Part shown: positions 1 to 64,000 of the stretch, piece after piece
Position numbering within the stretch: position 1 is the first letter of the stretch
Layout of the letters: every line of letters begins with the position of its first letter
IMG/VR virus record: IMGVR_UViG_3300050821_005389
Coordinates: 53,044 to 117,043 of that record
Strand: one strand, 5' to 3'
Source: a virus
Length of the DNA: 64,000 nucleotides
The notes under the pieces: model-generated
Told to the model about the DNA's origin: nothing
The model's database searches: none
What the model saw: only the letters and a program-made list of their open reading frames with translations
Translations under genes and position numbers: made by a program

Positions 1-327
1 TTTCTGTTCATTTGCACCGGTACGGCGTTCGGTCAAGGTACTTCGGTTCCGCCGCTGAATTCGACGGCAGTTGATACGGGATGTGCTAGCTTTTCTGCTT
101 GTACTTATACGGATTTAAATGTTCCTCCAGGTCAACATTTTTATTTTGTCATCGCGATGAACGCGGCTGGCTATAGCGGACCGTCAAACGCTTTTTATTG
201 CACCGTGCCAGCGGGCAGTCATAACGTCGTATTAAACTGGAATCCTAGTAATTCAGATCCTACAGTCGGGTACTTTCTTTGGAGGGGAGCTCCGCCGACC
301 AATATTAATGCGATCGGCACGTTCTGA
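1..327 (+). CDS. FN3-like exported protein, 5' end outside window
   Basis: Open from base 1 and stopping at TGA 325-327; the start lies outside the window. The first residues (FLFICTGTAFGQG) look like the end of a signal peptide with its cleavage site. The rest resembles one and a half fibronectin type III sandwiches: 'NVPPGQHFYFVIAMNAAGYS', then a second module beginning 'NVVLNWNPSNSDPTVGYFLWRG'. The last module stops early. The stop overlaps the next start (TGATG), so the two are translationally coupled. Function unknown; a secreted or virion-surface adhesive module is likely. Confidence 0.6.
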   Translation, partial: FLFICTGTAFGQGTSVPPLNSTAVDTGCASFSACTYTDLNVPPGQHFYFVIAMNAAGYSGPSNAFYCTVPAGSHNVVLNWNPSNSDPTVGYFLWRGAPPTNINAIGTF

Positions 328-575
328 TGTTCGGTCGTCGTTCTATAAAACTCACTTGGCACCCGTCGCCTGAACGCGTTGATGGATATTACGTCTACCG
401 AGGAAGAAATTCTGGTCAAGAAGGATTACTTCCTGTTAATAAAACGATTGTATTAGGAACTAGTTATACTGACCAAGTCCCAATTATAGGAACTTTTTAT
501 TACGTAGTACGATCTAGTCGTAATGGCGTTTTTTCTAAGCCTTCTAATGAAGTTAAGACAAAGAGATTATTTTAA
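327..575 (+). CDS. single-domain FN3-like protein
   Basis: 82 residues forming one FN3-like module: 'IKLTWHPSPERVDGYYVYRG' at the N-terminus, a central strand around 'GTSYTDQVP' and 'FYYVVRSSRNGVFSKPSNEV' at the end. It has no signal peptide. The ATG overlaps the stop of the preceding FN3 gene by one base. It is paralogous to the next gene and to residues 55-130 of the protein at 2998-4560. FN3 modules on phage tails commonly mediate weak carbohydrate binding; this role is inferred. Confidence 0.65.
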   Translation: MFGRRSIKLTWHPSPERVDGYYVYRGRNSGQEGLLPVNKTIVLGTSYTDQVPIIGTFYYVVRSSRNGVFSKPSNEVKTKRLF

Positions 576-593
576 CATTTTTTAAGGAGAAAC

Positions 594-872
594 ATGGCAC
601 ATTCTGTAAATCTTAGTTGGACCGGTTCGGCAGATTCGGTTTCCGGTTACAATGTTTATCGTGGATCTTCGGCTGGAGGAGAAGGTCCGACACCGCTTAA
701 CGCGGCGTTGATCACCGGTACGACTTTCGATGATACTACAGTTGTTCCCGGTAATTGGTTCTACGTTGTCAAATCAGTTTTAAATGGCGTTTCGTCACAA
801 GCTAGTAATGAAGTAGAAGCTACGATTCTTCCTGCTCCTCCTTCCGCTCTAGTCATAGTCTCAGAAAATTAA
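594..872 (+). CDS. single-domain FN3-like protein
   Basis: 92 residues, one FN3-like module with the same signature as its neighbours ('VNLSWTGSADSVSGYNVYRG', 'GTTFDDTTVVPGNWFYVVKS', 'SSQASNEVEA'). It starts at ATG 594 behind a clear AAGGAG ribosome site. A short Pro-rich tail follows the module. The signature closely matches FN3 modules abundant in Acidobacteriota extracellular proteins. A rho-independent terminator follows. Probably a virion-surface or secreted binding module. Confidence 0.65.
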   Translation: MAHSVNLSWTGSADSVSGYNVYRGSSAGGEGPTPLNAALITGTTFDDTTVVPGNWFYVVKSVLNGVSSQASNEVEATILPAPPSALVIVSEN

Positions 873-898
873 CTAAGAATAAAATTTTAAAATTCAAG

Positions 899-927
899 GG
901 AGACGGCACGTAGCGTCTCCTTTTTTA
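899..927 (+). terminator. rho-independent terminator after FN3 genes
   Basis: Perfect 7-bp stem GGAGACG/CGTCTCC with an 8-base loop followed by TTTTTT. It lies between the FN3 gene ending at 872 and the ribosome site of the gene at 942. It would end or attenuate transcription of the small FN3 genes. Confidence 0.8.
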
Positions 928-941
928 TTTAGGAGAAATTC

Positions 942-1388
942 ATGGCGGGAGAAAAGGGAAACCAAAATTCGATCGGGTTTCTTTCTTTATTATTTCAGGC
1001 AGTCGTTTCTACAAGTTATGCTAACCTGGCAGCTAACTCCGGCAGCAGTCCACTGACAGTTCTTTACGTCAGTCTTCATACAGCCGATCCAGGTGCCGGC
1101 GGTAACCAAAACACGTCGGAAGCTGCTTATACTGGCTATGCTCGCGTATCAGTAGCTAGAACTACGGGCGGTTGGTCGATTTCAGGTGAAACGATTACAA
1201 ACGTTTCATCTATTACTTTTCCAGCTTGCACTGGCGGCTCAGAAACAGAAACAAACGTCGGCATCGGTACAGCCTCGTCCGGAGCGGGTATTTTGCTTTG
1301 GACTGGTCCGTTGACGGCTTCGTTGGCTGTCTCTAGCGGTATTACGCCTTCATTTGGTGCGGGCGAATTGTCAGTGACCGAGGGATGA
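942..1388 (+). CDS. phage tail-fibre-type protein
   Basis: 148 residues that match from memory a widespread phage family usually labelled tail fibre protein. Recognisable parts are 'LYVSLHTADPGAGGNQNTSE', 'YTGYARVSVART', 'GWSISGETITN' and 'ITFPACTGGSETETNVGIGT'. The fold is expected to be all-beta. It starts at ATG behind AGGAGAAATTC. Neighbouring genes encode beta-rich structural proteins, consistent with a distal-tail module. No enzymatic motif is visible. Confidence 0.75.
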   Translation: MAGEKGNQNSIGFLSLLFQAVVSTSYANLAANSGSSPLTVLYVSLHTADPGAGGNQNTSEAAYTGYARVSVARTTGGWSISGETITNVSSITFPACTGGSETETNVGIGTASSGAGILLWTGPLTASLAVSSGITPSFGAGELSVTEG

Positions 1389-1393
1389 CCTAG

Positions 1394-2314
1394 ATGCCAA
1401 CTCCAAATACTATACCAATTACTCCGGGTACAGGACAAAACCTGGATTCTTTACAAGTATCCACTTCGGCCGGAACGGTCAGCAGAGAAGTAGTCACAAT
1501 AGGTGATGCATCCACGGGAGCGAACGTGGCTGCAGTAAGTTCGGTTGGTGCAGTAAGCACGAATTTAACACAAGTAGCAGGAAGTTCTGTAATAGCCATC
1601 GCGACAGGTATTCAAGCCGTGGGCACTTTGGGCCATAACGGACTTAGTTTTGATAATCCTTCGGGATCCGCGCCACCTTCAAGTGCGCTTTGGATCGGCT
1701 ATAAAGTAAGCGGCGTGGATTTTGAAGGTGTATCTCTTTCTAATCCGCTGCCAGAAAATATAGCTCAAATTGCCGGTAGCACTGTAACCACGGCCGCAAC
1801 CGGCGTCCAGCAAGTCGGCGTAGTCGGTAACGCAGGCGCCGCTTTCGACGCCGCTACAGCCGCCCCTGTCCCTGCCAATGCTATTCAACAGGGCGTTCGA
1901 GCCGCTACTGCATATCCAACAGCCGTAACAAACGGCCAATTAGTCGGCGCAATGTCAGATAAAGCAGGTCGTGCCGCCGTCGTCCTTAATTCGCCTCGAG
2001 ATCTTGTCGGTACGGCAGCTTTAACTTCTGCTTCTGGTTCAGCTACTAGTTTCATTGCCGCCGGAGCTGCCAACGTATTCAACGATATCGTATCACTGGT
2101 GATTACTAACTCAACTGCGACAGCTACCACAGTAACATTAAGCGATAACGGTTCCGGCGGCAATACATATCTTTTCGATCTCGCCGGTAACGGCGGTATC
2201 GTTATGAATTTTCCTACGCCTCTTCCTCAAGGAACTGCTGCTGCTGCTTGGGATGTACTTAATAGCGCAGCAGTTTCACTACATTATACTTGTATCTTTA
2301 TTAAAAATAAATAG
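1394..2314 (+). CDS. Ala/Val/Thr-rich virion structural protein
   Basis: 306 residues, low in charge and rich in Ala, Val, Thr and Gly. There are two internal near-repeats (QVAGSSVIAIATGIQAVGTL and QIAGSTVTTAATGVQQVGVV). The segment 'YPTAVTNGQLVGAMSDKAGR' resembles phage structural proteins that carry a 'tdGQ..aL.sD.rG' motif. No signal peptide or membrane segment. It starts six bases after the preceding stop and its own stop abuts the next ATG. Probably a tail or capsid-decoration protein; the exact role is not recognised. Confidence 0.55.
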   Translation: MPTPNTIPITPGTGQNLDSLQVSTSAGTVSREVVTIGDASTGANVAAVSSVGAVSTNLTQVAGSSVIAIATGIQAVGTLGHNGLSFDNPSGSAPPSSALWIGYKVSGVDFEGVSLSNPLPENIAQIAGSTVTTAATGVQQVGVVGNAGAAFDAATAAPVPANAIQQGVRAATAYPTAVTNGQLVGAMSDKAGRAAVVLNSPRDLVGTAALTSASGSATSFIAAGAANVFNDIVSLVITNSTATATTVTLSDNGSGGNTYLFDLAGNGGIVMNFPTPLPQGTAAAAWDVLNSAAVSLHYTCIFIKNK

Positions 2315-2974
2315 ATGGCCATTTCATTTGTAGGCGGAGCTTCCGCCGTCAGTTCTAGTGGTAGTACTGTCGCAGTTACTTATTCTCCTACTGCGGGAAA
2401 TACAGTTATTGTTCTGGTGTCCTGCACTTCGACACAATCGGTTTCGGGCGTCGTCGATAATGCTACCGGCGGGAGCTCTACGTATACTCAACAAGTAACC
2501 GTGGCCAACGGTTGCGATGTAGAAATTTGGTCAACTACGGTAAACGGTGCGAAAGCTGGCGCCACAACTATTACGGCCACCGTGACAGGCTCGACTCAAA
2601 AACCAGTTGCTTGTGTCGTAGAATATTCCGGCGTTACTAACTTCGGAAATACGGCTAATAATACCGGAGCTACTACACCACTGACTGTTACGATTACAGC
2701 CCAAGATAATAACAGCGTTTTAATCGCCGGCTACGGGCAAAAATATTCCGGAACATTTACTCAAATTACCGGAAATCTCCGAGAAAAATCCGGACCGAGT
2801 AGCAACGGAAACGTCAATTGCGCTATCGTTGAGGATGCGGTTGTAGCTGCGGGTAGTGCGGTAATTTCATTGCACGGTACTACAGTGAATTATGGCGCCG
2901 TTGCTTTAGAACTTCTTCAAGCCGCCGCAACCGGACCTAATAACCAGTTAATGATGACAGGCGCTGGAACATAG
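2315..2974 (+). CDS. beta-rich phage structural protein
   Basis: 219 residues dominated by alternating beta-strand patterns. It starts directly after the stop of the previous gene (TAGATG). Features such as 'TYSPTAGNTVIVLVSC' and 'ACVVEYSGVTNFGNTANNTG' resemble jelly-roll surface proteins seen near tail-fibre genes in metagenomic phages. No catalytic motif, Cys cluster or signal peptide. The function is inferred from position only. Confidence 0.5.
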   Translation: MAISFVGGASAVSSSGSTVAVTYSPTAGNTVIVLVSCTSTQSVSGVVDNATGGSSTYTQQVTVANGCDVEIWSTTVNGAKAGATTITATVTGSTQKPVACVVEYSGVTNFGNTANNTGATTPLTVTITAQDNNSVLIAGYGQKYSGTFTQITGNLREKSGPSSNGNVNCAIVEDAVVAAGSAVISLHGTTVNYGAVALELLQAAATGPNNQLMMTGAGT

Positions 2975-2997
2975 TTAGAAGAATTTAGGAGTCAAGC

Positions 2998-4560
2998 TTG
3001 ATAGCAGCAATTCTGGCTACCCGAGGTGCAGCTAGTAACCTCGCAGCGGCGATTAATGGCCACGGATCTGTAACCGGAACATTAAGCACGCCCGGCCAGA
3101 TTCAAGCCTCTGTAGCAGGTCATGCCTCAGTCTCAGGTCTTTTAATTCAAGCACATCATGTAAATGTTACTTGGACTGCTGCGTCTGATCAGGTAGATGG
3201 TTACAATGTTTACCGTGGGTCGACTTCGGGCGGTGAAAGCGGAGTTCCGCTTAATTCTAGTATTATTACTGGTACTAGTTTCATAGACTACAGTCCGAAT
3301 CTCGGACCTAATTTTTACATCGTAAGGTCAAGTATAGCGGGCGTTCTTAGCCAGATCTCGCCGGAAGTTGAAGTATTTATTGGCCAACAAGCTAGTTTTG
3401 GCGGTCACGCCACTGTTGGCGGAACGCTTATCGGTAAAACGGCATTAGTTTCCGCTATTACCGGACACGCGTCTATTACAGCAACTGGTCCGGGAATTGG
3501 CAAGTTAATTGCATCGATCAATGGTCGCGCTTCTGTCTCGGGAACTTTATTTGGTAAAGCGGCTTTAATAGGATCCGTCGCGGGTCAAGCATCTGTTTCC
3601 GGAACGATTCAAGCAGTTCATACTACGTCTTCGGCGATAACTGGACACGCCACAGTTTCTGGAACGGCTGGCTCTTTTGGATTTTTGCAGTCAAGTATTA
3701 CCGGGCACGCGACTGTTTTCGCAACGCCTCCTGGATTTGGACATTTACTAGCATCGGTTAATGGTCAAGCTACTGTCTCCGGACATATCGCCGGCGGCAG
3801 CCATATGGTCGGTAATATAAAAGGCCAAGCTACCGTTACCGGAACTTTAACCGGTCAAGCTATTATCGTACCGATATTCGCTAATATAAATGGCCAAGCC
3901 GTAGTTTCTTGTTCGCTAAATGGTCTTCAATTAACGCCACCACTATTTACTTTTGGTGTCTCGAGTCAAAATCCTGCTATATTAAATTTTACGCAGACTA
4001 GTGAAAGTAATTTTTATAAACCGGATATTTCGCCTTCGGGAAGTTTCTGGCCGTTATCAGCTTTACCGGTCAATCAAGGTCAGTTAGGATGGGAAGCCGC
4101 TCGTAACCAGTTGTTAGTCCTACCTAGCTACGCATGGCTAGGAAGCCACCCAGCTAAAATTAATGCCGCTGGATATGTTTTAGCTCCGCGACAATCCCGT
4201 GGTGAATTTAATATCGTACTGTTACAGAATTATTTTCAGCAGACAGGGAGCGGTCCGGCAGGTATTGTAGTTTATAGCGATACATTAGCAACGTTTCCAT
4301 TGAATAATATAATCGATCCCGGCACAACATGGCGTTGGAGTCTTCAAGCAGGTTTAACCATCGGAAACGGTGGTATTGGCTGCGGGTATTCTATCACGCT
4401 GAACGGTACGACTTTTTACGGATCTGGTTTTTCTAATAGATACCAACAATTTAACAAAATCGTACAACCCGTCCAGTTAAGTATCGCTGGTTTCTTCTCC
4501 GGAACTACCTTTGGTTCTGATTTTTGCCAGTTGGGTTTGACCCAGTTCGAAGTTCGTTAA
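2998..4560 (+). CDS. FN3 plus tandem-repeat tail/surface protein
   Basis: 520 residues from a TTG start with AGGAG 6 bases upstream. Residues 1-50 and 135-325 carry about a dozen degenerate repeats of the type 'INGHGSVTGTL', 'VAGHASVSGLL', 'ITGHATVSGTA'. An FN3 module paralogous to the two upstream genes is inserted at about 55-130. Residues 330-520 form a different, non-repetitive C-terminal domain with aromatic clusters ('SFWPLSALPVNQGQLGWEAA'). The stop overlaps by four bases the stop of the convergent giant gene. Likely a tail or surface protein whose repeats form a beta stalk; this is inference. Confidence 0.55.
   Translation: MIAAILATRGAASNLAAAINGHGSVTGTLSTPGQIQASVAGHASVSGLLIQAHHVNVTWTAASDQVDGYNVYRGSTSGGESGVPLNSSIITGTSFIDYSPNLGPNFYIVRSSIAGVLSQISPEVEVFIGQQASFGGHATVGGTLIGKTALVSAITGHASITATGPGIGKLIASINGRASVSGTLFGKAALIGSVAGQASVSGTIQAVHTTSSAITGHATVSGTAGSFGFLQSSITGHATVFATPPGFGHLLASVNGQATVSGHIAGGSHMVGNIKGQATVTGTLTGQAIIVPIFANINGQAVVSCSLNGLQLTPPLFTFGVSSQNPAILNFTQTSESNFYKPDISPSGSFWPLSALPVNQGQLGWEAARNQLLVLPSYAWLGSHPAKINAAGYVLAPRQSRGEFNIVLLQNYFQQTGSGPAGIVVYSDTLATFPLNNIIDPGTTWRWSLQAGLTIGNGGIGCGYSITLNGTTFYGSGFSNRYQQFNKIVQPVQLSIAGFFSGTTFGSDFCQLGLTQFEVR
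3040..3930 (+). repeat. degenerate in-frame repeats (GHA-S/T-V-S-G type)
   Basis: DNA coding for repeated 'x-G-[HQR]-[AG]-[ST]-[VI]-[ST]-[GA]' units, spaced roughly 25-30 codons apart and interrupted by the FN3 module. The copies are diverged at DNA level, so this is an old protein-level repeat and not a recent tandem duplication. Confidence 0.6.
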
Positions 4561-7500
4561 TTAACAACTCCGGTCAACCCAGTCGGTGGCGGAGGAATCG
4601 TTCCACTATTGATAATATAAGTCGCTTGGCTCGGTGGCGTCGTGTCGTTAAATCCGGTCAGCGTGCCGATCGCTGTCAAAACGGTAGTTCCGGTAGCGAC
4701 TGGTATAGCAGTTCCAATATAAGTTTGAGTCGTTCCGCCGGAACAAACATGGCTAACTTCCGTAGGTGTTGAGCCGTCGGTAGTATAGCAAATCGTAACG
4801 GAGCCGGGTGTAGTAACAGATAGCGTGACGTTTTGCGATCCCGTATAGGTCCCGCCTGCGGGAGCGAATGTTACTTGAGAAACGGTCGGTGTAGTTGATT
4901 GTTGCTGCTGGTAAGCGAATAAAGCCGCAGTGCAAACCAGTCCACTAGCGCAACTAAAAGATTGACTCGTAGCCGTTGATAGCGGTTGTGGATAAACCGG
5001 CGTTGACGCAAAAAAATTGACCGTTTTATCTGGCGTAACACCGGGTTCCCAACAGCCAGGACTTTGACCCGTCACCGGATCGAGGGCGGCGTTTAAACCG
5101 CCATTGCAAGGATTATTGGCGATTAATCCGGTACCGTTGGTACACTCAATAGTCAATGAACTAGTCTGACAGTTATTATGAAATTTCTGCCAATTGACGA
5201 TTTGCAACCCGTTCGGAGTAGAGTTTCCGCAACCGCCCGCAGCGTTTGAGTTGGCAACGCAACTGTACGTTAAGAACCAATACGGCGTAGGATTACCATT
5301 TGGTGCCGGCAACAAAAATGGTATCGAAGTGGAACTAGCCCAATTAGTATTGCATGTCGACGGTCCGTTACAGTGTCCTCCGGCTAATCCGTTCACGGTA
5401 AATCCTTGCATGGGTTGCAGCGTTGCAACGTTTGTATCCGGTGTATATTGACTCGTCAACGCCGAACCCTTTAGAATACAATTATCAGTTACGTAATACT
5501 GGTGACTATATCTTTCCTGTGGATACGATCCACCGATCGATTGAACCAATTGTAAATACAATTCGTAATCTGGCTGCCACTCGTTTGCCGCAGTCGTAGA
5601 GTTACTAGGTATTCCGATCTTCGGGCCTACGACACCGCACAATCCATATCCCCAGTCGCCGTAACTGGTCCCGTTTGCTACGCCATTAGGCAAAGAAAGC
5701 TTGGCTGGACCACCGGTAAAAGCTGGCGGCGTTGTATTTAAAAAGTGGTGGAAATTGTCGTAGCCTAATCCGCCGGGATTCCACAAAGTTTTTGGCTGGA
5801 AATGTTCTTGGTCGATGTAATTTCCTATGGCATAAGCACTTTGCAGTAAACTACGATCGCTCAGTATTTGTGTATTGCTACTCGTCCCGTTTAAAACCCC
5901 CGTAAATGTCACTCCACTCCAATCATACCCTCTGATATACTCTTCCGTTTGAGCAAATTCAAAAATTCCTTCTTCAAGCTGCGAAGTCATAAAAGCTTTT
6001 GTCGTTGCGTGATTCGTAGGATCATCACCCGGTGGAATAGCTGCGTTTATTTGCATCGTAGCGGCACTCGACGGACCCGGCGAAACTCCGCAAGTTGCTC
6101 CGCTACTCAACCCAGTGCAACCCGAAGGCGATCCGGTTCCGGTCGGAGTATTGCTGCTATACGTGATTGTTACATTTGTTCCAGTTACATATGCTGAAGC
6201 GCATCCTACCGGATGGCAATCAAAAGCTACAGGCGTTACGCCCGAGACATAAACTGGCGTTGGCGATCCCGACGAAGTACTTATTCCGTCACAATTTGCT
6301 CCGGTCGAATCTGTCGGATAAACGTTTGTGCAAGCTGCGGTTACTACAGTAGGCGGTCCTGCACTCGTGACTGAAATCGATGAAATAGGAATCGTAGCGA
6401 TAAAACTGTCGCTGACTCCATTATATTGAAAACCTCGGACTGGACTGATACCGGAAGAACACGGTCCGGCGCCTTGTCCGCCGGTGATAAAGCCGTCAGG
6501 ACAATTAGTAGAGTCTGTCAACCCTAAAGGAAAGCCGGCGTCTATTTGAGGATTCTGGACAACGTAAGCTATGATATTTTCACCAGCCAAGGAAATACCA
6601 GTAGCTTTTCCAACAGGAGTTATCAACGGGTGAGGATAAGTATAAGGCGTATATGTATAAACGACCGGACATCCCGCCGATTGATCTGCCGCCGATTCGC
6701 ATCGATTCAGTGTTGCGGGTGCACTAGCCGGAAGGACTAAATCGCAAGGATTATGATTCGGAGATACGGAAGCACAAGCACCTACGCTAGCCCCTGATTG
6801 AATATAGGTCGTATTTCCGTTGAATAATTTCCATAAAGCCGTATTGCCAGAAATACCCCAAATGTAAGCAGGACTTGATGTTTGATTGATACCTCTACCT
6901 ATTTGAGTTTGCAAAGGATAAGTCGCCCCAGGCTGGCAATCTTCGGTATACTCAAACGCTCCTTGAATAGTGTTACCGCCGGTTACCGTTTCATTAAATT
7001 CTATTCCACTACCGCCGCGGAGAGAAGTATAGTTTGATTGGTTAATTCCGGCAAATGTATTATACGTGTTGTTGTAAAGCTCCCAAAAACGAGTACTGTT
7101 TTCTGAATCAGTAGGTGTACAAGAAACCGATCCTCCGCTACCGTGTGCGTCAAACTGCATGTTATTTAATGTGTTGTGGCGAGCTGTTATGCGAGCAGCA
7201 CTAAAATTTTCAATGCACGAAGACGCGTCGAAGAATCCACTAGTTGATAAATAGGTACAAGTATTATCTTCAAAAAATCCCGATACCGGACCGCCCGGAA
7301 CATAATCATTCGTCCATCCAGTAGGAAAAGTTCCGAACCAAGAATTATGAACTAACTCATCTGATCCGTGATGGGCAGTCAGAGTGTTATGATCCATTAA
7401 CCAGGCGCCACCGCCAGAAAAAGCTACGATTGTTCCTTGCGCTGCCGGCGAACCGTCATCAAAAGTATTGTGATCGAGTCTAAATGTAGCTCCTGTCGTT

Positions 7501-10500
7501 GAATTACCAGTATTAACATGAATCGCAGACTGCCCGTTATTTAATGATCCGGTGAAATTAAAATTTGTAATTCGTTGAAGTCCTGTAGCTGGAGTTGTCA
7601 CAACAACGGCCGATAAATTCCCGTTGTTAGTTGTACCCATATTAATATTTGCTCCACCGCCATCTATAGTAATTAAATTAGAAGCGGTAAGAGTCAGCGG
7701 ACTGGTCAATGTCCAAGTACAGTTTCCGCCGGGTACATATACCGTATCGCCTGCGGTAGATAGATTTATTTGCGTCGTAATATCCGAAACTGAACACGAC
7801 GCTGCTGTACGGGCTACGCCAGTACCAAAACCACCGGGACAAGGAGAATTTGTATCGCCGGTAGTAGGATAATTCGCATTTCCTGTATCATAAGAAAATC
7901 TGCAAAGTTCACTGATCCAATGCAAAGCATGACCCGTCGCTCGAGTCACACCCATATTCCCGTGTCCGGGATTCGGGCCAGTCAATCCGTTGCTATAGCC
8001 AAGTTGTAGATTGAATCGATCGTAACCACCTTGGTGAATTGAATCCAGCAGGTTACGATCACCAGTAAGATAATACCACTCGACAATTCCCGCCGGCCAG
8101 CAATGGTCTAGGCTGGTTAATTCGTCGCACCAGTTCTCTATACCCATATTTGCGGTATTAGTTCCGGCTGGAAGAATCATTTGTATTTTTTGCGGCCAGC
8201 CCCATTGGTCAAACGTATTGGCTGGACACGACGGCGCGGCTGGAGTTCCAGTACACAACGATCGCCAATGACCTGTCCAATCCGAATGAGGCAATGCCGT
8301 ATCAGCGACGTTAGTAATAAAGTTTAATCCGTAAGCGTATCTTCCGGGAACGCTTCCTGAAGTAGTGTTATATCCTCGTTGAATCCAATTCTGTATAAAA
8401 GATTCCATTACGTCGTGTTGATTACCAGCGCCGGCTTCGCCCCAAAGATACGCCGGATAAACCGCCATATCAACGGGTTGAGTTCCTTTAGCCGTAATTG
8501 GGTAAGCAATACTTGTTGCCGTTGACGGCGTGTTATTCGAACCAAATTTCAATGTCGTCGAGGTAACAGCGGTTACTGTCAACGTAGCAGGTGAACAACC
8601 ACCGGTACAACCGTAAAATGATACGACGGTTGCCGGACTACTTGAATATGCGTCCGTAGTATTCGGAACAGTAATTGTAGGAGTCCCGGCACCGCTCGTA
8701 ATGGCTACTACGTTCTGTTGATCTTGAACGTCGTCTAAGCATTGGCCGGGGCTATTAGCTACCGTCTGACTACATGCTAATCCTATGCTCAGGTGATACG
8801 CATCTTCCTGCGAAGGATCAGGAATTTGATTCGGAAAGAAACAAACCGGTGTACTGGCCGAACAAGCTTGGTTATAATAAGCTACGGGTGCTCGAGCTAT
8901 CAAAGGATGTTGAAAATCTAAAAACTCTTCGTTAGCCGCAGCGTAGTTTGATCCACTGACTACAGCGGGGTGGAAAAACCACAAAGTATTTGTATCGTTG
9001 CAATAATACGTATAACTGCAAACATAATCTTGTCCACCACCACCAAGGAATAAAGATTGATCAGGAGCGATCGCAACGTGAAGTTCGGCGCCGCCAGAAG
9101 CTAGTTCAAGAGCCTTCGGCCAATGTGCTGCTAAATCGTCTATACCAATTTCTACGCCTTGAACACCATTGTCAACGTCAGCCCAACCCGCAGGATATTG
9201 GCTGGCTTGGCCTGAAAATTGAGTAGTTTGGGTTCCTATCGTGCCTAGATTAATCTGATAACCGCATTGCGTATAAAACCAGCCTGTCGTCAAACCCGGA
9301 CACGGCGTGCCTGTTGATCTAGCAATCGGAGACGTAAAACAATCCCAATTATTTGCCGCCGTGGTTGTTCCTGTGGCATTACATTGTGGTAAACCATTTG
9401 AAGCTGTTGCTATATCGGATGCTAAATGCTTATTCTGAAAACCAGTAGTAAGATCGGCGACTTGAGTTCCAGATAAGGTTGTGCCGGTTGTTGGAACCGT
9501 AGTGTGATTTCCTATACCCCAATTGGCGTTAACGCTTAATCCCGCCCATGTTACAATTAATTCGGCCGATTTATATTGCTTATATGCGGTTTGAAGATCG
9601 TTACCAGGCGCTGTTAAAGAACCGGGTTGCTGCGCATTTTGTGGACAGACGGATACTATTTTTACGTCAGAGCGACCAGCGTAAAAGTGCATTCGGACGT
9701 GACAAGCTACATAAGTATCACCTGACCCGTCGTTCGGTAGCGTGTTGACTAAAATAGCCGTTCGCATACTTCCGGCTTCTTCAATCGTAGCTGTACTAGT
9801 CGAGTCTTGGTTAGATAGATACGCCGTGTTACATCCTGCGGCGCAGCTAACTTGGTTTGTTACGCCGGATTGTCCCGGCGTTGGACCTAGAATTCTTATA
9901 CCGTCGTTAGCGCCGTGGCTTCCCGTAGCGACAAAATGGTAAATTCCCGTACCCGCTGTCGTGCAGGCTAGATTGCCGCAATTGATATCTACGGCGTCGA
10001 ATAAATTAAAATTATTTTTCTTAATGCTAAAACAAGCTGAGATTGCTGAAGGGCTGCAAACACCGTTCGACGTTGCTGCCGCACCGATCGTACGAACTAT
10101 AATATGATTGCTGTCCGGACAATAAAGATCCGGCGTATTAGGTGCCGTACAATTTATAGCTAGATTCGCAGATGGCTGGTTTCCTCCTGTTGCTGGCGTA
10201 TACGTCAGAACATGACTGCTGTCTACGCCAGTAGGTCCGGAAGTAAATGTAGATTCTTGAAAATCGGCCAAAAGTACTTTAGTTTTTCCTGAAGGCCAAT
10301 TAGCCAGAATCTGACAACTCCAATTTTGCGCTACGCTATTTACTTGAAGTTGAAAATCTTGACAGCCATTCGCCCCGACAGATTCTGCTACAGGAACTCC
10401 TACTGTAACGGGAAGATTTGTATCTGTACCGGACGGACAAGTCGATCCGGGCCAGCACTTATTTTGAACTGTCAAAGGAGCTAAAGCACCCGATGATGTA

Positions 10501-12473
10501 ATCGGCACAGGCAGCATCCAAATTTGTTCAGCATTCGCGCCGGAGATAGTGGCGTTTTTCACGAATGCCACGAAGCAACCAGCGATAGTTTGGTGCAGCG
10601 GCGCTTGATTGCAATTGAAGGCATCCGTAACGTTGGGATCAAAGGCTCCGGTAGCATTAAAGTTAGTCGGAGAATTGTTTTGGCAGGAGTTATTGGATAG
10701 CGCAGTACAAAACGTATTCTTGAATCCGGTCGGACCGGTAGGCGACGTAAGCGACGATATATTTAAATCAGTCCAGGTTCCCGCTTGCCACTGGGCTAAT
10801 GTAGTGCTGCCGCAACTTCCACCGCTGGGCCTGAACGCCCAAGTATGCGCCGCCGGAGCCTGACCGTCTACTAACATGACTTCATTAAGCGAACAAATAT
10901 AGCTCATTAACGGATTCATAGTAGGCGGCGGTTGATTGACTGGACAGCTCGAATAGCAATTATCTTGTACTCGCTTCCACGTTCCTGCTGTAGCAGAAGT
11001 CAGGTTAAGAACCCAAGTGTCATTAAAAGTAGTAGCCGCCGTATTTGTATACTGAAACCCGAACATTATGAGATTTCCGTTACCGTCGCCAGGAATAGTA
11101 GATTGTGATTGCGCCCAACGCGGATAAGGATAGGTTCCACCCGAGAAGTTCGTCGTCGGACACGGATAAGTACCGCCGCTACCAGGCGCAGTTTCGAGAT
11201 TTGTCCATGTTCCTGTATTGATGGCGTATAACAGTGTTTCGCATTGGCTATTAGATGACCAAGCGCCCCCAAAAAAGACTAGGACGTTGTATTTCGCGTC
11301 GTAACCCGTTAGAGGAAAATTGTACCCACAGGCTTGACTAACAGTACAGGGAATACCGTTCCCAGCGGGTGTAGAAACCTGCGCGTTTGGCGTAGCGCAC
11401 CAAGTTCCAGCAGCAATGCCGCATATTGCGTTAAACACGTAACACTTCGCCCCTGTTGTGCATCCAGACGTCGAATTATTTTCCACGGCTTCGTACAAAT
11501 CCATTATTCCAGCATGAGTAGTATAAATACGTGTTGCTCCGCCGCTACTATCACCCACGCCTGCGCCCATCCAGAAATTTCCGTTTTTATCAAAAGCGGA
11601 TCCTTCCGAGTGCCGTCCAACAGGCGTGAGTGGCGCGTCCGCAGGCCCAATGATTTTAGTCGGCGCTGGTTGTGCGCCAGAAGTGGTACAAGCTGGAGGA
11701 GAAGTACACGTATAAGACATTATTTGCGGGGTATTAGGCTCGTTATAAGTAAATTGTTGGCACAAATAAGTCGGAGTAGTCGGACTTCCGATACAATTGG
11801 ATACGCTAGCAATTTGGTATTGTCCGTTATAAGCGCAATCCGGTGAGCTGCCATTCATGATACCAGTATTGTCTACGCCTACGGTCGTACAATTAGTAGG
11901 AAGAGGGCCGACATATTGCGGGGCGTTTCCGCCCCCGACACTTATCGTAGATGGTCCTGCGCACCACGGCCAAGGATTAGCTACGCTGGCACAAAAAGAT
12001 CTCGTACCCGCTGCGGTAGTAATCACAGTGACAACGCCAGCAGACCAGCTGATCGATTGAATAGCTGTTCCGATGACAGAACCGTTTCCGCCGTTTTGGT
12101 GAAGCATACTGTCGTATAAAAGAAACATTCCGCCTGAAGTTCCGCCAGGGGAAGGACAAGTATTATTAGTGTTATTTGGATCGTAGGCGAATAACGATTG
12201 ACCCCACTCGTGACCGCCGCTTTGATTATCAGGCCACCAGGATTCGAGCATCCCATCTCCCGGATTGTACAGCAACGTCTGTTGTGCCGTCTGACTAGCC
12301 GGGACAGTACAATAAGGCACGTAAGTGTTCGAGGGAGCGCCACCACCGGTAGGATTAGGCGGAAATCCATTCGCGCCGTAGACTTTTTGCGACCAGGGGA
12401 ATTGAGCTTTAGCCAACGGACAGAAAGCGAGAAAAACAAGAACAGCTAGAAGTCTTTTAAATTTAAATGTCAA
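4557..12473 (-). CDS. giant exported multidomain glycan-active protein
   Basis: 2638 residues. Residues 1-23 are a clear signal peptide (KRLLAVLVFLAFCPLAKAQ). Residues 285-560 resemble Kelch/galactose-oxidase-type propeller blades ('RHSEGSAFDKNGNFWMG', 'YNVLVFFGGAW', 'NLIMFGFQYTN'). Residues 690-1545 resemble the YetA/PcRGLX exo-rhamnogalacturonan-lyase family: a RIFT-barrel start 'LPVTVGVPVAES', 'VRMHFYAGRSDVKIV', and an alpha-toroid-like segment with 'ENWCDELTSLDHCWPAGIV'. Residues 1560-1900 look like a right-handed beta-helix ('DTVYVPGGNCTW', 'RLDHNTFDDGS'). Residues 2530-2630 match the chitobiase/HEX C-terminal type ('APAGGTYTGSQNVTL', 'ICYTTDGSTPT'). Many Cys. Convergent with the tail genes. 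It could be an exported depolymerase delivered by the lysogen, or an unusual tail spike; a signal peptide is atypical for the latter. Confidence 0.7.
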   Translation of the reverse strand: MTFKFKRLLAVLVFLAFCPLAKAQFPWSQKVYGANGFPPNPTGGGAPSNTYVPYCTVPASQTAQQTLLYNPGDGMLESWWPDNQSGGHEWGQSLFAYDPNNTNNTCPSPGGTSGGMFLLYDSMLHQNGGNGSVIGTAIQSISWSAGVVTVITTAAGTRSFCASVANPWPWCAGPSTISVGGGNAPQYVGPLPTNCTTVGVDNTGIMNGSSPDCAYNGQYQIASVSNCIGSPTTPTYLCQQFTYNEPNTPQIMSYTCTSPPACTTSGAQPAPTKIIGPADAPLTPVGRHSEGSAFDKNGNFWMGAGVGDSSGGATRIYTTHAGIMDLYEAVENNSTSGCTTGAKCYVFNAICGIAAGTWCATPNAQVSTPAGNGIPCTVSQACGYNFPLTGYDAKYNVLVFFGGAWSSNSQCETLLYAINTGTWTNLETAPGSGGTYPCPTTNFSGGTYPYPRWAQSQSTIPGDGNGNLIMFGFQYTNTAATTFNDTWVLNLTSATAGTWKRVQDNCYSSCPVNQPPPTMNPLMSYICSLNEVMLVDGQAPAAHTWAFRPSGGSCGSTTLAQWQAGTWTDLNISSLTSPTGPTGFKNTFCTALSNNSCQNNSPTNFNATGAFDPNVTDAFNCNQAPLHQTIAGCFVAFVKNATISGANAEQIWMLPVPITSSGALAPLTVQNKCWPGSTCPSGTDTNLPVTVGVPVAESVGANGCQDFQLQVNSVAQNWSCQILANWPSGKTKVLLADFQESTFTSGPTGVDSSHVLTYTPATGGNQPSANLAINCTAPNTPDLYCPDSNHIIVRTIGAAATSNGVCSPSAISACFSIKKNNFNLFDAVDINCGNLACTTAGTGIYHFVATGSHGANDGIRILGPTPGQSGVTNQVSCAAGCNTAYLSNQDSTSTATIEEAGSMRTAILVNTLPNDGSGDTYVACHVRMHFYAGRSDVKIVSVCPQNAQQPGSLTAPGNDLQTAYKQYKSAELIVTWAGLSVNANWGIGNHTTVPTTGTTLSGTQVADLTTGFQNKHLASDIATASNGLPQCNATGTTTAANNWDCFTSPIARSTGTPCPGLTTGWFYTQCGYQINLGTIGTQTTQFSGQASQYPAGWADVDNGVQGVEIGIDDLAAHWPKALELASGGAELHVAIAPDQSLFLGGGGQDYVCSYTYYCNDTNTLWFFHPAVVSGSNYAAANEEFLDFQHPLIARAPVAYYNQACSASTPVCFFPNQIPDPSQEDAYHLSIGLACSQTVANSPGQCLDDVQDQQNVVAITSGAGTPTITVPNTTDAYSSSPATVVSFYGCTGGCSPATLTVTAVTSTTLKFGSNNTPSTATSIAYPITAKGTQPVDMAVYPAYLWGEAGAGNQHDVMESFIQNWIQRGYNTTSGSVPGRYAYGLNFITNVADTALPHSDWTGHWRSLCTGTPAAPSCPANTFDQWGWPQKIQMILPAGTNTANMGIENWCDELTSLDHCWPAGIVEWYYLTGDRNLLDSIHQGGYDRFNLQLGYSNGLTGPNPGHGNMGVTRATGHALHWISELCRFSYDTGNANYPTTGDTNSPCPGGFGTGVARTAASCSVSDITTQINLSTAGDTVYVPGGNCTWTLTSPLTLTASNLITIDGGGANINMGTTNNGNLSAVVVTTPATGLQRITNFNFTGSLNNGQSAIHVNTGNSTTGATFRLDHNTFDDGSPAAQGTIVAFSGGGAWLMDHNTLTAHHGSDELVHNSWFGTFPTGWTNDYVPGGPVSGFFEDNTCTYLSTSGFFDASSCIENFSAARITARHNTLNNMQFDAHGSGGSVSCTPTDSENSTRFWELYNNTYNTFAGINQSNYTSLRGGSGIEFNETVTGGNTIQGAFEYTEDCQPGATYPLQTQIGRGINQTSSPAYIWGISGNTALWKLFNGNTTYIQSGASVGACASVSPNHNPCDLVLPASAPATLNRCESAADQSAGCPVVYTYTPYTYPHPLITPVGKATGISLAGENIIAYVVQNPQIDAGFPLGLTDSTNCPDGFITGGQGAGPCSSGISPVRGFQYNGVSDSFIATIPISSISVTSAGPPTVVTAACTNVYPTDSTGANCDGISTSSGSPTPVYVSGVTPVAFDCHPVGCASAYVTGTNVTITYSSNTPTGTGSPSGCTGLSSGATCGVSPGPSSAATMQINAAIPPGDDPTNHATTKAFMTSQLEEGIFEFAQTEEYIRGYDWSGVTFTGVLNGTSSNTQILSDRSLLQSAYAIGNYIDQEHFQPKTLWNPGGLGYDNFHHFLNTTPPAFTGGPAKLSLPNGVANGTSYGDWGYGLCGVVGPKIGIPSNSTTAANEWQPDYELYLQLVQSIGGSYPQERYSHQYYVTDNCILKGSALTSQYTPDTNVATLQPMQGFTVNGLAGGHCNGPSTCNTNWASSTSIPFLLPAPNGNPTPYWFLTYSCVANSNAAGGCGNSTPNGLQIVNWQKFHNNCQTSSLTIECTNGTGLIANNPCNGGLNAALDPVTGQSPGCWEPGVTPDKTVNFFASTPVYPQPLSTATSQSFSCASGLVCTAALFAYQQQQSTTPTVSQVTFAPAGGTYTGSQNVTLSVTTPGSVTICYTTDGSTPTEVSHVCSGGTTQTYIGTAIPVATGTTVLTAIGTLTGFNDTTPPSQATYIINSGTIPPPPTGLTGVVN

Positions 12474-12823
12474 TTATTATTCTCCATCAACAATTTAACT
12501 TGTACAATTTGACCTGGTGCGACATAAGTCGCATAAGGAGGATCTTTTAAAAATCGCGGTGCCCAGAAGCCATTTTGAATCATTTGTTTAATTTTCTCTG
12601 TTAACTTGTCTTCGGGCAAATCAACCGTCAGCGAAGTCTTAAATCCGTCGTCAAAACAACAATCTGTCTTCAGATAAACCCTGGCTCGAATCGTAGCCGG
12701 TTTTTCAAATTCATCCTTGAACTCTTCCCACAACTGGTTCCGAGTCATTTTACTAAACCGGCGAATCATCGCACGACGTGCCCGAAGCCTGATTTCTTCT
12801 CTACGCCGTCTAGCACCGTTCAA
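12470..12823 (-). CDS. small basic protein upstream of giant gene
   Basis: 117 residues, not recognised. The N-terminal 30 residues are very Arg-rich (NGARRRREEIRLRARRAMIR). The rest is a mixed alpha/beta segment containing 'RVYLKTDCCFDDGFKTSLTV'. Its stop overlaps the start of the giant exported gene by four bases, so the two are translationally coupled. It could be a tail-assembly or minor structural component; no motif decides this. Confidence 0.6.
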   Translation of the reverse strand: MNGARRRREEIRLRARRAMIRRFSKMTRNQLWEEFKDEFEKPATIRARVYLKTDCCFDDGFKTSLTVDLPEDKLTEKIKQMIQNGFWAPRFLKDPPYATYVAPGQIVQVKLLMENNN

Positions 12824-13038
12824 ATCTTTTTGCCTTTATAAACGAGGAAGCAGCGGAGATCTTTGTCGTCACCTTTGATTAAACCGATTCCATCCAAGAT
12901 AAGGAACTCTTGTTGTCCTTTAGTCACGACTCGCACGTCTTGATAACCTACTGCGATCAGTTTCGATTTAATTTCTTCGTAAGTTTCCGCCGTTAATGCC
13001 AGCGTGCTCTCGACTTTACTTTCGCTTTTTGTCGGCAT
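12820..13038 (-). CDS. hypothetical small protein
   Basis: 72 residues when started at ATG 13038; GTG 13059 is an alternative, and neither has a convincing ribosome site. The pattern 'TAETYEEIKSKLIAVGYQDV' followed by 'EFLILDGIGLIK' suggests a small alpha/beta fold. It overlaps both neighbours, as is usual in this operon. Function unknown. Confidence 0.5.
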   Translation of the reverse strand: MPTKSESKVESTLALTAETYEEIKSKLIAVGYQDVRVVTKGQQEFLILDGIGLIKGDDKDLRCFLVYKGKKI

Positions 13039-13327
13039 CGTGTTCGGCGAGGATTTCACGGACTACTTTGGCGATTTCTTCTTTCTTTTTAGCTTCTGCT
13101 GTTTGTTTATTAAGTTCGTCGGTGATCCAATTAAGATGGTGGAGTACGCCATCAAAAAATAAATTTTCCGGTCTAGGAAGTTTTAGAGTAGGGTGGTTTA
13201 GAGCCGCAGTCAAAAAATTTCTAATTCCAGCATTTTTCTCGTCTAAATACCTATCGTACCTATTCGCTTTCTCAATTGCGCTATTTAAATCATCGGTCAG
13301 TTCGTCGATTCGGTGATAGTTGAACAT
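13016..13327 (-). CDS. hypothetical helical protein
   Basis: 103 residues, mostly charged and helix-prone, with likely coiled-coil stretches at both ends ('DELTDDLNSAIEKANRYDRY', 'AEAKKKEEIAKVVREILAEH'). ATG 13327 is preferred over GTG 13330 because AAGGAG sits four bases upstream. The gene overlaps the stop of the zinc-ribbon gene upstream. No family recognised. Confidence 0.55.
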   Translation of the reverse strand: MFNYHRIDELTDDLNSAIEKANRYDRYLDEKNAGIRNFLTAALNHPTLKLPRPENLFFDGVLHHLNWITDELNKQTAEAKKKEEIAKVVREILAEHDADKKRK

Positions 13328-13809
13328 CACTCTCCTTGTCCGTCAGTAATAGTTTTCTCGCACCACATGCAAACTGGTACAGGTTCTATCTGTTCAAGCA
13401 TATCATAAACAGGCTGAAAACAAAAGGTACACCGTACGTCGGGCGGACTAGGCGGTTCAAATGGCTTGAACGGAACTTCATACCGTTGCTCCGGTTCGGA
13501 TTGCTTAAATTGTGGTCTAATTGCCTTTTGTCGTTTCTTGGCATCTTTTAATAACGCCTGTTTTTCTTTACCCTCGGTTACCAGTTGGCTAAACTTGGCT
13601 AGCGCGTCTTGCGCTATCTTTATGCCCGAAGCTGGCTGGTGCTTCTGGAGATACTTCAGGCACTTTAGTCTAGTAGTATACCATATCCAACTGGGCGGTC
13701 CGGTTGTACGGAAGCCGGCCGCCTTGGCTGCGTCCAGATCATCTCGAAAATAGTTTGAGTCGAATTGCAGTTCAAATTGGTTATCCTTACTGTTCCAGAT
13801 AATCCGCAT
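13327..13809 (-). CDS. phage protein with W-rich N-domain and zinc ribbon
   Basis: 160 residues. The N-terminal 60 residues ('LDAAKAAGFRTTGPPSWIWY') resemble the small 'AKaaGfrW...W' domain found beside helicase- and nuclease-like phage proteins. A basic helical linker and a Pro-rich stretch follow. The C-terminus carries two Cys pairs (CTFC and CMWC), a probable zinc ribbon. The start overlaps the previous stop (TAATG). A nucleic-acid-binding role is likely but inferred. Confidence 0.55.
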   Translation of the reverse strand: MRIIWNSKDNQFELQFDSNYFRDDLDAAKAAGFRTTGPPSWIWYTTRLKCLKYLQKHQPASGIKIAQDALAKFSQLVTEGKEKQALLKDAKKRQKAIRPQFKQSEPEQRYEVPFKPFEPPSPPDVRCTFCFQPVYDMLEQIEPVPVCMWCEKTITDGQGE

Positions 13810-14030
13810 TAGACAAGAGCGGAGTCCACTTGCATCTTTAAACTTTCAAAAATCGACCGATGCGTTTGCATCTTTCTGCGATATTCTCGAAGAGCACCGT
13901 CTATTACTCGAAGATACTGCTTGGCGACTTCCGGATCGTTCGCCGTTTTGACACCGAGATAATCATAGCCAGCGCTGTCGATCCACTGCTCCAGGAATCC
14001 GATTGCGTAAGCTGTTGCTTCGTCACCCAT
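13809..14030 (-). CDS. hypothetical small helical protein
   Basis: 73 residues, predominantly helical ('AYAIGFLEQWIDSAGYDYLG', 'EYRRKMQTHRSIFESLKMQV'). It starts at ATG with an 8-base overlap into the membrane-protein gene upstream. It lies in the string of tiny genes downstream of the endolysin. No recognised family. Confidence 0.5.
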   Translation of the reverse strand: MGDEATAYAIGFLEQWIDSAGYDYLGVKTANDPEVAKQYLRVIDGALREYRRKMQTHRSIFESLKMQVDSALV

Positions 14031-14232
14031 CTTTTACCTCACTTGCGCCGTTACCGTTTTCTTTTTTCTTTAAAGCTGTTTTTCTTTTGGCTTCCCGCCA
14101 AGCCTTCCGTTCCTCATGTCTTTCCTTGTGCATATGATATACACCGCGTTCATATCGTCTTATCGCTTCGCCTTGGATAACGATCCATATTAATAATGCG
14201 ATTTCAATCCAAAGAGCTATTTTCTCTTGCAT
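14023..14232 (-). CDS. small single-TM protein, candidate holin or spanin
   Basis: 69 residues with one N-terminal hydrophobic helix (IALWIEIALLIWIVI, about residues 5-20) and a long, strongly basic cytoplasmic-type tail (RHEERKAWREAKRKTALKKK). It lies three genes downstream of the endolysin in the same operon. Position and topology suit a lysis accessory protein (holin or inner-membrane spanin), but there is no sequence-level family match. Confidence 0.5.
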   Translation of the reverse strand: MQEKIALWIEIALLIWIVIQGEAIRRYERGVYHMHKERHEERKAWREAKRKTALKKKENGNGASEVKDG

Positions 14233-14384
14233 TTATTTTTATCGTCTTTCGGTTCTTCCGATAAGATGATTAAATATTCTTGATTCAACTGTTGTATTTC
14301 GTCGTGGTGACGCTTTTCTACCAACCGTCGTTTTTCCTGGTGAGCCAGTCTTTTTAATAACCAATTACGATATTTTTGGCCCAC
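14217..14384 (-). CDS. very small charged helical protein
   Basis: 55 residues from a GTG start with a strong AAAGGAG ribosome site six bases upstream. The product is rich in Lys, Arg, Glu and Gln ('LVEKRHHDEIQQLNQEY') and likely one long helix. It overlaps the genes on both sides (19 bases upstream, 16 downstream), typical of this operon. Function unknown; it sits in the lysis neighbourhood. Confidence 0.5.
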   Translation of the reverse strand: MGQKYRNWLLKRLAHQEKRRLVEKRHHDEIQQLNQEYLIILSEEPKDDKNKCKRK

Positions 14385-14523
14385 TTAGCTCCTTTGGTTT
14401 AAAAGCTTCCAGTTGCGTCATTCGATCACTCAATACGACTTTAGCGGCCATATAGTCACGTTCAAGTCTGCGTTCATCGTCGTAAATCTTTTGGCGCTCT
14501 TTACTGTATTCTTCCCAAGTCAC
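14365..14523 (-). CDS. very small coiled-coil protein after endolysin
   Basis: 52 residues. The GTG start overlaps the endolysin stop (GTGA), a coupling used at most junctions here. The sequence ('EEYSKERQKIYDDERRLERD') predicts a single amphipathic helix. No signal peptide or lipobox, so a classical spanin is not supported. Function unknown. Confidence 0.5.
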   Translation of the reverse strand: MTWEEYSKERQKIYDDERRLERDYMAAKVVLSDRMTQLEAFKPKELSGPKIS

Positions 14524-15047
14524 GAATTTATCCGGCGAATCCAACTGCTAATAAATGACCGCTCGTTAGGATTATTGCTGGCTGCTTGGATAGCGTTGGC
14601 TACTAATCGCGTTTTATAAGCTACTAAGAGAGACACAGGTTCAGAAGCGTTCACAGCAGCTAAAGTACGTTGTCCGAATTGCATATCCGGGACTACTTCC
14701 GGAAATTGTGGTTGAAGAATTTCCTGGAGATCTTTTACGGCTCGCGGTGGTCCGAATAGCACGCCTACGTCAAAAACTTTATTGCAGACGAACTGATCTT
14801 TAATTTGTTCGTACAAAGGATTCCAAAATTCTTTCGGGGACGTGAAATAAAGTTCTTTAGCGCGATCTACGGTCAAATTTTCTATATCTTCAGTAGGGAA
14901 TTGTGATGCAGAGATACCGTACTTAGTCCCCTTTAACTCACCTACGTTTACTTGACCGCCAGTCCAGTTGCCTTTATCTGAAGGGATTTTTTGAAATCCC
15001 CCTTCGTTGACGAGCGTAAGGGCGACTGAAATATCAAAATTACCCAC
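14520..15047 (-). CDS. endolysin, glycoside hydrolase 108-type muramidase
   Basis: 175 residues. The N-terminal half matches the ZliS/GH108 N-acetylmuramidase family: 'ALTLVNEGGF' with the catalytic-type Glu at about residue 15, then 'DKGNWTGGQVNVGELKGTKY' and 'GISASQFP'. The C-terminal half resembles the PG_binding_3 module ('FGQRTLAAVN'). It should cleave peptidoglycan glycan strands for host lysis. GTG 15047 is chosen because it overlaps the upstream stop (TAGTG) behind GAGGCGG; ATG 15071 lies inside the previous gene. No signal peptide, so it needs a holin. Confidence 0.85.
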   Translation of the reverse strand: MGNFDISVALTLVNEGGFQKIPSDKGNWTGGQVNVGELKGTKYGISASQFPTEDIENLTVDRAKELYFTSPKEFWNPLYEQIKDQFVCNKVFDVGVLFGPPRAVKDLQEILQPQFPEVVPDMQFGQRTLAAVNASEPVSLLVAYKTRLVANAIQAASNNPNERSFISSWIRRINS

Positions 15048-15238
15048 TAGAGTTCCGCCTCCTCGCCCCAACGAGTCGCAGGTTGCGGACCCGCTGACCT
15101 TTCATATGCACAAGCGCGACAGGACCAACCGTTCCCTGGAGGACTACCAGGACGATCATAGACGTAGAGAATCATTTCTTCTTTATGTTTTTCACAAACC
15201 GGCGGATTTTGTAAATTATTTAAGGAATGTATGGACAT
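15047..15238 (-). CDS. small zinc-finger protein
   Basis: 63 residues with a probable zinc site built from 'CEKH' and 'CRAC' about 25 residues apart. Charged tail. It lies immediately upstream of the endolysin and overlaps it by one base. One of many zinc microproteins in this genome; function unknown. Confidence 0.55.
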   Translation of the reverse strand: MSIHSLNNLQNPPVCEKHKEEMILYVYDRPGSPPGNGWSCRACAYERSAGPQPATRWGEEAEL

Positions 15239-15966
15239 TTGTCGTACTCTCCGGGTATGTATTCATCATTTACTAATTCTCCCGTATTTTTAATCACTTG
15301 AATAGCTCGGTCATCCCATATTTCTAATACGTTATGAGTTTTCATACAGGTGATAGGAAGCTTTACTCCTACGTATTTTAAACACCATTTGTCAAGGCGT
15401 TTACAAAGTTCATTTAATTCTTCTCGGGTTTGTAAATTACCGTGTCTATCAAAAGGATTAACTCGGGCCGTAAAAAGTCGAACCTCGATACCAACAAAAA
15501 GCCATTTTTTAACGCGATCAAGCATCAATTCAACGGGTTTTCCTAAAGGGCCATTCCATTTTTTGGTTCTTCCAACAGCTAAAGTTCCGTCAAAATCGAC
15601 TGCCACATAGCCCTTATTTTCTACCCCACCACCCCCATTTAGCAATTTCTTTTTTTGTAAAGTAATTGCTATCGGTCGCCATCTAAAAACGTCCTTGGTT
15701 TTTTTCCGGTGACACGGGGAACAAAGTGTCAAACCATTCGAAACATCGTATCGAAAGTCCTTAAAATACGCCCACGGCAATATGTGGTGGGCTTCCTTAG
15801 TTCCCGATTTTTTACTACACTCAACACAAATGTATTTATCTCTTTCAAATACAGCCTTTCTCCATTGTCGATACTCTACTGTTGTAAGATCGGCTTTACG
15901 TCTCTTCGTGACTCCACCTCGCCAGTTCGAATTCTTTTCTTTACTTCTAGATTTCCTTAAACACAC
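15220..15966 (-). CDS. HNH endonuclease fused to HAD-like phosphatase
   Basis: 248 residues. Residues 1-105 are an HNH homing-endonuclease domain ('RDKYICVECSKKSGTKEAHH', 'SNGLTLCSPCHRKK'). After a Gly-rich joint (LLNGGGGVENKGY) comes a HAD-type fold with the nucleophile motif VAVDFDGTL and 'RLFTARVNPFDRHG', as in phage HAD phosphatases. The frame stays open upstream to 16056 and there encodes another finger (CKVCG...CSKVC), but without ATG, GTG or TTG before GTG 15966. The fusion may come from insertion of an HNH gene ahead of a HAD gene. Substrate unknown. Confidence 0.7.
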   Translation of the reverse strand: MCLRKSRSKEKNSNWRGGVTKRRKADLTTVEYRQWRKAVFERDKYICVECSKKSGTKEAHHILPWAYFKDFRYDVSNGLTLCSPCHRKKTKDVFRWRPIAITLQKKKLLNGGGGVENKGYVAVDFDGTLAVGRTKKWNGPLGKPVELMLDRVKKWLFVGIEVRLFTARVNPFDRHGNLQTREELNELCKRLDKWCLKYVGVKLPITCMKTHNVLEIWDDRAIQVIKNTGELVNDEYIPGEYDKCPYIP

Positions 15967-16007
15967 TTTAGAACACGTACTAAATCTTTTACTGATACTC
16001 CTACCTT

Positions 16008-16181
16008 TTATAAAAACTGTTCCGCAAACCTTACAAGTAAATTTTGAACTCGCATCTTAGCAAAAGTTTGTTCTCGCCATGCTAACCGACAAACCGAAGA
16101 ACAGAAATGATGCTTAGATTTTTTAACTTGGGAGACCCTGTGATCAGCTTCTCGACTGCATAATTCACAAACAACAATCAC
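16008..16181 (-). pseudogene. frameshifted 5' part of the HNH gene
   Basis: 57 codons from GTG 16181, overlapping the end of the GmhA-like gene. It encodes a zinc finger typical of HNH homing endonucleases ('VCELCSREADH', 'KHHFCSSVCRLAWREQ') and then runs off into a non-matching tail. A second in-frame finger (FTCKVCG) appears in the other frame just downstream. A single-base change near 16040-16055, beside AAAATTT, would join the two halves into one HNH protein. Either a decayed 5' end or a sequencing indel. Confidence 0.6.
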
Positions 16182-16716
16182 TAGATTCCTTCAAATGTTC
16201 TGTAAGAATATGATTCAAAGAAAGATGAAAGTCTTCTATAATTCCGTAGTCAACACTTGAACAAACTAGAGCAACGTCGGTTAAATCGATTAACTTTCCG
16301 CCAGCCATCCCTATCAAACCTATAATGTAGGCGCCTTTCTCATTAGCATAGCTTGCGGCCGAAAGAATATTGGGCGACGTACCAGATGCTGAGATAGCTA
16401 TCAAAACATCTTCTTCCTGTATCAAAGTTTTCAACTGGTTAGCAAAAACTTGTTCATAAGAATCGTCATTGGACCAAGCTGTAATCGCTGATGCATCTGT
16501 CAGACTGATAGCTCGAAGTCCTCCGACCTTGTTGAGATCCAAAGCCATATGCGAAGCTGTGCTGGCACTTCCGCCGTTGCCGATAATGAAAACGTTTTTG
16601 TTCTTTTCCCTGGTTTCAGTAAGCAAGATAGCCGCGTAATCCAACTCTTCAAAAGACAATTCTTCCCAACATTGCTGTAAGCCTTCCCGATAAAACTGTG
16701 TTTTAGCTTCCAACAT
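16165..16716 (-). CDS. gmhA: SIS-domain sedoheptulose-7-phosphate isomerase
   Basis: 183 residues, the length of GmhA. It converts sedoheptulose 7-phosphate to D-glycero-D-manno-heptose 7-phosphate in the cytoplasm. Family signatures are 'GNGGSASTASHMALDLNK' (about 46-63), 'ISLTDASAITAWSNDDSYEQ' and 'ISASGTSPN'. The C-terminal helix has 'EDFHLSLNHIL', the position of the family His. The ATG follows GGGAGTAAG and overlaps the HddA-like gene by 14 bases. The transketolase genes upstream could supply its substrate. A related SIS isomerase acting on another sugar phosphate cannot be excluded. Confidence 0.8.
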   Translation of the reverse strand: MLEAKTQFYREGLQQCWEELSFEELDYAAILLTETREKNKNVFIIGNGGSASTASHMALDLNKVGGLRAISLTDASAITAWSNDDSYEQVFANQLKTLIQEEDVLIAISASGTSPNILSAASYANEKGAYIIGLIGMAGGKLIDLTDVALVCSSVDYGIIEDFHLSLNHILTEHLKESSDCCL

Positions 16717-17656
16717 AAATAATCTTACTCCCTTCCGGCTCGAAGTTAAAAGGAATTCGACGCAAAGGCCACACGGCTCGTTCTATTGCCCGTTGATGTT
16801 TCATCTCGCTAAAAAACAGAAGAAAGCCAGTCTGGCCAGCGCCGAGCAACTTACCGCCTAACGCTCCTACCCGCCTAGCTTTGGCATAATAATCATCGAT
16901 CGTAGAATTGGTTACACCGCCCATTTGCTTCTTAAACGTCCAGCCAGCGTCTAGTACCTCGCCTAGCTGTCTTATGTCCGAATTACCCGTTAAAATACCC
17001 CAGAAGTCGTCGACTAGTCTCCGGAGATGCTTTAAAGGGGTCAAATTGGTGTCCTGAAGCACGCTGGAAGCCTCTCTATAACCACCGACATAGAACATCG
17101 ATAAATTACTAAAAAACACCTTACGGCGCTCCGGTGAGCAGATCAATGGATTAACAAATACCGAGCCGTCAGAATTGAACTCATATTTCTTTAAACCACC
17201 GTAGCTAGCGGCATATTGGTCTTGTTTGCCTATCTTCTTTTCTAACACATCCAGTTCAATTTTGCAAGCCTGTCGGGCTAAATGTTCCGCTGTTTGCATC
17301 CTGCCGCGATAGCCATAAAGAGCGTTCAAAAGTCCTACCGCAAAACTAGAAGAAGAACCTAAACCGGTACCAGTTGGAACGTCGGCTACGGCAGTAATTT
17401 CAACGCCGCTGGTGACACCGGCTTCGCGCATCGTTTCTCGGAATAAATCGTTCTCGAGATTGTCGACAGTATCAACGAGCTCGGTTTGCGAGTAACTCGC
17501 TCTTATGCTCGAGTCGAATCGTTTATTAACAGCTATGTAAACGTAGCGATCAAAACTAGTACTAATTACCGCTCCTGGAACTTCTTTATAGAAAGCTGGA
17601 AGATCCGTTCCGCCGCCAACAAACGAAATTCTTAGCGGTGTTTTACTTATAATCAC
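16703..17656 (-). CDS. hddA: GHMP kinase, HddA-like heptose-7-phosphate kinase
   Basis: 317 residues. N-terminal 'TPLRISFVGGGTDLPAFY' and ATP-binding motif 'PTGTGLGSSSSFAVGLLNAL' are hallmarks of the GHMP superfamily. The overall pattern (C-terminal 'GGKLLGAGQTGFLLFF') fits D-glycero-alpha-D-manno-heptose 7-phosphate kinase, which phosphorylates C1. The GTG start overlaps the upstream SDR stop (GTGA). Adjacency to GmhA supports a heptose pathway. Other sugar-1-kinases of this family (fucokinase-like) are an alternative. Confidence 0.75.
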   Translation of the reverse strand: MIISKTPLRISFVGGGTDLPAFYKEVPGAVISTSFDRYVYIAVNKRFDSSIRASYSQTELVDTVDNLENDLFRETMREAGVTSGVEITAVADVPTGTGLGSSSSFAVGLLNALYGYRGRMQTAEHLARQACKIELDVLEKKIGKQDQYAASYGGLKKYEFNSDGSVFVNPLICSPERRKVFFSNLSMFYVGGYREASSVLQDTNLTPLKHLRRLVDDFWGILTGNSDIRQLGEVLDAGWTFKKQMGGVTNSTIDDYYAKARRVGALGGKLLGAGQTGFLLFFSEMKHQRAIERAVWPLRRIPFNFEPEGSKIIYVGS

Positions 17657-18411
17657 AACAATCCGGCTTGCCGAGCCGAAGAAACATCCAAAGATACGAA
17701 GTCGATTTCTCCTTCTCGCTTGGGTTTATAAACGACCTCTACGTTGCGTTCTCGACCGTATTGTTGCGCTATGAAACTAACCTTAGTTTCTACACCGCTA
17801 CCTATGTTATACGTGCCGAACGGCCCTCCGTATTTAGCGGCCTGTACAAAGGCTTGGCAGACAGTTTCGATTCGAACGAAGTCCCGGCACTGATCACCGC
17901 CATACACAACGATAGGATCATCTTTTCGGAAATGCGTATGCGCAGCCCACTCGGCGCGATCTTCATCGTGTCCGCCATAAACATTTCCTAAACGGAGAAT
18001 ACAGTGATTATTAGGACAAAGACGACGGATTATTTCTTCGGCCAGAAACTTAGATTGACCGTATGGCGAACGGCACCCAGCCCAAGAAGCCTCATTTTCC
18101 TTAGCGAAGTGTCGATCGCCATAAATGGCTCCGCCAGTTGAAGCAAATATAAACTTTCCGATCTTGTTATTCTTGATAAAAGGAATCAATTTGAAAGCAT
18201 TGTTGTTTAGACAAGCGTACGGATCATTGAGTGATTGAGTCACGGAAGCCGATGCAGCTAAATGAATTATGGCATCGAATTCTTGATCTCTAATTTCACT
18301 AAAATCGCTGTAGTATGGATTTTGATAATCACAACATTGAAGATTCCAATCGTTCTTAAAATGAGGAAATAAATGCGATCCGATATAGCCCAACTGGCCG
18401 GTTATGAGCAC
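17653..18411 (-). CDS. NAD-dependent epimerase/dehydratase (SDR)
   Basis: 252 residues as an extended SDR with the Rossmann motif 'LITGQLGYIGSHL' at the very N-terminus and the catalytic YxxxK in 'SPYGQSKFLAEE'. GTG 18411 is preferred: AAGGAA lies just upstream and the start places LITG at residue 2, as usual for the family. The longer ATG start at 18450 would overlap the previous gene by 49 bases. Likely a nucleotide-sugar 4-epimerase or reductase; the substrate cannot be read from sequence. Confidence 0.75.
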   Translation of the reverse strand: MLITGQLGYIGSHLFPHFKNDWNLQCCDYQNPYYSDFSEIRDQEFDAIIHLAASASVTQSLNDPYACLNNNAFKLIPFIKNNKIGKFIFASTGGAIYGDRHFAKENEASWAGCRSPYGQSKFLAEEIIRRLCPNNHCILRLGNVYGGHDEDRAEWAAHTHFRKDDPIVVYGGDQCRDFVRIETVCQAFVQAAKYGGPFGTYNIGSGVETKVSFIAQQYGRERNVEVVYKPKREGEIDFVSLDVSSARQAGLL

Positions 18412-19049
18412 TCTGTTTCCTTCATTTGTTGATAGAATTTCGGCATCCAAGCGGGGTCATATGGCCTCGTTCTTAACGCGCTAGGCAAGTGGAGTGTAGC
18501 CATATTGCGATCTACAACCTCCTCCGGCTTCCAACGGTAATTAACATCCCATCTCGGTAGGATCCCTTTTTCTTTTAAAGCCAACGCGACGAAGACATCC
18601 TCGGCCCATGAAGTCACCACAGAATCCACGACTATCTGCATAGCTTTTCGACTCAACCAATAGCCGGCACCACCGCTACAAAAGTAGCCCGTCTCCTCCC
18701 AGTTTTCGGCGCCGTAATAGTCATGGTTAGCGAAATCACTCGCTAGAAGGTTCTTTGGATTAACCAACGTGTCTGTGTCCGTCTTAAATAAAAATGAGTA
18801 TTCATGATCAAGCGCCCATTTACAAAGCAACTTCACTTTGGCTGGCAGACTAGGATAGAGTTTCAATCCCCGCCGCGGATCTATGACATCTTCACCTAAT
18901 TGGACTTCATCCGACTGAAGATTATCCGAATGACCTACAAAATAACGGAAGTCGATTCCTAGCGGGATATCTTTTACCCATGTTGCTCTCTGAGCGTCCT
19001 GCCAACTAGAGTGCTGCTTACAAGAGCAAATCGCCAGTAATAATTTCAA
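18402..19049 (-). CDS. GT31-like glycosyltransferase
   Basis: 215 residues resembling beta-1,3-galactosyl/GlcNAc transferases of family GT31. There is a 'WQDAQRATWVKD' N-terminus, a metal-binding DxD in 'LFKTDTDTLV' and 'SWAEDVFVA' at the place of the family's EDV motif. No membrane anchor, unlike eukaryotic relatives. The TTG start overlaps the previous stop (TTGA). A paralogue lies at 27850-28503. Donor and acceptor unknown. Confidence 0.65.
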   Translation of the reverse strand: MKLLLAICSCKQHSSWQDAQRATWVKDIPLGIDFRYFVGHSDNLQSDEVQLGEDVIDPRRGLKLYPSLPAKVKLLCKWALDHEYSFLFKTDTDTLVNPKNLLASDFANHDYYGAENWEETGYFCSGGAGYWLSRKAMQIVVDSVVTSWAEDVFVALALKEKGILPRWDVNYRWKPEEVVDRNMATLHLPSALRTRPYDPAWMPKFYQQMKETECS

Positions 19050-19816
19050 CGCGTTTGAATCTCCGGTAGCGGTCGAGTCACTTTATAATCGGGGACAATA
19101 GCTCGAAATTGTATTTCAGCCTCTTCAGCACAACAGTCAAGAACAAAGGCTCCTATGTTGACCAACTTAGTTTCCATATCTAGGAAAAATTGAGGCGATA
19201 CATCTTCTCTTTTCAGTCGTGGTGTCCACGTTAAATTCCGTGATTCAGTATTATCGTCATGACAACGAATGACCATCATCTTGCCGATCGGAGCGGCGGC
19301 TAATTGATCGGCTATCCTAGCTTCACGACCGAATACGGCGTCCTCACCGACGCAGCAATCCGGAAACGGATGTTCTTCCCACCAAGATTTCCAATAACAC
19401 TGGCTGGTTCCGGAAACATAGTAGGGAGGACCGCCTTTCTGTAAATGTAGGTTGCCAGTTTTTTCGTCAAAAATTACGGTGTCGTAGTAACCGGTAACAG
19501 CCTTGCCCGTTTTTTGAAGACGCTGAACTTGATCAAAAATTCTCGCCGGGTGTTGCCAATCATCGTCATCTCCGGCTGCGCAGATGTCACCGGTAGCAAT
19601 TCTCGCACCTAAATTTCTCTTAGCTCCGGTAGTAATCTTATTATCCAAGTGAACATAGTTGATTCGAGGATCTTTCGGTATGTCCAGTCGCTCTGGTCCG
19701 TCACAAATAATTACCAGTTCGAGATCGGGCCAAGTCTGTTGGTAAAAGCAGCGGAGAACGATAGGCATGTACTTTGCCCTCTTCGATTGGGTGGGGCATA
19801 CGATCGAGACACGCAA
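19046..19816 (-). CDS. family 2 glycosyltransferase
   Basis: 256 residues with the GT-A start 'VSIVCPTQSKRAKYMPIVLR', nucleotide-sugar contact region 'ITTGAKRNLGARIATGDICA' and acidic DDDD at about residue 88 for metal/UDP binding. A possible acceptor-site acidic pair is 'GEDAVFG'. The TTG start directly follows the preceding stop, with GGAG upstream. Cytoplasmic; it transfers an unknown sugar in the same glycan operon. Confidence 0.75.
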   Translation of the reverse strand: MRVSIVCPTQSKRAKYMPIVLRCFYQQTWPDLELVIICDGPERLDIPKDPRINYVHLDNKITTGAKRNLGARIATGDICAAGDDDDWQHPARIFDQVQRLQKTGKAVTGYYDTVIFDEKTGNLHLQKGGPPYYVSGTSQCYWKSWWEEHPFPDCCVGEDAVFGREARIADQLAAAPIGKMMVIRCHDDNTESRNLTWTPRLKREDVSPQFFLDMETKLVNIGAFVLDCCAEEAEIQFRAIVPDYKVTRPLPEIQTR

Positions 19817-20647
19817 CTATCGTTCTCCGTGTACAAATCTAGGATCAATATCCAGCGCTTCATTAATTGCTTTAATGACCCGATCAAACGGCTTGGCGTA
19901 CGTTAAAGCCTTATGATAATTCTCTTCTACGGCATCCTTCTTCAACATGTAATAATCTGGACTTAACCCGTTCAGAATACTCCGTAGATCGTGACCTCGC
20001 TCTAATGGATTCTCGGCGACTTGATCGATGCACTGGAAAGGAATTATGCCTTCTTTATTGAAAAAGTCATTAATCGTAGGACAGCCCCAGTAGATTGGGA
20101 TAGTTTTGCTGGCCATGCAATCCAAAATCTTCTCGGTAAAGTATCCGGGTCGGCGACAGTTTTCCATAATGATGCTGTACTGGAAAGGTTCAAAAATTTC
20201 TCTTTTGTCTGGAATTGCAGGCGGACTGCGATGCTTCCAGATAGCCATCTTACCAATCGAAGGCGGAAGATGCTCGAATACGTGTTGCCGGTATCTGTGG
20301 CCGGAACAGTCCTTTTTATTACTAGTAAGATAACTCGTAGCGAATCGCTTTTTATTAACTTCCGGGAAGTGATTCCAGACAGCGCTACAAGGAAACAATT
20401 TGGTATGACCGCACTCGCTTAATAGCTCGTTGTCCCAAGTGAGTACGAGGTCGTAGAATTCCCAATGTTTCTTAAGCATAGCTACTGTATTAGGCATAAT
20501 TTCTGGCGGTTCTACTTGCCAGAACACTTTAAACGGCGTAGTATCGGCAAAATTAAACCGATCAATAGAAATGGACACTTTCCAATTGAATTCGGGAAAG
20601 CCTGCTGAAAAATCGCAATCACTAAACAGTACGGGGCGGAAGCCCAT
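19817..20647 (-). CDS. GT10 alpha-1,3/4-fucosyltransferase-like protein
   Basis: 276 residues. The C-terminal half has the GT10 signature 'ENCRRPGYFTEKI' followed by 'MASKTIPIYWGCP', where GDP-fucose-binding Glu and Lys lie in characterised enzymes. The N-terminus 'VFWQVEPPEIMPN' matches the family's 'ep.e' acceptor-domain region. ATG 20647 is chosen because AAGGA is seven bases upstream. Presence of GT10 and GT11 genes in one operon with a GMD-like dehydratase suggests a fucose or 6-deoxy-sugar donor. Confidence 0.75.
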   Translation of the reverse strand: MGFRPVLFSDCDFSAGFPEFNWKVSISIDRFNFADTTPFKVFWQVEPPEIMPNTVAMLKKHWEFYDLVLTWDNELLSECGHTKLFPCSAVWNHFPEVNKKRFATSYLTSNKKDCSGHRYRQHVFEHLPPSIGKMAIWKHRSPPAIPDKREIFEPFQYSIIMENCRRPGYFTEKILDCMASKTIPIYWGCPTINDFFNKEGIIPFQCIDQVAENPLERGHDLRSILNGLSPDYYMLKKDAVEENYHKALTYAKPFDRVIKAINEALDIDPRFVHGER

Positions 20648-21185
20648 CAATGTATCCTTGAACTGATTGTGCTCGTTTATCTTTCGTAGAAAGAATCGGC
20701 GTTTCGATACCCCAGTCGACCCCTATCTTCGGATCGTTCCACCTGATGGCGCCGTCTGCGGTCGGATTGAACTGGGCAGTACATTTATATTGAACTTCTG
20801 TATCATCACAAAGCGCCCGGAAACCTCGAGCGAATCCAGCCGGTGCCCAAACTTGGTACATATTCCACTCGGTAGCGTACGTTTGAACCCAATCCAAGAA
20901 TGTCGCCGATTGCGGTCGAATATCAACAGCTACTAGGATAGCTTCGCCTCGGGTCACGCGCATCAACTTACCCATTGGAGGATCGAGTTGGAAATGTAAA
21001 CCGCGAACGACATCCTTTAATGATCGAGAATGATTATCTTGGACAAATTCTGTAGGCAATCCCAGCTCTTCAAAATCATCTTTTCGATAAGTCGGAGTAT
21101 ACGATCCACGGAAATCCTTAAATACAGTTGGAACGATTAACTTAACGCCATTCAAACATTCGCCAACTAGACTAAACAACCCCAT
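20622..21185 (-). CDS. RmlC-like dTDP-4-dehydrorhamnose 3,5-epimerase family
   Basis: 187 residues, the cupin-fold length of RmlC. 'FKDFRGSYTPTY', 'VQDNHSRSLKDVVRGLHFQL' with the catalytic-type His, and 'GKLMRVTRGEAILVAVDIRP' are recognisable. The usual 'FAHGF' motif reads GFARGF, so one conserved His is Arg; activity or specificity may differ. ATG 21185 follows AGAAAGGACTCT; the longer frame start is inside the upstream gene. In a GDP-heptose setting a 3,5-epimerase would act on the 4-keto intermediate. Confidence 0.75.
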   Translation of the reverse strand: MGLFSLVGECLNGVKLIVPTVFKDFRGSYTPTYRKDDFEELGLPTEFVQDNHSRSLKDVVRGLHFQLDPPMGKLMRVTRGEAILVAVDIRPQSATFLDWVQTYATEWNMYQVWAPAGFARGFRALCDDTEVQYKCTAQFNPTADGAIRWNDPKIGVDWGIETPILSTKDKRAQSVQGYIDGLPPRTV

Positions 21186-22185
21186 AGAGTCCTTTCTGCC
21201 AATTAATAGTCTTCTCAAGACCATCTTGTAAACTGGTGTACTTCAATTTGCCGAATTCTTTTTCATACCTTCGAAGATCCATCTTGACTCTTTTCGGGGC
21301 TCCGAAATCATAATGATGCTTTCTCGGTATAGTTACCTCAGCGCTTGTAATCTCACCGATCGTTTTAGCTAGTTTGGCTATAGTCGTACCGGAATTACCG
21401 CCGGCGTTATAAACGGGACGAGTACCGTGTAGAACGATGTTCCAAAGCTGGGTTACCACGTCCGTGATATAACAATATGTTCTGATAGTCGTTCCCGCGT
21501 CTTTTAATTCAATCTGTCCGGTCGTAAGAGCTTTCTGGATGAATTCGTTTAATGCTCGAGTGTCGTTTCGTTTGGTACCGGGACCGTAGGCTAATGAAAT
21601 TCTAGCTGACATGGCGTGTACACCGCGCTCGCGATGAGCGTTGACGATTGCTTCACCGCATCGTTTGCCTTCAATATAGGCTGCTCTCGTATGCAGCGGA
21701 GAAGTCGTGCCGATATCTGTCTCACTTGCGGATAGCTTCTTAAGTCCGCTATAAACTTCGCTGGAACTTGCATACAGAAATGAACCTCCTTTTCGGAGTT
21801 TTTCTAGGAGGCGCATCGTACCTAGAGTGTTGATAGCGATTGTCTCTAGAGGATTACCAACGAACCGACTAGGCTGGGCGTATCCATGAAATGCTAAAAT
21901 TACATCTGTTCGTGGAAGAAGAGAGTCGTAACGACTCAAATCGCCTTGCAGCGTATCAAATTTTCCACGTTGTACGATTTCTTTACTATACTCGCTTAAC
22001 TCAGATTGATGATAAGCATAAACGACTCGCGGCTTAGATTCTTTCGGTAAATCTACCAGTGAGGCTAAAAGGTGCGTTCCAATCATTCCCGAAGCGCCCG
22101 TAATTAGAATGTGTTGGTCTTTCAATCCGGTTAAATCAACAGATTCTCGGATTTTTCTGGCGTCTTCTAAAATGATCTCATTCAT
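21172..22185 (-). CDS. NAD-dependent epimerase/dehydratase (SDR)
   Basis: 337 residues. After a 25-residue extension, the NAD motif 'HILITGASGMIGTHL' begins, and catalytic YxxxK lies in 'AAYIEGKRCGE' with Ser in 'FLYASSSEVYSG'. The pattern is nearest to UDP-glucuronate decarboxylase and NDP-glucose 4,6-dehydratase-like SDRs. ATG overlaps the transketolase C-subunit stop (ATGA). It may be the reductase or decarboxylase completing the modified sugar; the substrate is not determined. Confidence 0.7.
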   Translation of the reverse strand: MNEIILEDARKIRESVDLTGLKDQHILITGASGMIGTHLLASLVDLPKESKPRVVYAYHQSELSEYSKEIVQRGKFDTLQGDLSRYDSLLPRTDVILAFHGYAQPSRFVGNPLETIAINTLGTMRLLEKLRKGGSFLYASSSEVYSGLKKLSASETDIGTTSPLHTRAAYIEGKRCGEAIVNAHRERGVHAMSARISLAYGPGTKRNDTRALNEFIQKALTTGQIELKDAGTTIRTYCYITDVVTQLWNIVLHGTRPVYNAGGNSGTTIAKLAKTIGEITSAEVTIPRKHHYDFGAPKRVKMDLRRYEKEFGKLKYTSLQDGLEKTINWQKGLYGVV

Positions 22186-23012
22186 ATCTTAAAGAAGTTT
22201 CGAATACTCTTTTCTATCTGAGGTGCCGTTAATTCGCAAGCTTCGTCGTGTTCTTGAACAGTACCGTAATTGGTTTGAAATATTCTTGGTACGCCTATCG
22301 AATGAACTTTGCGGTCATAAAACTCATGTGCCAGAGTGCCAGCGTAAAACGGTTCCACTATGACCAGATCGCCTTCGTCAACGGAAGAATTCAATCCGGA
22401 CAAGTACGTTACATAGTTTATCGTAACATCCAGATTTTTGCAAGCTTCTATAGTTCTATCAAGCATCGGACCGACTGCTACGACAGTACCTTTAGTACCT
22501 TGTTTTACGTGAAATCCGTGGTGATCTTTATTCGGATATTCCGTTAAACGATAATACGTAGGTCGTGGGCTGGCGTAGTGGTCACGAAATATGTGATCGA
22601 ACTCTTCCGGATGGCCGGGAACCATAACGTCTAGACCGGGAATCGTTTTTAAAAGGGCTACGTCACCGGGACAGTGATGCGTCGGGCCGAGTTTTGAATA
22701 GTCGTAACTGGCACCGACTGAGACAAAGTTACCACCTAGTTTCTGGTAACCAAAGTCAACTTTTATTTGCTCGAAGGCTCTTTCAACTAGGAACGGCGCG
22801 ATAGTGTGAACTATCGGTATCATTCCGGCAGCAGACAGTCCGGCGGCAAGACTGACCATACTTTGTTCAAGGATCCCAATATTATAAACACGATCAGGGA
22901 AGCGTTCGAAAGCTTCCTTGAATCCGTGAACACCGATGTCACCGAGAAGTAGAACAACTTTATCGTCTTGTTCGAGTAATGAAAGAACGGTTTTTGTGAA
23001 TTGTTTCCTCAA
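22182..23012 (-). CDS. transketolase C-terminal subunit
   Basis: 276 residues covering the pyrimidine-binding and C-terminal domains of a split transketolase: 'VYNIGILEQSMVSLAAGLSA' (with the Glu that activates thiamine diphosphate), 'GPTHHCPGDVALLKTIPGLD' and 'VMVPGHPEEF'. TTG overlaps the N-subunit stop (TTGA), so the two subunits are made together. Split transketolases occur in bacterial and archaeal carbohydrate loci. With the next gene it could make sedoheptulose 7-phosphate for GmhA. Confidence 0.85.
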   Translation of the reverse strand: MRKQFTKTVLSLLEQDDKVVLLLGDIGVHGFKEAFERFPDRVYNIGILEQSMVSLAAGLSAAGMIPIVHTIAPFLVERAFEQIKVDFGYQKLGGNFVSVGASYDYSKLGPTHHCPGDVALLKTIPGLDVMVPGHPEEFDHIFRDHYASPRPTYYRLTEYPNKDHHGFHVKQGTKGTVVAVGPMLDRTIEACKNLDVTINYVTYLSGLNSSVDEGDLVIVEPFYAGTLAHEFYDRKVHSIGVPRIFQTNYGTVQEHDEACELTAPQIEKSIRNFFKI

Positions 23013-23788
23013 ACGACACCGTTAGCGGAGTTTTCGAAATTATCTAGTTCTGCTAAAATCTCATTTAACTCGGAACGATTCGGCGTTTTATGATGCCACT
23101 CCGGATTATCTTCCATTCGCTTACAACCTTTGCCCTTCAGTGTTTCTGCGATAATCGCAATCGGATAATCGCAATCGTACGTGAAGCAAGCTGCGGCGAT
23201 TTTTGAGTGCTCGTGACCGGGGATGAATATAGTAAAATAACCAAATGTACGAAACTTATCGGGAAGGAATCTTAAATTCAATGCTCGATCATTCGAATGA
23301 TTATTATCGACTATTACAACTAAATTGGTTAATTCATGTTCATAGGCCAGCAATAAAGCTTCCCAAATAGCACCTTCGTTACATTCGCCGTCACCGATAA
23401 GACAGTAGACTCGACCGGGCTTCTTTTGGACCTTGAGTGCTAGGGCCAAACCAACCGCTTGCGGTAAACCGTGCCCGAGTGAACCGGTAGAAAATACAAC
23501 GCCAGGAATCTTATTCCGATCCGGATGACCTCCAAGCGGACTGTTATATTCTGTAAAGTGATCTAGCCATTCCCGAGGGATTACTCCCTTATCAGCCAGT
23601 ACAGCGTACAGTGCCAAACTAGCATGGCCCTTTGAGAGCACGAAGTAATCTTCTGGTTTCAGAACTTGATTATACAAGACGTACAAGATGTCCAATATAC
23701 TAAACGCGCTGGCTAGATGACCCTCTCCGGCGCGATAGGCGGCGATGACTATGCGTTTCTTTAACTCATTCACCGTGGAATTCGGCAT
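23009..23788 (-). CDS. transketolase N-terminal subunit
   Basis: 259 residues with the thiamine-diphosphate motif 'GDGECNEGAIWEALLLA' near residue 132 and the Mg-ligating 'DNNHSN'. Substrate-site segments 'GEGHLASAFSILDILYVLY' and 'LSKGHASLALYAVL' are intact. It pairs with the downstream C-terminal subunit. The start overlaps the GMD-like gene by 23 bases. No domain is lost relative to the split family. Confidence 0.85.
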   Translation of the reverse strand: MPNSTVNELKKRIVIAAYRAGEGHLASAFSILDILYVLYNQVLKPEDYFVLSKGHASLALYAVLADKGVIPREWLDHFTEYNSPLGGHPDRNKIPGVVFSTGSLGHGLPQAVGLALALKVQKKPGRVYCLIGDGECNEGAIWEALLLAYEHELTNLVVIVDNNHSNDRALNLRFLPDKFRTFGYFTIFIPGHEHSKIAAACFTYDCDYPIAIIAETLKGKGCKRMEDNPEWHHKTPNRSELNEILAELDNFENSANGVV

Positions 23789-24716
23789 CTACCATAATCC
23801 TTACGAGTTGTTCAAATCTAACTTTGGGCTTCCAGCGAAGATTAATCTCTGCCTTGGTATAATCTCCCAATAAGGCGTTTACTTCAGAAGGACGATAATA
23901 GCGCGAATCTGTTACGACGTGCTTTTCCCACCTGATACCGATATACCTCGAGACGGCATTGAGAAAATCTCGTACAGAATGCGATTCTTCGGTCGCTAAG
24001 ACGTAGTCGTCCGGCTTATCTTGCTGGAGCATACGCCACATTCCGTCTACAAATTCAGGGGCAAACCCCCAGTCTCTTTTTGCGTCCAGATTTCCCAATC
24101 TTAATTCGGTCTGTTTTCCGAGATGGATATTTACCAATCCTCGCACGATCTTCCTAGTAACAAAGGTCTCGCCACGCCTCGGTGACTCGTGGTTGAATAA
24201 AATACCGCTACTAACAAACATACCCCGATTCCGAAAATTTCTGGCGCTATAGAAAGCAGCCTGCTTGGAGACTGCGTAAGGACTCTTAGGATTAAACGGC
24301 GTTTCTTCGTTTTGCGGTTCGGTATAATCTCCGCCAAATAACTCACTGGTGCCAGCTTGGTAAAATCGCACACCGGGTACCGTTTGAAAAGCAATTTCAA
24401 GAAGATTCTGAGTACCGGTTGCGTTGGTATTAAAAGTATACTCAGGAAGTTCCCAACTTACAGCTACATGACTTTGCGCGGCTAAATGGTAAATTTCATC
24501 CGGTTGTGCTGCTTGAACAATATGCGCGAGTGATCGACTGTCCGTCATGTCACCGTGATAAAGATGCAACTTACTAAAAATCTTATCAATGCGACCTGTG
24601 TTGAAACTAGATGATCTGCGAATAATACCGTGGACCTCGTAGTCCTTTTCAAGAAGTAATTCGCACAAGTAGCTGCCGTCTTGACCGGCACAACCAGTTA
24701 CTAACGCTCGTTTCAC
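23766..24716 (-). CDS. gmd: GDP-mannose 4,6-dehydratase family enzyme
   Basis: 316 residues with NADP motif 'ALVTGCAGQDGSYL', catalytic YxxxK in 'SPYAVSKQAAFYSARNFR', and the family hallmark 'FNHESPRRGETFVTRKI'. It converts GDP-D-mannose to GDP-4-keto-6-deoxymannose, the precursor of GDP-fucose, GDP-rhamnose and others. The GDP-heptose 4,6-dehydratases (DmhA) are close relatives, and neighbouring GmhA and HddA make that substrate plausible. Sequence alone does not separate the two. GTG overlaps the upstream stop (GTGA). Confidence 0.8.
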   Translation of the reverse strand: MKRALVTGCAGQDGSYLCELLLEKDYEVHGIIRRSSSFNTGRIDKIFSKLHLYHGDMTDSRSLAHIVQAAQPDEIYHLAAQSHVAVSWELPEYTFNTNATGTQNLLEIAFQTVPGVRFYQAGTSELFGGDYTEPQNEETPFNPKSPYAVSKQAAFYSARNFRNRGMFVSSGILFNHESPRRGETFVTRKIVRGLVNIHLGKQTELRLGNLDAKRDWGFAPEFVDGMWRMLQQDKPDDYVLATEESHSVRDFLNAVSRYIGIRWEKHVVTDSRYYRPSEVNALLGDYTKAEINLRWKPKVRFEQLVRIMVDAEFHGE

Positions 24717-25270
24717 TCAAACTCCGGAATATTAAACTGTCCTCGATGCATCAAAACAATCCCCGTCCGATAGTCCCTGATCCATCCTGATAAATCCAAA
24801 TCTTTTGGCCAAACGGGACTATCCTCGAAAGCAGTCCCCGACATATCATCAACTAGGATTAAAGACTCTGGCCGATACTGCGTAATAACCTTTAGTTCCT
24901 CCGGCAGCGGATCGCCGTCATGCGCCGTCAACCCGCCGGAAAAGTGCGCGTCTAGCCAGAACATCAAAGGATCGACGATCAGTCGGCTCAGTACTTCTTT
25001 TAAAATGACTCGACTGCTTCCCTGATGTTGGTAAATATTCGGAAAGGACTGTAGCATTTCTCGCGACCGTTGGTAAAACACAGGCGATAATTCTATAGTA
25101 TCGATGCGGTCAAAATACGGGCTGAGTTCTAAAGCCATACCGCCCATATGAGTACCGGTTTCTACTAAATTGCGGATACCGGTTTCGCCAGCTAGCCAGA
25201 TAATGAAGTCGCGTTTCCATTCTCTCAAAACCGGATCGGGCCACTTCTGGAATCCCGGAGCGCCTTTCAC
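24713..25270 (-). CDS. class I SAM methyltransferase-like protein
   Basis: 185 residues with the Rossmann-like motif 'LVETGTHMGGMA' near residue 38 and 'IDTIELSPVFYQRS', then 'FWLDAHFSGG' and 'LILVDDM'. This pattern is shared with the N-terminal half of the next gene upstream (25267-26451), so the two are paralogous. Probably O-methylation or a related modification of the glycan. The target is not known. Confidence 0.6.
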   Translation of the reverse strand: MKGAPGFQKWPDPVLREWKRDFIIWLAGETGIRNLVETGTHMGGMALELSPYFDRIDTIELSPVFYQRSREMLQSFPNIYQHQGSSRVILKEVLSRLIVDPLMFWLDAHFSGGLTAHDGDPLPEELKVITQYRPESLILVDDMSGTAFEDSPVWPKDLDLSGWIRDYRTGIVLMHRGQFNIPEFE

Positions 25271-26451
25271 TTCTCGTAAACCAAATTATAGCAATTTCCT
25301 TCGCCGACTTCGGCTCGACACTGCAATTCTTCGCGAATCTTTTCAAAACCGGCGTTTTTCATAAAAGCGTCTATTTCAGAAATCGTCGCGCCGTTTTTAT
25401 AAGCAATGAAGTCAGTTGACTCGACCTCAACAAACTGAACCTTATCCAAAAACTCTGTGGCACCACGTAAAACATTTAATTCAGCGCCTTGGGCATCGAC
25501 GATCAAAGCTTGGTAGCTTTTCATATTTAAATCTTGATCCTGAAAGAAATGATCCAGTGTTGAACCCCTGACTGTTTCAACCCGACCGGTGTATTTCACA
25601 TTAGGCCAGGCTCGTGAGTGTTCAGCAAATTCCAGAACAGATGACGATGCGCCGCCGTTATCGGCGACGTTTAATTGATAAGGTTTATTCTCGTCCGATA
25701 TAAGTAACTGGTAAGCTCTTTGCTTCGGATACGTCCAAATGTTCTCTTGCAGCGTCTTATAAGCTGTAGGATCTGGCTCGAACCAGATAACATCCATATC
25801 GTACTGATCGTAAATCTGCCGTTCGCTTCCTACGCCGGCGCCAACGTGAACTACACCAAATGCGTTCTGAAGGAAATCGTAATTTGGTAGCTTTTTCCAA
25901 ACGCGTAATAACCCGTTCTTCAGTTCCCAGGCCCATTCAGGAAACTGGTCAACAAAATTAGATACCGCTTCAGGCGCTGGAATATCGTTCCAATAACCTT
26001 GCATGTCGTCAATTAAGATAATACCTGTAAAACCGGATCGGAAGATAGCTTCTAGTTCTCTCGTGACTGGACATGAGCTATTCGAAGTCTTACCGCCCGA
26101 ATAGTGAGCGTCTAGATAGAACAAAACAGGCTGGCGCGGTATTTTCTGGAGAAGGTTAGCCAATTCTACGCCGCTATCTCCTTCGATAATTGCTATATTG
26201 GTGTTTTTAAACTCTTCCCGGCCTTTTTCGACGTAATGCTTACTTAATTCAATTGAATATACTTTCTCAAAGCTGTCATGAATAGCTCGAACGGTATTGC
26301 CGTCACATAACCCAGTTTCAATAAAAGTCTTTAACTGGAGACGTTTGGCGAAATCGCGAATAAGGTCGTGTTTGTATTGCTCGGTAGGAAACCAGCGGCC
26401 GCCATCTTTTTCATCTTCCCAGCGAAGATCTAATTTAACCGTATCCTTCAC
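25267..26451 (-). CDS. two-domain methyltransferase (class I-like plus FkbM)
   Basis: 394 residues. The N-half ('IETGLCDGNTVRAIH', 'VYSIELSKHYVEKG', 'FYLDAHYSGGKTS') is a paralogue of the single-domain gene downstream. The C-half is an FkbM methyltransferase ('VVHVGAGVGSE', 'VIWFEPDP', 'VDAQGAELNVLRGA'). It may be a fusion that performs two methylations or that recognises one modified sugar. GTG overlaps the preceding stop. FkbM enzymes methylate sugar hydroxyls in natural products and surface glycans. Confidence 0.65.
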   Translation of the reverse strand: MKDTVKLDLRWEDEKDGGRWFPTEQYKHDLIRDFAKRLQLKTFIETGLCDGNTVRAIHDSFEKVYSIELSKHYVEKGREEFKNTNIAIIEGDSGVELANLLQKIPRQPVLFYLDAHYSGGKTSNSSCPVTRELEAIFRSGFTGIILIDDMQGYWNDIPAPEAVSNFVDQFPEWAWELKNGLLRVWKKLPNYDFLQNAFGVVHVGAGVGSERQIYDQYDMDVIWFEPDPTAYKTLQENIWTYPKQRAYQLLISDENKPYQLNVADNGGASSSVLEFAEHSRAWPNVKYTGRVETVRGSTLDHFFQDQDLNMKSYQALIVDAQGAELNVLRGATEFLDKVQFVEVESTDFIAYKNGATISEIDAFMKNAGFEKIREELQCRAEVGEGNCYNLVYEK

Positions 26452-27137
26452 TCAAACCTCACGTAAATGTCGCCCATTAAGGAATTGTTACCTTCATACT
26501 GTATCAGTTTACCCTGTAGAAATCCAGGCGTGACCCAGCCGCTTAATTCGAACTGTTCCGGAGCGTGGTTCAATGTATAATTGGTTTCATACCAGCCTAG
26601 AGAATCTAGATGATCAAAAACTTCATCTACCATAAACAAAACTTCCGGAGTGAATTCAAACGACAGCAAGTTGACTGGTTGGGATAGTCCGCGCACGACG
26701 TTGGGCTCGTAGCCTTCGACATCTATCTTGATGAAGTCCGGAACGCCGAACTGTTCGATTAACAGGTCGAGTGTTACGACCTCGACCGATTCCGACTGGT
26801 ACCAGTGCATATCGCCGAACCTTCCCGATTTCCCGACTTCTTTTACGAAGCGATTGGACATAGATGCTGTCGTGGACACGTTTCCGGGTTTGCAAATTAA
26901 ATCTTTGCCGATGAAACTTCCTACGGCTTTGTTAACGACTGTGACATTGGTATTCTCAAATTTACTGGTCAAGACTGTTGAGCATTCTAGGAGAGGTTCG
27001 ACGGCTATGACTTTATCGGCCAGTTCGGAAAATAAAATCGTTTTCTCACCGATATTAGCGCCGATGTCGAAAACCAGATCGTCTTTTCCTATCAGTTGGG
27101 CGAAAAAAGTCATAGGCGGATCCAATGTGTTGGACAT
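26448..27137 (-). CDS. FkbM-family SAM methyltransferase
   Basis: About 229 residues with SAM motif 'LVFDIGANIGEKTILFSELA', 'VIAVEPLLECS' and the family's 'FIKIDVEGYEPNVVRGL'. ATG 27137 has AAGGGA just upstream. Longer (27173) and shorter (27113, ATGA overlap with the GT11 stop) starts are possible. Likely sugar O-methyltransferase of the glycan operon. Confidence 0.75.
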   Translation of the reverse strand: MSNTLDPPMTFFAQLIGKDDLVFDIGANIGEKTILFSELADKVIAVEPLLECSTVLTSKFENTNVTVVNKAVGSFIGKDLICKPGNVSTTASMSNRFVKEVGKSGRFGDMHWYQSESVEVVTLDLLIEQFGVPDFIKIDVEGYEPNVVRGLSQPVNLLSFEFTPEVLFMVDEVFDHLDSLGWYETNYTLNHAPEQFELSGWVTPGFLQGKLIQYEGNNSLMGDIYVRFE

Positions 27138-27853
27138 AAGTCCCTTGTATCGATTGATTCGTTCACGAACCATTTCTTAGGTGCTATAGATATTCTACCA
27201 GGGCGATCCCCGAGGTAATTAGCCCACCAAGAAAATGACGAGTTGGCACCGATGCCGTGACAACATTTAGACATTAAATGTAGCTCGTCCCGAGACGTGG
27301 GGCAGTGAAGAACCTGATAGGGCATATTTTTTCGGCACCAATCGAGGTCGTCTGAAAAAACCAAAAAACACGGATCTTCAACCCGTTCTTTTATGTAGTT
27401 AATCGCTGTTTCGTAATAGCTGTTTAGATCGACCCCGTGGTACTCTCTGGTTCCGCTATTGAGGTAATCACCTCGTCGTATATGGATGAAAACTGTATTT
27501 CTAAATTTGAAAGAGTCTCCCCAAGGCGGCGGTTCTTTAAAACCAACTTCCTTACGGATTATATCAGCATAATCTTTAAAATATCTTGGTGACTGCCAGT
27601 AACCACGATAGTAACTTTCTGGATCAGCATCGAAAACTCCGGGATCGAATGCAAACCCTGGTTCTTCATAAATAGGGCCGGAAGGGCGCGGAACAAAATC
27701 AAGATTCAAATTATAGCGAATCAATTCATAATCTCTCGTTGCTCGCTCGAGATAGAATTGGAGTGGTAAACCTCGTTTCAAAGAAAGAGCACGACCAAAA
27801 GCATATTGAAAAAGTTGATTGCCTGTTCCACCACAAACCATCCGTACAATCAT
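27110..27853 (-). CDS. GT11 alpha-1,2-fucosyltransferase-like protein
   Basis: 247 residues with the GT11 signatures 'CGGTGNQLFQYAFGR' at the N-terminus, 'HIRRGDY' in the middle (Arg and Asp contact GDP-fucose in the family) and 'NSSFSWWANYLG' near the C-terminus. Length fits bacterial FutC/WbsJ-type enzymes. ATG 27853 is chosen for its AGGAC ribosome site; the frame is open to 27883. It transfers fucose or a related 6-deoxy sugar from GDP. Confidence 0.8.
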   Translation of the reverse strand: MIVRMVCGGTGNQLFQYAFGRALSLKRGLPLQFYLERATRDYELIRYNLNLDFVPRPSGPIYEEPGFAFDPGVFDADPESYYRGYWQSPRYFKDYADIIRKEVGFKEPPPWGDSFKFRNTVFIHIRRGDYLNSGTREYHGVDLNSYYETAINYIKERVEDPCFLVFSDDLDWCRKNMPYQVLHCPTSRDELHLMSKCCHGIGANSSFSWWANYLGDRPGRISIAPKKWFVNESIDTRDLCPTHWIRL

Positions 27854-28503
27854 ACTTGTCCTGAATACATCTTTTCCATCCACTGTTCACTAGGATCGTA
27901 CTGCCAAGCACCGTAACCCACATTAGGGTAGTGCCAAGAAATCCCTCTAGGCATATTGCCTTTTTTCATCTCCGGATGCTTTCCCATAACATCTCCGACA
28001 AAAATATCCTCGGCCCATGTTTCCGGCTCGGCTGCCACGACCAGTTCGGCCGCTCGTCGTGATAAGAAATAGCCGAACCCGCCGGACGCCCACGGAAAAG
28101 TTTGGGGATTATACCAGTCTTTCTTCTCTCGATCAATGGCGTGGTAAGGAAATGTTACGTCCCACGGTTTGCTGTTTACACCGAAATAATCGTAATTCTC
28201 AAAGCCGGACTTCATTAATAAATCAACGGCAACAAAAGTGTCGGTGTCTGCCAAAAATACGTATGAATAATCTCTTTTAAGTGCCCATTTCAAGATGGTT
28301 CGAGTCTTATACGGTAAACCTTCGTAAGAATCGGGGGTATCAAGCCAAACCTCATCTTGGCGAAGCGGCAATAAAATTCCCGATCCGTTTCCTAAAAAGA
28401 AACGCAAATCGCCTTTAACATCACAACCCCACGTATTTCTTATCGGATTATGAAACCCGCCGTCTCGATGAGCAAAACAGCTTTTGATAGCAAAAAGGAT
28501 CAA
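27850..28503 (-). CDS. GT31-like glycosyltransferase
   Basis: 217 residues, paralogue of 18402-19049. Shared elements are 'PIRNTWGCD', DxD in 'FLADTDTFV', 'SGGFGYFLSRRAAELVV' and 'TWAEDIFVGDVM'. TTG overlaps the preceding stop (TTGA). No transmembrane anchor. The two copies may add different residues of the same glycan. Confidence 0.65.
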   Translation of the reverse strand: MILFAIKSCFAHRDGGFHNPIRNTWGCDVKGDLRFFLGNGSGILLPLRQDEVWLDTPDSYEGLPYKTRTILKWALKRDYSYVFLADTDTFVAVDLLMKSGFENYDYFGVNSKPWDVTFPYHAIDREKKDWYNPQTFPWASGGFGYFLSRRAAELVVAAEPETWAEDIFVGDVMGKHPEMKKGNMPRGISWHYPNVGYGAWQYDPSEQWMEKMYSGQV

Positions 28504-29288
28504 CGAGTTATTGGTTCCTTATACTCAATTCTTTCGTAATCTACTTGTCCCGTTCCAAGCACATATTTACGAATACCCCGTTTATCAAAACACGGTCGCG
28601 CTTTACTAGATGCCCGTCTGCGATATTGATTATAGCGCTCACTGTCTTCGCCCTTCTGTTCAGAAATTTGTACAGTAGGGACGACAGCTACACGGAAACA
28701 AGCTCGTTTGGCGTCGATGAACCATGCGCCGTGCTCGCCACCCCCGATCTTCACATCGTCATCCCAATGCACAACTTTAAGTACATCGGCTCGAATCAAG
28801 GAACAGTTGATCGTTAAGTCACAATCAACAAACCAAAGATCTTCATAGCCAGAAATACAAACAGGATGTTCGATTATTGTATCACCACGATCCTCTAGAG
28901 TAAATTCATACGGTCCCCGAACGCGACCACCCACGATATCCACGTCGGTGTGATCTAGTACATCAGTTAATTTTTCTAGTCCCTTTCTAGCCGTCGGCGG
29001 CCTGAAATCGAAATCATCGCTCGCCATAAAAAGATAGGGTGTGTCTAGAGACTGAGCCAATGCATTGGACATCCGACCGAACCCGGCATCATAATCCAGC
29101 CAAATAACTTTATGGCCCGAACGGATAAGATCGGCGTAAATGCCATCCTTTTCTTCGTTGTGTTCTCCACAATCGGCAACCGTAATTTTTACCTCGGGCA
29201 TGGTATCTCTAATAGCACCGAGAGTATTGAAAAGTTTATGATCTCTTAAAAAAGTGCGGACGCCAATCGTAACTTTTTCTAGTGTCAC
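28500..29288 (-). CDS. family 2 glycosyltransferase (GalNAc-transferase-like)
   Basis: 262 residues with N-terminal 'VTIGVRTFLRDHKLFNTLGA', acidic 'ASDDFDF' as the DxD-type metal site at about residue 92, and 'KIGGGEHGAWFIDAK' with the probable catalytic acid. The pattern resembles GT2/GT12-like hexosaminyl transferases. GTG overlaps the preceding stop. First enzyme gene of the glycan operon in transcription order. Confidence 0.7.
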   Translation of the reverse strand: MTLEKVTIGVRTFLRDHKLFNTLGAIRDTMPEVKITVADCGEHNEEKDGIYADLIRSGHKVIWLDYDAGFGRMSNALAQSLDTPYLFMASDDFDFRPPTARKGLEKLTDVLDHTDVDIVGGRVRGPYEFTLEDRGDTIIEHPVCISGYEDLWFVDCDLTINCSLIRADVLKVVHWDDDVKIGGGEHGAWFIDAKRACFRVAVVPTVQISEQKGEDSERYNQYRRRASSKARPCFDKRGIRKYVLGTGQVDYERIEYKEPITR

Positions 29289-29485
29289 GGTCTGCTCCCC
29301 GGAGCGATTAAACCGAAATTAATCTTTCTAGCGATTTGTTGCTGTTTCCGTTTCAGCTTATCTTTCCTACGCTGTTTCTTTTTGGCTGCTTTCCAGCCGG
29401 CTTTTCTGATCGATTTCTCTTTGGCACGTTTTTCTACGGCTTCACGTGCTTCGGCGATTTTTTGTTCTAGAATTAAATCACCCAC
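29285..29485 (-). CDS. small Lys/Arg-rich helical protein
   Basis: 66 residues, extremely basic (AKKKQRRKDKLKRKQQQ), probably helical. The GTG start has only a weak ribosome site, but its stop overlaps the next start (GTGA), supporting translation. A nucleic-acid or membrane-surface binding role can be guessed only from charge. Confidence 0.5.
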   Translation of the reverse strand: MGDLILEQKIAEAREAVEKRAKEKSIRKAGWKAAKKKQRRKDKLKRKQQQIARKINFGLIAPGSRP

Positions 29486-29573
29486 GGTGATCCCACAAAA
29501 CGAGTATCATATAAAAAGATTCCAGTATGATGACTATTAATAAAGCGATGTTGAATAGACCACGACCTTTCAC
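29478..29573 (-). CDS. 31-residue single-TM peptide
   Basis: A frame of 32 codons from GTG 29573, overlapping the SprT-like stop (GTGA), with one hydrophobic helix (IALLIVIILESFYMILVL). It fills the only gap between the protease gene and the basic-protein gene. Too short for firm prediction; coupling and hydrophobicity support it. Confidence 0.4.
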   Translation of the reverse strand: MKGRGLFNIALLIVIILESFYMILVLWDHRG

Positions 29574-30019
29574 CAGACATCCTTAAAAGCGCCTTGCTCG
29601 GCTAGATTCAACATGCAATTTTGCCATGCTGTTCCGTGATTTTCCTGATAGTCTGCGCCTTTGCCTTCTTTCTCGTATCGCTCCCAGATCAAAATGTGGC
29701 AGCTTTCGTGACTAATTGAAAGTACCTCCTCATTCAGCGTTGGGTTATAGGTTGGTGAAATACGTATTTTATACCAATGGCCGCCTAAAGCATGTTCTGT
29801 ATCAGCCATAAAAACGTGATTGGGTTTTGAATCAATAATATCTTCTTCTACGACTTCAGCATTCGGCAACTGCCCGAGAAAATAGGTTTCATTATAATAG
29901 TCAAACAGGGATTTCGGATCGGCGGACAAGTGATGCTTTTTAGGAGAAGCTTGGACTAAAATAGCGATAATCAGTGTAACCGGAATGACGCCTATCAAAA
30001 AGTATCGTATGTGCCGCAT
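29570..30019 (-). CDS. membrane-anchored SprT-like zinc metalloprotease
   Basis: 149 residues. An N-terminal transmembrane or signal helix (YFLIGVIPVTLIIAILV) precedes a SprT-type domain with 'FDYYNETYFLGQLP' and the zinc motif HESCH (HExxH), then 'NHGTAWQNCML', which may supply the third ligand. ATG 30019 is supported by AGGAGATAGTT and by a promoter directly upstream; the longer frame to 30148 crosses that promoter. It heads the glycan operon. An exported proteolytic role is inferred. Confidence 0.7.
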   Translation of the reverse strand: MRHIRYFLIGVIPVTLIIAILVQASPKKHHLSADPKSLFDYYNETYFLGQLPNAEVVEEDIIDSKPNHVFMADTEHALGGHWYKIRISPTYNPTLNEEVLSISHESCHILIWERYEKEGKGADYQENHGTAWQNCMLNLAEQGAFKDVW

Positions 30020-30035
30020 AACTATCTCCTGCACA

Positions 30036-30064
30036 ATATTACGATTAATCTGAGGTATTGTCAA
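30036..30064 (-). promoter_or_regulatory. sigma70-type promoter ahead of SprT/glycan operon
   Basis: On the minus strand TTGACA (30064-30059), 17 bases, then TAATAT (30041-30036). Predicted transcription start about 30029, at the ribosome site of the SprT-like gene. Nearly consensus; it could drive the whole run of overlapping genes towards 12.5 kb. Confidence 0.7.
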
Positions 30065-30830
30065 TAGTAAATCCTCCAACAGTTCGTTGATCGCGGCCAA
30101 AAGTAAAGAGCGTGCGACCATGAAACGGGTCGGGCTGAAACGGTACAATTAACTTTTTCCGGAACGTCATGGCAATTTCGTGGCAATATTGGATATATTC
30201 TCGGTATTGTTTCCTGATTCTGCGTTCAAATTTATCTTCGTCTTCTCGTTCAGTTATGGCTGCGCAAACCGCCTCTGCCCACGCCTTCTCTTCGGCCAGA
30301 GAATCGGCTACAAAGTTCTCTTCCGAGATACCATCGAAAATAAAATTGATATGAAACTCGAACTTCTTCTTTCTAGGATTATAGATGTAAACGTTTGACT
30401 GACGTTCGCTCCCGTAATTGGCTCTTTGAATATCCGCGGCCGTCACGAGATCAATACGAGGTACTTTTTCTCGCACGACAGGCAGCCAGATACGATCCTC
30501 ATCTTTAATAACCCGGCCATTTTTGTATCGGACTATCCGAAGAGCCTTACCAATACTAATGAACTCATCCGCTCTATAATACGTGACGTAGCGCCGACAG
30601 CGACATGACTTTGGGAGAGGATAGTAGTCAATACCGTCGATGACTTCCCGATCGACTACGGCATCCCAACTTTCTTTCTTGGTTAATCCTGGTATCTTGC
30701 CTAGATCCTTTTCCTTATGACTACGAATCTTCTCGACGTACCGCTCGTCGATTTTTAAACTGTCGGCAGTTCGAATTATAGGTTGGATTTTACAACTATG
30801 GACAAGTACGGGATAATGAATTGTCTTCAA
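30045..30830 (-). CDS. hypothetical protein, 261 residues
   Basis: Not recognised. Mixed alpha/beta with a Cys pair (SCRCRRYVTYYRADEF) and a highly charged helical section near residues 190-220 ('EDEDKFERRIRKQYREYIQY'). It overlaps the HTH gene upstream by four bases. The promoter for the SprT-like gene sits over its last codons. Position between the putative regulator and the glycan operon gives no functional clue. Confidence 0.6.
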   Translation of the reverse strand: MKTIHYPVLVHSCKIQPIIRTADSLKIDERYVEKIRSHKEKDLGKIPGLTKKESWDAVVDREVIDGIDYYPLPKSCRCRRYVTYYRADEFISIGKALRIVRYKNGRVIKDEDRIWLPVVREKVPRIDLVTAADIQRANYGSERQSNVYIYNPRKKKFEFHINFIFDGISEENFVADSLAEEKAWAEAVCAAITEREDEDKFERRIRKQYREYIQYCHEIAMTFRKKLIVPFQPDPFHGRTLFTFGRDQRTVGGFTIDNTSD

Positions 30831-31216
30831 CTTCTGGGCCTGCCTTTGCGCTTTCCAGCTTTTTTACCGGTATCGGCTCGTAATCCTTCTGCGGCTCTCT
30901 TAATCGATCTTATAATAGAATTAATGCTGTTATAAGTTTTATTCAACTCTTGGGCGATTTGACCGCGGCTCCACTGTTGATTGAAATACAAATAGGCTAC
31001 TCTGGCCCAGATGCCGGCCCGTTCGCGCTGTTTAGAATCAGTTTCCAACTGGGGGAATACACGAATCAAGAACAAACGGATGTCGTCTTGACTGTGCGCC
31101 CACACCGGCGCCTTTTTTCTAGGTCGCCGTATTTTAAGAATCTGATGACCCCACGTCATAAAAGGGTCTTGACTATCTATATGCTTTCGGAGTTCTCCGA
31201 AGCTGTCAATAGCCAA
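30827..31216 (-). CDS. HTH protein, possible sigma-like regulator
   Basis: 129 residues. The C-terminal part 'RAGIWARVAYLYFNQQWSRG' followed by 'QIAQELNKTYNSINSIIRSI' reads as a helix-turn-helix like sigma-70 region 4 or RinA/ArpU-type phage late regulators. The tail is very basic. TTG start behind a GGATCAAG ribosome site. It precedes the operon with lysis and glycan genes, so late-gene activation is a reasonable but unproven role. Confidence 0.5.
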   Translation of the reverse strand: MAIDSFGELRKHIDSQDPFMTWGHQILKIRRPRKKAPVWAHSQDDIRLFLIRVFPQLETDSKQRERAGIWARVAYLYFNQQWSRGQIAQELNKTYNSINSIIRSIKRAAEGLRADTGKKAGKRKGRPRS

Positions 31217-31406
31217 TATCTTGATCCGGTGCGTATGGTTCCGAATCGTCTGTTATCTCAGGCATGTTTTCTCGCCAATCGTTAGCTGATAATGACAGAT
31301 CGATTCGTTTTTGTATTGTTTTATCGGCGCAATTTGAACACATGCCGTTCCAAGCCTTGTTACCTTTCCCAGTACACAGTTTGCTAATTTTAGCTTTGCA
31401 AATCAT
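31206..31406 (-). CDS. small zinc-finger protein
   Basis: 66 residues with Cys residues in 'MICKAKISKLCTGKGNKAWN' and 'GMCSNCAD', a probable four-Cys zinc site, and an acidic tail. ATG 31406 has GGAG close upstream and abuts the previous stop. Function unknown. Confidence 0.5.
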   Translation of the reverse strand: MICKAKISKLCTGKGNKAWNGMCSNCADKTIQKRIDLSLSANDWRENMPEITDDSEPYAPDQDIGY

Positions 31407-31633
31407 CACTCCCTCACTTTGCTTTGACCGCTCTGAAATGATTTGTCAAACTGAAATTCTTGAAAGTGTACGTCTTCGTCTCGAGAATCGCTGTTATGTA
31501 CAAAACGTCCTACGGCGGCAAGCTGATGGGCGCGGGGATGAAAGCGACATATATAACGGGCATCTTTACTAACTGCCTCCTCAGTCTTGAATACTTCTTG
31601 ACAACCACGGACCTGACAAACTATTTCGTTCAA
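31406..31633 (-). CDS. small zinc-finger protein
   Basis: 75 residues with C2H/C-type ligands ('VCQVRGCQEVF', 'YICRFHPRAH'). Start and stop overlap both neighbours by four bases. It lies directly after the PD-(D/E)XK nuclease gene and may assist recombination; no direct evidence. Confidence 0.5.
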   Translation of the reverse strand: MNEIVCQVRGCQEVFKTEEAVSKDARYICRFHPRAHQLAAVGRFVHNSDSRDEDVHFQEFQFDKSFQSGQSKVRE

Positions 31634-32841
31634 TCCACTCCTTCTGGTTCGGGCTCATCCTCGAAAAAATCATCTTCTGGACTGGCTATTTTAAAGTGTT
31701 CATCTCGGTATGCGGTGTCATTTAAACTAAACGCCTTGAAATACGGATCGTGGCGATCGTCTTGTGGATAAACTATGCTAAAAGTGTCCGGCCAATCGTT
31801 GTTTTTCCAACTGTTAACGATTTGAACTATTTGTCTAGCGGCTACAGAAGCGGCACTCCTGGCAAACTCTTCTGTAATACGGCCGGCGTTAAATTGAATC
31901 CTCTGACGAGTAAATCCTGAATCTGATACCGGATAACCGTTATCTGCTAGCCACGCTGATTTACGTTCTTTTGCTGCCTTAGTAGTATCTAAACTACCGT
32001 CTGCTTTCTTTCCTTGCGCTTCGGCCATCGCATCCAGTGCCATTTGACTGCTTACTAAAAAGGCGCCGACATCTGTTGGTTCGGCGACAAACATCTCTGT
32101 TCCTGCTTTAAAAACATCAATGTCTGTTAAAAGCGTAACTCGAGATCCTTTCTTGTAACCAAGGCTTTTCTTAATAAAAGCTAAAAAAGCTACGTCGCGT
32201 ATTCCAGATTGCCAAGAATACCGTCGGAGCTGTTTGGCGTATGAGGCCATTCCAGGCCGTTCGTCATAGTCCTGGCCGGATGTCTTGATGTCGATGATTA
32301 CTGGCCGGAGTAAACCCCATTCCGGTTTCCATTCAATTTTGGGTAATAGTGGATGATTAGGATCGACGTAAGAAACTACGTCTAATCTACCTTCATCAAA
32401 TATCTCTCCATAGTTCTCATCACCAGGGAAGACTTCCTTAGAATATACTCTTTGAAAAACCGATGCGCCGCCTAGAGGAATTGGTAAAGAAGGTTGCTTT
32501 ATAATATAAAGCTTGCTCCAATCGGCACCTATTTTGTTACAAGTTTCCCAATCTTTTTCTACTCTTGTGTAAAGTAAGTTAGCTTCTTTCGCTGGCGCCC
32601 AAAGTTCTTGGAACTTCTCAACCATTCCTTTACCACCGTTGTCGTGGTGAAACTCCAAAGCTTGCTCGACTGCTTTGCCAAGAGCAAATCGCGCCATATC
32701 GTCCTTCTCGATCCAACCGACGACACGTCTGAGATAGTAGCGACTAGGCGATTTATCGTAATCCAGCCCAGCCGAATAGCTGTGTTTTTGATGCGGTTTT
32801 CCATCTTGTCTAATATACAGACAGGCCAATAGCCGCTCCAT
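31630..32841 (-). CDS. PD-(D/E)XK superfamily nuclease
   Basis: 403 residues. The nuclease core is read from 'EGRLDVVSYVDPNH' (Asp near 154), 'VIIDIKTSGQD' (the D-x-K motif near 182) and 'SYAKQLRRYSWQSG', as in RecB/Cas4-like phage exonucleases. The C-terminus is acidic. It lies next to the UvrD-like helicase and near a RecT-like gene, the usual exonuclease-annealase-helicase set of phage recombination. It would process double-stranded DNA ends. Confidence 0.75.
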   Translation of the reverse strand: MERLLACLYIRQDGKPHQKHSYSAGLDYDKSPSRYYLRRVVGWIEKDDMARFALGKAVEQALEFHHDNGGKGMVEKFQELWAPAKEANLLYTRVEKDWETCNKIGADWSKLYIIKQPSLPIPLGGASVFQRVYSKEVFPGDENYGEIFDEGRLDVVSYVDPNHPLLPKIEWKPEWGLLRPVIIDIKTSGQDYDERPGMASYAKQLRRYSWQSGIRDVAFLAFIKKSLGYKKGSRVTLLTDIDVFKAGTEMFVAEPTDVGAFLVSSQMALDAMAEAQGKKADGSLDTTKAAKERKSAWLADNGYPVSDSGFTRQRIQFNAGRITEEFARSAASVAARQIVQIVNSWKNNDWPDTFSIVYPQDDRHDPYFKAFSLNDTAYRDEHFKIASPEDDFFEDEPEPEGVD

Positions 32842-34408
32842 GTTTTACAATACGATCTTGATACGGTAAAAGATACATACTTAAGTTCTTATGAAAACTT
32901 ATGTGAAGCTCCTTACAAGCTCTCGACGCGGCCACGAAAAAAATTCTGGCTTCTTCGTTCAACTCTCCTTCTCTATGCGGCATGACTCCTTGATCGGTAC
33001 CTATCAAGTATACCACATCTATCTCCATTCCCTTAAATTGGTGTACCGTGGATAGCGTAAGACTCTTCGCTTTCTTTGCGTGTGTTATTCTACGGATATA
33101 ATCTAGAAACTCTTTAATCGACTTTCCCTTACTGGCCGCGATTTTGACAATGCCGTTTAGATTCTCGACAGGACTAGCTTCCATTGGGTTGCCGCTACCG
33201 ACCTTTGAGTAGATATGAAGCAATCTCTTTTCATGGATAATTCCTTTTAGAACTTCATCGGCAGGTTCGTCTGGCGGTGCGCTTTTGGCGTAACTCAGAA
33301 GCTTCTTTACTTCATTTTGATCCCAGAGATCCTTACGACCGAGGAAATTACAGCGAATTCCTTTAGTAGCACAAATGCGTTGAAACAAGAACAATTGTCG
33401 ATTGGTACGAGCGATTACGGCAGTGTTTTCGGGATCGGTAATTTTCTTTAAAACCTGTTCGGCTTCTTCTTCGTCATCTTCGTACTTGGTAATGGTAAAC
33501 GGTACACCTTCCGGGTTGTAAGTAGTCATCCTAGAAGCCAAACCGTTGTCGACCGGAAGGATTTCTTTTAAGAAATTTACCAAAGAAGCCGACGACCTGT
33601 GATTCGTCCCGAGATACAATACTTTGGCGCCAGGAAACACTCTAGCGAAATTCGTTAGGTTATTCGGGCGGGCGTCTCTGAACTCGTAGATAAGTTGGTT
33701 TTCGTCGCCCACTGCAAACACGTTTCCGTCAAACAAAAGCTGAAGGAGCTTAAATTGAATCTCAGAACAGTCTTGCGCCTCGTCTACGGAAAGATACTTT
33801 CTTTTATACTTGCCTTTTACTTCCTGATTTGTCTCTAGTAGATTGACTGTTTCCAAAATAAGATTATCGAAGTCAAGCCAGCCCTGTTCTCTACTTTTAA
33901 GCTCATAATCTCGATACCCGAGAGCGTAGAAATATTCGACACCGCTATTTCTAGACTCATCAATCGCTTGGTCCGGACGAATATTTGAATTCTTCCACGC
34001 AGCGATTTTATCCCGTAGAGTTCGCCAGTTGATAGCTCGATTGTAGACATCTACCAATTCAAATAACAGCGTGTATTCTTGTAATTCGACCGGTATAATC
34101 GTTTCGCAAGTCTCGAACGGTAGTTTATCTCGCTCTTTTTTCAATAACTCCAAACAAAAACTATGAAATGTGCGGAAAACAGAATCAGCGTCCAGTATCC
34201 CTGACCGGGAGGCCATCTCTTGCGCAGCTCCCCTAGTAAAAGTCAAGTTTAGCATACTTTCAAAAGGGACGCCGTCTCGAAGCATCTTAAGGTACCGCTC
34301 AACAAGGCATCTCGACTTACCGCTACCTGGGCCCGCCAACACCACCCACACTCCGTCTCGAGCATTAACTACGGTTTGTTGTTCCTCATTAAGAACGACG
34401 TTAGACAA
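32810..34408 (-). CDS. UvrD/Rep-family SF1 helicase
   Basis: 532 residues with all main SF1A motifs: Walker A 'LAGPGSGKSRCL' near residue 25, Ia 'NLTFTRGAA', II 'LSVDEAQDCSE' near 208, III 'AVGDENQLIYEFRDAR', V 'LSTVHQFKGMEIDVVYLIG' and VI 'VAASRACKELHIS'. ATP-dependent 3'-5' DNA unwinding in recombination or replication is expected. TTG start with AAGG upstream. Shorter than cellular UvrD because the accessory domains are reduced. Confidence 0.85.
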   Translation of the reverse strand: MSNVVLNEEQQTVVNARDGVWVVLAGPGSGKSRCLVERYLKMLRDGVPFESMLNLTFTRGAAQEMASRSGILDADSVFRTFHSFCLELLKKERDKLPFETCETIIPVELQEYTLLFELVDVYNRAINWRTLRDKIAAWKNSNIRPDQAIDESRNSGVEYFYALGYRDYELKSREQGWLDFDNLILETVNLLETNQEVKGKYKRKYLSVDEAQDCSEIQFKLLQLLFDGNVFAVGDENQLIYEFRDARPNNLTNFARVFPGAKVLYLGTNHRSSASLVNFLKEILPVDNGLASRMTTYNPEGVPFTITKYEDDEEEAEQVLKKITDPENTAVIARTNRQLFLFQRICATKGIRCNFLGRKDLWDQNEVKKLLSYAKSAPPDEPADEVLKGIIHEKRLLHIYSKVGSGNPMEASPVENLNGIVKIAASKGKSIKEFLDYIRRITHAKKAKSLTLSTVHQFKGMEIDVVYLIGTDQGVMPHREGELNEEARIFFVAASRACKELHISFHKNLSMYLLPYQDRIVKHGAAIGLSVY

Positions 34409-34658
34409 TTTTCTGTCGCCTTACGCGGGTCATTGGATCGCCGGGATCACCGTCTGCGGATTCAAGGAAATCAGGATCTTTCAACCTCGTCATTATCAAA
34501 TCGTATGAAGCACCTTCTGAGAATATCTTACGGAAATTATCCGGTTGCAAGATAGGCATATTCAGAGCAAAGGAAGGATGAACCCAAGGCCGTTGGCGAA
34601 GAATGGCGCTACCATCGTCAAATTCGGCTGTTTCAACTGTTACTCTTACGACTTTCAA
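34401..34658 (-). CDS. hypothetical protein, 85 residues
   Basis: Not recognised. An N-terminal beta strand ('KVVRVTVETAEFDDGSAILR') is followed by a helical part and an acidic/basic tail. Overlaps the helicase gene by eight bases and the zinc gene by four. Probably a small accessory of the recombination operon. Confidence 0.5.
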   Translation of the reverse strand: MKVVRVTVETAEFDDGSAILRQRPWVHPSFALNMPILQPDNFRKIFSEGASYDLIMTRLKDPDFLESADGDPGDPMTRVRRQKIV

Positions 34659-34939
34659 TCTGGATACTCCTTCTTCGGGGGTTTAAACCCCAAAGTCTTA
34701 CCACCGCTGACTTCTAAAACCCAGCCTATTTGTTTAGCTTCGTATTCGGTCATTTGATTCTTCTTACAAAAATCGCTACATTCCACAACGGGAAAAGGAA
34801 GATGTAATCTTTCCAAACCTCGGTTGGTGCAGTATACTTTTTCCTGACCCTGTTGCGGGCCTTTTATGACGTGACCGTAATCACAAGAATCGCAGAGTCT
34901 TTTATCAGGCCTAGTTCCATCCAGAATCTTAAAACTCAC
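34655..34939 (-). CDS. four-Cys zinc-binding protein
   Basis: 94 residues with CDSC and further Cys in 'VYCTNRGLERLHLPFPVVEC' and 'SDFC', arranged like a small zinc-binding fold. GTG overlaps the previous stop (GTGA). It belongs to a phage-type family of uncharacterised Cys proteins. No function assigned. Confidence 0.5.
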   Translation of the reverse strand: MSFKILDGTRPDKRLCDSCDYGHVIKGPQQGQEKVYCTNRGLERLHLPFPVVECSDFCKKNQMTEYEAKQIGWVLEVSGGKTLGFKPPKKEYPD

Positions 34940-35064
34940 TTAGGTTGTGTTAACCTCGGCGTCGGTAGATCGGAACGCATCTTTAAAACCCAATCTCGAA
35001 CTTCGGAGTGAATTAATTTTAAAGGAATTTGAGACGGATAAAGCCAATACCAGATTTTACGCAT
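34936..35064 (-). CDS. 42-residue hypothetical protein
   Basis: A short frame from ATG 35064 overlapping the RecT-like stop by eight bases and ending in a GTGA overlap with the next gene, so it fills the gap exactly. The product is aromatic and basic ('RKIWYWLYPSQIPLKLIHSE'). Reality is supported by coupling only. Confidence 0.45.
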   Translation of the reverse strand: MRKIWYWLYPSQIPLKLIHSEVRDWVLKMRSDLPTPRLTQPK

Positions 35065-35965
35065 TCGCGGTCTCCTTCTTCGGATCGATTTGTTCGTAGA
35101 TGTGCTGAACTAGCCAAGGAAAACCTTTTATGGCTTTATTCATATCCAGAAACATAATCAGCGATTCCCATTGTTCAACTGATAACGTTTGAGTCGTTTT
35201 CCCTGGATACATCTTTTTTACAAATGCCTTCATCTGATCCAGTCGGCTACCTAGCTTTTCAGACTGCTGAAATCCTGCCGCAATAAACTCGTTGTTATTA
35301 ATGTACCTATCTTTGATCTGTCTGCCAAATTCCTTCTTTTGCTCTTCCGTTGGTACAGTTTCAGATACGGAAGCGGCCGGAGCCGCCGTAACTTCCTTTC
35401 CGCCAGTTTCCTCCGGCGGCTCGGCCTTGACCTCCTTGCCTGCTTCATTATTTACAAAAACACTCGGTTGTGCGGCAATATTAGATAACGGTGTCGATGA
35501 TGATGCTATGTTAGTAGTCTTTTCGTGGAACTCGGTAATGTCTGAAAAGCCGCCACCTACAAATTGCAAAGTCATACGACGGCACGCCTTGGTTTGAGCA
35601 GCCATTACACAATTCGCGTGCTGCTGGCCCTTAAGTCCGAGTGTAGACACTGTACCGATAGCCATTTCGTGACGACCGGTTTTATCATGTCCTTTTACGA
35701 GCCAGCCTACGTAGCCATCGCCGTTTACTGGTTCCATTGAGTCAACGTCTATACCCATATTCTTTCTTATGATATCGGTGGCACCGCGATCGATACAAAT
35801 CATCAAATGGCGTTTACCGTCTCCGGAGTCGTGGAGTCTTAGATTAACGGCACCGATTTCCGGCGGTACGCTAAGAAATTCGCATACGTCTAGAACGTAT
35901 TTCTGGCGCTCTTCTTCCGTTAATTTTTCAAGATCGCCTAATATTGGCACGAATTTCTTTTTCAT
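35057..35965 (-). CDS. RecT-like ssDNA-annealing protein
   Basis: 302 residues. Residues 40-140 match a widespread phage annealase family: 'HLMICIDRGATDIIRKNMGI', 'GRHEMAIGTVSTLGLKGQQH' and 'ANCVMAAQTKACRRMTLQFV'. A Pro/Ala/Glu-rich linker separates a C-terminal helical domain (residues 215-300). It would coat and anneal single strands generated by the PD-(D/E)XK nuclease in the same operon. ATG overlaps the 46-residue ORF stop (TAATG). Confidence 0.7.
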   Translation of the reverse strand: MKKKFVPILGDLEKLTEEERQKYVLDVCEFLSVPPEIGAVNLRLHDSGDGKRHLMICIDRGATDIIRKNMGIDVDSMEPVNGDGYVGWLVKGHDKTGRHEMAIGTVSTLGLKGQQHANCVMAAQTKACRRMTLQFVGGGFSDITEFHEKTTNIASSSTPLSNIAAQPSVFVNNEAGKEVKAEPPEETGGKEVTAAPAASVSETVPTEEQKKEFGRQIKDRYINNNEFIAAGFQQSEKLGSRLDQMKAFVKKMYPGKTTQTLSVEQWESLIMFLDMNKAIKGFPWLVQHIYEQIDPKKETANA

Positions 35966-36105
35966 TAATCTCGTTCCATTTCGTCTATTTCAGATAGCCA
36001 ATTTCCAATTCTAGCACGAATACCTTCCAGAAGCAAATCGAAGCCGAATCGAAATTCTAGGCCGAATAGAACTCCTACTGTTACTGCTATGAGTCGGATT
36101 AACAT
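35965..36105 (-). CDS. 46-residue hydrophobic-start protein
   Basis: First gene of the recombination operon, from ATG 36105 with an ideal AGGAGGT site. N-terminal half is hydrophobic ('LIRLIAVTVGVLFGLEF'), possibly one membrane segment; the C-terminal half is charged. A promoter lies immediately upstream. Confidence 0.6.
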   Translation of the reverse strand: MLIRLIAVTVGVLFGLEFRFGFDLLLEGIRARIGNWLSEIDEMERD

Positions 36106-36120
36106 ATAACCTCCTAACGA

Positions 36121-36148
36121 ATCATAATACAAACGGAAAGGATGTCAA
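36121..36148 (-). promoter_or_regulatory. sigma70-type promoter for recombination operon
   Basis: Minus strand TTGACA (36148-36143), 16 bases, TATGAT (36126-36121). It lies between the DNA polymerase gene's stop and the 46-residue ORF; the predicted start is at the edge of the AGGAGG site, giving a very short leader. Confidence 0.65.
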
Positions 36149-36155
36149 GCTATTT

Positions 36156-38306
36156 TTACTTTCTGTAATATTTTCCTTCGAAGCCGTCGGAAGCAAGGGG
36201 CAAACTCGGAATCCAAGCAACAAATTCCGCCATTATCCGATTCATTTCTTCTAATCCGGGTTCAAGAGGATCGTCATCCGTTTCTGTGCCTGCTTCGTCG
36301 TGTACGTGAAGCACTACCGGTAAACCAGCTTCTTCAAAGGCTAATAACTTGGTAGCTAGCACGTCTCGTGCGATCCCCTGTACGATATTTTCGAATACTT
36401 TTCCACCGTGCGATGTTATATCTTGAATCCACTGTTTAGAAACTTGATCTTGACCCGCATAACAAAGGCTTGGCTTATAGACATCCTCGCCGTCTCTTTG
36501 CCAAGGCATTTTAGTTGGCGCAACACGAGCATCTAGGTAATGAAGGAAGCGGCCGGATGGTAGTTGGATACGAAGAATCGTCCGCGGTACTTCGTTGCAC
36601 TTAAATATCAACTTGTCGAATTTAACACAGCCGTCTACGCCAACTCGGCGTTTTACTCGTTTAGTTCCGGGCTTTAATACATCCTTGATAGCGTCTTCAA
36701 TCGCGTACCAAATCTGCTCGATTTCAGAAAAAGAGTGACGGAATACTTTGACGATTTTCTCAGCATCCTCGAGTGTCATTTTGATACCGTTCCGTTCGGC
36801 ATAAGCCAAAAGCCCCGGAGCGCCGGCACGATAGATGCATTGTAAAACACCTACTTTACCGAATTGGCGCCACGTTTTAGCTCGAATCTTAATAACTTCA
36901 TTTTCTTTGTTATTTATGTCTCTTTCCAAAATCTCGTATACGATTCCACTAAGATCAACGGCGAAGTAGAGATATGGATCGCGGCCTTTTGGCGGGTACT
37001 TGACGCTGTCAAAAACATCCAGAAGCGGCTGGCAACCGGCGACATGAGCACCTACTCGGGTTTCAATGGCATTCAAATCGGCGACATTTAATCGTTTACC
37101 GGGTGCTGCGATAAATGCCGTACGGATGTTATATTTTACGGTTAAAAGCACCGAACCGAACATGTCTTTGATACCTTGATAATCTTCCGCGAAAATCATC
37201 GCTCGGGCTTTCTTAACGTTGTCCTGAATTTCGAATACCTCGTTAGGGCGAGCCATGTTGTGGAGCTGAACGGCGTTTCCGGACCAACGGCCCGCTCTTG
37301 AAGATCCGAGATAAATAAATTGGTTCCGTAATCGATGATCTGGCGAAACTTGCCGAAGAATCGCCGACATTTTCTTATACGACGTAGACGAAGCAGATTT
37401 TCGAACTTCTAGAACCTGTCGGGCTAGCGGAGTTAAAGCATCGTTATTTTTTAACTGGTGCTGAACTACTTTTTCCTCGATTGTATATTCAGATTTACCT
37501 TTCTTCTTGTTTTTGGGCTTCAGACCATTGTAACCTTGAGTCAAAAGCCAATTAAGCATTTGTTCGTTAGAATTAGAGTTTTCAAGACCGGTTAATTTGT
37601 CATTCTCTTTGATCTTTTCTTCTTTTTCTTGAGACGCTAGCTTTAAACCTTTACGTACAAAATCCATGTCTACGAAAACGCCCCTGTCGTTGATACGTTG
37701 GTCCATTAGCCATATCTTTCTTTCAAAAGGCGGCAATGGCCAAGCGCCTAATAGTTTTTCACGGCGCATTACTTCTCGTTCAGCCAGAACATCTCGTCGG
37801 CAGTATTCTATAAATTTTAACCAATCTTCAGGATCCGTATTCCAATCTCGAAAATAAAACTCGTCCGGTTCACCTCGTTTCTTCTTACGTTTAGAAGGTT
37901 CGCTAAACTTCTCTAACAGTCGTTTTCCTTCTTTATCCTTGGCGAGTTCAGCAGGCAACCCCAAAATTTCTCCTACGTCTTCGAGATTTTTTGGCATTGA
38001 AAGATACAAGGCGCTAGGAGATGCGTCTTCAAATCGCTCGATAGGGAGGTTTAAACCGAGTTTAAAGTTGCTTATATAACGTTCAAACGTAGAGTTAAAA
38101 GCAGCCAATTGTTGATTCGGATCTTCGAACCCCTTACGGAGTTTATCCGGCATCGAATCGCGAATAATTTCCCATACTTCTACAGGTTCGTTATCGTATG
38201 CCCAGCCGAGAAGCAAAGGCTCTGTTTCGGGATGGTTGGCGTAATTCCAAACGCCGACTTCTCGGAGGTCTTGGGTCGAACGACTTTCGTAGTCGATGTG
38301 GAGCAT
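36156..38306 (-). CDS. family A DNA polymerase with 3'-5' exonuclease
   Basis: 716 residues. Exonuclease motif I is 'HIDYES' (D5, E7) and motif III 'YCRRDVLAE' near 168. Polymerase motif A is 'ADLNAIETR' near 407, motif B lies in 'KTWRQFGKVGVLQCIYRAG', and motif C is 'HVHDE' near 670. No 5'-3' nuclease domain. It is the replicative polymerase of the phage. The ATG overlaps the primase-helicase stop, so both are produced together. Confidence 0.9.
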   Translation of the reverse strand: MLHIDYESRSTQDLREVGVWNYANHPETEPLLLGWAYDNEPVEVWEIIRDSMPDKLRKGFEDPNQQLAAFNSTFERYISNFKLGLNLPIERFEDASPSALYLSMPKNLEDVGEILGLPAELAKDKEGKRLLEKFSEPSKRKKKRGEPDEFYFRDWNTDPEDWLKFIEYCRRDVLAEREVMRREKLLGAWPLPPFERKIWLMDQRINDRGVFVDMDFVRKGLKLASQEKEEKIKENDKLTGLENSNSNEQMLNWLLTQGYNGLKPKNKKKGKSEYTIEEKVVQHQLKNNDALTPLARQVLEVRKSASSTSYKKMSAILRQVSPDHRLRNQFIYLGSSRAGRWSGNAVQLHNMARPNEVFEIQDNVKKARAMIFAEDYQGIKDMFGSVLLTVKYNIRTAFIAAPGKRLNVADLNAIETRVGAHVAGCQPLLDVFDSVKYPPKGRDPYLYFAVDLSGIVYEILERDINNKENEVIKIRAKTWRQFGKVGVLQCIYRAGAPGLLAYAERNGIKMTLEDAEKIVKVFRHSFSEIEQIWYAIEDAIKDVLKPGTKRVKRRVGVDGCVKFDKLIFKCNEVPRTILRIQLPSGRFLHYLDARVAPTKMPWQRDGEDVYKPSLCYAGQDQVSKQWIQDITSHGGKVFENIVQGIARDVLATKLLAFEEAGLPVVLHVHDEAGTETDDDPLEPGLEEMNRIMAEFVAWIPSLPLASDGFEGKYYRK

Positions 38307-40363
38307 TATTCGTCCTCATATCGTTTCGGAATTCCAACCCATTTAGCTAATCGGTTTGCTTCAGTTCGTTCTTCCCACTGAACGAGTTCTTTACTACCGG
38401 TTAGACTCTTCCAGGCCCGCTCCCATTCACCTCCGAATCGCAGATAATCCATATCCCGACACAATTCGCGATACTTTATTTTCCCGCCGGCTTGTTTGAC
38501 TTCTCGAAGTATCTCCTTTTGTAATCGCCCCTGCTGGTTGTCAGCCTCAATTGGGTCTAGAAAGGTTCTCACATCGTCTCTATAAGTGACTAAAGCTTTA
38601 GCTTTCTCGACGCAATCAGTCGTAATGTAATCTTCTTCTAGGTCAACTGCGAAATACAACGCGAGCATCTGGAGTAGTTGCATACTTCTAGGATTCATAC
38701 CGCGCAAAATTTCACGCGCTTCGTCTAGATTCTCGAAACTGTAAACTTCTTTTTTAATAGCCGCATCTAGAACTTGTCGCGTCCTTAACGCACCTAATTG
38801 ACATTCCGGATCGCTATAAACTTGTGTTTCAGCCGCTACTTTTGGGCTCAATACAAAAAACAGGCGATCTTCCATGCCAGAGGCTAGACCAGCTATTTTG
38901 GCCCACTGGCGATTAAACCCTCGATCAGTAGTACACCACAGCCAGCTAAAACAATAACTTTTGGCTGGAAATGAAAAAGAGTTCTTACTATTCAAAGTGT
39001 TATTGCCCCAGTTAGCGGAGCCGTACCAACTTAAAATGCTGCTCGCGAACGAACTATTCTCGATACCGATCTTCGCCACACATTGCGATAGCTCGTCGTT
39101 GAAAAGTACAGCCCGACGAATACCTGATCCGCTCGTGACCGATAGCATTGTTTTGCCGAAACCTTCGGTGCTACCGGCTTGGATAATGACTATTTTACCT
39201 TCGGCGTTACGCATTCCTGAAGTGTGCGTCACCGATACTGCGGCGTACTCGAAATATTTGTGCGCAAGCTCGCAACTGCTCCCCTTAAAGAAGTGGCCGG
39301 GCGGTGAAATTAAACCAACGAACATATTAAGGTTCACGTCCTGATTTTTTATAGAAACTCTTCCGTACAGATAATTAAGGAATAACTGTACTGCCGGCAG
39401 AAAGATAAACTGAGGTTGCTTTGAAGACGTCTTAAGTGTCGGGGCGATGAGTCCGTCAAACAGTGACGTATTTTGGATGGCCCATAAGGGAAATACTGGG
39501 CGAGGCATTAGTCCGGCGGTTTCAATTTCCGGTGGCGCCGAAACGACTGTTTGACCGGAAGGCAAGATCATTCCGGTAGGTTTTTTAGTACCCGAGACGA
39601 CTACACCTTCTTTACCAACTTCATACCGAGAAACCGATCTAGCGATGGTTTCTACTTCTGATTCCGGCAAAGGCGGCTGGCAGCGTTCTGCATTAATCCG
39701 TTGCAAGACACCTTGGATTTCTTCGTAAACCAACCCTTTGTATCGCAGCCCGCCGCCGATCGACGCCAGCGAGTCATTCCGGGCGCTTTGAGGAATAGGT
39801 TCGCTGCTATTCGCATCTGCGATTTTCTTTTTGTCTAATTTTTGGGAAATTAGCCAATCGATTAGCCAATCCGGTGCCTCAACAATCGGACGATCTGAGA
39901 TAATTTCATAAGGTTTACCCGTGGTGGGGTGGAGACTACCTGGTGAAATTACGTATTGCTCACTTACTCTAGCAGACCAGTCGTTGCCTATAACAAATCC
40001 TTGCGAAATATTCCCCATCGCAATACTTTTTGCAGATTGTTTGAAATGAAAGTGACCCTTACCGGGGCTTGATCGAACGCGGAAATAATCGGATAATTTC
40101 TTCCCAGTCTCTTCTTCCATGCGACGAATCGCTTTTGTCGAATCCACCTCCCAGAACCAATAACCTCCGATTACAGCCTTTGCAACGGAAGCGGCATTGG
40201 CGTCGGGCGTCTCTTTTGACCACCCGGAAAGAATCGAAACATCGGTGGTAGCCAAGGCAGGCCAATTCAAATCAAACGCAATTTTAGATTGAGGACGTAT
40301 TCGTATCTGTGGTTCGCCGCGCAATACCATCGGCTCGGCTATATCGTAGAAGGACAAACCCAA
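38306..40363 (-). CDS. PrimPol-type primase-helicase
   Basis: 685 residues. The N-terminal 170 residues fit an archaeo-eukaryotic primase/polymerase fold ('GYWFWEVDS', 'RVRSSPGKGHFHFKQ', 'YVISPGSLHPTTGKPYE'). Residues 190-250 resemble PriCT_1 ('ARNDSLASIGGGLRYKG', 'ESEVETIARSVSRYE'). The C-terminal ATPase-like half has a degenerate Walker A ('SPPGHFFKGSS') and a Walker B-like 'VLFNDELSQ'. It would prime and unwind at the fork. ATG follows AAGGAGTATCTTTGG. A terminator precedes it. Confidence 0.75.
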   Translation of the reverse strand: MGLSFYDIAEPMVLRGEPQIRIRPQSKIAFDLNWPALATTDVSILSGWSKETPDANAASVAKAVIGGYWFWEVDSTKAIRRMEEETGKKLSDYFRVRSSPGKGHFHFKQSAKSIAMGNISQGFVIGNDWSARVSEQYVISPGSLHPTTGKPYEIISDRPIVEAPDWLIDWLISQKLDKKKIADANSSEPIPQSARNDSLASIGGGLRYKGLVYEEIQGVLQRINAERCQPPLPESEVETIARSVSRYEVGKEGVVVSGTKKPTGMILPSGQTVVSAPPEIETAGLMPRPVFPLWAIQNTSLFDGLIAPTLKTSSKQPQFIFLPAVQLFLNYLYGRVSIKNQDVNLNMFVGLISPPGHFFKGSSCELAHKYFEYAAVSVTHTSGMRNAEGKIVIIQAGSTEGFGKTMLSVTSGSGIRRAVLFNDELSQCVAKIGIENSSFASSILSWYGSANWGNNTLNSKNSFSFPAKSYCFSWLWCTTDRGFNRQWAKIAGLASGMEDRLFFVLSPKVAAETQVYSDPECQLGALRTRQVLDAAIKKEVYSFENLDEAREILRGMNPRSMQLLQMLALYFAVDLEEDYITTDCVEKAKALVTYRDDVRTFLDPIEADNQQGRLQKEILREVKQAGGKIKYRELCRDMDYLRFGGEWERAWKSLTGSKELVQWEERTEANRLAKWVGIPKRYEDE

Positions 40364-40380
40364 AGATACTCCTTATATAG

Positions 40381-40405
40381 AAAAAGCGGATTGCTCTGAA
40401 TCCGC
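40381..40405 (-). terminator. rho-independent terminator before primase gene
   Basis: Minus strand stem GCGGATT/AATCCGC with a six-base loop, followed by TTTTT. It ends transcription of the SSB-like operon, although the primase ribosome site lies just downstream, so read-through or attenuation is possible. Confidence 0.75.
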
Positions 40406-40462
40406 GAAGTCACGCTCTAGTAAGCCGGCGTTCGCCTGCCCCGAAGGGCATCTTGTTACACC
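40406..40462 (-). other. structured intergenic segment with UUCG hairpin
   Basis: Between the SSB-like stop and the terminator. Minus strand TGCCC-TTCG-GGGCA makes a 5-bp stem with a stable UUCG loop, followed by GGCG-AA-CGCC. With the terminator this gives three consecutive hairpins, perhaps an mRNA-end protector or processing site. Confidence 0.45.
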
Positions 40463-41026
40463 TTAAAATACGGCGTCTTCTTCTTGAGTAACGACAGGAT
40501 TAGCCTGTCCTTGCACCGTTGGTTGAGCCGTAGGTGTATTTCCTACCGTAGTCGCCGCTTGTGTTTGTGCTGTTGCGGCCTTAGCTTTTGCTTCACCGTT
40601 ATCTCTTACAAAACCTTCCGGAGCCTTCGGGCCTACAGCGCCTTCTGGCAAGGGAAGAATTACTTTTATATTGACGTATTCACCCTCCTTGACCAACGTT
40701 AACTCGTTGGATCGACCGATTAAAGATTCTGTATCAAACAACAAGCCCGGAGGAGTACCGAAGACACCCTCGGCTATTTTGTAAAGATTGGAAGCTTGTT
40801 TATTTTTAAATGGGGGTGTAATTTTAGCATTTACGTCCCACATGACACGGAAAGGTCTGTTGTGAGAATCTGACCGATCTAGTACCCACACTACGCGATA
40901 TCTCTGCTGCTCTACACCTTTTGCGTCAACTCTCTTACCGATATCGATACAATCGATCACGGTTGCCAAAAAACGTCCCTGCGAAGGCCGTTCGAAAGGC
41001 TGATTTTTGTTTTCAATTATAGCCAT
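40463..41026 (-). CDS. SSB-like single-stranded DNA-binding protein
   Basis: 187 residues. The N-terminal domain ('GRFLATVIDCIDIGKRVDAK', 'QRYRVVWVLDR', 'YVNIKVILPLP') resembles phage proteins of the DUF669/SSB-like group. A long Gln/Thr/Ala-rich linker leads to an acidic tip ending EEDAVF, like bacterial SSB tails that recruit partners. ATG 41026 has AAAGGAGCCTAC; the frame extends to 41089 without a ribosome site. Located between primase and nuclease genes. Confidence 0.6.
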   Translation of the reverse strand: MAIIENKNQPFERPSQGRFLATVIDCIDIGKRVDAKGVEQQRYRVVWVLDRSDSHNRPFRVMWDVNAKITPPFKNKQASNLYKIAEGVFGTPPGLLFDTESLIGRSNELTLVKEGEYVNIKVILPLPEGAVGPKAPEGFVRDNGEAKAKAATAQTQAATTVGNTPTAQPTVQGQANPVVTQEEDAVF

Positions 41027-41088
41027 GTAGGCTCCTTTTGGGTTTTTTTTGTTTACTTCTTTCGGTAAAACCGAAACTTTTTCAGACA

Positions 41089-41661
41089 CTATTGAGCATT
41101 TTTTCTCTTCAGAATTTTATTTCTTTCAGCAACGCTGCAACTTTTTGTATGATCCTTGCCATAAGCCGGACATCGATCCTTTACACCTTTAGCTAAATTA
41201 CACGATACGCATAATACTTGAAAACCGGCAGGATAATTGCCGTCTCGTAACTCGCGGTACAACCGCATACCAGTAACTTTCTCTCCTCGATTTGGTATGA
41301 TATGATCTATAGTTAAACCTTCTAAAAAACGAATCGGGCAACCTTCACATTGACAAAACGGAGCCCTACCTCCACAATAATAGGTCAAAACAATCAACTT
41401 CAATTTTCTATGCGAACGTGCCGTTGACTGGCTGTCTTGTAGTTTCCTAGTTTTGCGATATTTGGCATCATAAATTTTTCTTTCTTCGCGGTGTTCCCTA
41501 AAATATTTTGCATTGTAAGCCTTTCGAATTTCTCGACGGCTTTCGCAGTACTTTTTCGAACACTTTTTACATAAACCGCCCTTGATTTCAACTACACTAG
41601 GAAAAGATATCTCCAAAGTGTGCTTTCTTTTACACCAAGGGCATCTACCGGATCGCGCCAT
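41089..41661 (-). CDS. free-standing HNH endonuclease
   Basis: 190 residues. An N-terminal zinc finger (CPWC, CKKC), a very basic helical region, and a C-terminal HNH core with 'LTIDHIIPNRGEKVTG' and 'GFQVLCVSCNLAKG'. Typical of mobile homing endonucleases inserted between phage replication genes. ATG directly follows the exonuclease stop. Confidence 0.75.
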   Translation of the reverse strand: MARSGRCPWCKRKHTLEISFPSVVEIKGGLCKKCSKKYCESRREIRKAYNAKYFREHREERKIYDAKYRKTRKLQDSQSTARSHRKLKLIVLTYYCGGRAPFCQCEGCPIRFLEGLTIDHIIPNRGEKVTGMRLYRELRDGNYPAGFQVLCVSCNLAKGVKDRCPAYGKDHTKSCSVAERNKILKRKNAQ

Positions 41662-42387
41662 TTAGTCATACCAGAGCCTTTCTAAAAGTATTTCAGGAGG
41701 AGCCACGCTAACGTTAAACGGTGCCGCTGAAATTTCTGTTTCTTTATCTAATTCCTTTACTGCCTTCCACCATATTCTCAAATTGCTAGACCACCGAAAT
41801 TTTCTTTTCTTGGCTAGCTCATTATCTTCGCGCTTTTGTTGGGACAACAAAACGATTGTAGGACTCGCAGCCCGCTCAAATACTTTCGGAACGTCTTCAA
41901 TTTCCAACAATTTCAGAACAGACTGGCAATCAGCAATAGCGGAATGAGGTGCAAAATTGATCCACCCGTTATCACATAACATATAGCCGAGATGTTTTCC
42001 CTCAGTCTTTAATAGATCGGTTCTGGTATCAATCCACAATCGATCGATTAACTTTTTGTTTTCTCTCTTGCACCAGTTCTCTAAAACTCTCTTATCAAAT
42101 CTTACCACATTCTGACCTATAAAAGCATCCGCTTGCGCGGCCATTTTTAGGATAACATCTATGGCATCACTCGGCTCGCGTCCAAATTCCTCAATAGCCT
42201 TTTGCGAAATCCCCGTAAGACGCACGACTTCTTCCGGAATTATTTTATCGGTTCGAACTAAAAACCCCAAGGACTCAAGACATCGTTTTTGTGTCGTATC
42301 GAAAAGAATTAATCCTACTTCAATGACGCGATCTTCTACGACATTTAATCCCGAAGTTTCGAAGTCCAGCGCGAGCAAAATAGACAT
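41662..42387 (-). CDS. DnaQ-like 3'-5' exonuclease
   Basis: 241 residues of the DEDDh type: ExoI 'ALDFETSGL' (D8, E10), ExoII 'GQNVVRFDKRVLENW', ExoIII 'HSAIADCQSVL'. It resembles the DNA polymerase III epsilon/RNase T families. A C-terminal 60-residue extension has 'RKFRWSSNLRIWWKAV', a Trp-rich patch also seen in other phage proteins here. Proofreading or RNA-primer trimming are possible roles. Start overlaps the previous stop (TAATG). Confidence 0.8.
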   Translation of the reverse strand: MSILLALDFETSGLNVVEDRVIEVGLILFDTTQKRCLESLGFLVRTDKIIPEEVVRLTGISQKAIEEFGREPSDAIDVILKMAAQADAFIGQNVVRFDKRVLENWCKRENKKLIDRLWIDTRTDLLKTEGKHLGYMLCDNGWINFAPHSAIADCQSVLKLLEIEDVPKVFERAASPTIVLLSQQKREDNELAKKRKFRWSSNLRIWWKAVKELDKETEISAAPFNVSVAPPEILLERLWYD

Positions 42388-42701
42388 TATGAAAAAATAT
42401 CCTCCGGCTCATCAACCATTCTAGTCGTGGTCGTAGTTAAATGCGTCGCAAGGGTCAGCGGAACAAATATTCTGAGATCCATCGTTTCAACGTCGTCTTG
42501 AAGCACTTTATTGGTATCCTTCAAAAAGACGAACCCACCTTGCCGCCCAAACGTAATAATCTGCTTATCTACTTCCGCCCGTAGTTCTTGAATGTTATTG
42601 ACATTATTGTACGACGCAACATTCAAAACTGGATTCGGCCAGTCGGGGGGCTTCAGGGCTTCGATCAAATGTAGCTTATACGTTACGAGATATTCAGCCA
42701 A
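42387..42701 (-). CDS. hypothetical protein, 104 residues
   Basis: Not recognised. Contains 'GGFVFLKDTNKVLQDDVETM', which suggests a small beta-barrel-like fold, and an acidic C-terminus. TTG start behind AAGGGA. Sits between the zinc-finger gene and the exonuclease gene, both probably linked to replication. Confidence 0.5.
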   Translation of the reverse strand: MAEYLVTYKLHLIEALKPPDWPNPVLNVASYNNVNNIQELRAEVDKQIITFGRQGGFVFLKDTNKVLQDDVETMDLRIFVPLTLATHLTTTTTRMVDEPEDIFS

Positions 42702-42705
42702 ATTT

Positions 42706-43062
42706 TTATCCCTTAAATTGAAGTCCTCGTCCCGCCTTCAACGCCTTCGTAGCATCTTCCGCTGCTTTAGCGTTCGCCGCAGCCGCCGCCAAAGTATTGG
42801 CGCCTTCCGGCACCAAAATGCTCTTACGCTCTTGCGGCGTGAAAAAGTCTGCTTCTATGGCATCTAGCCGGCATTTATCGCTGCAAAGCACAAACGTCTG
42901 ACCAGTGACAACCTGCTGAACTAGTGTTGCGGTTTTTACCCACGGGTGACTTTCTAATACTTGATCGATTCCCTTTTCCCGGCTTTGCTCAAACGTCACT
43001 GTGTTCGAACAGTTCGGGCCTTCGCAGGTAAAAGTTCTGTAAGCTACGTCGACAATAGACAT
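42706..43062 (-). CDS. zinc-finger protein
   Basis: 118 residues. Ligands in 'FTCEGPNCSN' and 'FVLCSDKCRLDA' form a probable treble-clef zinc site spanning residues 12-62. An Ala-rich tail follows ('NTLAAAAANAKAAEDATKAL'). ATG has an optimal AAGGAGAAATAG site. DNA- or RNA-binding is likely. Confidence 0.55.
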   Translation of the reverse strand: MSIVDVAYRTFTCEGPNCSNTVTFEQSREKGIDQVLESHPWVKTATLVQQVVTGQTFVLCSDKCRLDAIEADFFTPQERKSILVPEGANTLAAAAANAKAAEDATKALKAGRGLQFKG

Positions 43063-43072
43063 CTATTTCTCC

Positions 43073-43627
43073 TTAAAGTTGATTTGTTAACTCGTAAAAC
43101 CTGTGCAAAAACTCTACTTCCGCTACCTCTGGCGCCCAACACTTCACCTTTATATTCGCCGCCTTACCTTCATCTGGTTTCAATTCCCACTCCATCGGAG
43201 CCAACAGTTGTTCTTTCTCCGCGAATAGCATCGCGTTATCGGCTTTCTTAATGCTCGTGGGCTCCTCGGAGGGAAGTCTAAATTTCTGGCAAACTGATCG
43301 CATTATGGCCGCTTCGACTGGAATGTACGCTGGCCCGATCTCAGTAAAATGTTTCAGTGGTCGATTAATGTCTGCGATATAAGCTTCGCTGGCATCATGA
43401 AGAAGAAACCATAAAGCATCTTTTTCTGGAACTAAACGACTGCCGAGAACGCAATGTTCTGCGACAGAATAAAATCTCCGAACGTGGCCGGTAAATCGGC
43501 ATTGCATGGCCAGCGCATGTCCGATATCGCGAATATGAATCTCGTCCTGCTGCGGATCCAAAATGTGAAACGTACCGCCTAAAAAAGTTTGAATCCAGGC
43601 CCGCTTTACATCCGAAGCATCCGTCAT
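43073..43627 (-). CDS. HD-domain nucleotide phosphohydrolase (YfbR-like)
   Basis: 184 residues with HD-domain ligands in 'RRFYSVAEHCVLGS', 'FLLHDASEAYIADI' and a distal Asp in 'IKKADNAMLF'. This matches phage HD hydrolases related to 5'-deoxynucleotidase YfbR, which remove phosphate from dNMPs. ATG overlaps the MazG-like gene's stop (ATGA), so the pair probably acts in nucleotide-pool control. Confidence 0.75.
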   Translation of the reverse strand: MTDASDVKRAWIQTFLGGTFHILDPQQDEIHIRDIGHALAMQCRFTGHVRRFYSVAEHCVLGSRLVPEKDALWFLLHDASEAYIADINRPLKHFTEIGPAYIPVEAAIMRSVCQKFRLPSEEPTSIKKADNAMLFAEKEQLLAPMEWELKPDEGKAANIKVKCWAPEVAEVEFLHRFYELTNQL

Positions 43628-43962
43628 AGAGGAAGCCTCAGTTGCTTTTTATCTTTCTTTCTCTTTTGAGCATCTTCAAAAAGAACTCGAGCGATGCCGG
43701 CGTAAACTACTATGTCATTCAAGGAATCTTCGACGCCCTCATTAGCTAATGAACCGTTCAGAACGTATGCTTGTAACCGCCGAACTTTATCGTTCAAACG
43801 AATCATCGCCCCGATCCAAGCTTCAACACCCCATTCTTCCGAGGCCCGAATATTGGCAAACGGATCTTCTCCACGGCCATAATCTCGTTGTTTTTTATCG
43901 TGAAGTTCGCCTAGCTCTTTCAATATTTCATGAAACCTAGCACTATTTGGATGCGGCGCCAA
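43624..43962 (-). CDS. MazG-like/DUF1599 nucleotide-associated protein
   Basis: 112 residues. 'ELHDKKQRDYGRGEDPFANI' and 'MIRLNDKVRRLQAYV', then 'NEGVEDSLNDIVVYAGIA', are typical of the all-helical DUF1599/MazG-like phage family. Acidic residues in the last motif would bind Mg. TTG start with a strong GGAGGG site. Suggested role: hydrolysis of non-canonical dNTPs. Confidence 0.7.
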   Translation of the reverse strand: MAPHPNSARFHEILKELGELHDKKQRDYGRGEDPFANIRASEEWGVEAWIGAMIRLNDKVRRLQAYVLNGSLANEGVEDSLNDIVVYAGIARVLFEDAQKRKKDKKQLRLPL

Positions 43963-44800
43963 TTAACCCTCCTATCTTTTCAGATGGTCCTTCAAACCAG
44001 CCACCACAGGCCAAGCAATGGATCAAACCCTTCTTCCTTAAATTCGTAAACCTTTCTCCGTCTCGTTTTATTTTATTCGAACCGCAGCGAACGCATCTAG
44101 TTTCGCCACCTTTGTTAACATTGGGATGATTCTTGGACCAAGGCAGGAATTTATAATATAACTCCTCGAGTAACAGTACGTCCCGGCGGTTATAGCGTTT
44201 CATAATCCGCCAAGACTCCGGATCACCCTTCATACAACCGAGCCATAAATGAAACCCTGTGTGCGCCATCTTACGACCTATGCCGAGATCGCGGCCGAGA
44301 TCGTCCAGTTTATTGCTCTTAAACTTAAAGACGCTTCTGGCTATCTTCAAGGTGTCGACAGTTTGAAACGGCGACGTAGGTGACATACCCAGAGTAACAA
44401 ACCGTGTCCTGATTTGGGGCAAATCGAACCTATCACCGTTATGGGCTATCACGATGTCAACCGAATCCAGATCCTTCCATAAATCAGCTAGAAGAGCGCT
44501 GTCGTCTATCTTGCTTTTGGCCCATGTCTTTTTGTAATCCGGCAAACCTCTCGTCTTGACGCCAGCCTGATTGGCGCACTTAAACGAGTACGAAAGCAAG
44601 TAGCCGTTCTGGATAAAATCGATGACGTTTTGCTCCCACTTGGCCCATGTATAGCCGATCGATGGCGCCGTTTCGATGTCCAAAAATGCTATCCTAGAAT
44701 CCGTTTTTCTACTTACGCACTCTCGAGAGCAAAACTTCTGATCTGCCCTGAATACCTTAAGTTCTTTACAACCGCTACATACGTGTTCGGTTGGTTTCAA
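43943..44800 (-). CDS. RNase H-like exonuclease with two zinc sites
   Basis: 285 residues. N-terminal finger (CSGCKEL, CSRECV), then a PolB-like 3'-5' exonuclease fold: 'IAFLDIETAPSIGYTW', 'VIAHNGDRFDLPQIRTRF' and 'YNRRDVLLLEELY'. A C-terminal zinc ribbon has CVRCGSNK and CLACGGWF. TTG start with AAGGCG. A second proofreading-type nuclease beside the DnaQ-like gene is notable. Confidence 0.7.
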   Translation of the reverse strand: MKPTEHVCSGCKELKVFRADQKFCSRECVSRKTDSRIAFLDIETAPSIGYTWAKWEQNVIDFIQNGYLLSYSFKCANQAGVKTRGLPDYKKTWAKSKIDDSALLADLWKDLDSVDIVIAHNGDRFDLPQIRTRFVTLGMSPTSPFQTVDTLKIARSVFKFKSNKLDDLGRDLGIGRKMAHTGFHLWLGCMKGDPESWRIMKRYNRRDVLLLEELYYKFLPWSKNHPNVNKGGETRCVRCGSNKIKRDGERFTNLRKKGLIHCLACGGWFEGPSEKIGGLIGAASK

Positions 44801-44894
44801 GTTCGCCTTATGTTCGCTCTAAAATACAGTAAAAACCTGATTAACAATAGAACAGTGATTCTGTACGCTCGACCTACAGCGCATTTTCAACTAT

Positions 44895-45171
44895 TCATTT
44901 TCCGTCTGGTAACACCTCTCCAAGAATAACCTCACAGAAAAACGGACCTATACCTAACCACTCTCTAAAAGAAGATATAGAAAACCCGTTTTTAGCGAGA
45001 TTGCAGCCTCGACACGTTTGAACAATACAATGACCTTTTTTACAATACACATGCTCTCTCGAAGGTGATGTAATGATCCCACGAGTCGTAGATAACTTCT
45101 CTCCACAATAGAAACATCTGTCATTTTATTTTCTTAGCTTTCCATGATTTAATAAAATCAGAATCGGCCAT
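44895..45171 (-). pseudogene. zinc-finger protein with apparent frameshift
   Basis: ATG 45171 begins 'ADSDFIKSWKAKKIK' and meets TGA at 45121. The following frame, open without a start codon, encodes a coherent finger protein: 'RCFYCGEKLSTTRG', 'VYCKKGHCIVQTCRGCNLAK', 'GFSISSFREWLG', ending at 44895. A one-base change in the A-rich stretch near 45120-45130 would give one 90-residue protein. Either decayed, frameshifted in translation, or a sequencing indel. Confidence 0.55.
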
Positions 45172-45173
45172 AA

Positions 45174-45359
45174 TTAACGATTGTATTTTTTGGTTCTCCG
45201 ACTTGCGGCGGTAGCCCGCTCATCACGCCAAGCACGAAACTCGATTATTTTATTACGTATCCTAAATTCAAATATATGAACTAAACCACAATCACAACAC
45301 CTTATCTTATATCCCCTTACGAATTGGTCGAATCCAACACCCTGGTACTCCTTTAGCAT
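45174..45359 (-). CDS. conserved phage zinc-ribbon-like microprotein
   Basis: 61 residues of a type common in phages: 'IRCCDCGLVHIFEFRI' followed by 'IIEFRAWRDERATAASRR'. Partial zinc site with two or three Cys and one His. ATG 45359. Function unknown. Confidence 0.6.
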   Translation of the reverse strand: MLKEYQGVGFDQFVRGYKIRCCDCGLVHIFEFRIRNKIIEFRAWRDERATAASRRTKKYNR

Positions 45360-45376
45360 ATCGCATAAACAATCGT

Positions 45377-45550
45377 TTATTGTTTCTGTCTTTTAGCAGC
45401 AATAATCAGTTCGTACAAATCTTTAATCGCACTAACAGTTATAGAATCTTCAGTACCTACGTAGACTGTACCGTGTTTAAGAACAATTTTCGGATCGATA
45501 ATCTCTCCGTCTAGCCAGTAAGAACCGTCACAATCTATAGCCAAATGCAC
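45377..45550 (-). CDS. hypothetical protein, 57 residues
   Basis: From GTG 45550 with GGGGG five bases upstream (TTG 45568 would add six residues). Small beta-rich start ('HLAIDCDGSYWLDGEIIDPK') and helical end. Ends just ahead of an imperfect inverted repeat (AAACAAT/ATTGTTT). No family recognised. Confidence 0.45.
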   Translation of the reverse strand: MHLAIDCDGSYWLDGEIIDPKIVLKHGTVYVGTEDSITVSAIKDLYELIIAAKRQKQ

Positions 45551-45568
45551 AGAAACCCCCACAAACAA

Positions 45569-45688
45569 CTAACTGTTGTTTCTTTGGTAATTTAATGACG
45601 CTACACTATCTAATGCCGCAATAATCCACATCCACCACGGCACGGGAAAATGCCAAATTGACTTGGCGATAAATAAAATAACGATCAT
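45569..45688 (-). CDS. 39-residue membrane peptide
   Basis: ATG 45688 overlaps the previous stop (TAATG) behind GGAGG. One hydrophobic segment with Trp-rich centre ('HFPVPWWMWIIAAL'). A small phage membrane peptide of unknown role. Confidence 0.5.
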   Translation of the reverse strand: MIVILFIAKSIWHFPVPWWMWIIAALDSVASLNYQRNNS

Positions 45689-45792
45689 TATACCTCCACT
45701 CGGACTAATTTATAGATCGCCCATTCCGTTATCTGACCGTTGACAATTTTCCCAGAATATTTAAATTTAGGATAATCGTGTATCTTTTTCAC
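45688..45792 (-). CDS. 34-residue hypothetical peptide
   Basis: GTG 45792 overlaps the endonuclease VII stop (GTGA). Basic, beta-prone ('KFKYSGKIVNGQITEWAIYK'), possibly a short KOW-like strand pair. Coupling on both sides supports it. Confidence 0.45.
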   Translation of the reverse strand: MKKIHDYPKFKYSGKIVNGQITEWAIYKLVRVEV

Positions 45793-46160
45793 TTTGATCT
45801 TTTTTTGAGCCAAGCTTTGTGCCTCTTCGTTCCGACTCTACCTGGGAATCCAATTGCTTGCCGGCCAATTATTTTGGAAAGCGGTGGATCCTTTAAGTAT
45901 TCTATCACTACGGCAAGAATCTGTAAAGTCCATAAGCGTTCTATTTTTCCTAAAAGTCGGTTGCATTGCGAGCATAGCAAACCGCGGGATTCGCCACTAG
46001 TGTGATTGTGATCGACCGCCAATCTTTTGCCTGATTTTTGAGATTTCTTGCAGAACCAACATAAGCCTTTCTGGTAGGCATTTACTAACTCCCACTCTTC
46101 GATTGATAAATCAAAGCAATCTCGGTACCGTTTGGCACGAGCGCGTTCTTTTGAATCCAA
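45789..46160 (-). CDS. recombination endonuclease VII-type HNH nuclease
   Basis: 123 residues. 'GLCWFCKKSQKSGKRLAVDH' and 'HTSGESRGLLCSQCNRLLG' match the endonuclease VII family, with four Cys for zinc and the catalytic DHNH cluster. In T4 the family resolves branched DNA; small standalone versions are frequent in phages. TTG start with an AGGT site. Confidence 0.75.
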   Translation of the reverse strand: MDSKERARAKRYRDCFDLSIEEWELVNAYQKGLCWFCKKSQKSGKRLAVDHNHTSGESRGLLCSQCNRLLGKIERLWTLQILAVVIEYLKDPPLSKIIGRQAIGFPGRVGTKRHKAWLKKRSK

Positions 46161-46182
46161 AAAACCTAGATACCTCGCAACA

Positions 46183-46401
46183 TCAATCGCTTGTTGTTTC
46201 TCTTTGCCACCGCAACCAGCGGGTTACCATCATCTCTGTAATCTCGTTCTTCTCTTCTCGAGTTAAAGGAAGACGATCTTCATCTTCTTCGTCAAAATAA
46301 AAACCACTATCGTAGCCTTCGGTCATCCGCAATTCCGGTCCTAGACCGAGAATTCCTTGATTTGCATTAAGTACTCTACCGGATTTTAGTTTTATATCCA
46401 T
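46183..46401 (-). CDS. hypothetical acidic protein, 72 residues
   Basis: Begins 'DIKLKSGRVLNANQGILGLG', followed by an acidic stretch (FDEEDEDRLPLTREEKNEIT) and a Trp-rich helical end. Pattern typical of small phage proteins. No family name. Confidence 0.5.
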   Translation of the reverse strand: MDIKLKSGRVLNANQGILGLGPELRMTEGYDSGFYFDEEDEDRLPLTREEKNEITEMMVTRWLRWQRETTSD

Positions 46402-46411
46402 AAAATCTATG

Positions 46412-46525
46412 CTAGGACAACTCTGACCCCGGACTCAGGGAAGTAGTTGATCGTGTCCTTTGATCATTCCGTCCTAGCAACTCTTCTGGCGGAGTAGAAA
46501 CAGGCACCCACCCGTTCTGTGTCAA
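46412..46525 (-). CDS. possible 37-residue peptide
   Basis: Frame from TTG 46525 behind AAGGGGAA: 'TQNGWVPVSTPPEELLGRND'. The start resembles the DUF551-type 'W.pV' opening but is short. It is the only coding candidate in a 160-base gap. The same TTGACA could be read as a -35 box, but no good -10 follows. Confidence 0.3.
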   Translation of the reverse strand: MTQNGWVPVSTPPEELLGRNDQRTRSTTSLSPGSELS

Positions 46526-46561
46526 GAAAGGTTCCCCTTAATTGAATTCTCCGCCAAACTT

Positions 46562-46783
46562 TTATTTTCGCCGGCCGTGAATTTCATAAGTCTTTTTCAA
46601 TTGCGACTTGCTATCCAGCATACAAGGATCGTTGCCCTTGGCGATATCACCCATCAGGACTAATCCTATTATAGCATAAATCGACTCGATTCCCTTGTTC
46701 TCTTTGTACTTCTTCCGGAGCTCGGCTGAAAATGCTCGGTTGTCCAGAGTTTCCAGTCGTTCGCCCCACGTCATCGGTATCAT
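46562..46783 (-). CDS. hypothetical protein, 73 residues
   Basis: ATG 46783 with AGGAG six bases upstream. Helical ('SAELRKKYKENKGIESIYAI'). It overlaps the C-terminal third of the zinc-finger gene in another frame; the good ribosome site favours it as a real gene. Confidence 0.5.
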   Translation of the reverse strand: MIPMTWGERLETLDNRAFSAELRKKYKENKGIESIYAIIGLVLMGDIAKGNDPCMLDSKSQLKKTYEIHGRRK

Positions 46784-46961
46784 TACGGCTCCTGTATTGT
46801 CGCATATAATGTCTGTGCTTTACCCTTATTGATACTTTGTGAAAATCTCTAAACGAAGCTTCGCGGCAAATGACAGAACAGTACGATTGTCTTTTGCCGC
46901 CACCTTGCGAGCGCTGGATCGGCGTGAATTCTTTTAAACACCAAAAACATAGTCTTGACAT
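46647..46961 (-). CDS. zinc-finger protein with overlapping 3' end
   Basis: 104 residues. Residues 1-55 ('LCFWCLKEFTPIQRSQGGGK', 'YCSVICREASFRDFHKV') are a clear finger. The last 45 residues are low-complexity and overlap the next gene by 137 bases; they may be a read-out tail beyond a lost stop. Confidence 0.5.
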   Translation of the reverse strand: MSRLCFWCLKEFTPIQRSQGGGKRQSYCSVICREASFRDFHKVSIRVKHRHYMRQYRSRNDTDDVGRTTGNSGQPSIFSRAPEEVQREQGNRVDLCYNRISPDG

Positions 46962-46971
46962 ATTTAGCTTA

Positions 46972-47130
46972 CTAGTAATTATCTTTTTTCAAAAAATCGT
47001 CTAAAGATGCGAGCAGAGCACCGCCAAAAGTAAATAGCAAGCCCATAACCATAGTTTCTGTTGAAAAAGGTTTCTCATTACCTAAACTGATGCCTATAGC
47101 CAGCAAAATAAGCCCCGTAAATCGAATCAT
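46972..47130 (-). CDS. 52-residue small membrane protein
   Basis: ATG 47130 follows a GTGAGGAAGAAA site. Two short hydrophobic segments ('IRFTGLILLAIGISLG', 'MVMGLLFTFGGALLASL') give a hairpin topology with a charged C-terminus. It is preceded by the recurrent TTAATTGTGAGG leader. Confidence 0.5.
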   Translation of the reverse strand: MIRFTGLILLAIGISLGNEKPFSTETMVMGLLFTFGGALLASLDDFLKKDNY

Positions 47131-47155
47131 TTTCTTCCTCACAATTAACACATTA

Positions 47156-47404
47156 TTATTTGTATCGCATCGCCGAAGCTACCGATTGAAGCACGTCTTC
47201 CGATACGTGCGTTGCATCGCCAAACCAATCGACGTTGGAGTGACTATACTGCCTGAAAGCCGGGTGAACTTTTGATAGACGGTATGAAAAACACCCGTCG
47301 GGACAGTGAAGTGGGTTTACATCCAAGACAAAAAACAATTGATAAACCCCGTTACCCCAAAATACGGGTTGCCCTTCTTTAAACTTTGGTTTTCTCTTTC
47401 GCAT
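47156..47404 (-). CDS. hypothetical protein, 82 residues
   Basis: Starts 'RKRKPKFKEGQPVFWGNGVY', a basic, barrel-like opening similar to that of the gene at 61276-61503. ATG lies inside the recurrent TTAATTATGCGA element. No family recognised. Confidence 0.5.
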   Translation of the reverse strand: MRKRKPKFKEGQPVFWGNGVYQLFFVLDVNPLHCPDGCFSYRLSKVHPAFRQYSHSNVDWFGDATHVSEDVLQSVASAMRYK

Positions 47405-47423
47405 AATTAACGGTGTTTATGTC

Positions 47424-47717
47424 TCAAAAAATACTTAAATGAGCCGGCCGCAATACGAAGCATTTGTTGTTACCGGTTGCTTCAATCCACGCTTCCCCTT
47501 CTTTTTTATTTCCGAAAACCGCCTGCACATCTCCGTAAACGCGCCTCTTTTTCTTGCCCTCGCGTAACAAATAAGTAAATTTAGCCTCTACTTCTGCTCC
47601 GATAGATTCGTAGTCGTGAGGTCGGGGGGCTGATTCATGTTTATATTCCTCTGTGGTGCCTTTAGGCCACGTTACAACCCATACTTTTTCGATCCGTTTT
47701 GTTGACCTTACTGCCAT
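47424..47717 (-). CDS. hypothetical protein, 97 residues
   Basis: ATG 47717 is supported by AAAGGAGATAAA; the longer open frame to 47840 crosses another gene. Mixed alpha/beta ('IEKVWVVTWPKGTTEEYKHE', 'YGDVQAVFGNKKEGEAWIEA'). Its leader shares a 14-mer with the leader at 53.57 kb. Confidence 0.5.
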   Translation of the reverse strand: MAVRSTKRIEKVWVVTWPKGTTEEYKHESAPRPHDYESIGAEVEAKFTYLLREGKKKRRVYGDVQAVFGNKKEGEAWIEATGNNKCFVLRPAHLSIF

Positions 47718-47770
47718 TTTATCTCCTTTCTTTTCTATCGCAGCTATGTACTGGTGCCTTGATTGTGTTT

Positions 47771-47923
47771 TTATGAGTATACGATAAAACAGTATATCAC
47801 ATAAATCCAACTGAGAAGTCCATGAAAAATAGCCAACCAAATACTATGCCAGCGGGCATAACTCAATACGATTGCCAACGCCGATCCGAAACTTATTCCG
47901 CTCTCGACATGAGATTCACTCAT
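47771..47923 (-). CDS. conserved small phage membrane protein
   Basis: 50 residues: 'GISFGSALAIVLSYARWHSI' then 'WLAIFHGLLSWIYVIYCF', two membrane helices. This type is common in bacteria and phages as a small uncharacterised membrane protein. ATG overlaps the TGA of a possible 21-residue peptide (47920-47985), which may be a leader peptide. Confidence 0.65.
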   Translation of the reverse strand: MSESHVESGISFGSALAIVLSYARWHSIWLAIFHGLLSWIYVIYCFIVYS

Positions 47924-48003
47924 TCGCCGCCGACGATGCGACTGCGACCTGGTCGTCTCGATTCTCCTATGCGCCCTATTTTCATGATCTAAGATTTAAT
48001 TGC

Positions 48004-48447
48004 TCATTGTACCTGTTTTTTAGCTACCCGTTCCGCAAGCGCCATTAATTTTTTAAAATAATAGACCGAGTCCCGAAGTTCTTTTTTCACATCCTCTACC
48101 AACCACGGTTTATCCTCGCTTTTATATCCCTTTTCTCGTCCGTATTTCAAGTCATAAAAACAAAGATCGCCGCAATGAGCGTAGTCCCACCCGTACCAGT
48201 AAAAGCCCTGCGGCCACTCTTTACCGCCCTCGCCGGAATACGTTAAACCGCCGTTGCAAGGAATATTCAAATCATCTGAACTAAATCCGGCTAATGGATG
48301 ATCTTTAGGAACCCCGAGATAAGCGCACAAACAGGCGGGGCCGCGCAAAATTAATGCTCGAACACCATCTTCAAACTGGTCATAGTAAATTTTCCCTGGC
48401 GAATCTTCGGCCAGCTTTTTAAACGCGGTTAGATCTTGTGTTGTCAT
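48004..48447 (-). CDS. conserved phage hypothetical protein
   Basis: 147 residues with 'GPACLCAYLGVPKDHPLAGF', 'CNGGLTYSGEG' and 'GFYWYGWDYAHCGDLCFY', a recurrent phage pattern. ATG 48447 overlaps the previous stop (ATGA) and is preferred over TTG 48453. Conserved His, Asp and Cys could bind metal. Function unknown. Confidence 0.6.
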   Translation of the reverse strand: MTTQDLTAFKKLAEDSPGKIYYDQFEDGVRALILRGPACLCAYLGVPKDHPLAGFSSDDLNIPCNGGLTYSGEGGKEWPQGFYWYGWDYAHCGDLCFYDLKYGREKGYKSEDKPWLVEDVKKELRDSVYYFKKLMALAERVAKKQVQ

Positions 48448-48938
48448 CGCCAAGTCCGGTGTTTCTCTGCTATATGTTCATTTCCGTCATACTCTTCTAT
48501 TTCATAATCTGTACCATCCGGTATTTCCACGATAGACAATTCTGCACATTGCCCGCTGGCGCCTTTCCGATGCTCCCCGCCTAATTCTTCAATAACCTGA
48601 ATTAATTTAGGATCGCTACGGTCGATAGCCCTGCCGTTTTCGAGCGAGTGTTTTTCGTAACGCTCATTATAGCTTTTAAACAACCCGTCCGCATCACGCA
48701 CGGGGGCGCCAATTACTTCGCGAGGATTCGGAATATCAAAAGCTGACCACATCCTTAAACGATCGTTATCTGCTTCGATTTCTTCTAGTGTTCTAGGAAT
48801 CAGAACATCAAAATCCATCTTCGGTTCTCTTTGATAGGTGAAAAAATAACACTTGCGGCCGTTTAATTCCGCTAACCTTTTTACTGCCCTTGGAGATAAA
48901 CTAAAACCGCCAAAACAAGTATTAATCGCAACCTTCAT
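48444..48938 (-). CDS. conserved phage hypothetical protein
   Basis: 164 residues starting 'KVAINTCFGGFSLSPRAVKR', a start shared by many phage proteins, with 'LIQVIEELGGEHRKGASGQC' and 'AELSIVEIPDGTDYEIEEYD' near the end. Start overlaps the integrase stop (ATGA). Function unknown. Confidence 0.65.
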   Translation of the reverse strand: MKVAINTCFGGFSLSPRAVKRLAELNGRKCYFFTYQREPKMDFDVLIPRTLEEIEADNDRLRMWSAFDIPNPREVIGAPVRDADGLFKSYNERYEKHSLENGRAIDRSDPKLIQVIEELGGEHRKGASGQCAELSIVEIPDGTDYEIEEYDGNEHIAEKHRTWR

Positions 48939-49891
48939 TGTACCTCCTTCGGCAAATCAAATCCAAGCCCAGCTTTTTGTACCGCTTCTTTTCTCAGATC
49001 AATATTTTGAGCGAGTTTACTGTAACGGTCCGTTATACTGGAATTTGACGAATGACCGGCCCAGAACTTAATCAGATCCTCTTGGATCAGTTGGCTCCGT
49101 AAGTGTGTGATTCTAAAGCGCCTAAAGGAATGGTACCCCGGCAAATTTATCTTTTTACTCCACCCGTAGACAGTCGGAAGCGATAGGGGTCGCCCGTTTT
49201 TAGATTGAAACAAATACTCTCCGTCTTTTCTCTTTTCTGAAGAAACAAAATTAAGTAAATAGTAATTAGCAGACTCGCAAAGATCGATCTGCCTGATTCC
49301 GGCGTCGGTTTTCGGACTTTGTTCCAATCCTTTGTAAATCTGGGCCTTCACCGAAATGACAGCCTTGTCAGGATCCCACAGTGTAGGACCGGGCTTCGAA
49401 TCATCAAGAACTACTGCGCCCCGCTTCACCGACAACGCCTCACTGATCCGCAGTCCTGAAGCTCCTAATAGTACGCACAACGTCCTAAACTGCCCGCTAG
49501 TGCGTGCCAGTGCGGCTTCTAAAGCCTCTCGTGATAGGATTGGGCCTTCCTGGTCTCGAGGGTTGACAGGTGGACTGTCTATGAAAGAATTGTTCCACTG
49601 GACGGGGTGCAAGTAGTCGCCATTTTCGTTCACGGCCGATTTTATAACACCCTTGACACAATTGACCACGCCTGCGATCGACGCAGGCGACAATTGCTTC
49701 GCCGCAAGCTTTTCCACGAACTTCTTCATGGCGCCGTTCTTGATCTCTGACAAATCCATTTGACCTAGATGCGGAATAATATGGTTCTTCAGATAACTCC
49801 GGTAGGCTTGCAAGGTATTACCCGTGGCCGGATCGCGTTTTCTATTCTCTAGGTTCGCGATGTAAATTTCGGATTGTTGTTCGATGTTCAT
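48935..49891 (-). CDS. int: tyrosine recombinase (phage integrase)
   Basis: 318 residues. N-terminal SAM-like arm-binding domain ('LQAYRSYLKNHIIPHLGQM') and a complete catalytic set: Arg in 'ASGLRISEALSVK' near 149, Lys in 'PKTDAGIRQ', 'HSFRRFR' near 255, 'AGHSS' near 281 and Tyr in 'TDRYSKLAQ' near 290. The style resembles integrases frequent in Acidobacteriota elements. It marks the element as temperate. It is packed between genes without room for an adjacent attP. Confidence 0.9.
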   Translation of the reverse strand: MNIEQQSEIYIANLENRKRDPATGNTLQAYRSYLKNHIIPHLGQMDLSEIKNGAMKKFVEKLAAKQLSPASIAGVVNCVKGVIKSAVNENGDYLHPVQWNNSFIDSPPVNPRDQEGPILSREALEAALARTSGQFRTLCVLLGASGLRISEALSVKRGAVVLDDSKPGPTLWDPDKAVISVKAQIYKGLEQSPKTDAGIRQIDLCESANYYLLNFVSSEKRKDGEYLFQSKNGRPLSLPTVYGWSKKINLPGYHSFRRFRITHLRSQLIQEDLIKFWAGHSSNSSITDRYSKLAQNIDLRKEAVQKAGLGFDLPKEVQ

Positions 49892-49893
49892 TT

Positions 49894-50646
49894 TTACTTG
49901 ATTTTATCGTTTGAGTTATAACCATCATGAATCCAATTTTGCCAATGAGGCAATAGATCGTGTTGGTTTGTCGTTCCTAAGCCGGCACAATCAAAACCCG
50001 CGCATTCCGCAATTGGCTCCATGCACCAAGCTACAGATGTGTCTTCGCCGGTTTTTGATTCTTCAACTTTCCAGCCTTTTGGGCAAACCCAATGCTTAGG
50101 TGTTATTACACAACCCAAACTTGATTTTCCGTATTCATCCGCCCCACATTCCGGACCAAGTTTTTCATAACCTTTATTTCTAACTAGTTTTGGTTCCGGA
50201 CGAGATACCTCTATATTAACTTTAGCTGATGGCGGTTCGTGCCAAAAACTAGTCTCTTTACCAATCCTATCGAACTGATCTGTTTTAGGTGGGGGAACAA
50301 ATCTTTCCTTACAACCGCTTATACAGCGAACATACGGACTTACAGAAGCAACACACGACGATAAGGTTGGATACCAATACGTTTCATCCAGTGTCCAATA
50401 TTGATATCCGTCCTTAGATACCTGAACCTCACATCGATGAACTTCACACGCGGTATGATCGTCCGCGCATCCAAAAGCTCGCGGTTCGCTTACCCAATTC
50501 GGGCCGTCATAGTAATTCGCATCATCGTCTATTTTCTCCGGACTTAAACTAGTAACACTAAGCCAAGAGCATGGAATAAACTCCCCGTGTTTTACACACT
50601 TTTGAACCGGAGATAAAAGAATCGCGAAAACAATCAGACTCCACAT
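49894..50646 (-). CDS. exported Cys-rich protein
   Basis: 250 residues. N-terminal hydrophobic signal (WSLIVFAILLSPVQKC). About 15 Cys, several in pairs expected to form disulfides. The segment 'HWVCPKGWKVEESKTGE' with 'VAWCMEP' recurs in the protein at 56849-57556. ATG with GGAGCCGAT. Likely secreted by the lysogen; function unknown. Confidence 0.6.
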   Translation of the reverse strand: MWSLIVFAILLSPVQKCVKHGEFIPCSWLSVTSLSPEKIDDDANYYDGPNWVSEPRAFGCADDHTACEVHRCEVQVSKDGYQYWTLDETYWYPTLSSCVASVSPYVRCISGCKERFVPPPKTDQFDRIGKETSFWHEPPSAKVNIEVSRPEPKLVRNKGYEKLGPECGADEYGKSSLGCVITPKHWVCPKGWKVEESKTGEDTSVAWCMEPIAECAGFDCAGLGTTNQHDLLPHWQNWIHDGYNSNDKIK

Positions 50647-50691
50647 ATCGGCTCCTTTGTTTTCTATGGCTAACAGATAATTCTAGATTGA

Positions 50692-51051
50692 TTACGTCAC
50701 AGATGCGTATTCTGGTTCTTGAACGTTTTCCGGCAAGAACGTTTCTTCGGCTGGCTCGACAGATCGAACATAATCTATTAACTCATCAAGTGATTGCTCT
50801 CCTTTTGCCACCCGATGAGCCATCTCGCTTATTATCGTTATAGGTTTTGCAGTCCAATCATCTGTACCGTTCAACCAAGGCCAGTGTACAAAAATTTGAT
50901 CTAAACGTTCGATCTTGACTTCACCTATAGCCGCTAATCCCATTCCTATTGCGCAACCAACACATTCGCCTTTATCGTTCGGCCACAGAAACTTGGTAGA
51001 ATCAAACTTAACCAATGTTCTCCCGAGCCCGATCGCATCCGAAAGCCGCAT
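50692..51051 (-). CDS. conserved hypothetical phage/bacterial protein
   Basis: 119 residues: 'RLSDAIGLGRTLVKFDSTKF', 'CVGCAIGMGLAAIGE' and 'SLDELIDYVRSVEPAEE'. This resembles a family found in phages and environmental bacteria, lacking assigned function. ATG with AAAGGAGATAAAA. Leader of the TAGC-ATAGA type. Confidence 0.6.
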   Translation of the reverse strand: MRLSDAIGLGRTLVKFDSTKFLWPNDKGECVGCAIGMGLAAIGEVKIERLDQIFVHWPWLNGTDDWTAKPITIISEMAHRVAKGEQSLDELIDYVRSVEPAEETFLPENVQEPEYASVT

Positions 51052-51082
51052 TTTTATCTCCTTTGCTGTCTATAGCTACTAT

Positions 51083-51367
51083 TTAAGTTCTACTTGTTTC
51101 TCTTACAGGTAAATTAAAAGAAAAAGGTTTTACCGGACGATCACAACACAAATCCTCAATGAATTTAATGACTTTCTTGGGAAGGCGTTTCGGATTTTTA
51201 GCTCGCGTAACAGGCATGAGCGGTCCAGTAGTTGTATAACAACTGGAATAAATGTAGTCAAAAACAAACCCGGCTCTTTTACAAGCTAGGGCTATCGGAC
51301 ACCTTCGACCGTCGACTACATTTCGTTTACCCAACTCTATGTCACTTTTTGTTACCGTTATCTTCAT
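51083..51367 (-). CDS. conserved hypothetical protein (KITVTK family)
   Basis: 94 residues: 'KITVTKSDIELGKRNVVDGR', 'CPIALACKRAG' and 'VKPFSFNLP'. Paralogue of 60084-60326. ATG 51367 follows GGAGGAGATA; a promoter lies 15 bases upstream of the leader. Function unknown. Confidence 0.65.
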   Translation of the reverse strand: MKITVTKSDIELGKRNVVDGRRCPIALACKRAGFVFDYIYSSCYTTTGPLMPVTRAKNPKRLPKKVIKFIEDLCCDRPVKPFSFNLPVRETSRT

Positions 51368-51388
51368 TATCTCCTCCAACGAAATTAA

Positions 51389-51417
51389 ATCCTAGTTGAT
51401 AATGTCACTAATGTCAA
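51389..51417 (-). promoter_or_regulatory. sigma70-type promoter
   Basis: Minus strand TTGACA (51417-51412), 17 bases, TAGGAT (51394-51389). The -35 overlaps the stop codon of the gene 51414-52238. Predicted start about 51382, just ahead of the ribosome site of the gene at 51367. Confidence 0.65.
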
Positions 51418-52238
51418 GGTTTTTTTACAATAGCTTGAGTTTTATCATCTTTTTTCACGCTGAGGTCCCAAGGATTAGTAAAAATGCTTGTTCCGTACAT
51501 CATCATATCTTTATACGCTATCATATCTTTATACGCCTGTATTTGTTTTTGTTGCATAACTAACATCCACTGTTGCTGTTGCTGCAATCGCGCCACTCCC
51601 ATTGAGTAGCTTGAATACATCGCCATGTACGGATCATTAACCTCGGCCAACTTTAATCTATCTTTTTTCAATTCTTCTCGCAAACAAACCGACACCCCGT
51701 AGTTTTCTTCTATCTGCATCGCAGCCAATGGATCAAAATCATCCCCTACGTAGAACTCTTTAGGATAAGCGAACTCTGAAAGATACCCTATTGCGTGTTC
51801 TTTAACTTCTCCCCACATATAAACGGCACCGGCCACCCCACACCTATCTGGTTTTGCTTGTCCCGTTGGATTGAACGCAGAAGGCGCACTAGAACACCCT
51901 AAACAATACTCTTTCAACAACGGAATTACAGTTTTATATTCTTTTACGGCGTGAATGCCTTTGTTATCATAAATATCTCGAGTTAGCATTTTTCTATGCG
52001 GCCATTTTACTTCAGATTTGTAGGCGGATCGGAGATAACCGTCGTCGTAAACCCACACACGATACCCCACTATCAATTCAGCCAAAATTTCCGGAGGTTG
52101 TTTAGACAACTCTTCTAGGGCTGCCTTTTTGCCGGCCTCAAAAGCCGTCGAGCGGATAAATTCAATTTCCCGCTTCTGATCCCAATATATAGGATGTGTG
52201 GGATCGAACTCATAACTGGGATAGTAAGGATTCGCCAT
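51414..52238 (-). CDS. conserved phage hypothetical protein, 274 residues
   Basis: Middle region 'VGYRVWVYDDGYLRSAYKSE', 'NKGIHAVKEYKTVIP' and 'AVYMWGEVKEHAIGYLSEFA' resembles a domain seen in phages and actinobacterial proteins without known function. The C-terminus is Gln/Met-rich and helical ('RLQQQQQWMLVMQQKQIQAY'). Start overlaps the previous gene's stop. A structural or regulatory role cannot be decided. Confidence 0.55.
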   Translation of the reverse strand: MANPYYPSYEFDPTHPIYWDQKREIEFIRSTAFEAGKKAALEELSKQPPEILAELIVGYRVWVYDDGYLRSAYKSEVKWPHRKMLTRDIYDNKGIHAVKEYKTVIPLLKEYCLGCSSAPSAFNPTGQAKPDRCGVAGAVYMWGEVKEHAIGYLSEFAYPKEFYVGDDFDPLAAMQIEENYGVSVCLREELKKDRLKLAEVNDPYMAMYSSYSMGVARLQQQQQWMLVMQQKQIQAYKDMIAYKDMMMYGTSIFTNPWDLSVKKDDKTQAIVKKP

Positions 52239-52364
52239 TTATACCTTCTCTGGCTGCTCAACCGGAGTTTCACGATGATCCGGCTGCCGCTCAGTCTCTC
52301 TTTGCGGCACAGGTATAGTTTGTGGCTTCACGATCGTAGTTCGTTTATACTCTCCGATGTCCAT
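52239..52364 (-). CDS. 41-residue Pro/Gln-rich peptide
   Basis: ATG 52364 with AAAGGAGATAAAA: 'KRTTIVKPQTIPVPQRETER'. Probably disordered. Ends one base before the start of the next gene. Strong ribosome site and tight packing support it. Confidence 0.55.
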   Translation of the reverse strand: MDIGEYKRTTIVKPQTIPVPQRETERQPDHRETPVEQPEKV

Positions 52365-52366
52365 TT

Positions 52367-52579
52367 TTATCTCCTTTGAATTGTAGTGTTGCTAAATACC
52401 ATACGCTTGATGATGTGCTCCCATGGATTTCCGCATTCACCACGGAGATCGCTAAGTCCAAATCCTTGCGATGTTGCTGTTGGACCTGAAGTAGTAGCGT
52501 AGGTTGCCCATTCTACCGTCCTCAGTAAGTCAGCAACGCGTCTACTTTTGGCTACCTTTCCGAATCCGCTCCGTGCCAA
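52367..52579 (-). CDS. possible 70-residue protein
   Basis: Frame from TTG 52579 without a clear ribosome site; ends inside the next ribosome site. Composition is protein-like ('RVADLLRTVEWATYATTSGP', 'LRGECGNPWEHIIKR'). A GTGCC/GGCAC hairpin lies over the start. It could instead be an untranslated leader. Confidence 0.35.
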   Translation of the reverse strand: MARSGFGKVAKSRRVADLLRTVEWATYATTSGPTATSQGFGLSDLRGECGNPWEHIIKRMVFSNTTIQRR

Positions 52580-52674
52580 TGTTGGGCACTTCTTGGACTA
52601 GGTTTTAGAGTAACCACGTCTTTTCCGCCAGAGCACAAACCCTTTACTTTCTATACCTAAGATTTAGCTGTATC

Positions 52675-53119
52675 TTAATTATGTTTTACAAACTCAATTA
52701 ATGGGCATACGCGATCGTGGCCGGCTTTTACACGGCTTTTTAGCACCTGCCTAAACGACACAACAATATCGCTCGTTTTGGCTTTATCTTCCCAAAACCA
52801 GCAAATTACGCCTAGAATACAAACCCACAAACATATGCCGCATAATCTCCACGGCGTGTAACAGAGCGAGCAAACCCCTCGTGCCCGCAAGCCTATAGAT
52901 CAAACCCACAAAAGAGACTAGCAAAACAGGAATCGTCGCCCAAATACGAGGCGGCGAAAATAAAAATCTAGCCGGCGCCCATAATAAAACAGCGCGTACA
53001 TAAGGACACAAATTATACGGACGATCCGAGCCATACCACTCGTCAAAAGAAAAACCTTTCTTCTTTTTAAACCATCCGTTGAAGACTCGAAAATGCCAAG
53101 TATCTCGTGAAATTTTCAT
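52675..53119 (-). pseudogene. phage membrane protein split by a frameshift
   Basis: ATG 53119 (GCGAGG upstream) gives 'KISRDTWHFRVFNGWFKKKK' and 'YNLCPYVRAVLLWAPARFLF', then loses its pattern. In the neighbouring frame from about 52900 a hydrophobic segment (LCGICLWVCILGVICWFWED) and 'VKAGHDRVCPLIEFVKH' continue the expected C-terminus of this family. A one-base change near GGGGTTT at about 52880-52900 restores one protein of about 147 residues. Confidence 0.55.
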
Positions 53120-53141
53120 GTATCCTCGCATAATTAAGCAG

Positions 53142-53519
53142 CTATTGTTTTTGATTCCTGTTCTCTTCGATCAACTCGTCAATCTTTTTCGCCATGAATA
53201 TAGCACCACTTTGTCCGCGTTGGTTAGTGTGTATCTGAAACAAATTGTAAGCTTGATCTTGAGTTAACCCCAATAGTTTACGAGCCGTATTGTGCCAAAA
53301 ATTCATCGAATAATGAGTATTCGCACGATCAATGTATTTCTCCCGTTTCTTGTTATTTGTAAGACCTTTCCCTAATATTACCGCCCAACCAGCAATACAA
53401 GCTTGTGTTCCGCACGGAGCTTCCTCTTCATCAACGTTCACAGCCCAATTATTCATTTCCAAACGTCGTGGTTCAGCTAAAATGTGCTTTTTTACTTTTC
53501 GAAGCAAAGGAACGTTCAT
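53142..53519 (-). CDS. conserved CGT-CIAGWA family protein
   Basis: 125 residues with 'CGTQACIAGWAVILG' and 'ARKLLGLTQDQAYNLF', a pattern found in phages and environmental bacteria with unknown function. ATG 53519 with AAAGGATAT. Own promoter upstream, overlapping the Dcm stop. Confidence 0.65.
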   Translation of the reverse strand: MNVPLLRKVKKHILAEPRRLEMNNWAVNVDEEEAPCGTQACIAGWAVILGKGLTNNKKREKYIDRANTHYSMNFWHNTARKLLGLTQDQAYNLFQIHTNQRGQSGAIFMAKKIDELIEENRNQKQ

Positions 53520-53556
53520 TTTTTTTTATATCCTTTAGACTCAATTGCTGATGCAT

Positions 53557-53586
53557 AAGGTAGCATTGATTGTGTTTTTGTGTCAA
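53557..53586 (-). promoter_or_regulatory. sigma70-type promoter (extended -10)
   Basis: Minus strand TTGACA (53586-53581) overlapping the methyltransferase stop, 18 bases, TACCTT (53562-53557) preceded by TGC. The spacer holds a 14-mer (AAAAACACAATCAA) also present in the leader at 47.76 kb. Confidence 0.5.
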
Positions 53587-54659
53587 GACTCTTTTTCAAC
53601 TTTCAAATAACTTTCTATAAACGCTTGCGCGACCGGCGCACACAACGCGTTACCATAGCCCCGCAAGAGTCCCACACGATTGGCAATCCCTGTAGCCAGC
53701 GGGAATGTGCCGGGTTCAACTGGCCTTGCTTTGCCGTCGATGCAGGGGATCCAGTCTGCTTCACGCCAGAACCCGCCAGTGGGGCGCCACAAAGAGCCGC
53801 CGTCTTTCGGCTGCTGTCCGTCGATCCCGCTTCGTTGTAGCCCTTCTGGGCCGGCGTACCCGCCATTGGGCTCGGCCAACCTCTCAGTTGACCTTCGTTC
53901 GACAATCTCGGTTTCGTTTTGTCGTGGTTGTCGTATTGATATGTCCGCCCCTTTGCATCTCCGGCGTTCGGGCTCTGCCAACCCGCCATTGGCCCTTCGT
54001 GGCTTCCGTGAGCGTCCGGAAACCCCCACTCTGCTTGTTCGTAATTGTGTACGCTCGGCGTAGGCCAACTCGTCAATGTTACCGCTCCCTCGAGATCCAT
54101 CCCGCCCGTGTGTGTTATTGTACTTTTCTTGTTTGGCCCACCGCTTGGCGTATTTGGAGTCGGCCACGAAGTACAATCTTTGTCGGATGTGCGGAGCACC
54201 GAGGCCCGCAGCGCACAAATCCGTCGCCCCAACGGTGTAACCCGATCCTTCCAAGTCAGTCGAAACAAGATCGAACCAAGCGAGTCCGTCTTTTGCTGCA
54301 ACTTGTTCGCCAAACACTGTGTCAGGTTTTGACTCGCTAATGAGCCTATACCAGACGGGCCAGAGGTGGCGGTCGTCTTTGAACCCGCCTTTCTTACCCG
54401 CCGCCGAGAACGGTTGGCAGGGACAACTACCCGTCCAGACCATTCTGGAATCGGGCCATCCTGCTTGTCTGAGAGCATAACTCCAGACCCCGATACCAGC
54501 GAAGAAATGACACTGTTGAAATCCCTTAAGGTCTCGTCCAGAAATTTCTTTGATACTTCTTTCATCCACATCTCCATCGGCGATTTGACCCGCCTTTATC
54601 AATTCGCGAAGCCAAGCAGCCGCGAAGGGATCGTTTTCGTTGTAGTAAGTTTTTGACAT
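53583..54659 (-). CDS. dcm: DNA cytosine-5 methyltransferase
   Basis: 358 residues. Motif I 'FFAGIGVWSYALRQAGW', catalytic motif IV 'GSCPCQPFSAAGKKGG', motif VI reads GEQV in place of ENV, motif VIII 'IRQRLYFVA', motif X 'GYGNALCAPVAQAFI'. A long variable region (residues 170-300) is the target-recognition area and is unusually Arg/Gly-rich because it overlaps another frame. It would methylate phage or host DNA, likely against restriction. Confidence 0.85.
   Translation of the reverse strand: MSKTYYNENDPFAAAWLRELIKAGQIADGDVDERSIKEISGRDLKGFQQCHFFAGIGVWSYALRQAGWPDSRMVWTGSCPCQPFSAAGKKGGFKDDRHLWPVWYRLISESKPDTVFGEQVAAKDGLAWFDLVSTDLEGSGYTVGATDLCAAGLGAPHIRQRLYFVADSKYAKRWAKQEKYNNTHGRDGSRGSGNIDELAYAERTQLRTSRVGVSGRSRKPRRANGGLAEPERRRCKGADISIRQPRQNETEIVERRSTERLAEPNGGYAGPEGLQRSGIDGQQPKDGGSLWRPTGGFWREADWIPCIDGKARPVEPGTFPLATGIANRVGLLRGYGNALCAPVAQAFIESYLKVEKES
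53615..54577 (-). CDS. nested ORF in Dcm gene, WPTP-repeat phage family
   Basis: 320 codons entirely inside the methyltransferase gene in another frame of the same strand. The product is not a random shadow. 'LFRLTWKDRVTPLGRR', 'SWPTPNTPSGG', 'SWPTPSVHNYEQ', 'SPMAGTPAQKGYNEAG' and 'QLNPAHSRWLQGLP' match from memory a family of phage proteins, often labelled methyltransferase-associated or hypothetical. Translation would need internal initiation. Function unknown. Confidence 0.55.
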   Translation of the reverse strand: MEMWMKEVSKKFLDETLRDFNSVISSLVSGSGVMLSDKQDGPIPEWSGRVVVPANRSRRRVRKAGSKTTATSGPSGIGSLASQNLTQCLANKLQQKTDSLGSILFRLTWKDRVTPLGRRICALRASVLRTSDKDCTSWPTPNTPSGGPNKKSTITHTGGMDLEGAVTLTSWPTPSVHNYEQAEWGFPDAHGSHEGPMAGWQSPNAGDAKGRTYQYDNHDKTKPRLSNEGQLRGWPSPMAGTPAQKGYNEAGSTDSSRKTAALCGAPLAGSGVKQTGSPASTAKQGQLNPAHSRWLQGLPIVWDSCGAMVTRCVRRSRKRL

Positions 54660-54661
54660 AA

Positions 54662-54928
54662 TTAAGAGTATATTGTATCTCTAATAGATTGACAGCCAAC
54701 GTCTTCACTTTTTACTGGATCACCGTCTACTACTATATCAAAATCCGTCGGAACCCATCGGTCATCGTCGTTTTCAAATTTTATTTTAAAAGATGCGTAA
54801 TGGCTAACGTCAGACTTGCTTGTAAGCAGTAAACTTTTAGTCACATCAGAAATCAACCACGCCGCTTCCTCTTTAGATAGGCTCAGTATCAATTGGTTGC
54901 CGTGCGCGTTGTGAAATTCAATCTTCAT
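54662..54928 (-). CDS. hypothetical protein, 88 residues
   Basis: ATG 54928 behind GGAGAAGTT; the open frame reaches 54970 without a site. 'KIEFHNAHGNQLILSLSKEE' then a beta-rich acidic second half. No family recognised. Located between the HD hydrolase and Dcm. Confidence 0.5.
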   Translation of the reverse strand: MKIEFHNAHGNQLILSLSKEEAAWLISDVTKSLLLTSKSDVSHYASFKIKFENDDDRWVPTDFDIVVDGDPVKSEDVGCQSIRDTIYS

Positions 54929-55023
54929 AACTTCTCCGATAATATTTTTACATCGTCTCGACGATACCACCTATACCGAGCTTTTGTTAAAATAGTTACT
55001 GCCTCGGCATGAGTAAACGCCAC
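54925..55023 (-). CDS. possible 32-residue basic peptide
   Basis: GTG 55023 inside the end of the HD gene; ends in an ATGA overlap with the next gene. 'EAVTILTKARYRWYRRDDVK' is protein-like. It might be the true C-terminus of the HD protein after a frame change. Confidence 0.35.
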   Translation of the reverse strand: MAFTHAEAVTILTKARYRWYRRDDVKILSEKL

Positions 55024-55331
55024 GCCAGATGGCCTATCTTATTTAAAGAAGCTCGTCGGATATACTCATCGTACGGTTCGTCCTTCTTTTTAGTTACGCT
55101 CAAAACAGCTTCTAGAATTTCAGGCCCGAAATGTGCCCGGATTCCGCTCGCAGTAAAATCAGTATCTTCTAACGTGTCATGTAAAAAACCAACGATTTGA
55201 GTGGTCTCCGTTAAACCCATAGCTCCTACACGTAATGGATGCAGGATATAAGGCTGACCCGCGCGATCCTTTTGGCCAGCATGGTACTCGGTAGCTATGA
55301 CTATCGCTAACTCAACATCGACTTGACTCAT
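54996..55331 (-). CDS. HD-domain (p)ppGpp hydrolase-like protein
   Basis: 111 residues: 'HAGQKDRAGQPYILHPLRVG' and 'VGFLHDTLEDTDFTASGIRA' match the hydrolase half of RelA/SpoT and small MESH1-type enzymes (HD ligands His, His-Asp). The C-terminus stops earlier than in the family, where an 'ADL.DN' motif follows; a frame change near 55000 is possible. It could lower host alarmone. Confidence 0.65.
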   Translation of the reverse strand: MSQVDVELAIVIATEYHAGQKDRAGQPYILHPLRVGAMGLTETTQIVGFLHDTLEDTDFTASGIRAHFGPEILEAVLSVTKKKDEPYDEYIRRASLNKIGHLAWRLLMPRQ

Positions 55332-55354
55332 AAAACCTCACAATTACGGGTACA

Positions 55355-55549
55355 TTACTTACGTAACGCCCACTCCAACGCCAAAATAAAAAGTGAAGCC
55401 GCGATCGACCCCCTAGTAAAACCATTTACGATAGTTTTCCAAACGGTGGCCTCACTCTTAGTCTCATATTTACCGAAAATCAATAACATACCGACATTCA
55501 AAGCCAACCAAAAGATTAACCAGCGGCACTCATGAAGAAACTGCGTCAT
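55355..55549 (-). CDS. 64-residue two-TM protein
   Basis: Two hydrophobic helices ('WLIFWLALNVGMLLIF' and 'GSIAASLFILALEW'). ATG 55549 with AAGGAGACGAT. A short loop between helices. Holin-like topology but far from the endolysin; role unknown. Confidence 0.55.
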   Translation of the reverse strand: MTQFLHECRWLIFWLALNVGMLLIFGKYETKSEATVWKTIVNGFTRGSIAASLFILALEWALRK

Positions 55550-55577
55550 ATCGTCTCCTTACAGAATTAGTGATACG

Positions 55578-55772
55578 TTAATTACTTTTTTCTTCCCAAT
55601 AGTAAGTATCTCTAAGATCGTCCATCGACTCACCCAACGCATCGCATTGATTAGAGGCATAAATAAATCCGTAGCTAACCCAATTCCTGAGCGCCTGCCA
55701 GAAGCGCATGTCTGGATTCGCATAACAATACTCAACAAACGATTTCAATACTTCCGAGTTTCTCGTTGTCAT
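55578..55772 (-). CDS. conserved small phage protein
   Basis: 64 residues: 'FVEYCYANPDMRFWQALRNW' and 'DLRDTYYWEEK', a pattern ubiquitous in phages and unassigned. ATG 55772 behind GAGG inside the TAATTGTGAGG leader. Confidence 0.65.
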   Translation of the reverse strand: MTTRNSEVLKSFVEYCYANPDMRFWQALRNWVSYGFIYASNQCDALGESMDDLRDTYYWEEKSN

Positions 55773-55821
55773 CAATCCTCACAATTAATACGCACTTGAT
55801 TACCAAAATCTTACATCGAAA

Positions 55822-56385
55822 CTACTGCAAACTAAAACTCTGCTTCAAACTTCCTTTTGGAATGTGAAAATCCATCCGAAGTCTATCGTCTGGATATGTA
55901 AACCAGTTCATCCATTCGTTTTTCAAGTGAATATCGAACTGTTGAACCTCTCCCCCTTCGCGCTCTTCCTCAAATATCGAAGTGTCTGAATTAGCTTTCC
56001 ATTGATGTGGCTGGAAGGATCCGTCATTCTTCAAGGTATAGTAGTGATAAACTTGCACGGAGTCTATGCGGCCCGCGATCATAAAAACTCCTCCCGCGAT
56101 TTCTCCGTGGACTCCATCAGCGTTTCGCATGCTAACCATTTTCCCCGTCCAATGGAGATGCCAAACCTTCACCGTGTGATCTTGGATAACGGATGAAACT
56201 CCAAAAGCCGCTCCGACCATAAGCATCTCGCACACAATTAAAACAAGACAAGCCATCACCACTGGCATTATCATATCGAAATACTTGTCACTTCCACCGC
56301 TCCACCACGGCCAATTTCTCTTCGCAACATAAAGAGCTAGCAGGATCGGTATCGATATAAATAACGGAAACCAAATGGGTTTCAT
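55822..56385 (-). CDS. phage membrane protein, 187 residues
   Basis: Two N-terminal membrane helices ('IWFPLFISIPILLALYVA', 'VMACLVLIVCEMLMVGAA') followed by a soluble domain with 'VYHYYTLKNDGSFQPHQWKA', a type common in phages. ATG with AAGGAGAAAT. Function unknown. Confidence 0.55.
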   Translation of the reverse strand: MKPIWFPLFISIPILLALYVAKRNWPWWSGGSDKYFDMIMPVVMACLVLIVCEMLMVGAAFGVSSVIQDHTVKVWHLHWTGKMVSMRNADGVHGEIAGGVFMIAGRIDSVQVYHYYTLKNDGSFQPHQWKANSDTSIFEEEREGGEVQQFDIHLKNEWMNWFTYPDDRLRMDFHIPKGSLKQSFSLQ

Positions 56386-56427
56386 ATTTCTCCTTCGATT
56401 ATAAAAGCCTACATAAACAATAAAGGA

Positions 56428-56847
56428 TTATTTATCTTCTTTTTGACACTCTTTCCATTCGGGTTTAGGATAAACTTGCACACTATCAATCCATTCCTGC
56501 TCGCAAGTGCCGCGCATATATTCTTCCTTTGTGATCTCTACCCATTTACCGTTTTTTCGAACCTGCCATTTTTCAGATTGCACACACTTACCGTTCTTCC
56601 AATCTGAGTTTCGTTCGTGAATATAATCACCACCAAATTCCGCTTCGCCCATCTCGCCGCACCACATCTTATCGAACCATTCGTCGGCTTTCTTCTTTTC
56701 TTTTGGCGTGTAGCATCCTGGCGTATAAACCGCGTCGCTAGTCGCTATCCCGCCTGCATACACATAACCCTCGGGACACTTGCCGTCTACCCGCTTAGGG
56801 CCGTGCCACGAAAAAGCTTGTAAAAGTAATATCGCTTCTAAGAGCAT
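56428..56847 (-). CDS. exported Cys-containing protein
   Basis: 139 residues from ATG 56847 (GGAGACTAAA), starting with a hydrophobic signal (LLEAILLLQAFSWHG). 'GKCPEGYVYAGGIATSDAVY' and later Cys resemble the CP-G-W module of its neighbours. Follows the next gene directly. Secreted; unknown role. Confidence 0.55.
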   Translation of the reverse strand: MLLEAILLLQAFSWHGPKRVDGKCPEGYVYAGGIATSDAVYTPGCYTPKEKKKADEWFDKMWCGEMGEAEFGGDYIHERNSDWKNGKCVQSEKWQVRKNGKWVEITKEEYMRGTCEQEWIDSVQVYPKPEWKECQKEDK

Positions 56848-56848
56848 T

Positions 56849-57556
56849 TTAGTCTCCACAAAGAAAAGGTCCAGGCATGTCCATATGACAAAAATTGCCG
56901 GCCTTACGACACTCATCCAGCCACTTTACGGTATACGCCTGCGCCGCTAGTTGCTCTGCGCAATATCGCCATGTCTTATTCTTAGGCTCAACTGTACCGC
57001 GTTCAATCCAATCTCTCAAATATTTGAAATCTGGATCGTTCAGGCTTGATCCCCTACTCACTCCGCCATTATCATCTACCGTTTCATAGGACTTCATACA
57101 CCACGCTCGGCCGTCTCCAAATTGAATAGATTCATCGTATATTTCTGTCTCAACTACCCAGCCTTTCGGACACATCCAATGGCCGGGATCGTTATATGTA
57201 CTTGGATGCCAATGGGCTTCAGGACGAGCTAAAATTATTACCGACGTAGGATCTTTAGAAACCGGACAATTATTCTTTACCCAATCTAAAGCATCACTTA
57301 GAGCGGCATCCTCCGTATTGTATCTGCGTGGAGTAGTTGACATCCAATCGTCACCGGGATAGAAAAACCACATCGTTTTGCCCGTGTTTGTTTGAACATT
57401 ACCGAAAACTCTGTTGTTTTCGTCGCACACCACTCCAAAATCGTCTTCAGATATTTGAATTATGTGGGCGCCGAGGACAGCAACAGGAACCATTTTCTGT
57501 TTATCTTTTTGCGTGACTTGGAGTTGCATCAAAATCAACAACACTGCTGTTAGCAT
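56849..57556 (-). CDS. exported Cys-rich protein
   Basis: 235 residues with an N-terminal hydrophobic start ('LTAVLLILMQLQV'). 'HWMCPKGWVVETEIYDES' and 'GRAWCMKSYE' repeat the module in 49894-50646. A second Cys cluster near the C-terminus. ATG with AGGAGG. Its mRNA leader contains the branched RNA at 57577-57680. Confidence 0.6.
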   Translation of the reverse strand: MLTAVLLILMQLQVTQKDKQKMVPVAVLGAHIIQISEDDFGVVCDENNRVFGNVQTNTGKTMWFFYPGDDWMSTTPRRYNTEDAALSDALDWVKNNCPVSKDPTSVIILARPEAHWHPSTYNDPGHWMCPKGWVVETEIYDESIQFGDGRAWCMKSYETVDDNGGVSRGSSLNDPDFKYLRDWIERGTVEPKNKTWRYCAEQLAAQAYTVKWLDECRKAGNFCHMDMPGPFLCGD

Positions 57557-57576
57557 TTGATCCTCCTAAATGAATC

Positions 57577-57680
57577 AGCACCCGCAGGCTCACGTTACTC
57601 CCGTACCGCAGCCCGGCCACTCGGCTCTTCCTATCGGTTCGCACCTTTAAGGATTTTAGAGTAGTGACTGTGCGGGTGCT
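57577..57680 (-). ncRNA. branched structured RNA in leader of Cys-rich gene
   Basis: Minus-strand RNA of about 104 bases. P1: 10 perfect pairs AGCACCCGCA (57680-57671) with TGCGGGTGCT (57586-57577). P2: TCACTACTC with GAGTA-AC-GTGA (two-base bulge). Inside are two arms: TCCT/AGGA enclosing GGT-GCGA-ACC, with a GNRA loop, and AGCC/GGCT. No U-run, so not a terminator. It ends 12 bases before the AGGAGG site. Candidate riboswitch-like leader or separate ncRNA. Confidence 0.6.
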
Positions 57681-57685
57681 AAACC

Positions 57686-58012
57686 TTAGCGCCCATCTCT
57701 GGCGATAGTCTGTTTTAACGATCCCGATACCTTCTGGCCTACTAGCGTACTCTGATCGTCCAGAAAATACTCGTAAGCTACTAGAAGCTTCACGACTGGC
57801 TCCGGCGGCTCTTTCGCTGTTTTAGTAATGAACCAATTACGAGCCTTATTTTCTCGAGTCTCGACGCGACCGCGGTTTGACGACTTAGCATCAGCGCGAG
57901 GACACTGCTCGTGAAAGTACAATCTCCGTGAATTCCCACCGCTGTTTTCTGTCTCTGCATAAGCTCTAGTACCGATTACCGAAATACCGCAATGATGACA
58001 TTCGTAGGCCAT
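57686..58012 (-). CDS. zinc-site protein, 108 residues
   Basis: N-terminal 'AYECHHCGISVIGTRAY' and 'LYFHEQCPR' suggest a zinc site; the remainder is basic and helical. ATG 58012 with an AGGAG at 12 bases. Ends just before the structured RNA. Function unknown. Confidence 0.55.
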   Translation of the reverse strand: MAYECHHCGISVIGTRAYAETENSGGNSRRLYFHEQCPRADAKSSNRGRVETRENKARNWFITKTAKEPPEPVVKLLVAYEYFLDDQSTLVGQKVSGSLKQTIARDGR

Positions 58013-58042
58013 TTCTATTTGTAACTCCTCTCAGAATAAATG

Positions 58043-58204
58043 TCAAGAACTTTTTTGCTTTTTGGCAACATTTTGCAATACACGATCAGCGGTCTTTCTA
58101 GAAGCGAAAAGGAAAGCATCCATTTTCTCTATTTCTTTGGCCAAATTCTGTTGACTGTTGCAAACCCCGAATTCCTTTTTGCAATGCGGGCAAACGTAAA
58201 GCAT
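58043..58204 (-). CDS. 53-residue zinc-finger-like protein
   Basis: ATG 58204 with GGAG (ATG 58210 is too close to it). 'LYVCPHCKKEFGVCNSQQNL' has a CxxC plus a third Cys, followed by a basic helix. Stop overlaps a TTGACA that lacks a usable -10. Confidence 0.5.
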   Translation of the reverse strand: MLYVCPHCKKEFGVCNSQQNLAKEIEKMDAFLFASRKTADRVLQNVAKKQKSS

Positions 58205-58217
58205 TTTCATTCTCCGT

Positions 58218-58379
58218 TTAGAATTTTAATTTTAAAATCACTCTATAGATCCCGTGGAAGTTTCGGACTAGGCCGACAATTAAATATACGATTAGCGCCA
58301 CCACAACGATACCGGACACGGCATATAGCAGCGCGCCTAATATCAACAGCCAGCCGATCGAGTGCAATGCTTCTAGCAC
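58218..58379 (-). CDS. 53-residue membrane protein
   Basis: GTG 58379 overlaps the ASH gene's stop (TAGTG). Strongly hydrophobic, likely one or two helices ('WLLILGALLYAVSGIVVVAL'). Coupled to the exported ASH protein, perhaps helping its export or anchoring. Confidence 0.5.
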   Translation of the reverse strand: MLEALHSIGWLLILGALLYAVSGIVVVALIVYLIVGLVRNFHGIYRVILKLKF

Positions 58380-58756
58380 TACTCTGTTCCCGTGCCGATG
58401 ACGTTAACTCCGAAGCTCTGGCCGTCTTCTAGCTTCGTAACAGTCACAACGCCGGATCGCAAACCAGTAGCTGACGGCTTGAATATAATCGCCACGAAGC
58501 AGGTTTGCTTTGAAAGAAGGCCGCAATTTGGCTGTTGTACACTGAATTGGGGGTTATCAGAAACAACATTGACTGCTACGGGCGCCGTACCGATGTTCTT
58601 GACAGTGAAGTAAGTCAATGAGCCAGAATATTGACCGACCGTTTCACTGCCACAATCTAAATTGCGTGGGGTTACTTGAATTGATCCGGATGTAGGTGAT
58701 TGAGCCGACGTTGCAAAAGCGATTCCGAGAACTGCTAACATCACGACTTTTTTCAT
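58379..58756 (-). CDS. exported ASH/choice-of-anchor-D domain protein
   Basis: 125 residues. Signal peptide 'KKVVMLAVLGIAFATSAQ', then a single ASH-type Ig fold: 'GQYSGSLTYFTVKNIGTAPV', 'CFVAIIFKPSATGLRSGVVT', 'DGQSFGVNVIGTG'. Such domains are very abundant in Acidobacteriota exported proteins. ATG 58756 with AAGGAGAAAACA and its own strong promoter. Two Cys may pair. Likely acquired host cargo. Confidence 0.7.
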   Translation of the reverse strand: MKKVVMLAVLGIAFATSAQSPTSGSIQVTPRNLDCGSETVGQYSGSLTYFTVKNIGTAPVAVNVVSDNPQFSVQQPNCGLLSKQTCFVAIIFKPSATGLRSGVVTVTKLEDGQSFGVNVIGTGTE

Positions 58757-58787
58757 TGTTTTCTCCTTTTTAACTTGGCCCGATGCT

Positions 58788-58816
58788 TTAATACCAAAAC
58801 CAAGGAAAGATGTCAA
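58788..58816 (-). promoter_or_regulatory. strong sigma70-type promoter of ASH gene
   Basis: Minus strand TTGACA (58816-58811), 17 bases, TATTAA (58793-58788) with TGG extended -10. Predicted start about 58781. A palindrome AATGTACATT lies upstream at 58832-58841 and could bind an activator. Confidence 0.7.
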
Positions 58817-58849
58817 GAGAAATCAGAAACAAATGTACATTGTTTTTGT

Positions 58850-59293
58850 TTATGCTCTACCGCGACCGTGGCAATGCTCGCACACTTTCCAGGCTTTACG
58901 TTCTTCGTATTTCTGTTCTGCATGCAATCTATTTCCAGCTTCTTTCTCTGGTCTCTCCGGACCAGCGGCATCGAATAGCGGCCACAGTTCCTTTGGGTAG
59001 CTCGGATAACAGGGGTACTGAGGGCGCATCTTTCTCTTACGGCAAGCATAAACGGTGCCCGCGTAAGCCGAACCGCCCACTCCGAGAACTCTTTCGCAAT
59101 CTAAAATAGTCTCGTGGAGCAGTGGCAAGTCACTCGGCGTGATGTCTTCAGCATCGGCGCAGGCCCAATAAAACAGGTCATTGCAATTTTCTGCGATAGA
59201 AATGCCATCGTCAGTGTCGAAGTAAAACATATCTACGGCCATATCGCGCTCAATCAAGAAACGCAAAACCTCTATTGCTTCAGCGTCTTTCAT
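58850..59293 (-). CDS. hypothetical protein with C-terminal zinc-like end
   Basis: 147 residues from ATG 59293 (ATGA overlap with the upstream stop). 'DAEAIEVLRFLIERDMAVDM' and 'ENCNDLFYWACADAEDITPS' suggest a helical phage protein; the end 'KVCEHCHGRGR' has a CxxC. Function unknown. Confidence 0.55.
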   Translation of the reverse strand: MKDAEAIEVLRFLIERDMAVDMFYFDTDDGISIAENCNDLFYWACADAEDITPSDLPLLHETILDCERVLGVGGSAYAGTVYACRKRKMRPQYPCYPSYPKELWPLFDAAGPERPEKEAGNRLHAEQKYEERKAWKVCEHCHGRGRA

Positions 59294-59538
59294 CGTCCCA
59301 AGTCCTCTACTTTCACACCACATCCGAGATAATCAAATTGTGCTCCAGCCCAACCATAAGCTTCCCAATGGGCTATTTGACCCGATGGCGAATTTGTTAA
59401 AGTACAAGTCACCTTGTATTTCTCGGGGTGTTTGGCATACCAACGATCAGCATCGTGCTTTCCGACCTGATACCATCCGAAGCAACCTACAATGAGTATT
59501 AGCACGTATGCAAAACCAGCTACGATCCCTTTAATCAT
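59290..59538 (-). CDS. single-TM protein with extracytoplasmic domain
   Basis: 82 residues: helix 'GFAYVLILIVGCFGWYQVG', then 'DADRWYAKHPEKYKVTCTLT', a short domain with two Cys. Paralogue of 61500-61748 (shared DRWYA-HP). ATG 59538 after a TAATTGTGAGG leader. Confidence 0.55.
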   Translation of the reverse strand: MIKGIVAGFAYVLILIVGCFGWYQVGKHDADRWYAKHPEKYKVTCTLTNSPSGQIAHWEAYGWAGAQFDYLGCGVKVEDLGR

Positions 59539-59542
59539 TTTG

Positions 59543-59553
59543 CCTCACAATTA
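59543..59553 (-). promoter_or_regulatory. recurrent TAATTGTGAGG leader motif
   Basis: TAATTGTGAGG just upstream of a start codon. The same 11-mer (or TGATTGTGAGG) lies at 47137-47147, 55336-55346, 55777-55787 and 63436-63446, always on the minus strand before a gene. It includes the ribosome site but extends upstream of it. Confidence 0.5.
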
Positions 59554-59558
59554 CGTAG

Positions 59559-60011
59559 TCACTTAATTTTAGGCCCCGCGCCAGATAAGGCAGCCTCCAG
59601 CGCAGCGATTCGGTGGCACCATACGCAGTTACAGTTCGCTTCGTGAATCCACTTCGGGTCTATCTCTCGCCTCCACCACTTTGCTTCTTCAAGTTGCGCT
59701 GCGGCCCGTAGCTCTGTATGGGAGGACGCTGCCTGGCGGACGACCGCGTGACCGTGAGGAAAAAGTCCGTAGCAGTCCGGGCATTCAACCATCAGCCTTC
59801 CGCATGGAGTCATCATCAGTCCAAACTCTTCTCTCTGCGATGGAACTGCACGTGGCGGCTCGCTGGCTGGAGGCTCTGCCTTTGGCAAGTGATGGTTCTT
59901 TGGCAGGTTGCAAGGCTCCGGCTCGTTGCACGTGCATTCAACTGGATAATCATGGTCGCAACAATGGCAGCATCCCGCCTTGTGTACTCCGGTTGGACAT
60001 GGCTCGCTCAT
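59559..60011 (-). CDS. Cys/His-rich protein, 150 residues
   Basis: ATG 60011 after AAAAGGGAAA. N-terminal Cys cluster ('GCCHCCDHDYPVECTCN'), middle 'VECPDCYGLFPHGHA' and C-terminal 'NCNCVWCHRI' give at least two zinc sites. The surrounding genes use more G/C than the left part, hinting at recent acquisition. Function unknown. Confidence 0.55.
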   Translation of the reverse strand: MSEPCPTGVHKAGCCHCCDHDYPVECTCNEPEPCNLPKNHHLPKAEPPASEPPRAVPSQREEFGLMMTPCGRLMVECPDCYGLFPHGHAVVRQAASSHTELRAAAQLEEAKWWRREIDPKWIHEANCNCVWCHRIAALEAALSGAGPKIK

Positions 60012-60083
60012 TTTCCCTTTTCCCCTTTCTGCCCCGCAAAAATAAACTGCTTTGCGCTTAAGTGCGAAGTCCAGTTCGCGCAA

Positions 60084-60326
60084 CTACCAATCCAATTCAA
60101 AAGAGAACGGCTTCACGCGATGCTCAGTGTCGAATGCTCGAATAAATGCGCAGACATTGTCAGGAAACCTGATGCACCTATTTCCAGTCTTCTCGCTACA
60201 AAATCCGAACGTGTACACCCAGGTCGGAGCGATTCCCCTTCGACGCAATGCTAAGAATACTGGGCAAGCATCACCCTTGCTGCTTTTACCTTTCTGAATA
60301 TCTTGCTTTGTGACTCGTATTTTCAC
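60084..60326 (-). CDS. conserved hypothetical protein (KIRVTK family)
   Basis: 80 residues from GTG 60326 (GTGA overlap, GGGAGC site). 'KIRVTKQDIQKGKSSKGDAC' and 'VKPFSFELDW' make it a paralogue of 51083-51367. The longer open frame to 60479 lies in the previous gene. Confidence 0.6.
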   Translation of the reverse strand: MKIRVTKQDIQKGKSSKGDACPVFLALRRRGIAPTWVYTFGFCSEKTGNRCIRFPDNVCAFIRAFDTEHRVKPFSFELDW

Positions 60327-60997
60327 TTGCGCTCCCCTTTCTGCCCTGGCTGTGCGGCCAGCGTGCATCTGTGCAGCGTCCAGTTTGTGTTGGGATAAAT
60401 CGGGGTGCTCGGATAATCGAATTGCTCCCCGCCGGACTCCAAAGCCAATCTGCAAACAAGCTCTCCGCATCCTTCGCATTTATGCGGCCCGTAATAGACT
60501 AGCGCTGGGTCGAGCGTTATCTCAAGAATGCGATTGTCTCGCTGCGTTTGTCCGCATTCCGCTCCCGTTGGCTCCGGCGTGGGCGCTGCACGCATATTCC
60601 ATAGAGCATCTATTAGCAACTCCACGCAATTCTTACCTGGATTGTCGAATACCATCTGCTGCAAATCCATCCCTCTCTCTTTAGCCCACGCGAAGCAAGG
60701 TAGAACATAATCGCGCTCATAGTCCGGTCCCGTGGGCGTGGCTGGTGCGAGGGAGCGTTCGGCGGCGGCGATACTGTAATCGGGAGTGTCGTTTCTCATT
60801 GCCATTGCACACGCATACGCTCCCTGAATTTGAGAATCCGAAAGTTCATTCTTGCCCTGACGGATTCTCTCGGCACACCACGCCTCTATTGCGTGCGGCG
60901 CTGCGGTGTCGCGTCCCAAAAGAACAAACAGCATTTCGGTCTCAGTGGCGCGATTCAAACAACTGCTTGGCTCAGATAGCTCCTGCTTCTTTCTCAT
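60323..60997 (-). CDS. hypothetical phage protein, 224 residues
   Basis: 'AIEAWCAERIRQGKNELSDS' and 'QIQGAYACAMAMRND' recall proteins of environmental phages, and a Cys pair in 'HKCEGCGELVCRLA' suggests zinc. Otherwise low conservation. ATG 60997. Function unknown. Confidence 0.5.
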   Translation of the reverse strand: MRKKQELSEPSSCLNRATETEMLFVLLGRDTAAPHAIEAWCAERIRQGKNELSDSQIQGAYACAMAMRNDTPDYSIAAAERSLAPATPTGPDYERDYVLPCFAWAKERGMDLQQMVFDNPGKNCVELLIDALWNMRAAPTPEPTGAECGQTQRDNRILEITLDPALVYYGPHKCEGCGELVCRLALESGGEQFDYPSTPIYPNTNWTLHRCTLAAQPGQKGERK

Positions 60998-61027
60998 CGT
61001 CGGTCTCCCTCACGTCACTTGGTTGGG

Positions 61028-61249
61028 TCATGGCATTTGCCTCGCAATCACGTTGGGAATCGTACAGATATTTAGATGCTCAGTGTAAAGTTCCATTGCC
61101 TTCTCTGCCCGTTGGGTTTCGGCCCACGCGTACTCTCTAAGCCACTCTCTCAATTCGTGAACGTCCCAGGGCATTCGGCCCTTGCTATTTGTGAACATCA
61201 CAGCAGTATCTATCCTAAATTTGAGATTCGGTTTCATTGCGTCGTCCAT
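61028..61249 (-). CDS. hypothetical protein, 73 residues
   Basis: ATG 61249 with GGGGAGGGGGGA upstream. Helical, with 'KFRIDTAVMFTNSKGRMPWD' and 'HELREWLREYAWAETQRAEK'. No family recognised. Confidence 0.45.
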   Translation of the reverse strand: MDDAMKPNLKFRIDTAVMFTNSKGRMPWDVHELREWLREYAWAETQRAEKAMELYTEHLNICTIPNVIARQMP

Positions 61250-61275
61250 TCCCCCCTCCCCTTGAATCGGCGGCA

Positions 61276-61503
61276 TCAGCGCGGGCCGATTTCACGCTTG
61301 GTTAGCGGTCGCAAATCTTTCCCTTTCCACCACACTTGCCCGTAGATGCCACGCTGATTTGAGTAAACAGTCGGCCCTTTGAAATGCAAGTGGGAGCGCA
61401 CGCTACGAATTTTGATGAACGTATCCCGGTTATGAATAACACGCACAACTTGCCCCACGCGAAACTTCGGCTTGCGCTTCGGCTTCCTGTCAGCTTGGGT
61501 CAT
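61276..61503 (-). CDS. small basic beta-barrel-like protein
   Basis: 75 residues, starting 'KPKRKPKFRVGQVVRVIHNR' and ending 'GQVWWKGKDLRPLTKREIGP'. The pattern suggests an SH3/KOW-like barrel. ATG overlaps the stop of the next gene (ATGA). Opening similar to 47156-47404. Confidence 0.5.
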   Translation of the reverse strand: MTQADRKPKRKPKFRVGQVVRVIHNRDTFIKIRSVRSHLHFKGPTVYSNQRGIYGQVWWKGKDLRPLTKREIGPR

Positions 61504-61748
61504 CGGGTTTCCTCAAATCTGCAAGGTGCCTCGCTCTTACAGGGCTGATTGCATGGGAACTCTTTTCCTTCTGATGTGAAGCAGTGAAATTCCTGTGCCC
61601 ACTTGTGCGGGACTGCGTAAGTTATCGTGCAAGGCGGGTGTGCTGCGTACCAGCGGTCAATCCCTCGATGTTCACGGTGCACGATAAGAATTGTGCTGAA
61701 TATCCACAGGGCGGCTACAAAAATCACCTTGCTTATCTTGTCGCTCAT
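61500..61748 (-). CDS. single-TM protein with Cys-rich outer domain
   Basis: 82 residues. Helix 'KVIFVAALWIFSTILIV', then 'RGIDRWYAAHPPCTITYAVP' and five Cys in the last 40 residues. Paralogue of 59290-59538. ATG 61748; a GAGGAGG stretch lies some way upstream. Outer domain probably disulfide-bonded. Confidence 0.55.
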   Translation of the reverse strand: MSDKISKVIFVAALWIFSTILIVHREHRGIDRWYAAHPPCTITYAVPHKWAQEFHCFTSEGKEFPCNQPCKSEAPCRFEETR

Positions 61749-61797
61749 TCTCTTTGGCCTCCTCGGGGCGCGGCGCTCATAATCACTTACTCGTTAA

Positions 61798-62034
61798 TTA
61801 CCACTCGTTCGATACTTCGGATTCCCTAAATTTCTTTACGCGCAAAGTGCAATCGGCACAAACAGGCAACGCGCCAGGTTTTGAGCGACACAAGTACGTA
61901 TGGCCTAAAATAAAACACGCCGTCCGATTCCAGATTAACACAAGCGGATGCTCGATCCAACGGGGCAATTTCAATCCACCTTTGCCAGCGTACCGCAATC
62001 TTTTTTCTGATAATGCTACACCTAACCTTCGCAT
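61798..62034 (-). CDS. phage zinc-binding protein, 78 residues
   Basis: 'TACFILGHTYLCRSKPG' plus 'PVCADCTLRV' form a GH-C-CxxC site seen in many phage microproteins. ATG lies in the recurrent TAATTATGCGAAGG element. The alternative frame 61826-62044 lacks this motif. Confidence 0.5.
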   Translation of the reverse strand: MRRLGVALSEKRLRYAGKGGLKLPRWIEHPLVLIWNRTACFILGHTYLCRSKPGALPVCADCTLRVKKFRESEVSNEW

Positions 62035-62047
62035 AATTAGTCACCCG

Positions 62048-62305
62048 TTAATTCTGTTGTTTTCGTTCCTCTTCTACCGCTTCGCGCACAATTCTTTCTA
62101 CTTCTTTCATCACTTCGATATCTCCGCCCGCATTTGGATAACCTCGCAACGAACCTACAACCATATTTAACATGTCGGTTGACGATATAATCCAATGCTC
62201 TTGTGCATAGTCTTGCATCATCTGACGAGCTTCCCACAAGGGTTTATCAAACAGAGTCCAAGCGAATGCTAATAGCTCCCTTGTTTCTTGATCACTTAAA
62301 ATCAT
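62048..62305 (-). CDS. hypothetical helical protein, 85 residues
   Basis: 'SDQETRELLAFAWTLFDKPL', 'EARQMMQDYAQEHWIISSTD' and an acidic helical end. ATG 62305 with GCGAGG upstream, overlapping a possible upstream peptide's stop (ATGA). Function unknown. Confidence 0.5.
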   Translation of the reverse strand: MILSDQETRELLAFAWTLFDKPLWEARQMMQDYAQEHWIISSTDMLNMVVGSLRGYPNAGGDIEVMKEVERIVREAVEEERKQQN

Positions 62306-62403
62306 TTTCTATACCTCGCAAATTGCTCTATAAACCTCATGGAACTTTTATCCGATCCAGGAATTTTAGAGTTTATCTCCACACCGCGCATCTGCTGGCC
62401 CAT
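62302..62403 (-). CDS. possible 33-residue basic peptide
   Basis: ATG 62403, ending in ATGA overlap with the next gene: 'GVEINSKIPGSDKSSMRFIE'. The frame stays open and protein-like upstream across the zinc gene. Start uncertain; no ribosome site. Confidence 0.35.
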   Translation of the reverse strand: MGQQMRGVEINSKIPGSDKSSMRFIEQFARYRK

Positions 62404-62530
62404 GTAAATACGGCATGAATTTATGTGATGCCCGAAACGCGCAAGCCGGAGAACAATATAGACGTCCACCCGTAAGCCAAATCGCGCCTTTATTTCGGCA
62501 ATCCTTTTTAATCGCTTTCTTCGCTCGCAT
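62366..62530 (-). CDS. 54-residue zinc-finger-like protein
   Basis: ATG 62530 with TTAGGAGCGATC. Basic N-terminus, then 'GGRLYCSPACAFRASH' with three or four Cys. Overlaps the possible peptide above in another frame. Confidence 0.5.
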   Translation of the reverse strand: MRAKKAIKKDCRNKGAIWLTGGRLYCSPACAFRASHKFMPYLHGPADARCGDKL

Positions 62531-62557
62531 GATCGCTCCTAATTAATACTCGTTTGT

Positions 62558-62854
62558 TTACGCTTTAGACGTTCCAGCACGCACCACGTTCTTTTCAAAG
62601 TACTTTCGTGCCTTCTCTATGAACGCATTTGTTTCAACCTCGGTGCGAAAGACTTCTACATCTTGAGTCAATATCGTAGAGTAATCTAAATTACCATCGG
62701 GATTCAACACAGCGGCTTCCCAAGCGTATTTATAGGCATGAGCCATCGGCGAATTGATTAAGGACAAACCCCAACCGTTAGAAAACCTATACACTCTGTT
62801 AATGCCGCCGATCTCGTTAGGATTTTCCGATTCTAAATTTTTATTCGTTAACAT
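62558..62854 (-). CDS. conserved phage hypothetical protein, 98 residues
   Basis: 'GGINRVYRFSNGWGLSLINS' and 'YKYAWEAAVLNPDGNLDYST' fit a small family found in many phages. ATG 62854 with AGGAGG. Unassigned function. Confidence 0.6.
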   Translation of the reverse strand: MLTNKNLESENPNEIGGINRVYRFSNGWGLSLINSPMAHAYKYAWEAAVLNPDGNLDYSTILTQDVEVFRTEVETNAFIEKARKYFEKNVVRAGTSKA

Positions 62855-62888
62855 TGTCTTGCCTCCTAATCAAATATTCATTGATTCT

Positions 62889-63431
62889 CTAACCCCACCG
62901 ACCGCAACTAGGGCATTTTAGCGTTCGCGGAGTTGAATCTTGCTCCCAAGACATTTTATATTTCTCTGGTTCAAGAACAAAACAAGCTATATGACGCCCT
63001 GTTCCTTTGCCAGCCGATTGATCTTCAGTAGCCAGCCAACGAACATCTCCGAGGTTCTTGATCATTGCGCCGGCCTTAACTAACATTAAAACCCATTTGT
63101 CAATCGGATAGACTAAAACAACCCGTTTACCTTTTTGATATTCCGCAATTGCTTTTCTAACCCAAGCAGTAGCGCCTTTCTTCTTATCTTCGTGCATCAC
63201 GGATCCGAATGGCGGATTAACATAATTTGACTTTCCCCATTCACAAGTTAATCCGTCAAAATCATCCGGCTTAGGATAGGGTGCCGGATCAAAATCGAAA
63301 TGGTACTGCGCGTCTAACTCGGCATACAATTCTGGTGGCGTCAACCAATAATGTTTAGCGTCACCCGTATTGCCCACATGAAACTTGTTCAGCTTAGGAT
63401 CCAATCGCCCCGACTTGTCTTTCTTAGCCAC
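62889..63431 (-). CDS. dam: phage DNA N6-adenine methyltransferase (Dam type)
   Basis: 180 residues. 'HYWLTPPELYAELDAQYHFD' and 'FDPAPYPKPDD', then the catalytic NPPF in 'SNYVNPPFGSVMHEDKKKGA', match the PF05869 phage Dam family. A C-terminal zinc pair (CPSC) is extra. It transfers methyl from SAM to adenine, probably against restriction. GTG start behind GTGAGG. Confidence 0.8.
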   Translation of the reverse strand: MAKKDKSGRLDPKLNKFHVGNTGDAKHYWLTPPELYAELDAQYHFDFDPAPYPKPDDFDGLTCEWGKSNYVNPPFGSVMHEDKKKGATAWVRKAIAEYQKGKRVVLVYPIDKWVLMLVKAGAMIKNLGDVRWLATEDQSAGKGTGRHIACFVLEPEKYKMSWEQDSTPRTLKCPSCGRWG

Positions 63432-63462
63432 CTAACCTCACAATCACTAAGTATTTGATTCT

Positions 63463-64000
63463 CTAATAACTCTCTGCCTCAATCCGAGTCAAGAAAAAAT
63501 GTATCCCGCCTCCGCATTCCGTCCAGCGATCCTCATTCCATTTGTCACAACGAACGATTTCACCCTTGCGGTACTCAGTCTTACCGTCATGACTTGAAAT
63601 TCCTAGATCGCTGCCGAACACACGCAATACTTGTACATATTCTGCCCGACATTTACGGCCAGAAGCATTAGATCGCTTTGCTTTTTGAGGGATCAAGAGT
63701 TTAACTATTACGTTGTCTCGACATTTCTTCCAACCTACCACATTTCCCTCGGATACTATACTTACCTGAGCTTGTGCCAATTCGCTATTTAACGCGCCGC
63801 TGAGGTCCGCTCTTCTGAGGTCCGCGCCGCTGAGGTTCGCGCTTCTGAGGTCCGCGCCGCTGAGGTCCGCGCCGCTGAGGTCCACGCTTCTGAGGTTCGC
63901 GCCGCTGAGGTTCGCGCTTCTGAGGTTCGCGCCGCTGAGGTCCGCTCTTCTGAGGTCCGCGCCGCTGAGGTTCGCGCTTCTGAGGTTCGCGCCGCTGAGG
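63463..64000 (-). CDS. pentapeptide-repeat protein, start beyond window
   Basis: At least 179 codons, open to the window end. N-terminal part consists of A(D/N)L-x-x pentapeptides ('[20 protein letters not shown]'), which fold as a right-handed square helix. The C-terminal 95 residues ('[20 protein letters not shown]', '[15 protein letters not shown]', '[15 protein letters not shown]') match the DUF5758 type that often follows such repeats. Role unknown; a GTG at 63885 is not the true start. Confidence 0.7.
63790..64000 (-). repeat. 30-bp tandem repeats in pentapeptide gene
   Basis: Repeating unit of 30 bases (two pentapeptides) of the plus-strand form GCGCCGCTGAGGTYCGC-GCTTCTGAGGTYC, near-identical across at least seven copies to the window end. 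High DNA identity implies recent expansion and copy-number change. Confidence 0.75.

Follow-up and report, generated by a model that had tools for sequence, protein, structure and literature searches.

A three-way junction RNA predicted between two phage accessory genes, and candidate kissing-loop leaders of mobile endonuclease genes in the same phage family

Genes and features at the locus

The DNA analysed was a window of 64 kb comprising bases 53044–117043 of a 117-kb viral contig, from a soil-type phage, and coordinates are those of this window unless another sequence is named. A non-coding RNA element of 104 nt, predicted by folding to form a three-way junction of the parts P1, P2 and P3, lies at 57577–57680 on the minus strand, which is also the strand of both adjacent genes. 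The upstream gene (57686–58012, minus) encodes an orphan protein of 108 aa with an N-terminal CxxC, and the downstream gene (56849–57556, minus) an orphan protein of 235 aa with 8 Cys, starting with the ATG at 57556. The element starts 5 nt past the upstream stop, where an earlier reading of the letters by themselves (the sequence-only reading) had also placed it. The Shine-Dalgarno (SD) sequence AGGAGG of the downstream gene (57562–57567, minus) is found 9 nt past P1 and 5 nt ahead of the ATG; the former distance had been given as 12 bases. The element exactly occupies the same-strand interval from a stop to an SD. The downstream product had also been described as secreted and Cys-rich. Secretion is plausible but unproven, the N-terminus being short and hydrophobic and having no basic n-region.

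Synteny comparison places the element in a variable, accessory region of the window (approximately 49.9–63.4 kb). The neighbours of the element have no match in relatives, whereas the core replication genes (helicase, polymerase and exonuclease) do match them. Beyond this region a 15-nt tandem repeat array spans 63748–64000 and reaches the window end; it sits in a 140-aa frame (63463–63885) with ADLSGADLR-like pentapeptide repeats.

Predicted fold of the element

The sequence-only reading had given no strand for the RNA. The fold is assigned here to the minus strand, so that RNA position i corresponds to window position 57681−i. The predicted shape is a three-way junction in which a 10-bp outer stem encloses two arms, both capped by GNRA loops (GCGA and GGGA). 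The outer stem P1 is a 10-bp inverted repeat whose 5' arm AGCACCCGCA (57671–57680, minus) forms 10 perfect pairs with the 3' arm UGCGGGUGCU (57577–57586, minus), 57680–57671 pairing with 57586–57577, and one or two weak pairs follow beyond. It is the same perfect outer stem that had been noticed from the letters. When folded within a 250-nt leader context, nine of the ten P1 pairs had pairing probabilities of 0.95–1.0.

The P2 arm (57616–57668, minus) rises from a 6-bp base, GUCACU/AGUGGC, through a 1x3 internal loop (A / CCG) to the 4-bp helix CUCU/AGAG, after which come a 4-nt bulge (AAAA), the helix UCCU/AGGA, an internal loop UAAA/GAU and the cap GGU-GCGA-ACC. The second stem of the sequence-only reading is therefore present, but as helices of 6 and 4 bp separated by an internal loop and not as 9 bp with a 2-base bulge. 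The GCGA tetraloop closing this arm (57639–57642, minus) had been noticed in that reading as well. The P3 arm (57587–57613, minus) is closed by UAC-GGGA-GUA, and its GGGA tetraloop (57599–57602, minus) is a second GNRA loop that had gone unnamed.

Folding of the 250-nt leader gave no sequestration of the SD by the element. If the SD pairs at all, its predicted partner is the first part of the coding sequence that it serves (57517–57530). The site has no U-run, in agreement with the sequence-only reading, and a search for intrinsic terminators returned none there.

Fold strength against controls

The minus strand folded at −46.7 kcal/mol, whereas its shuffled versions averaged −32.5 (z −3.92) and only 1 of 200 of them folded equally well; the fold noticed from the letters is in this respect better than its shuffled controls. 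The plus strand gave a weaker z of −3.0. In a tiling control of 104-nt windows at 52-nt steps along both strands of the 64 kb, the energy of the element was below that of every tile, as was its GC-corrected residual (−3.7 SD).

Controls drawn from the phage family were less favourable. Branched folds with a closing helix of at least 8 bp around two arms occurred 300 times in real and 288 times in shuffled sequence of the family, that is, at chance frequency, when the architecture was searched for in 12 relatives to find cousins unrelated in sequence. By energy per base the element is practically the lowest of the non-coding branched folds of the family. The whole gap that holds it ranked 20th of 517 intergenic folds from 13 related genomes (z −3.3). 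Taken by these folding models, the fold is strong without being overwhelming, and it is probably real, with some uncertainty.

Another three-way junction was observed in the window at 46485–46558 (minus, 74 nt, z −3.5), with a 10-bp outer stem and two arms, within a 245-nt gap (46402–46646). By eye it has no sequence likeness to the element, and a comparison with Rfam gave nothing above background.

Search for relatives and known classes

The element had no match at the gathering threshold among the 4227 models of Rfam release 15 and nothing meaningful up to E = 10, in line with the sequence-only reading, which had recognised no Rfam class. ARAGORN found no tRNA or tmRNA in the window. A blastn search of 2.3 Gb of phage and 7.3 Gb of plasmid DNA returned no copy of the element beyond a chance-level match of 24 bases. 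This match, to microvirus MG945904, comprises 24/24 identical bases (CCTTAAAGGTGCGAACCGATAGGA, at the top of P2; E = 0.01). It was taken as chance: the covariance model recognises just that stretch (18 bits), and in the microvirus the matched bases form a different hairpin that is followed by UCUUUU. A relaxed form of the stretch had no match in IMG/VR.

Relatives of the phage were gathered with its major capsid protein, a 286-aa frame in the contig that was named by its position and copy pattern and not by a family match. This gave more than 100 related contigs, of which 80 were kept (72–82% identical). A covariance model of the element, which being built on a single sequence reaches only close relatives, found no instance in 50 related phage records or in twelve relatives of 91–111 kb (1.2 Mb). 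The core pattern CCTTAAA-N3-GCGA-N3-GATAGG was searched for in 85,000 genomes and retrieved a dispersed palindrome of Robiginitomaculum together with scattered single matches, which were set aside; none of its seven matches in viral sequences had the element. The palindrome (approximately GTCCTTAAANNAGCGAAGCGATAGGAC) occurs on many contigs (L097, L099–L101, L103, L108–L110), and its hairpin, GC-GAA-GC, differs from that of the element.

The two flanking proteins had no relative in the viral sequences and phage records searched or in 31 related records, and no useful match in Pfam, PHROGs or PDB. The 235-aa protein was not recognised as an endonuclease by any search that was run. As no homologue was found in the records searched, there is no sign of selection on the element.

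Interpretation of the element

We tentatively read the element as a cis-acting structured RNA or spacer that lies between two cistrons, in the leader part of a transcript of co-directional accessory genes. This reading is based on the z of −3.9 on the gene strand, which beats that of the other strand, on the lowest energy and GC-corrected residual among all tiles of the window, on the way in which the element fills the stop-to-SD gap on the same strand, and on a P1 that is stable in the leader while the SD stays free and no terminator is present. It is weakened by the lack of a homologue and by the comparable branched folds that shuffled sequence yields. Transcription of both accessory cistrons would run through the element, which would fold into the three-way junction as soon as it is transcribed and would leave the SD outside the fold. 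Judged from the letters alone, the GGGA loop of P3 may also dock with P2 at its UAAA/GAU internal loop. Any effect of the element on its mRNA is something that we infer. The sequence-only reading had proposed a candidate cis-regulatory RNA or else a stand-alone phage ncRNA, and of this the non-coding nature, a fold beyond that of shuffles and the strand of the neighbours stand, while the regulatory part is so far unsupported in view of the missing homologues and the free SD.

Nearly as likely as such a structured leader is a fold under no selection at all, namely a GC-rich non-coding stretch of a fast-evolving accessory region that has no function of its own. The empty homologue searches, the orphan flanking genes, the equal frequency of branched folds in real and shuffled sequence and the modest rank of the gap among intergenic folds are all consistent with this, but it accounts poorly for an energy lower than in any tile of the window, for the rarity of shuffles as good, and for the exact placement in the gap, on the strand of the genes, with two GNRA loops. 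A regulatory leader in the manner of a riboswitch or a protein operator, through which a ligand or a phage protein would set the translation of the 235-aa protein, is unlikely. The element lies in the leader 9 nt from the SD, and AUCCU-UAAA of P2 (57654–57646) can pair with UUUA-GG-AGGAU of the SD region over 9 bp with a 2-nt bulge. An anti-SD switch of this kind was rejected, however, as the alternative is approximately 20 kcal/mol worse (−60.3 vs −80.1); moreover P2 forms before the SD exists, the predicted partner of the SD is the start of its own frame, and no Rfam riboswitch matched down to E = 10.

A stand-alone small RNA, excised from the mRNA or transcribed apart from it, is if anything a little less likely again. 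It would suit a fold of 104 nt that is closed by a stem holding both of its ends, and the only promoter-like site near the element on the same strand is a weak sigma-70-like one (57682–57653). This site agrees with the consensus, which may not be the one used by this phage, at 9/12 positions, and it is at chance level (6 such sites found against 4.1 expected); it overlaps the element, so that a start there would remove the 5' arm of P1, and there is no terminator. More doubtful still is a new and rare class of phage regulatory RNA in which a junction docked through GGGA and UAAA/GAU would serve the downstream gene as aptamer or protein operator. An element acting at the level of DNA and bounded by its inverted repeat, such as a small transposon relic or a recombination site, is very improbable: the terminal repeat of 10 bp is indeed perfect, but the 117-kb contig holds one copy and the phage and plasmid DNA searched holds none, no target duplication is visible, and the interior folds as well. 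A dispersed repeat or MITE was rejected on the same single copy, as more than one would be required.

Compared with known systems, the element resembles the RNA structures near the ribosome binding site (RBS) of T-even phages in being a stable RNA directly 5' of a phage RBS. In these phages the genes I-TevI, segB and mobE, which code for homing endonucleases, have RNA hairpins that sequester the RBS, and seg43 of Aeromonas phage 25 has a very stable, non-sequestering hairpin directly before the RBS, whose role was left undetermined there (PMC2988022). The element shares with the seg43 hairpin that the RBS is left free, and that hairpin serves as a precedent for the structured-leader reading. 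The T-even leaders are however single hairpins, whereas the element is a branched junction and its gene is no endonuclease by the searches run. Likewise, leaders of the I-TevI and mobE type hold the SD inside the upstream structure, whereas the predicted partners of the SD here are in coding sequence (57517–57530). Leaders of that type also have a late promoter so placed that late transcripts are made without the 5' arm; on this point the locus shows the weak sigma-70-like site at 57682–57653, which is at chance level. With the cis-regulatory families of Rfam 15 the element shares a typical size and leader position, but it matches no model. It is a compact RNA of a phage accessory region that falls outside what Rfam describes, and as a lone orphan it carries little weight until relatives or transcripts turn up.

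Loop:SD leaders in the phage family

The intergenic folding controls revealed that the best-folding gaps of the relatives share one leader architecture. A hairpin of 7–16 bp with a 7-nt loop, CCN5, is followed by a hairpin of 4–5 bp and then by the start codon. The second hairpin has a 7-nt loop, N5GG, and its 3' arm carries the rest of the SD (GGAGAG). As a safeguard against circularity these leaders were detected without using the pairing between loop and SD. The loops were complementary at all five variable positions in 75/76 leaders, while five shuffled sets yielded 11 leaders and zero full matches. A scan of IMG/VR with a pattern blind to the pairing gave 46 matches, all 46 of them fully complementary. 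Altogether 93 distinct leaders were detected, of which 92 are complementary at each of the five variable positions. The 5-nt loops come in 40 different sequences, and the third and fourth loop:SD pairs show all four Watson-Crick pair types. Stem 1 covaries too, and most of the variation in stem 2 falls on its pairs three and four.

Protein matches downstream of the leaders (n = 84, E ≤ 0.001) were to Endonuclease_7 (37), GIY-YIG (17), NUMOD3 (15), HNH (5) and SegE (4), counts that overlap since one protein may have several matches. We regard these leaders as a candidate intramolecular kissing-loop lock on the RBS of mobile endonuclease genes, through which translation would be repressed. As such the class would parallel the hairpins that silence homing endonucleases in T4, with a kissing loop in their place. 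It matters more than the element, being very well supported by covariation and found at nearly a hundred genes of homing-endonuclease type. No Rfam family matched these leaders, and no description of them was found in the open-licence full-text literature; an earlier description elsewhere is possible.

Five copies are present in the contig itself, at positions 5401, 11141, 13875, 20644 and approximately 24800 (5401, 11141 and 13875 of segment L006; 2145 and approximately 6303 of L007), all outside the window, and a further 87 distinct leaders occur in relatives (e.g. L155 18909, L165 8354, L120 19560 and L171 4415). A relative of the capsid protein was recognisable in 16/32 further leader-bearing records, the remaining ones often being fragments. 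No loop:SD leader was found inside the 64-kb window, and the element is not of this class. Both are structured leaders of the same phage genome, but in the loop:SD leaders one hairpin carries a CCN5 loop that is complementary to the N5GG of the SD, whereas the loops of the element are of the GNRA type and lack this pairing.

Two further observations were made in the relatives. Phage G043 has a bacterial class A RNase P RNA (L155 19139–19446, minus) that scored 102.6 bits at a gathering threshold of 100 and adjoins a tRNA array; large tRNA arrays are present in several relatives, against zero tRNA in the window. In G054, G059, G066 and G072 the match to the capsid protein is in two pieces, broken at about residue 70 and several hundred bases apart, of which G059 has only the first; this suggests that an intron or some other insert interrupts the capsid gene.
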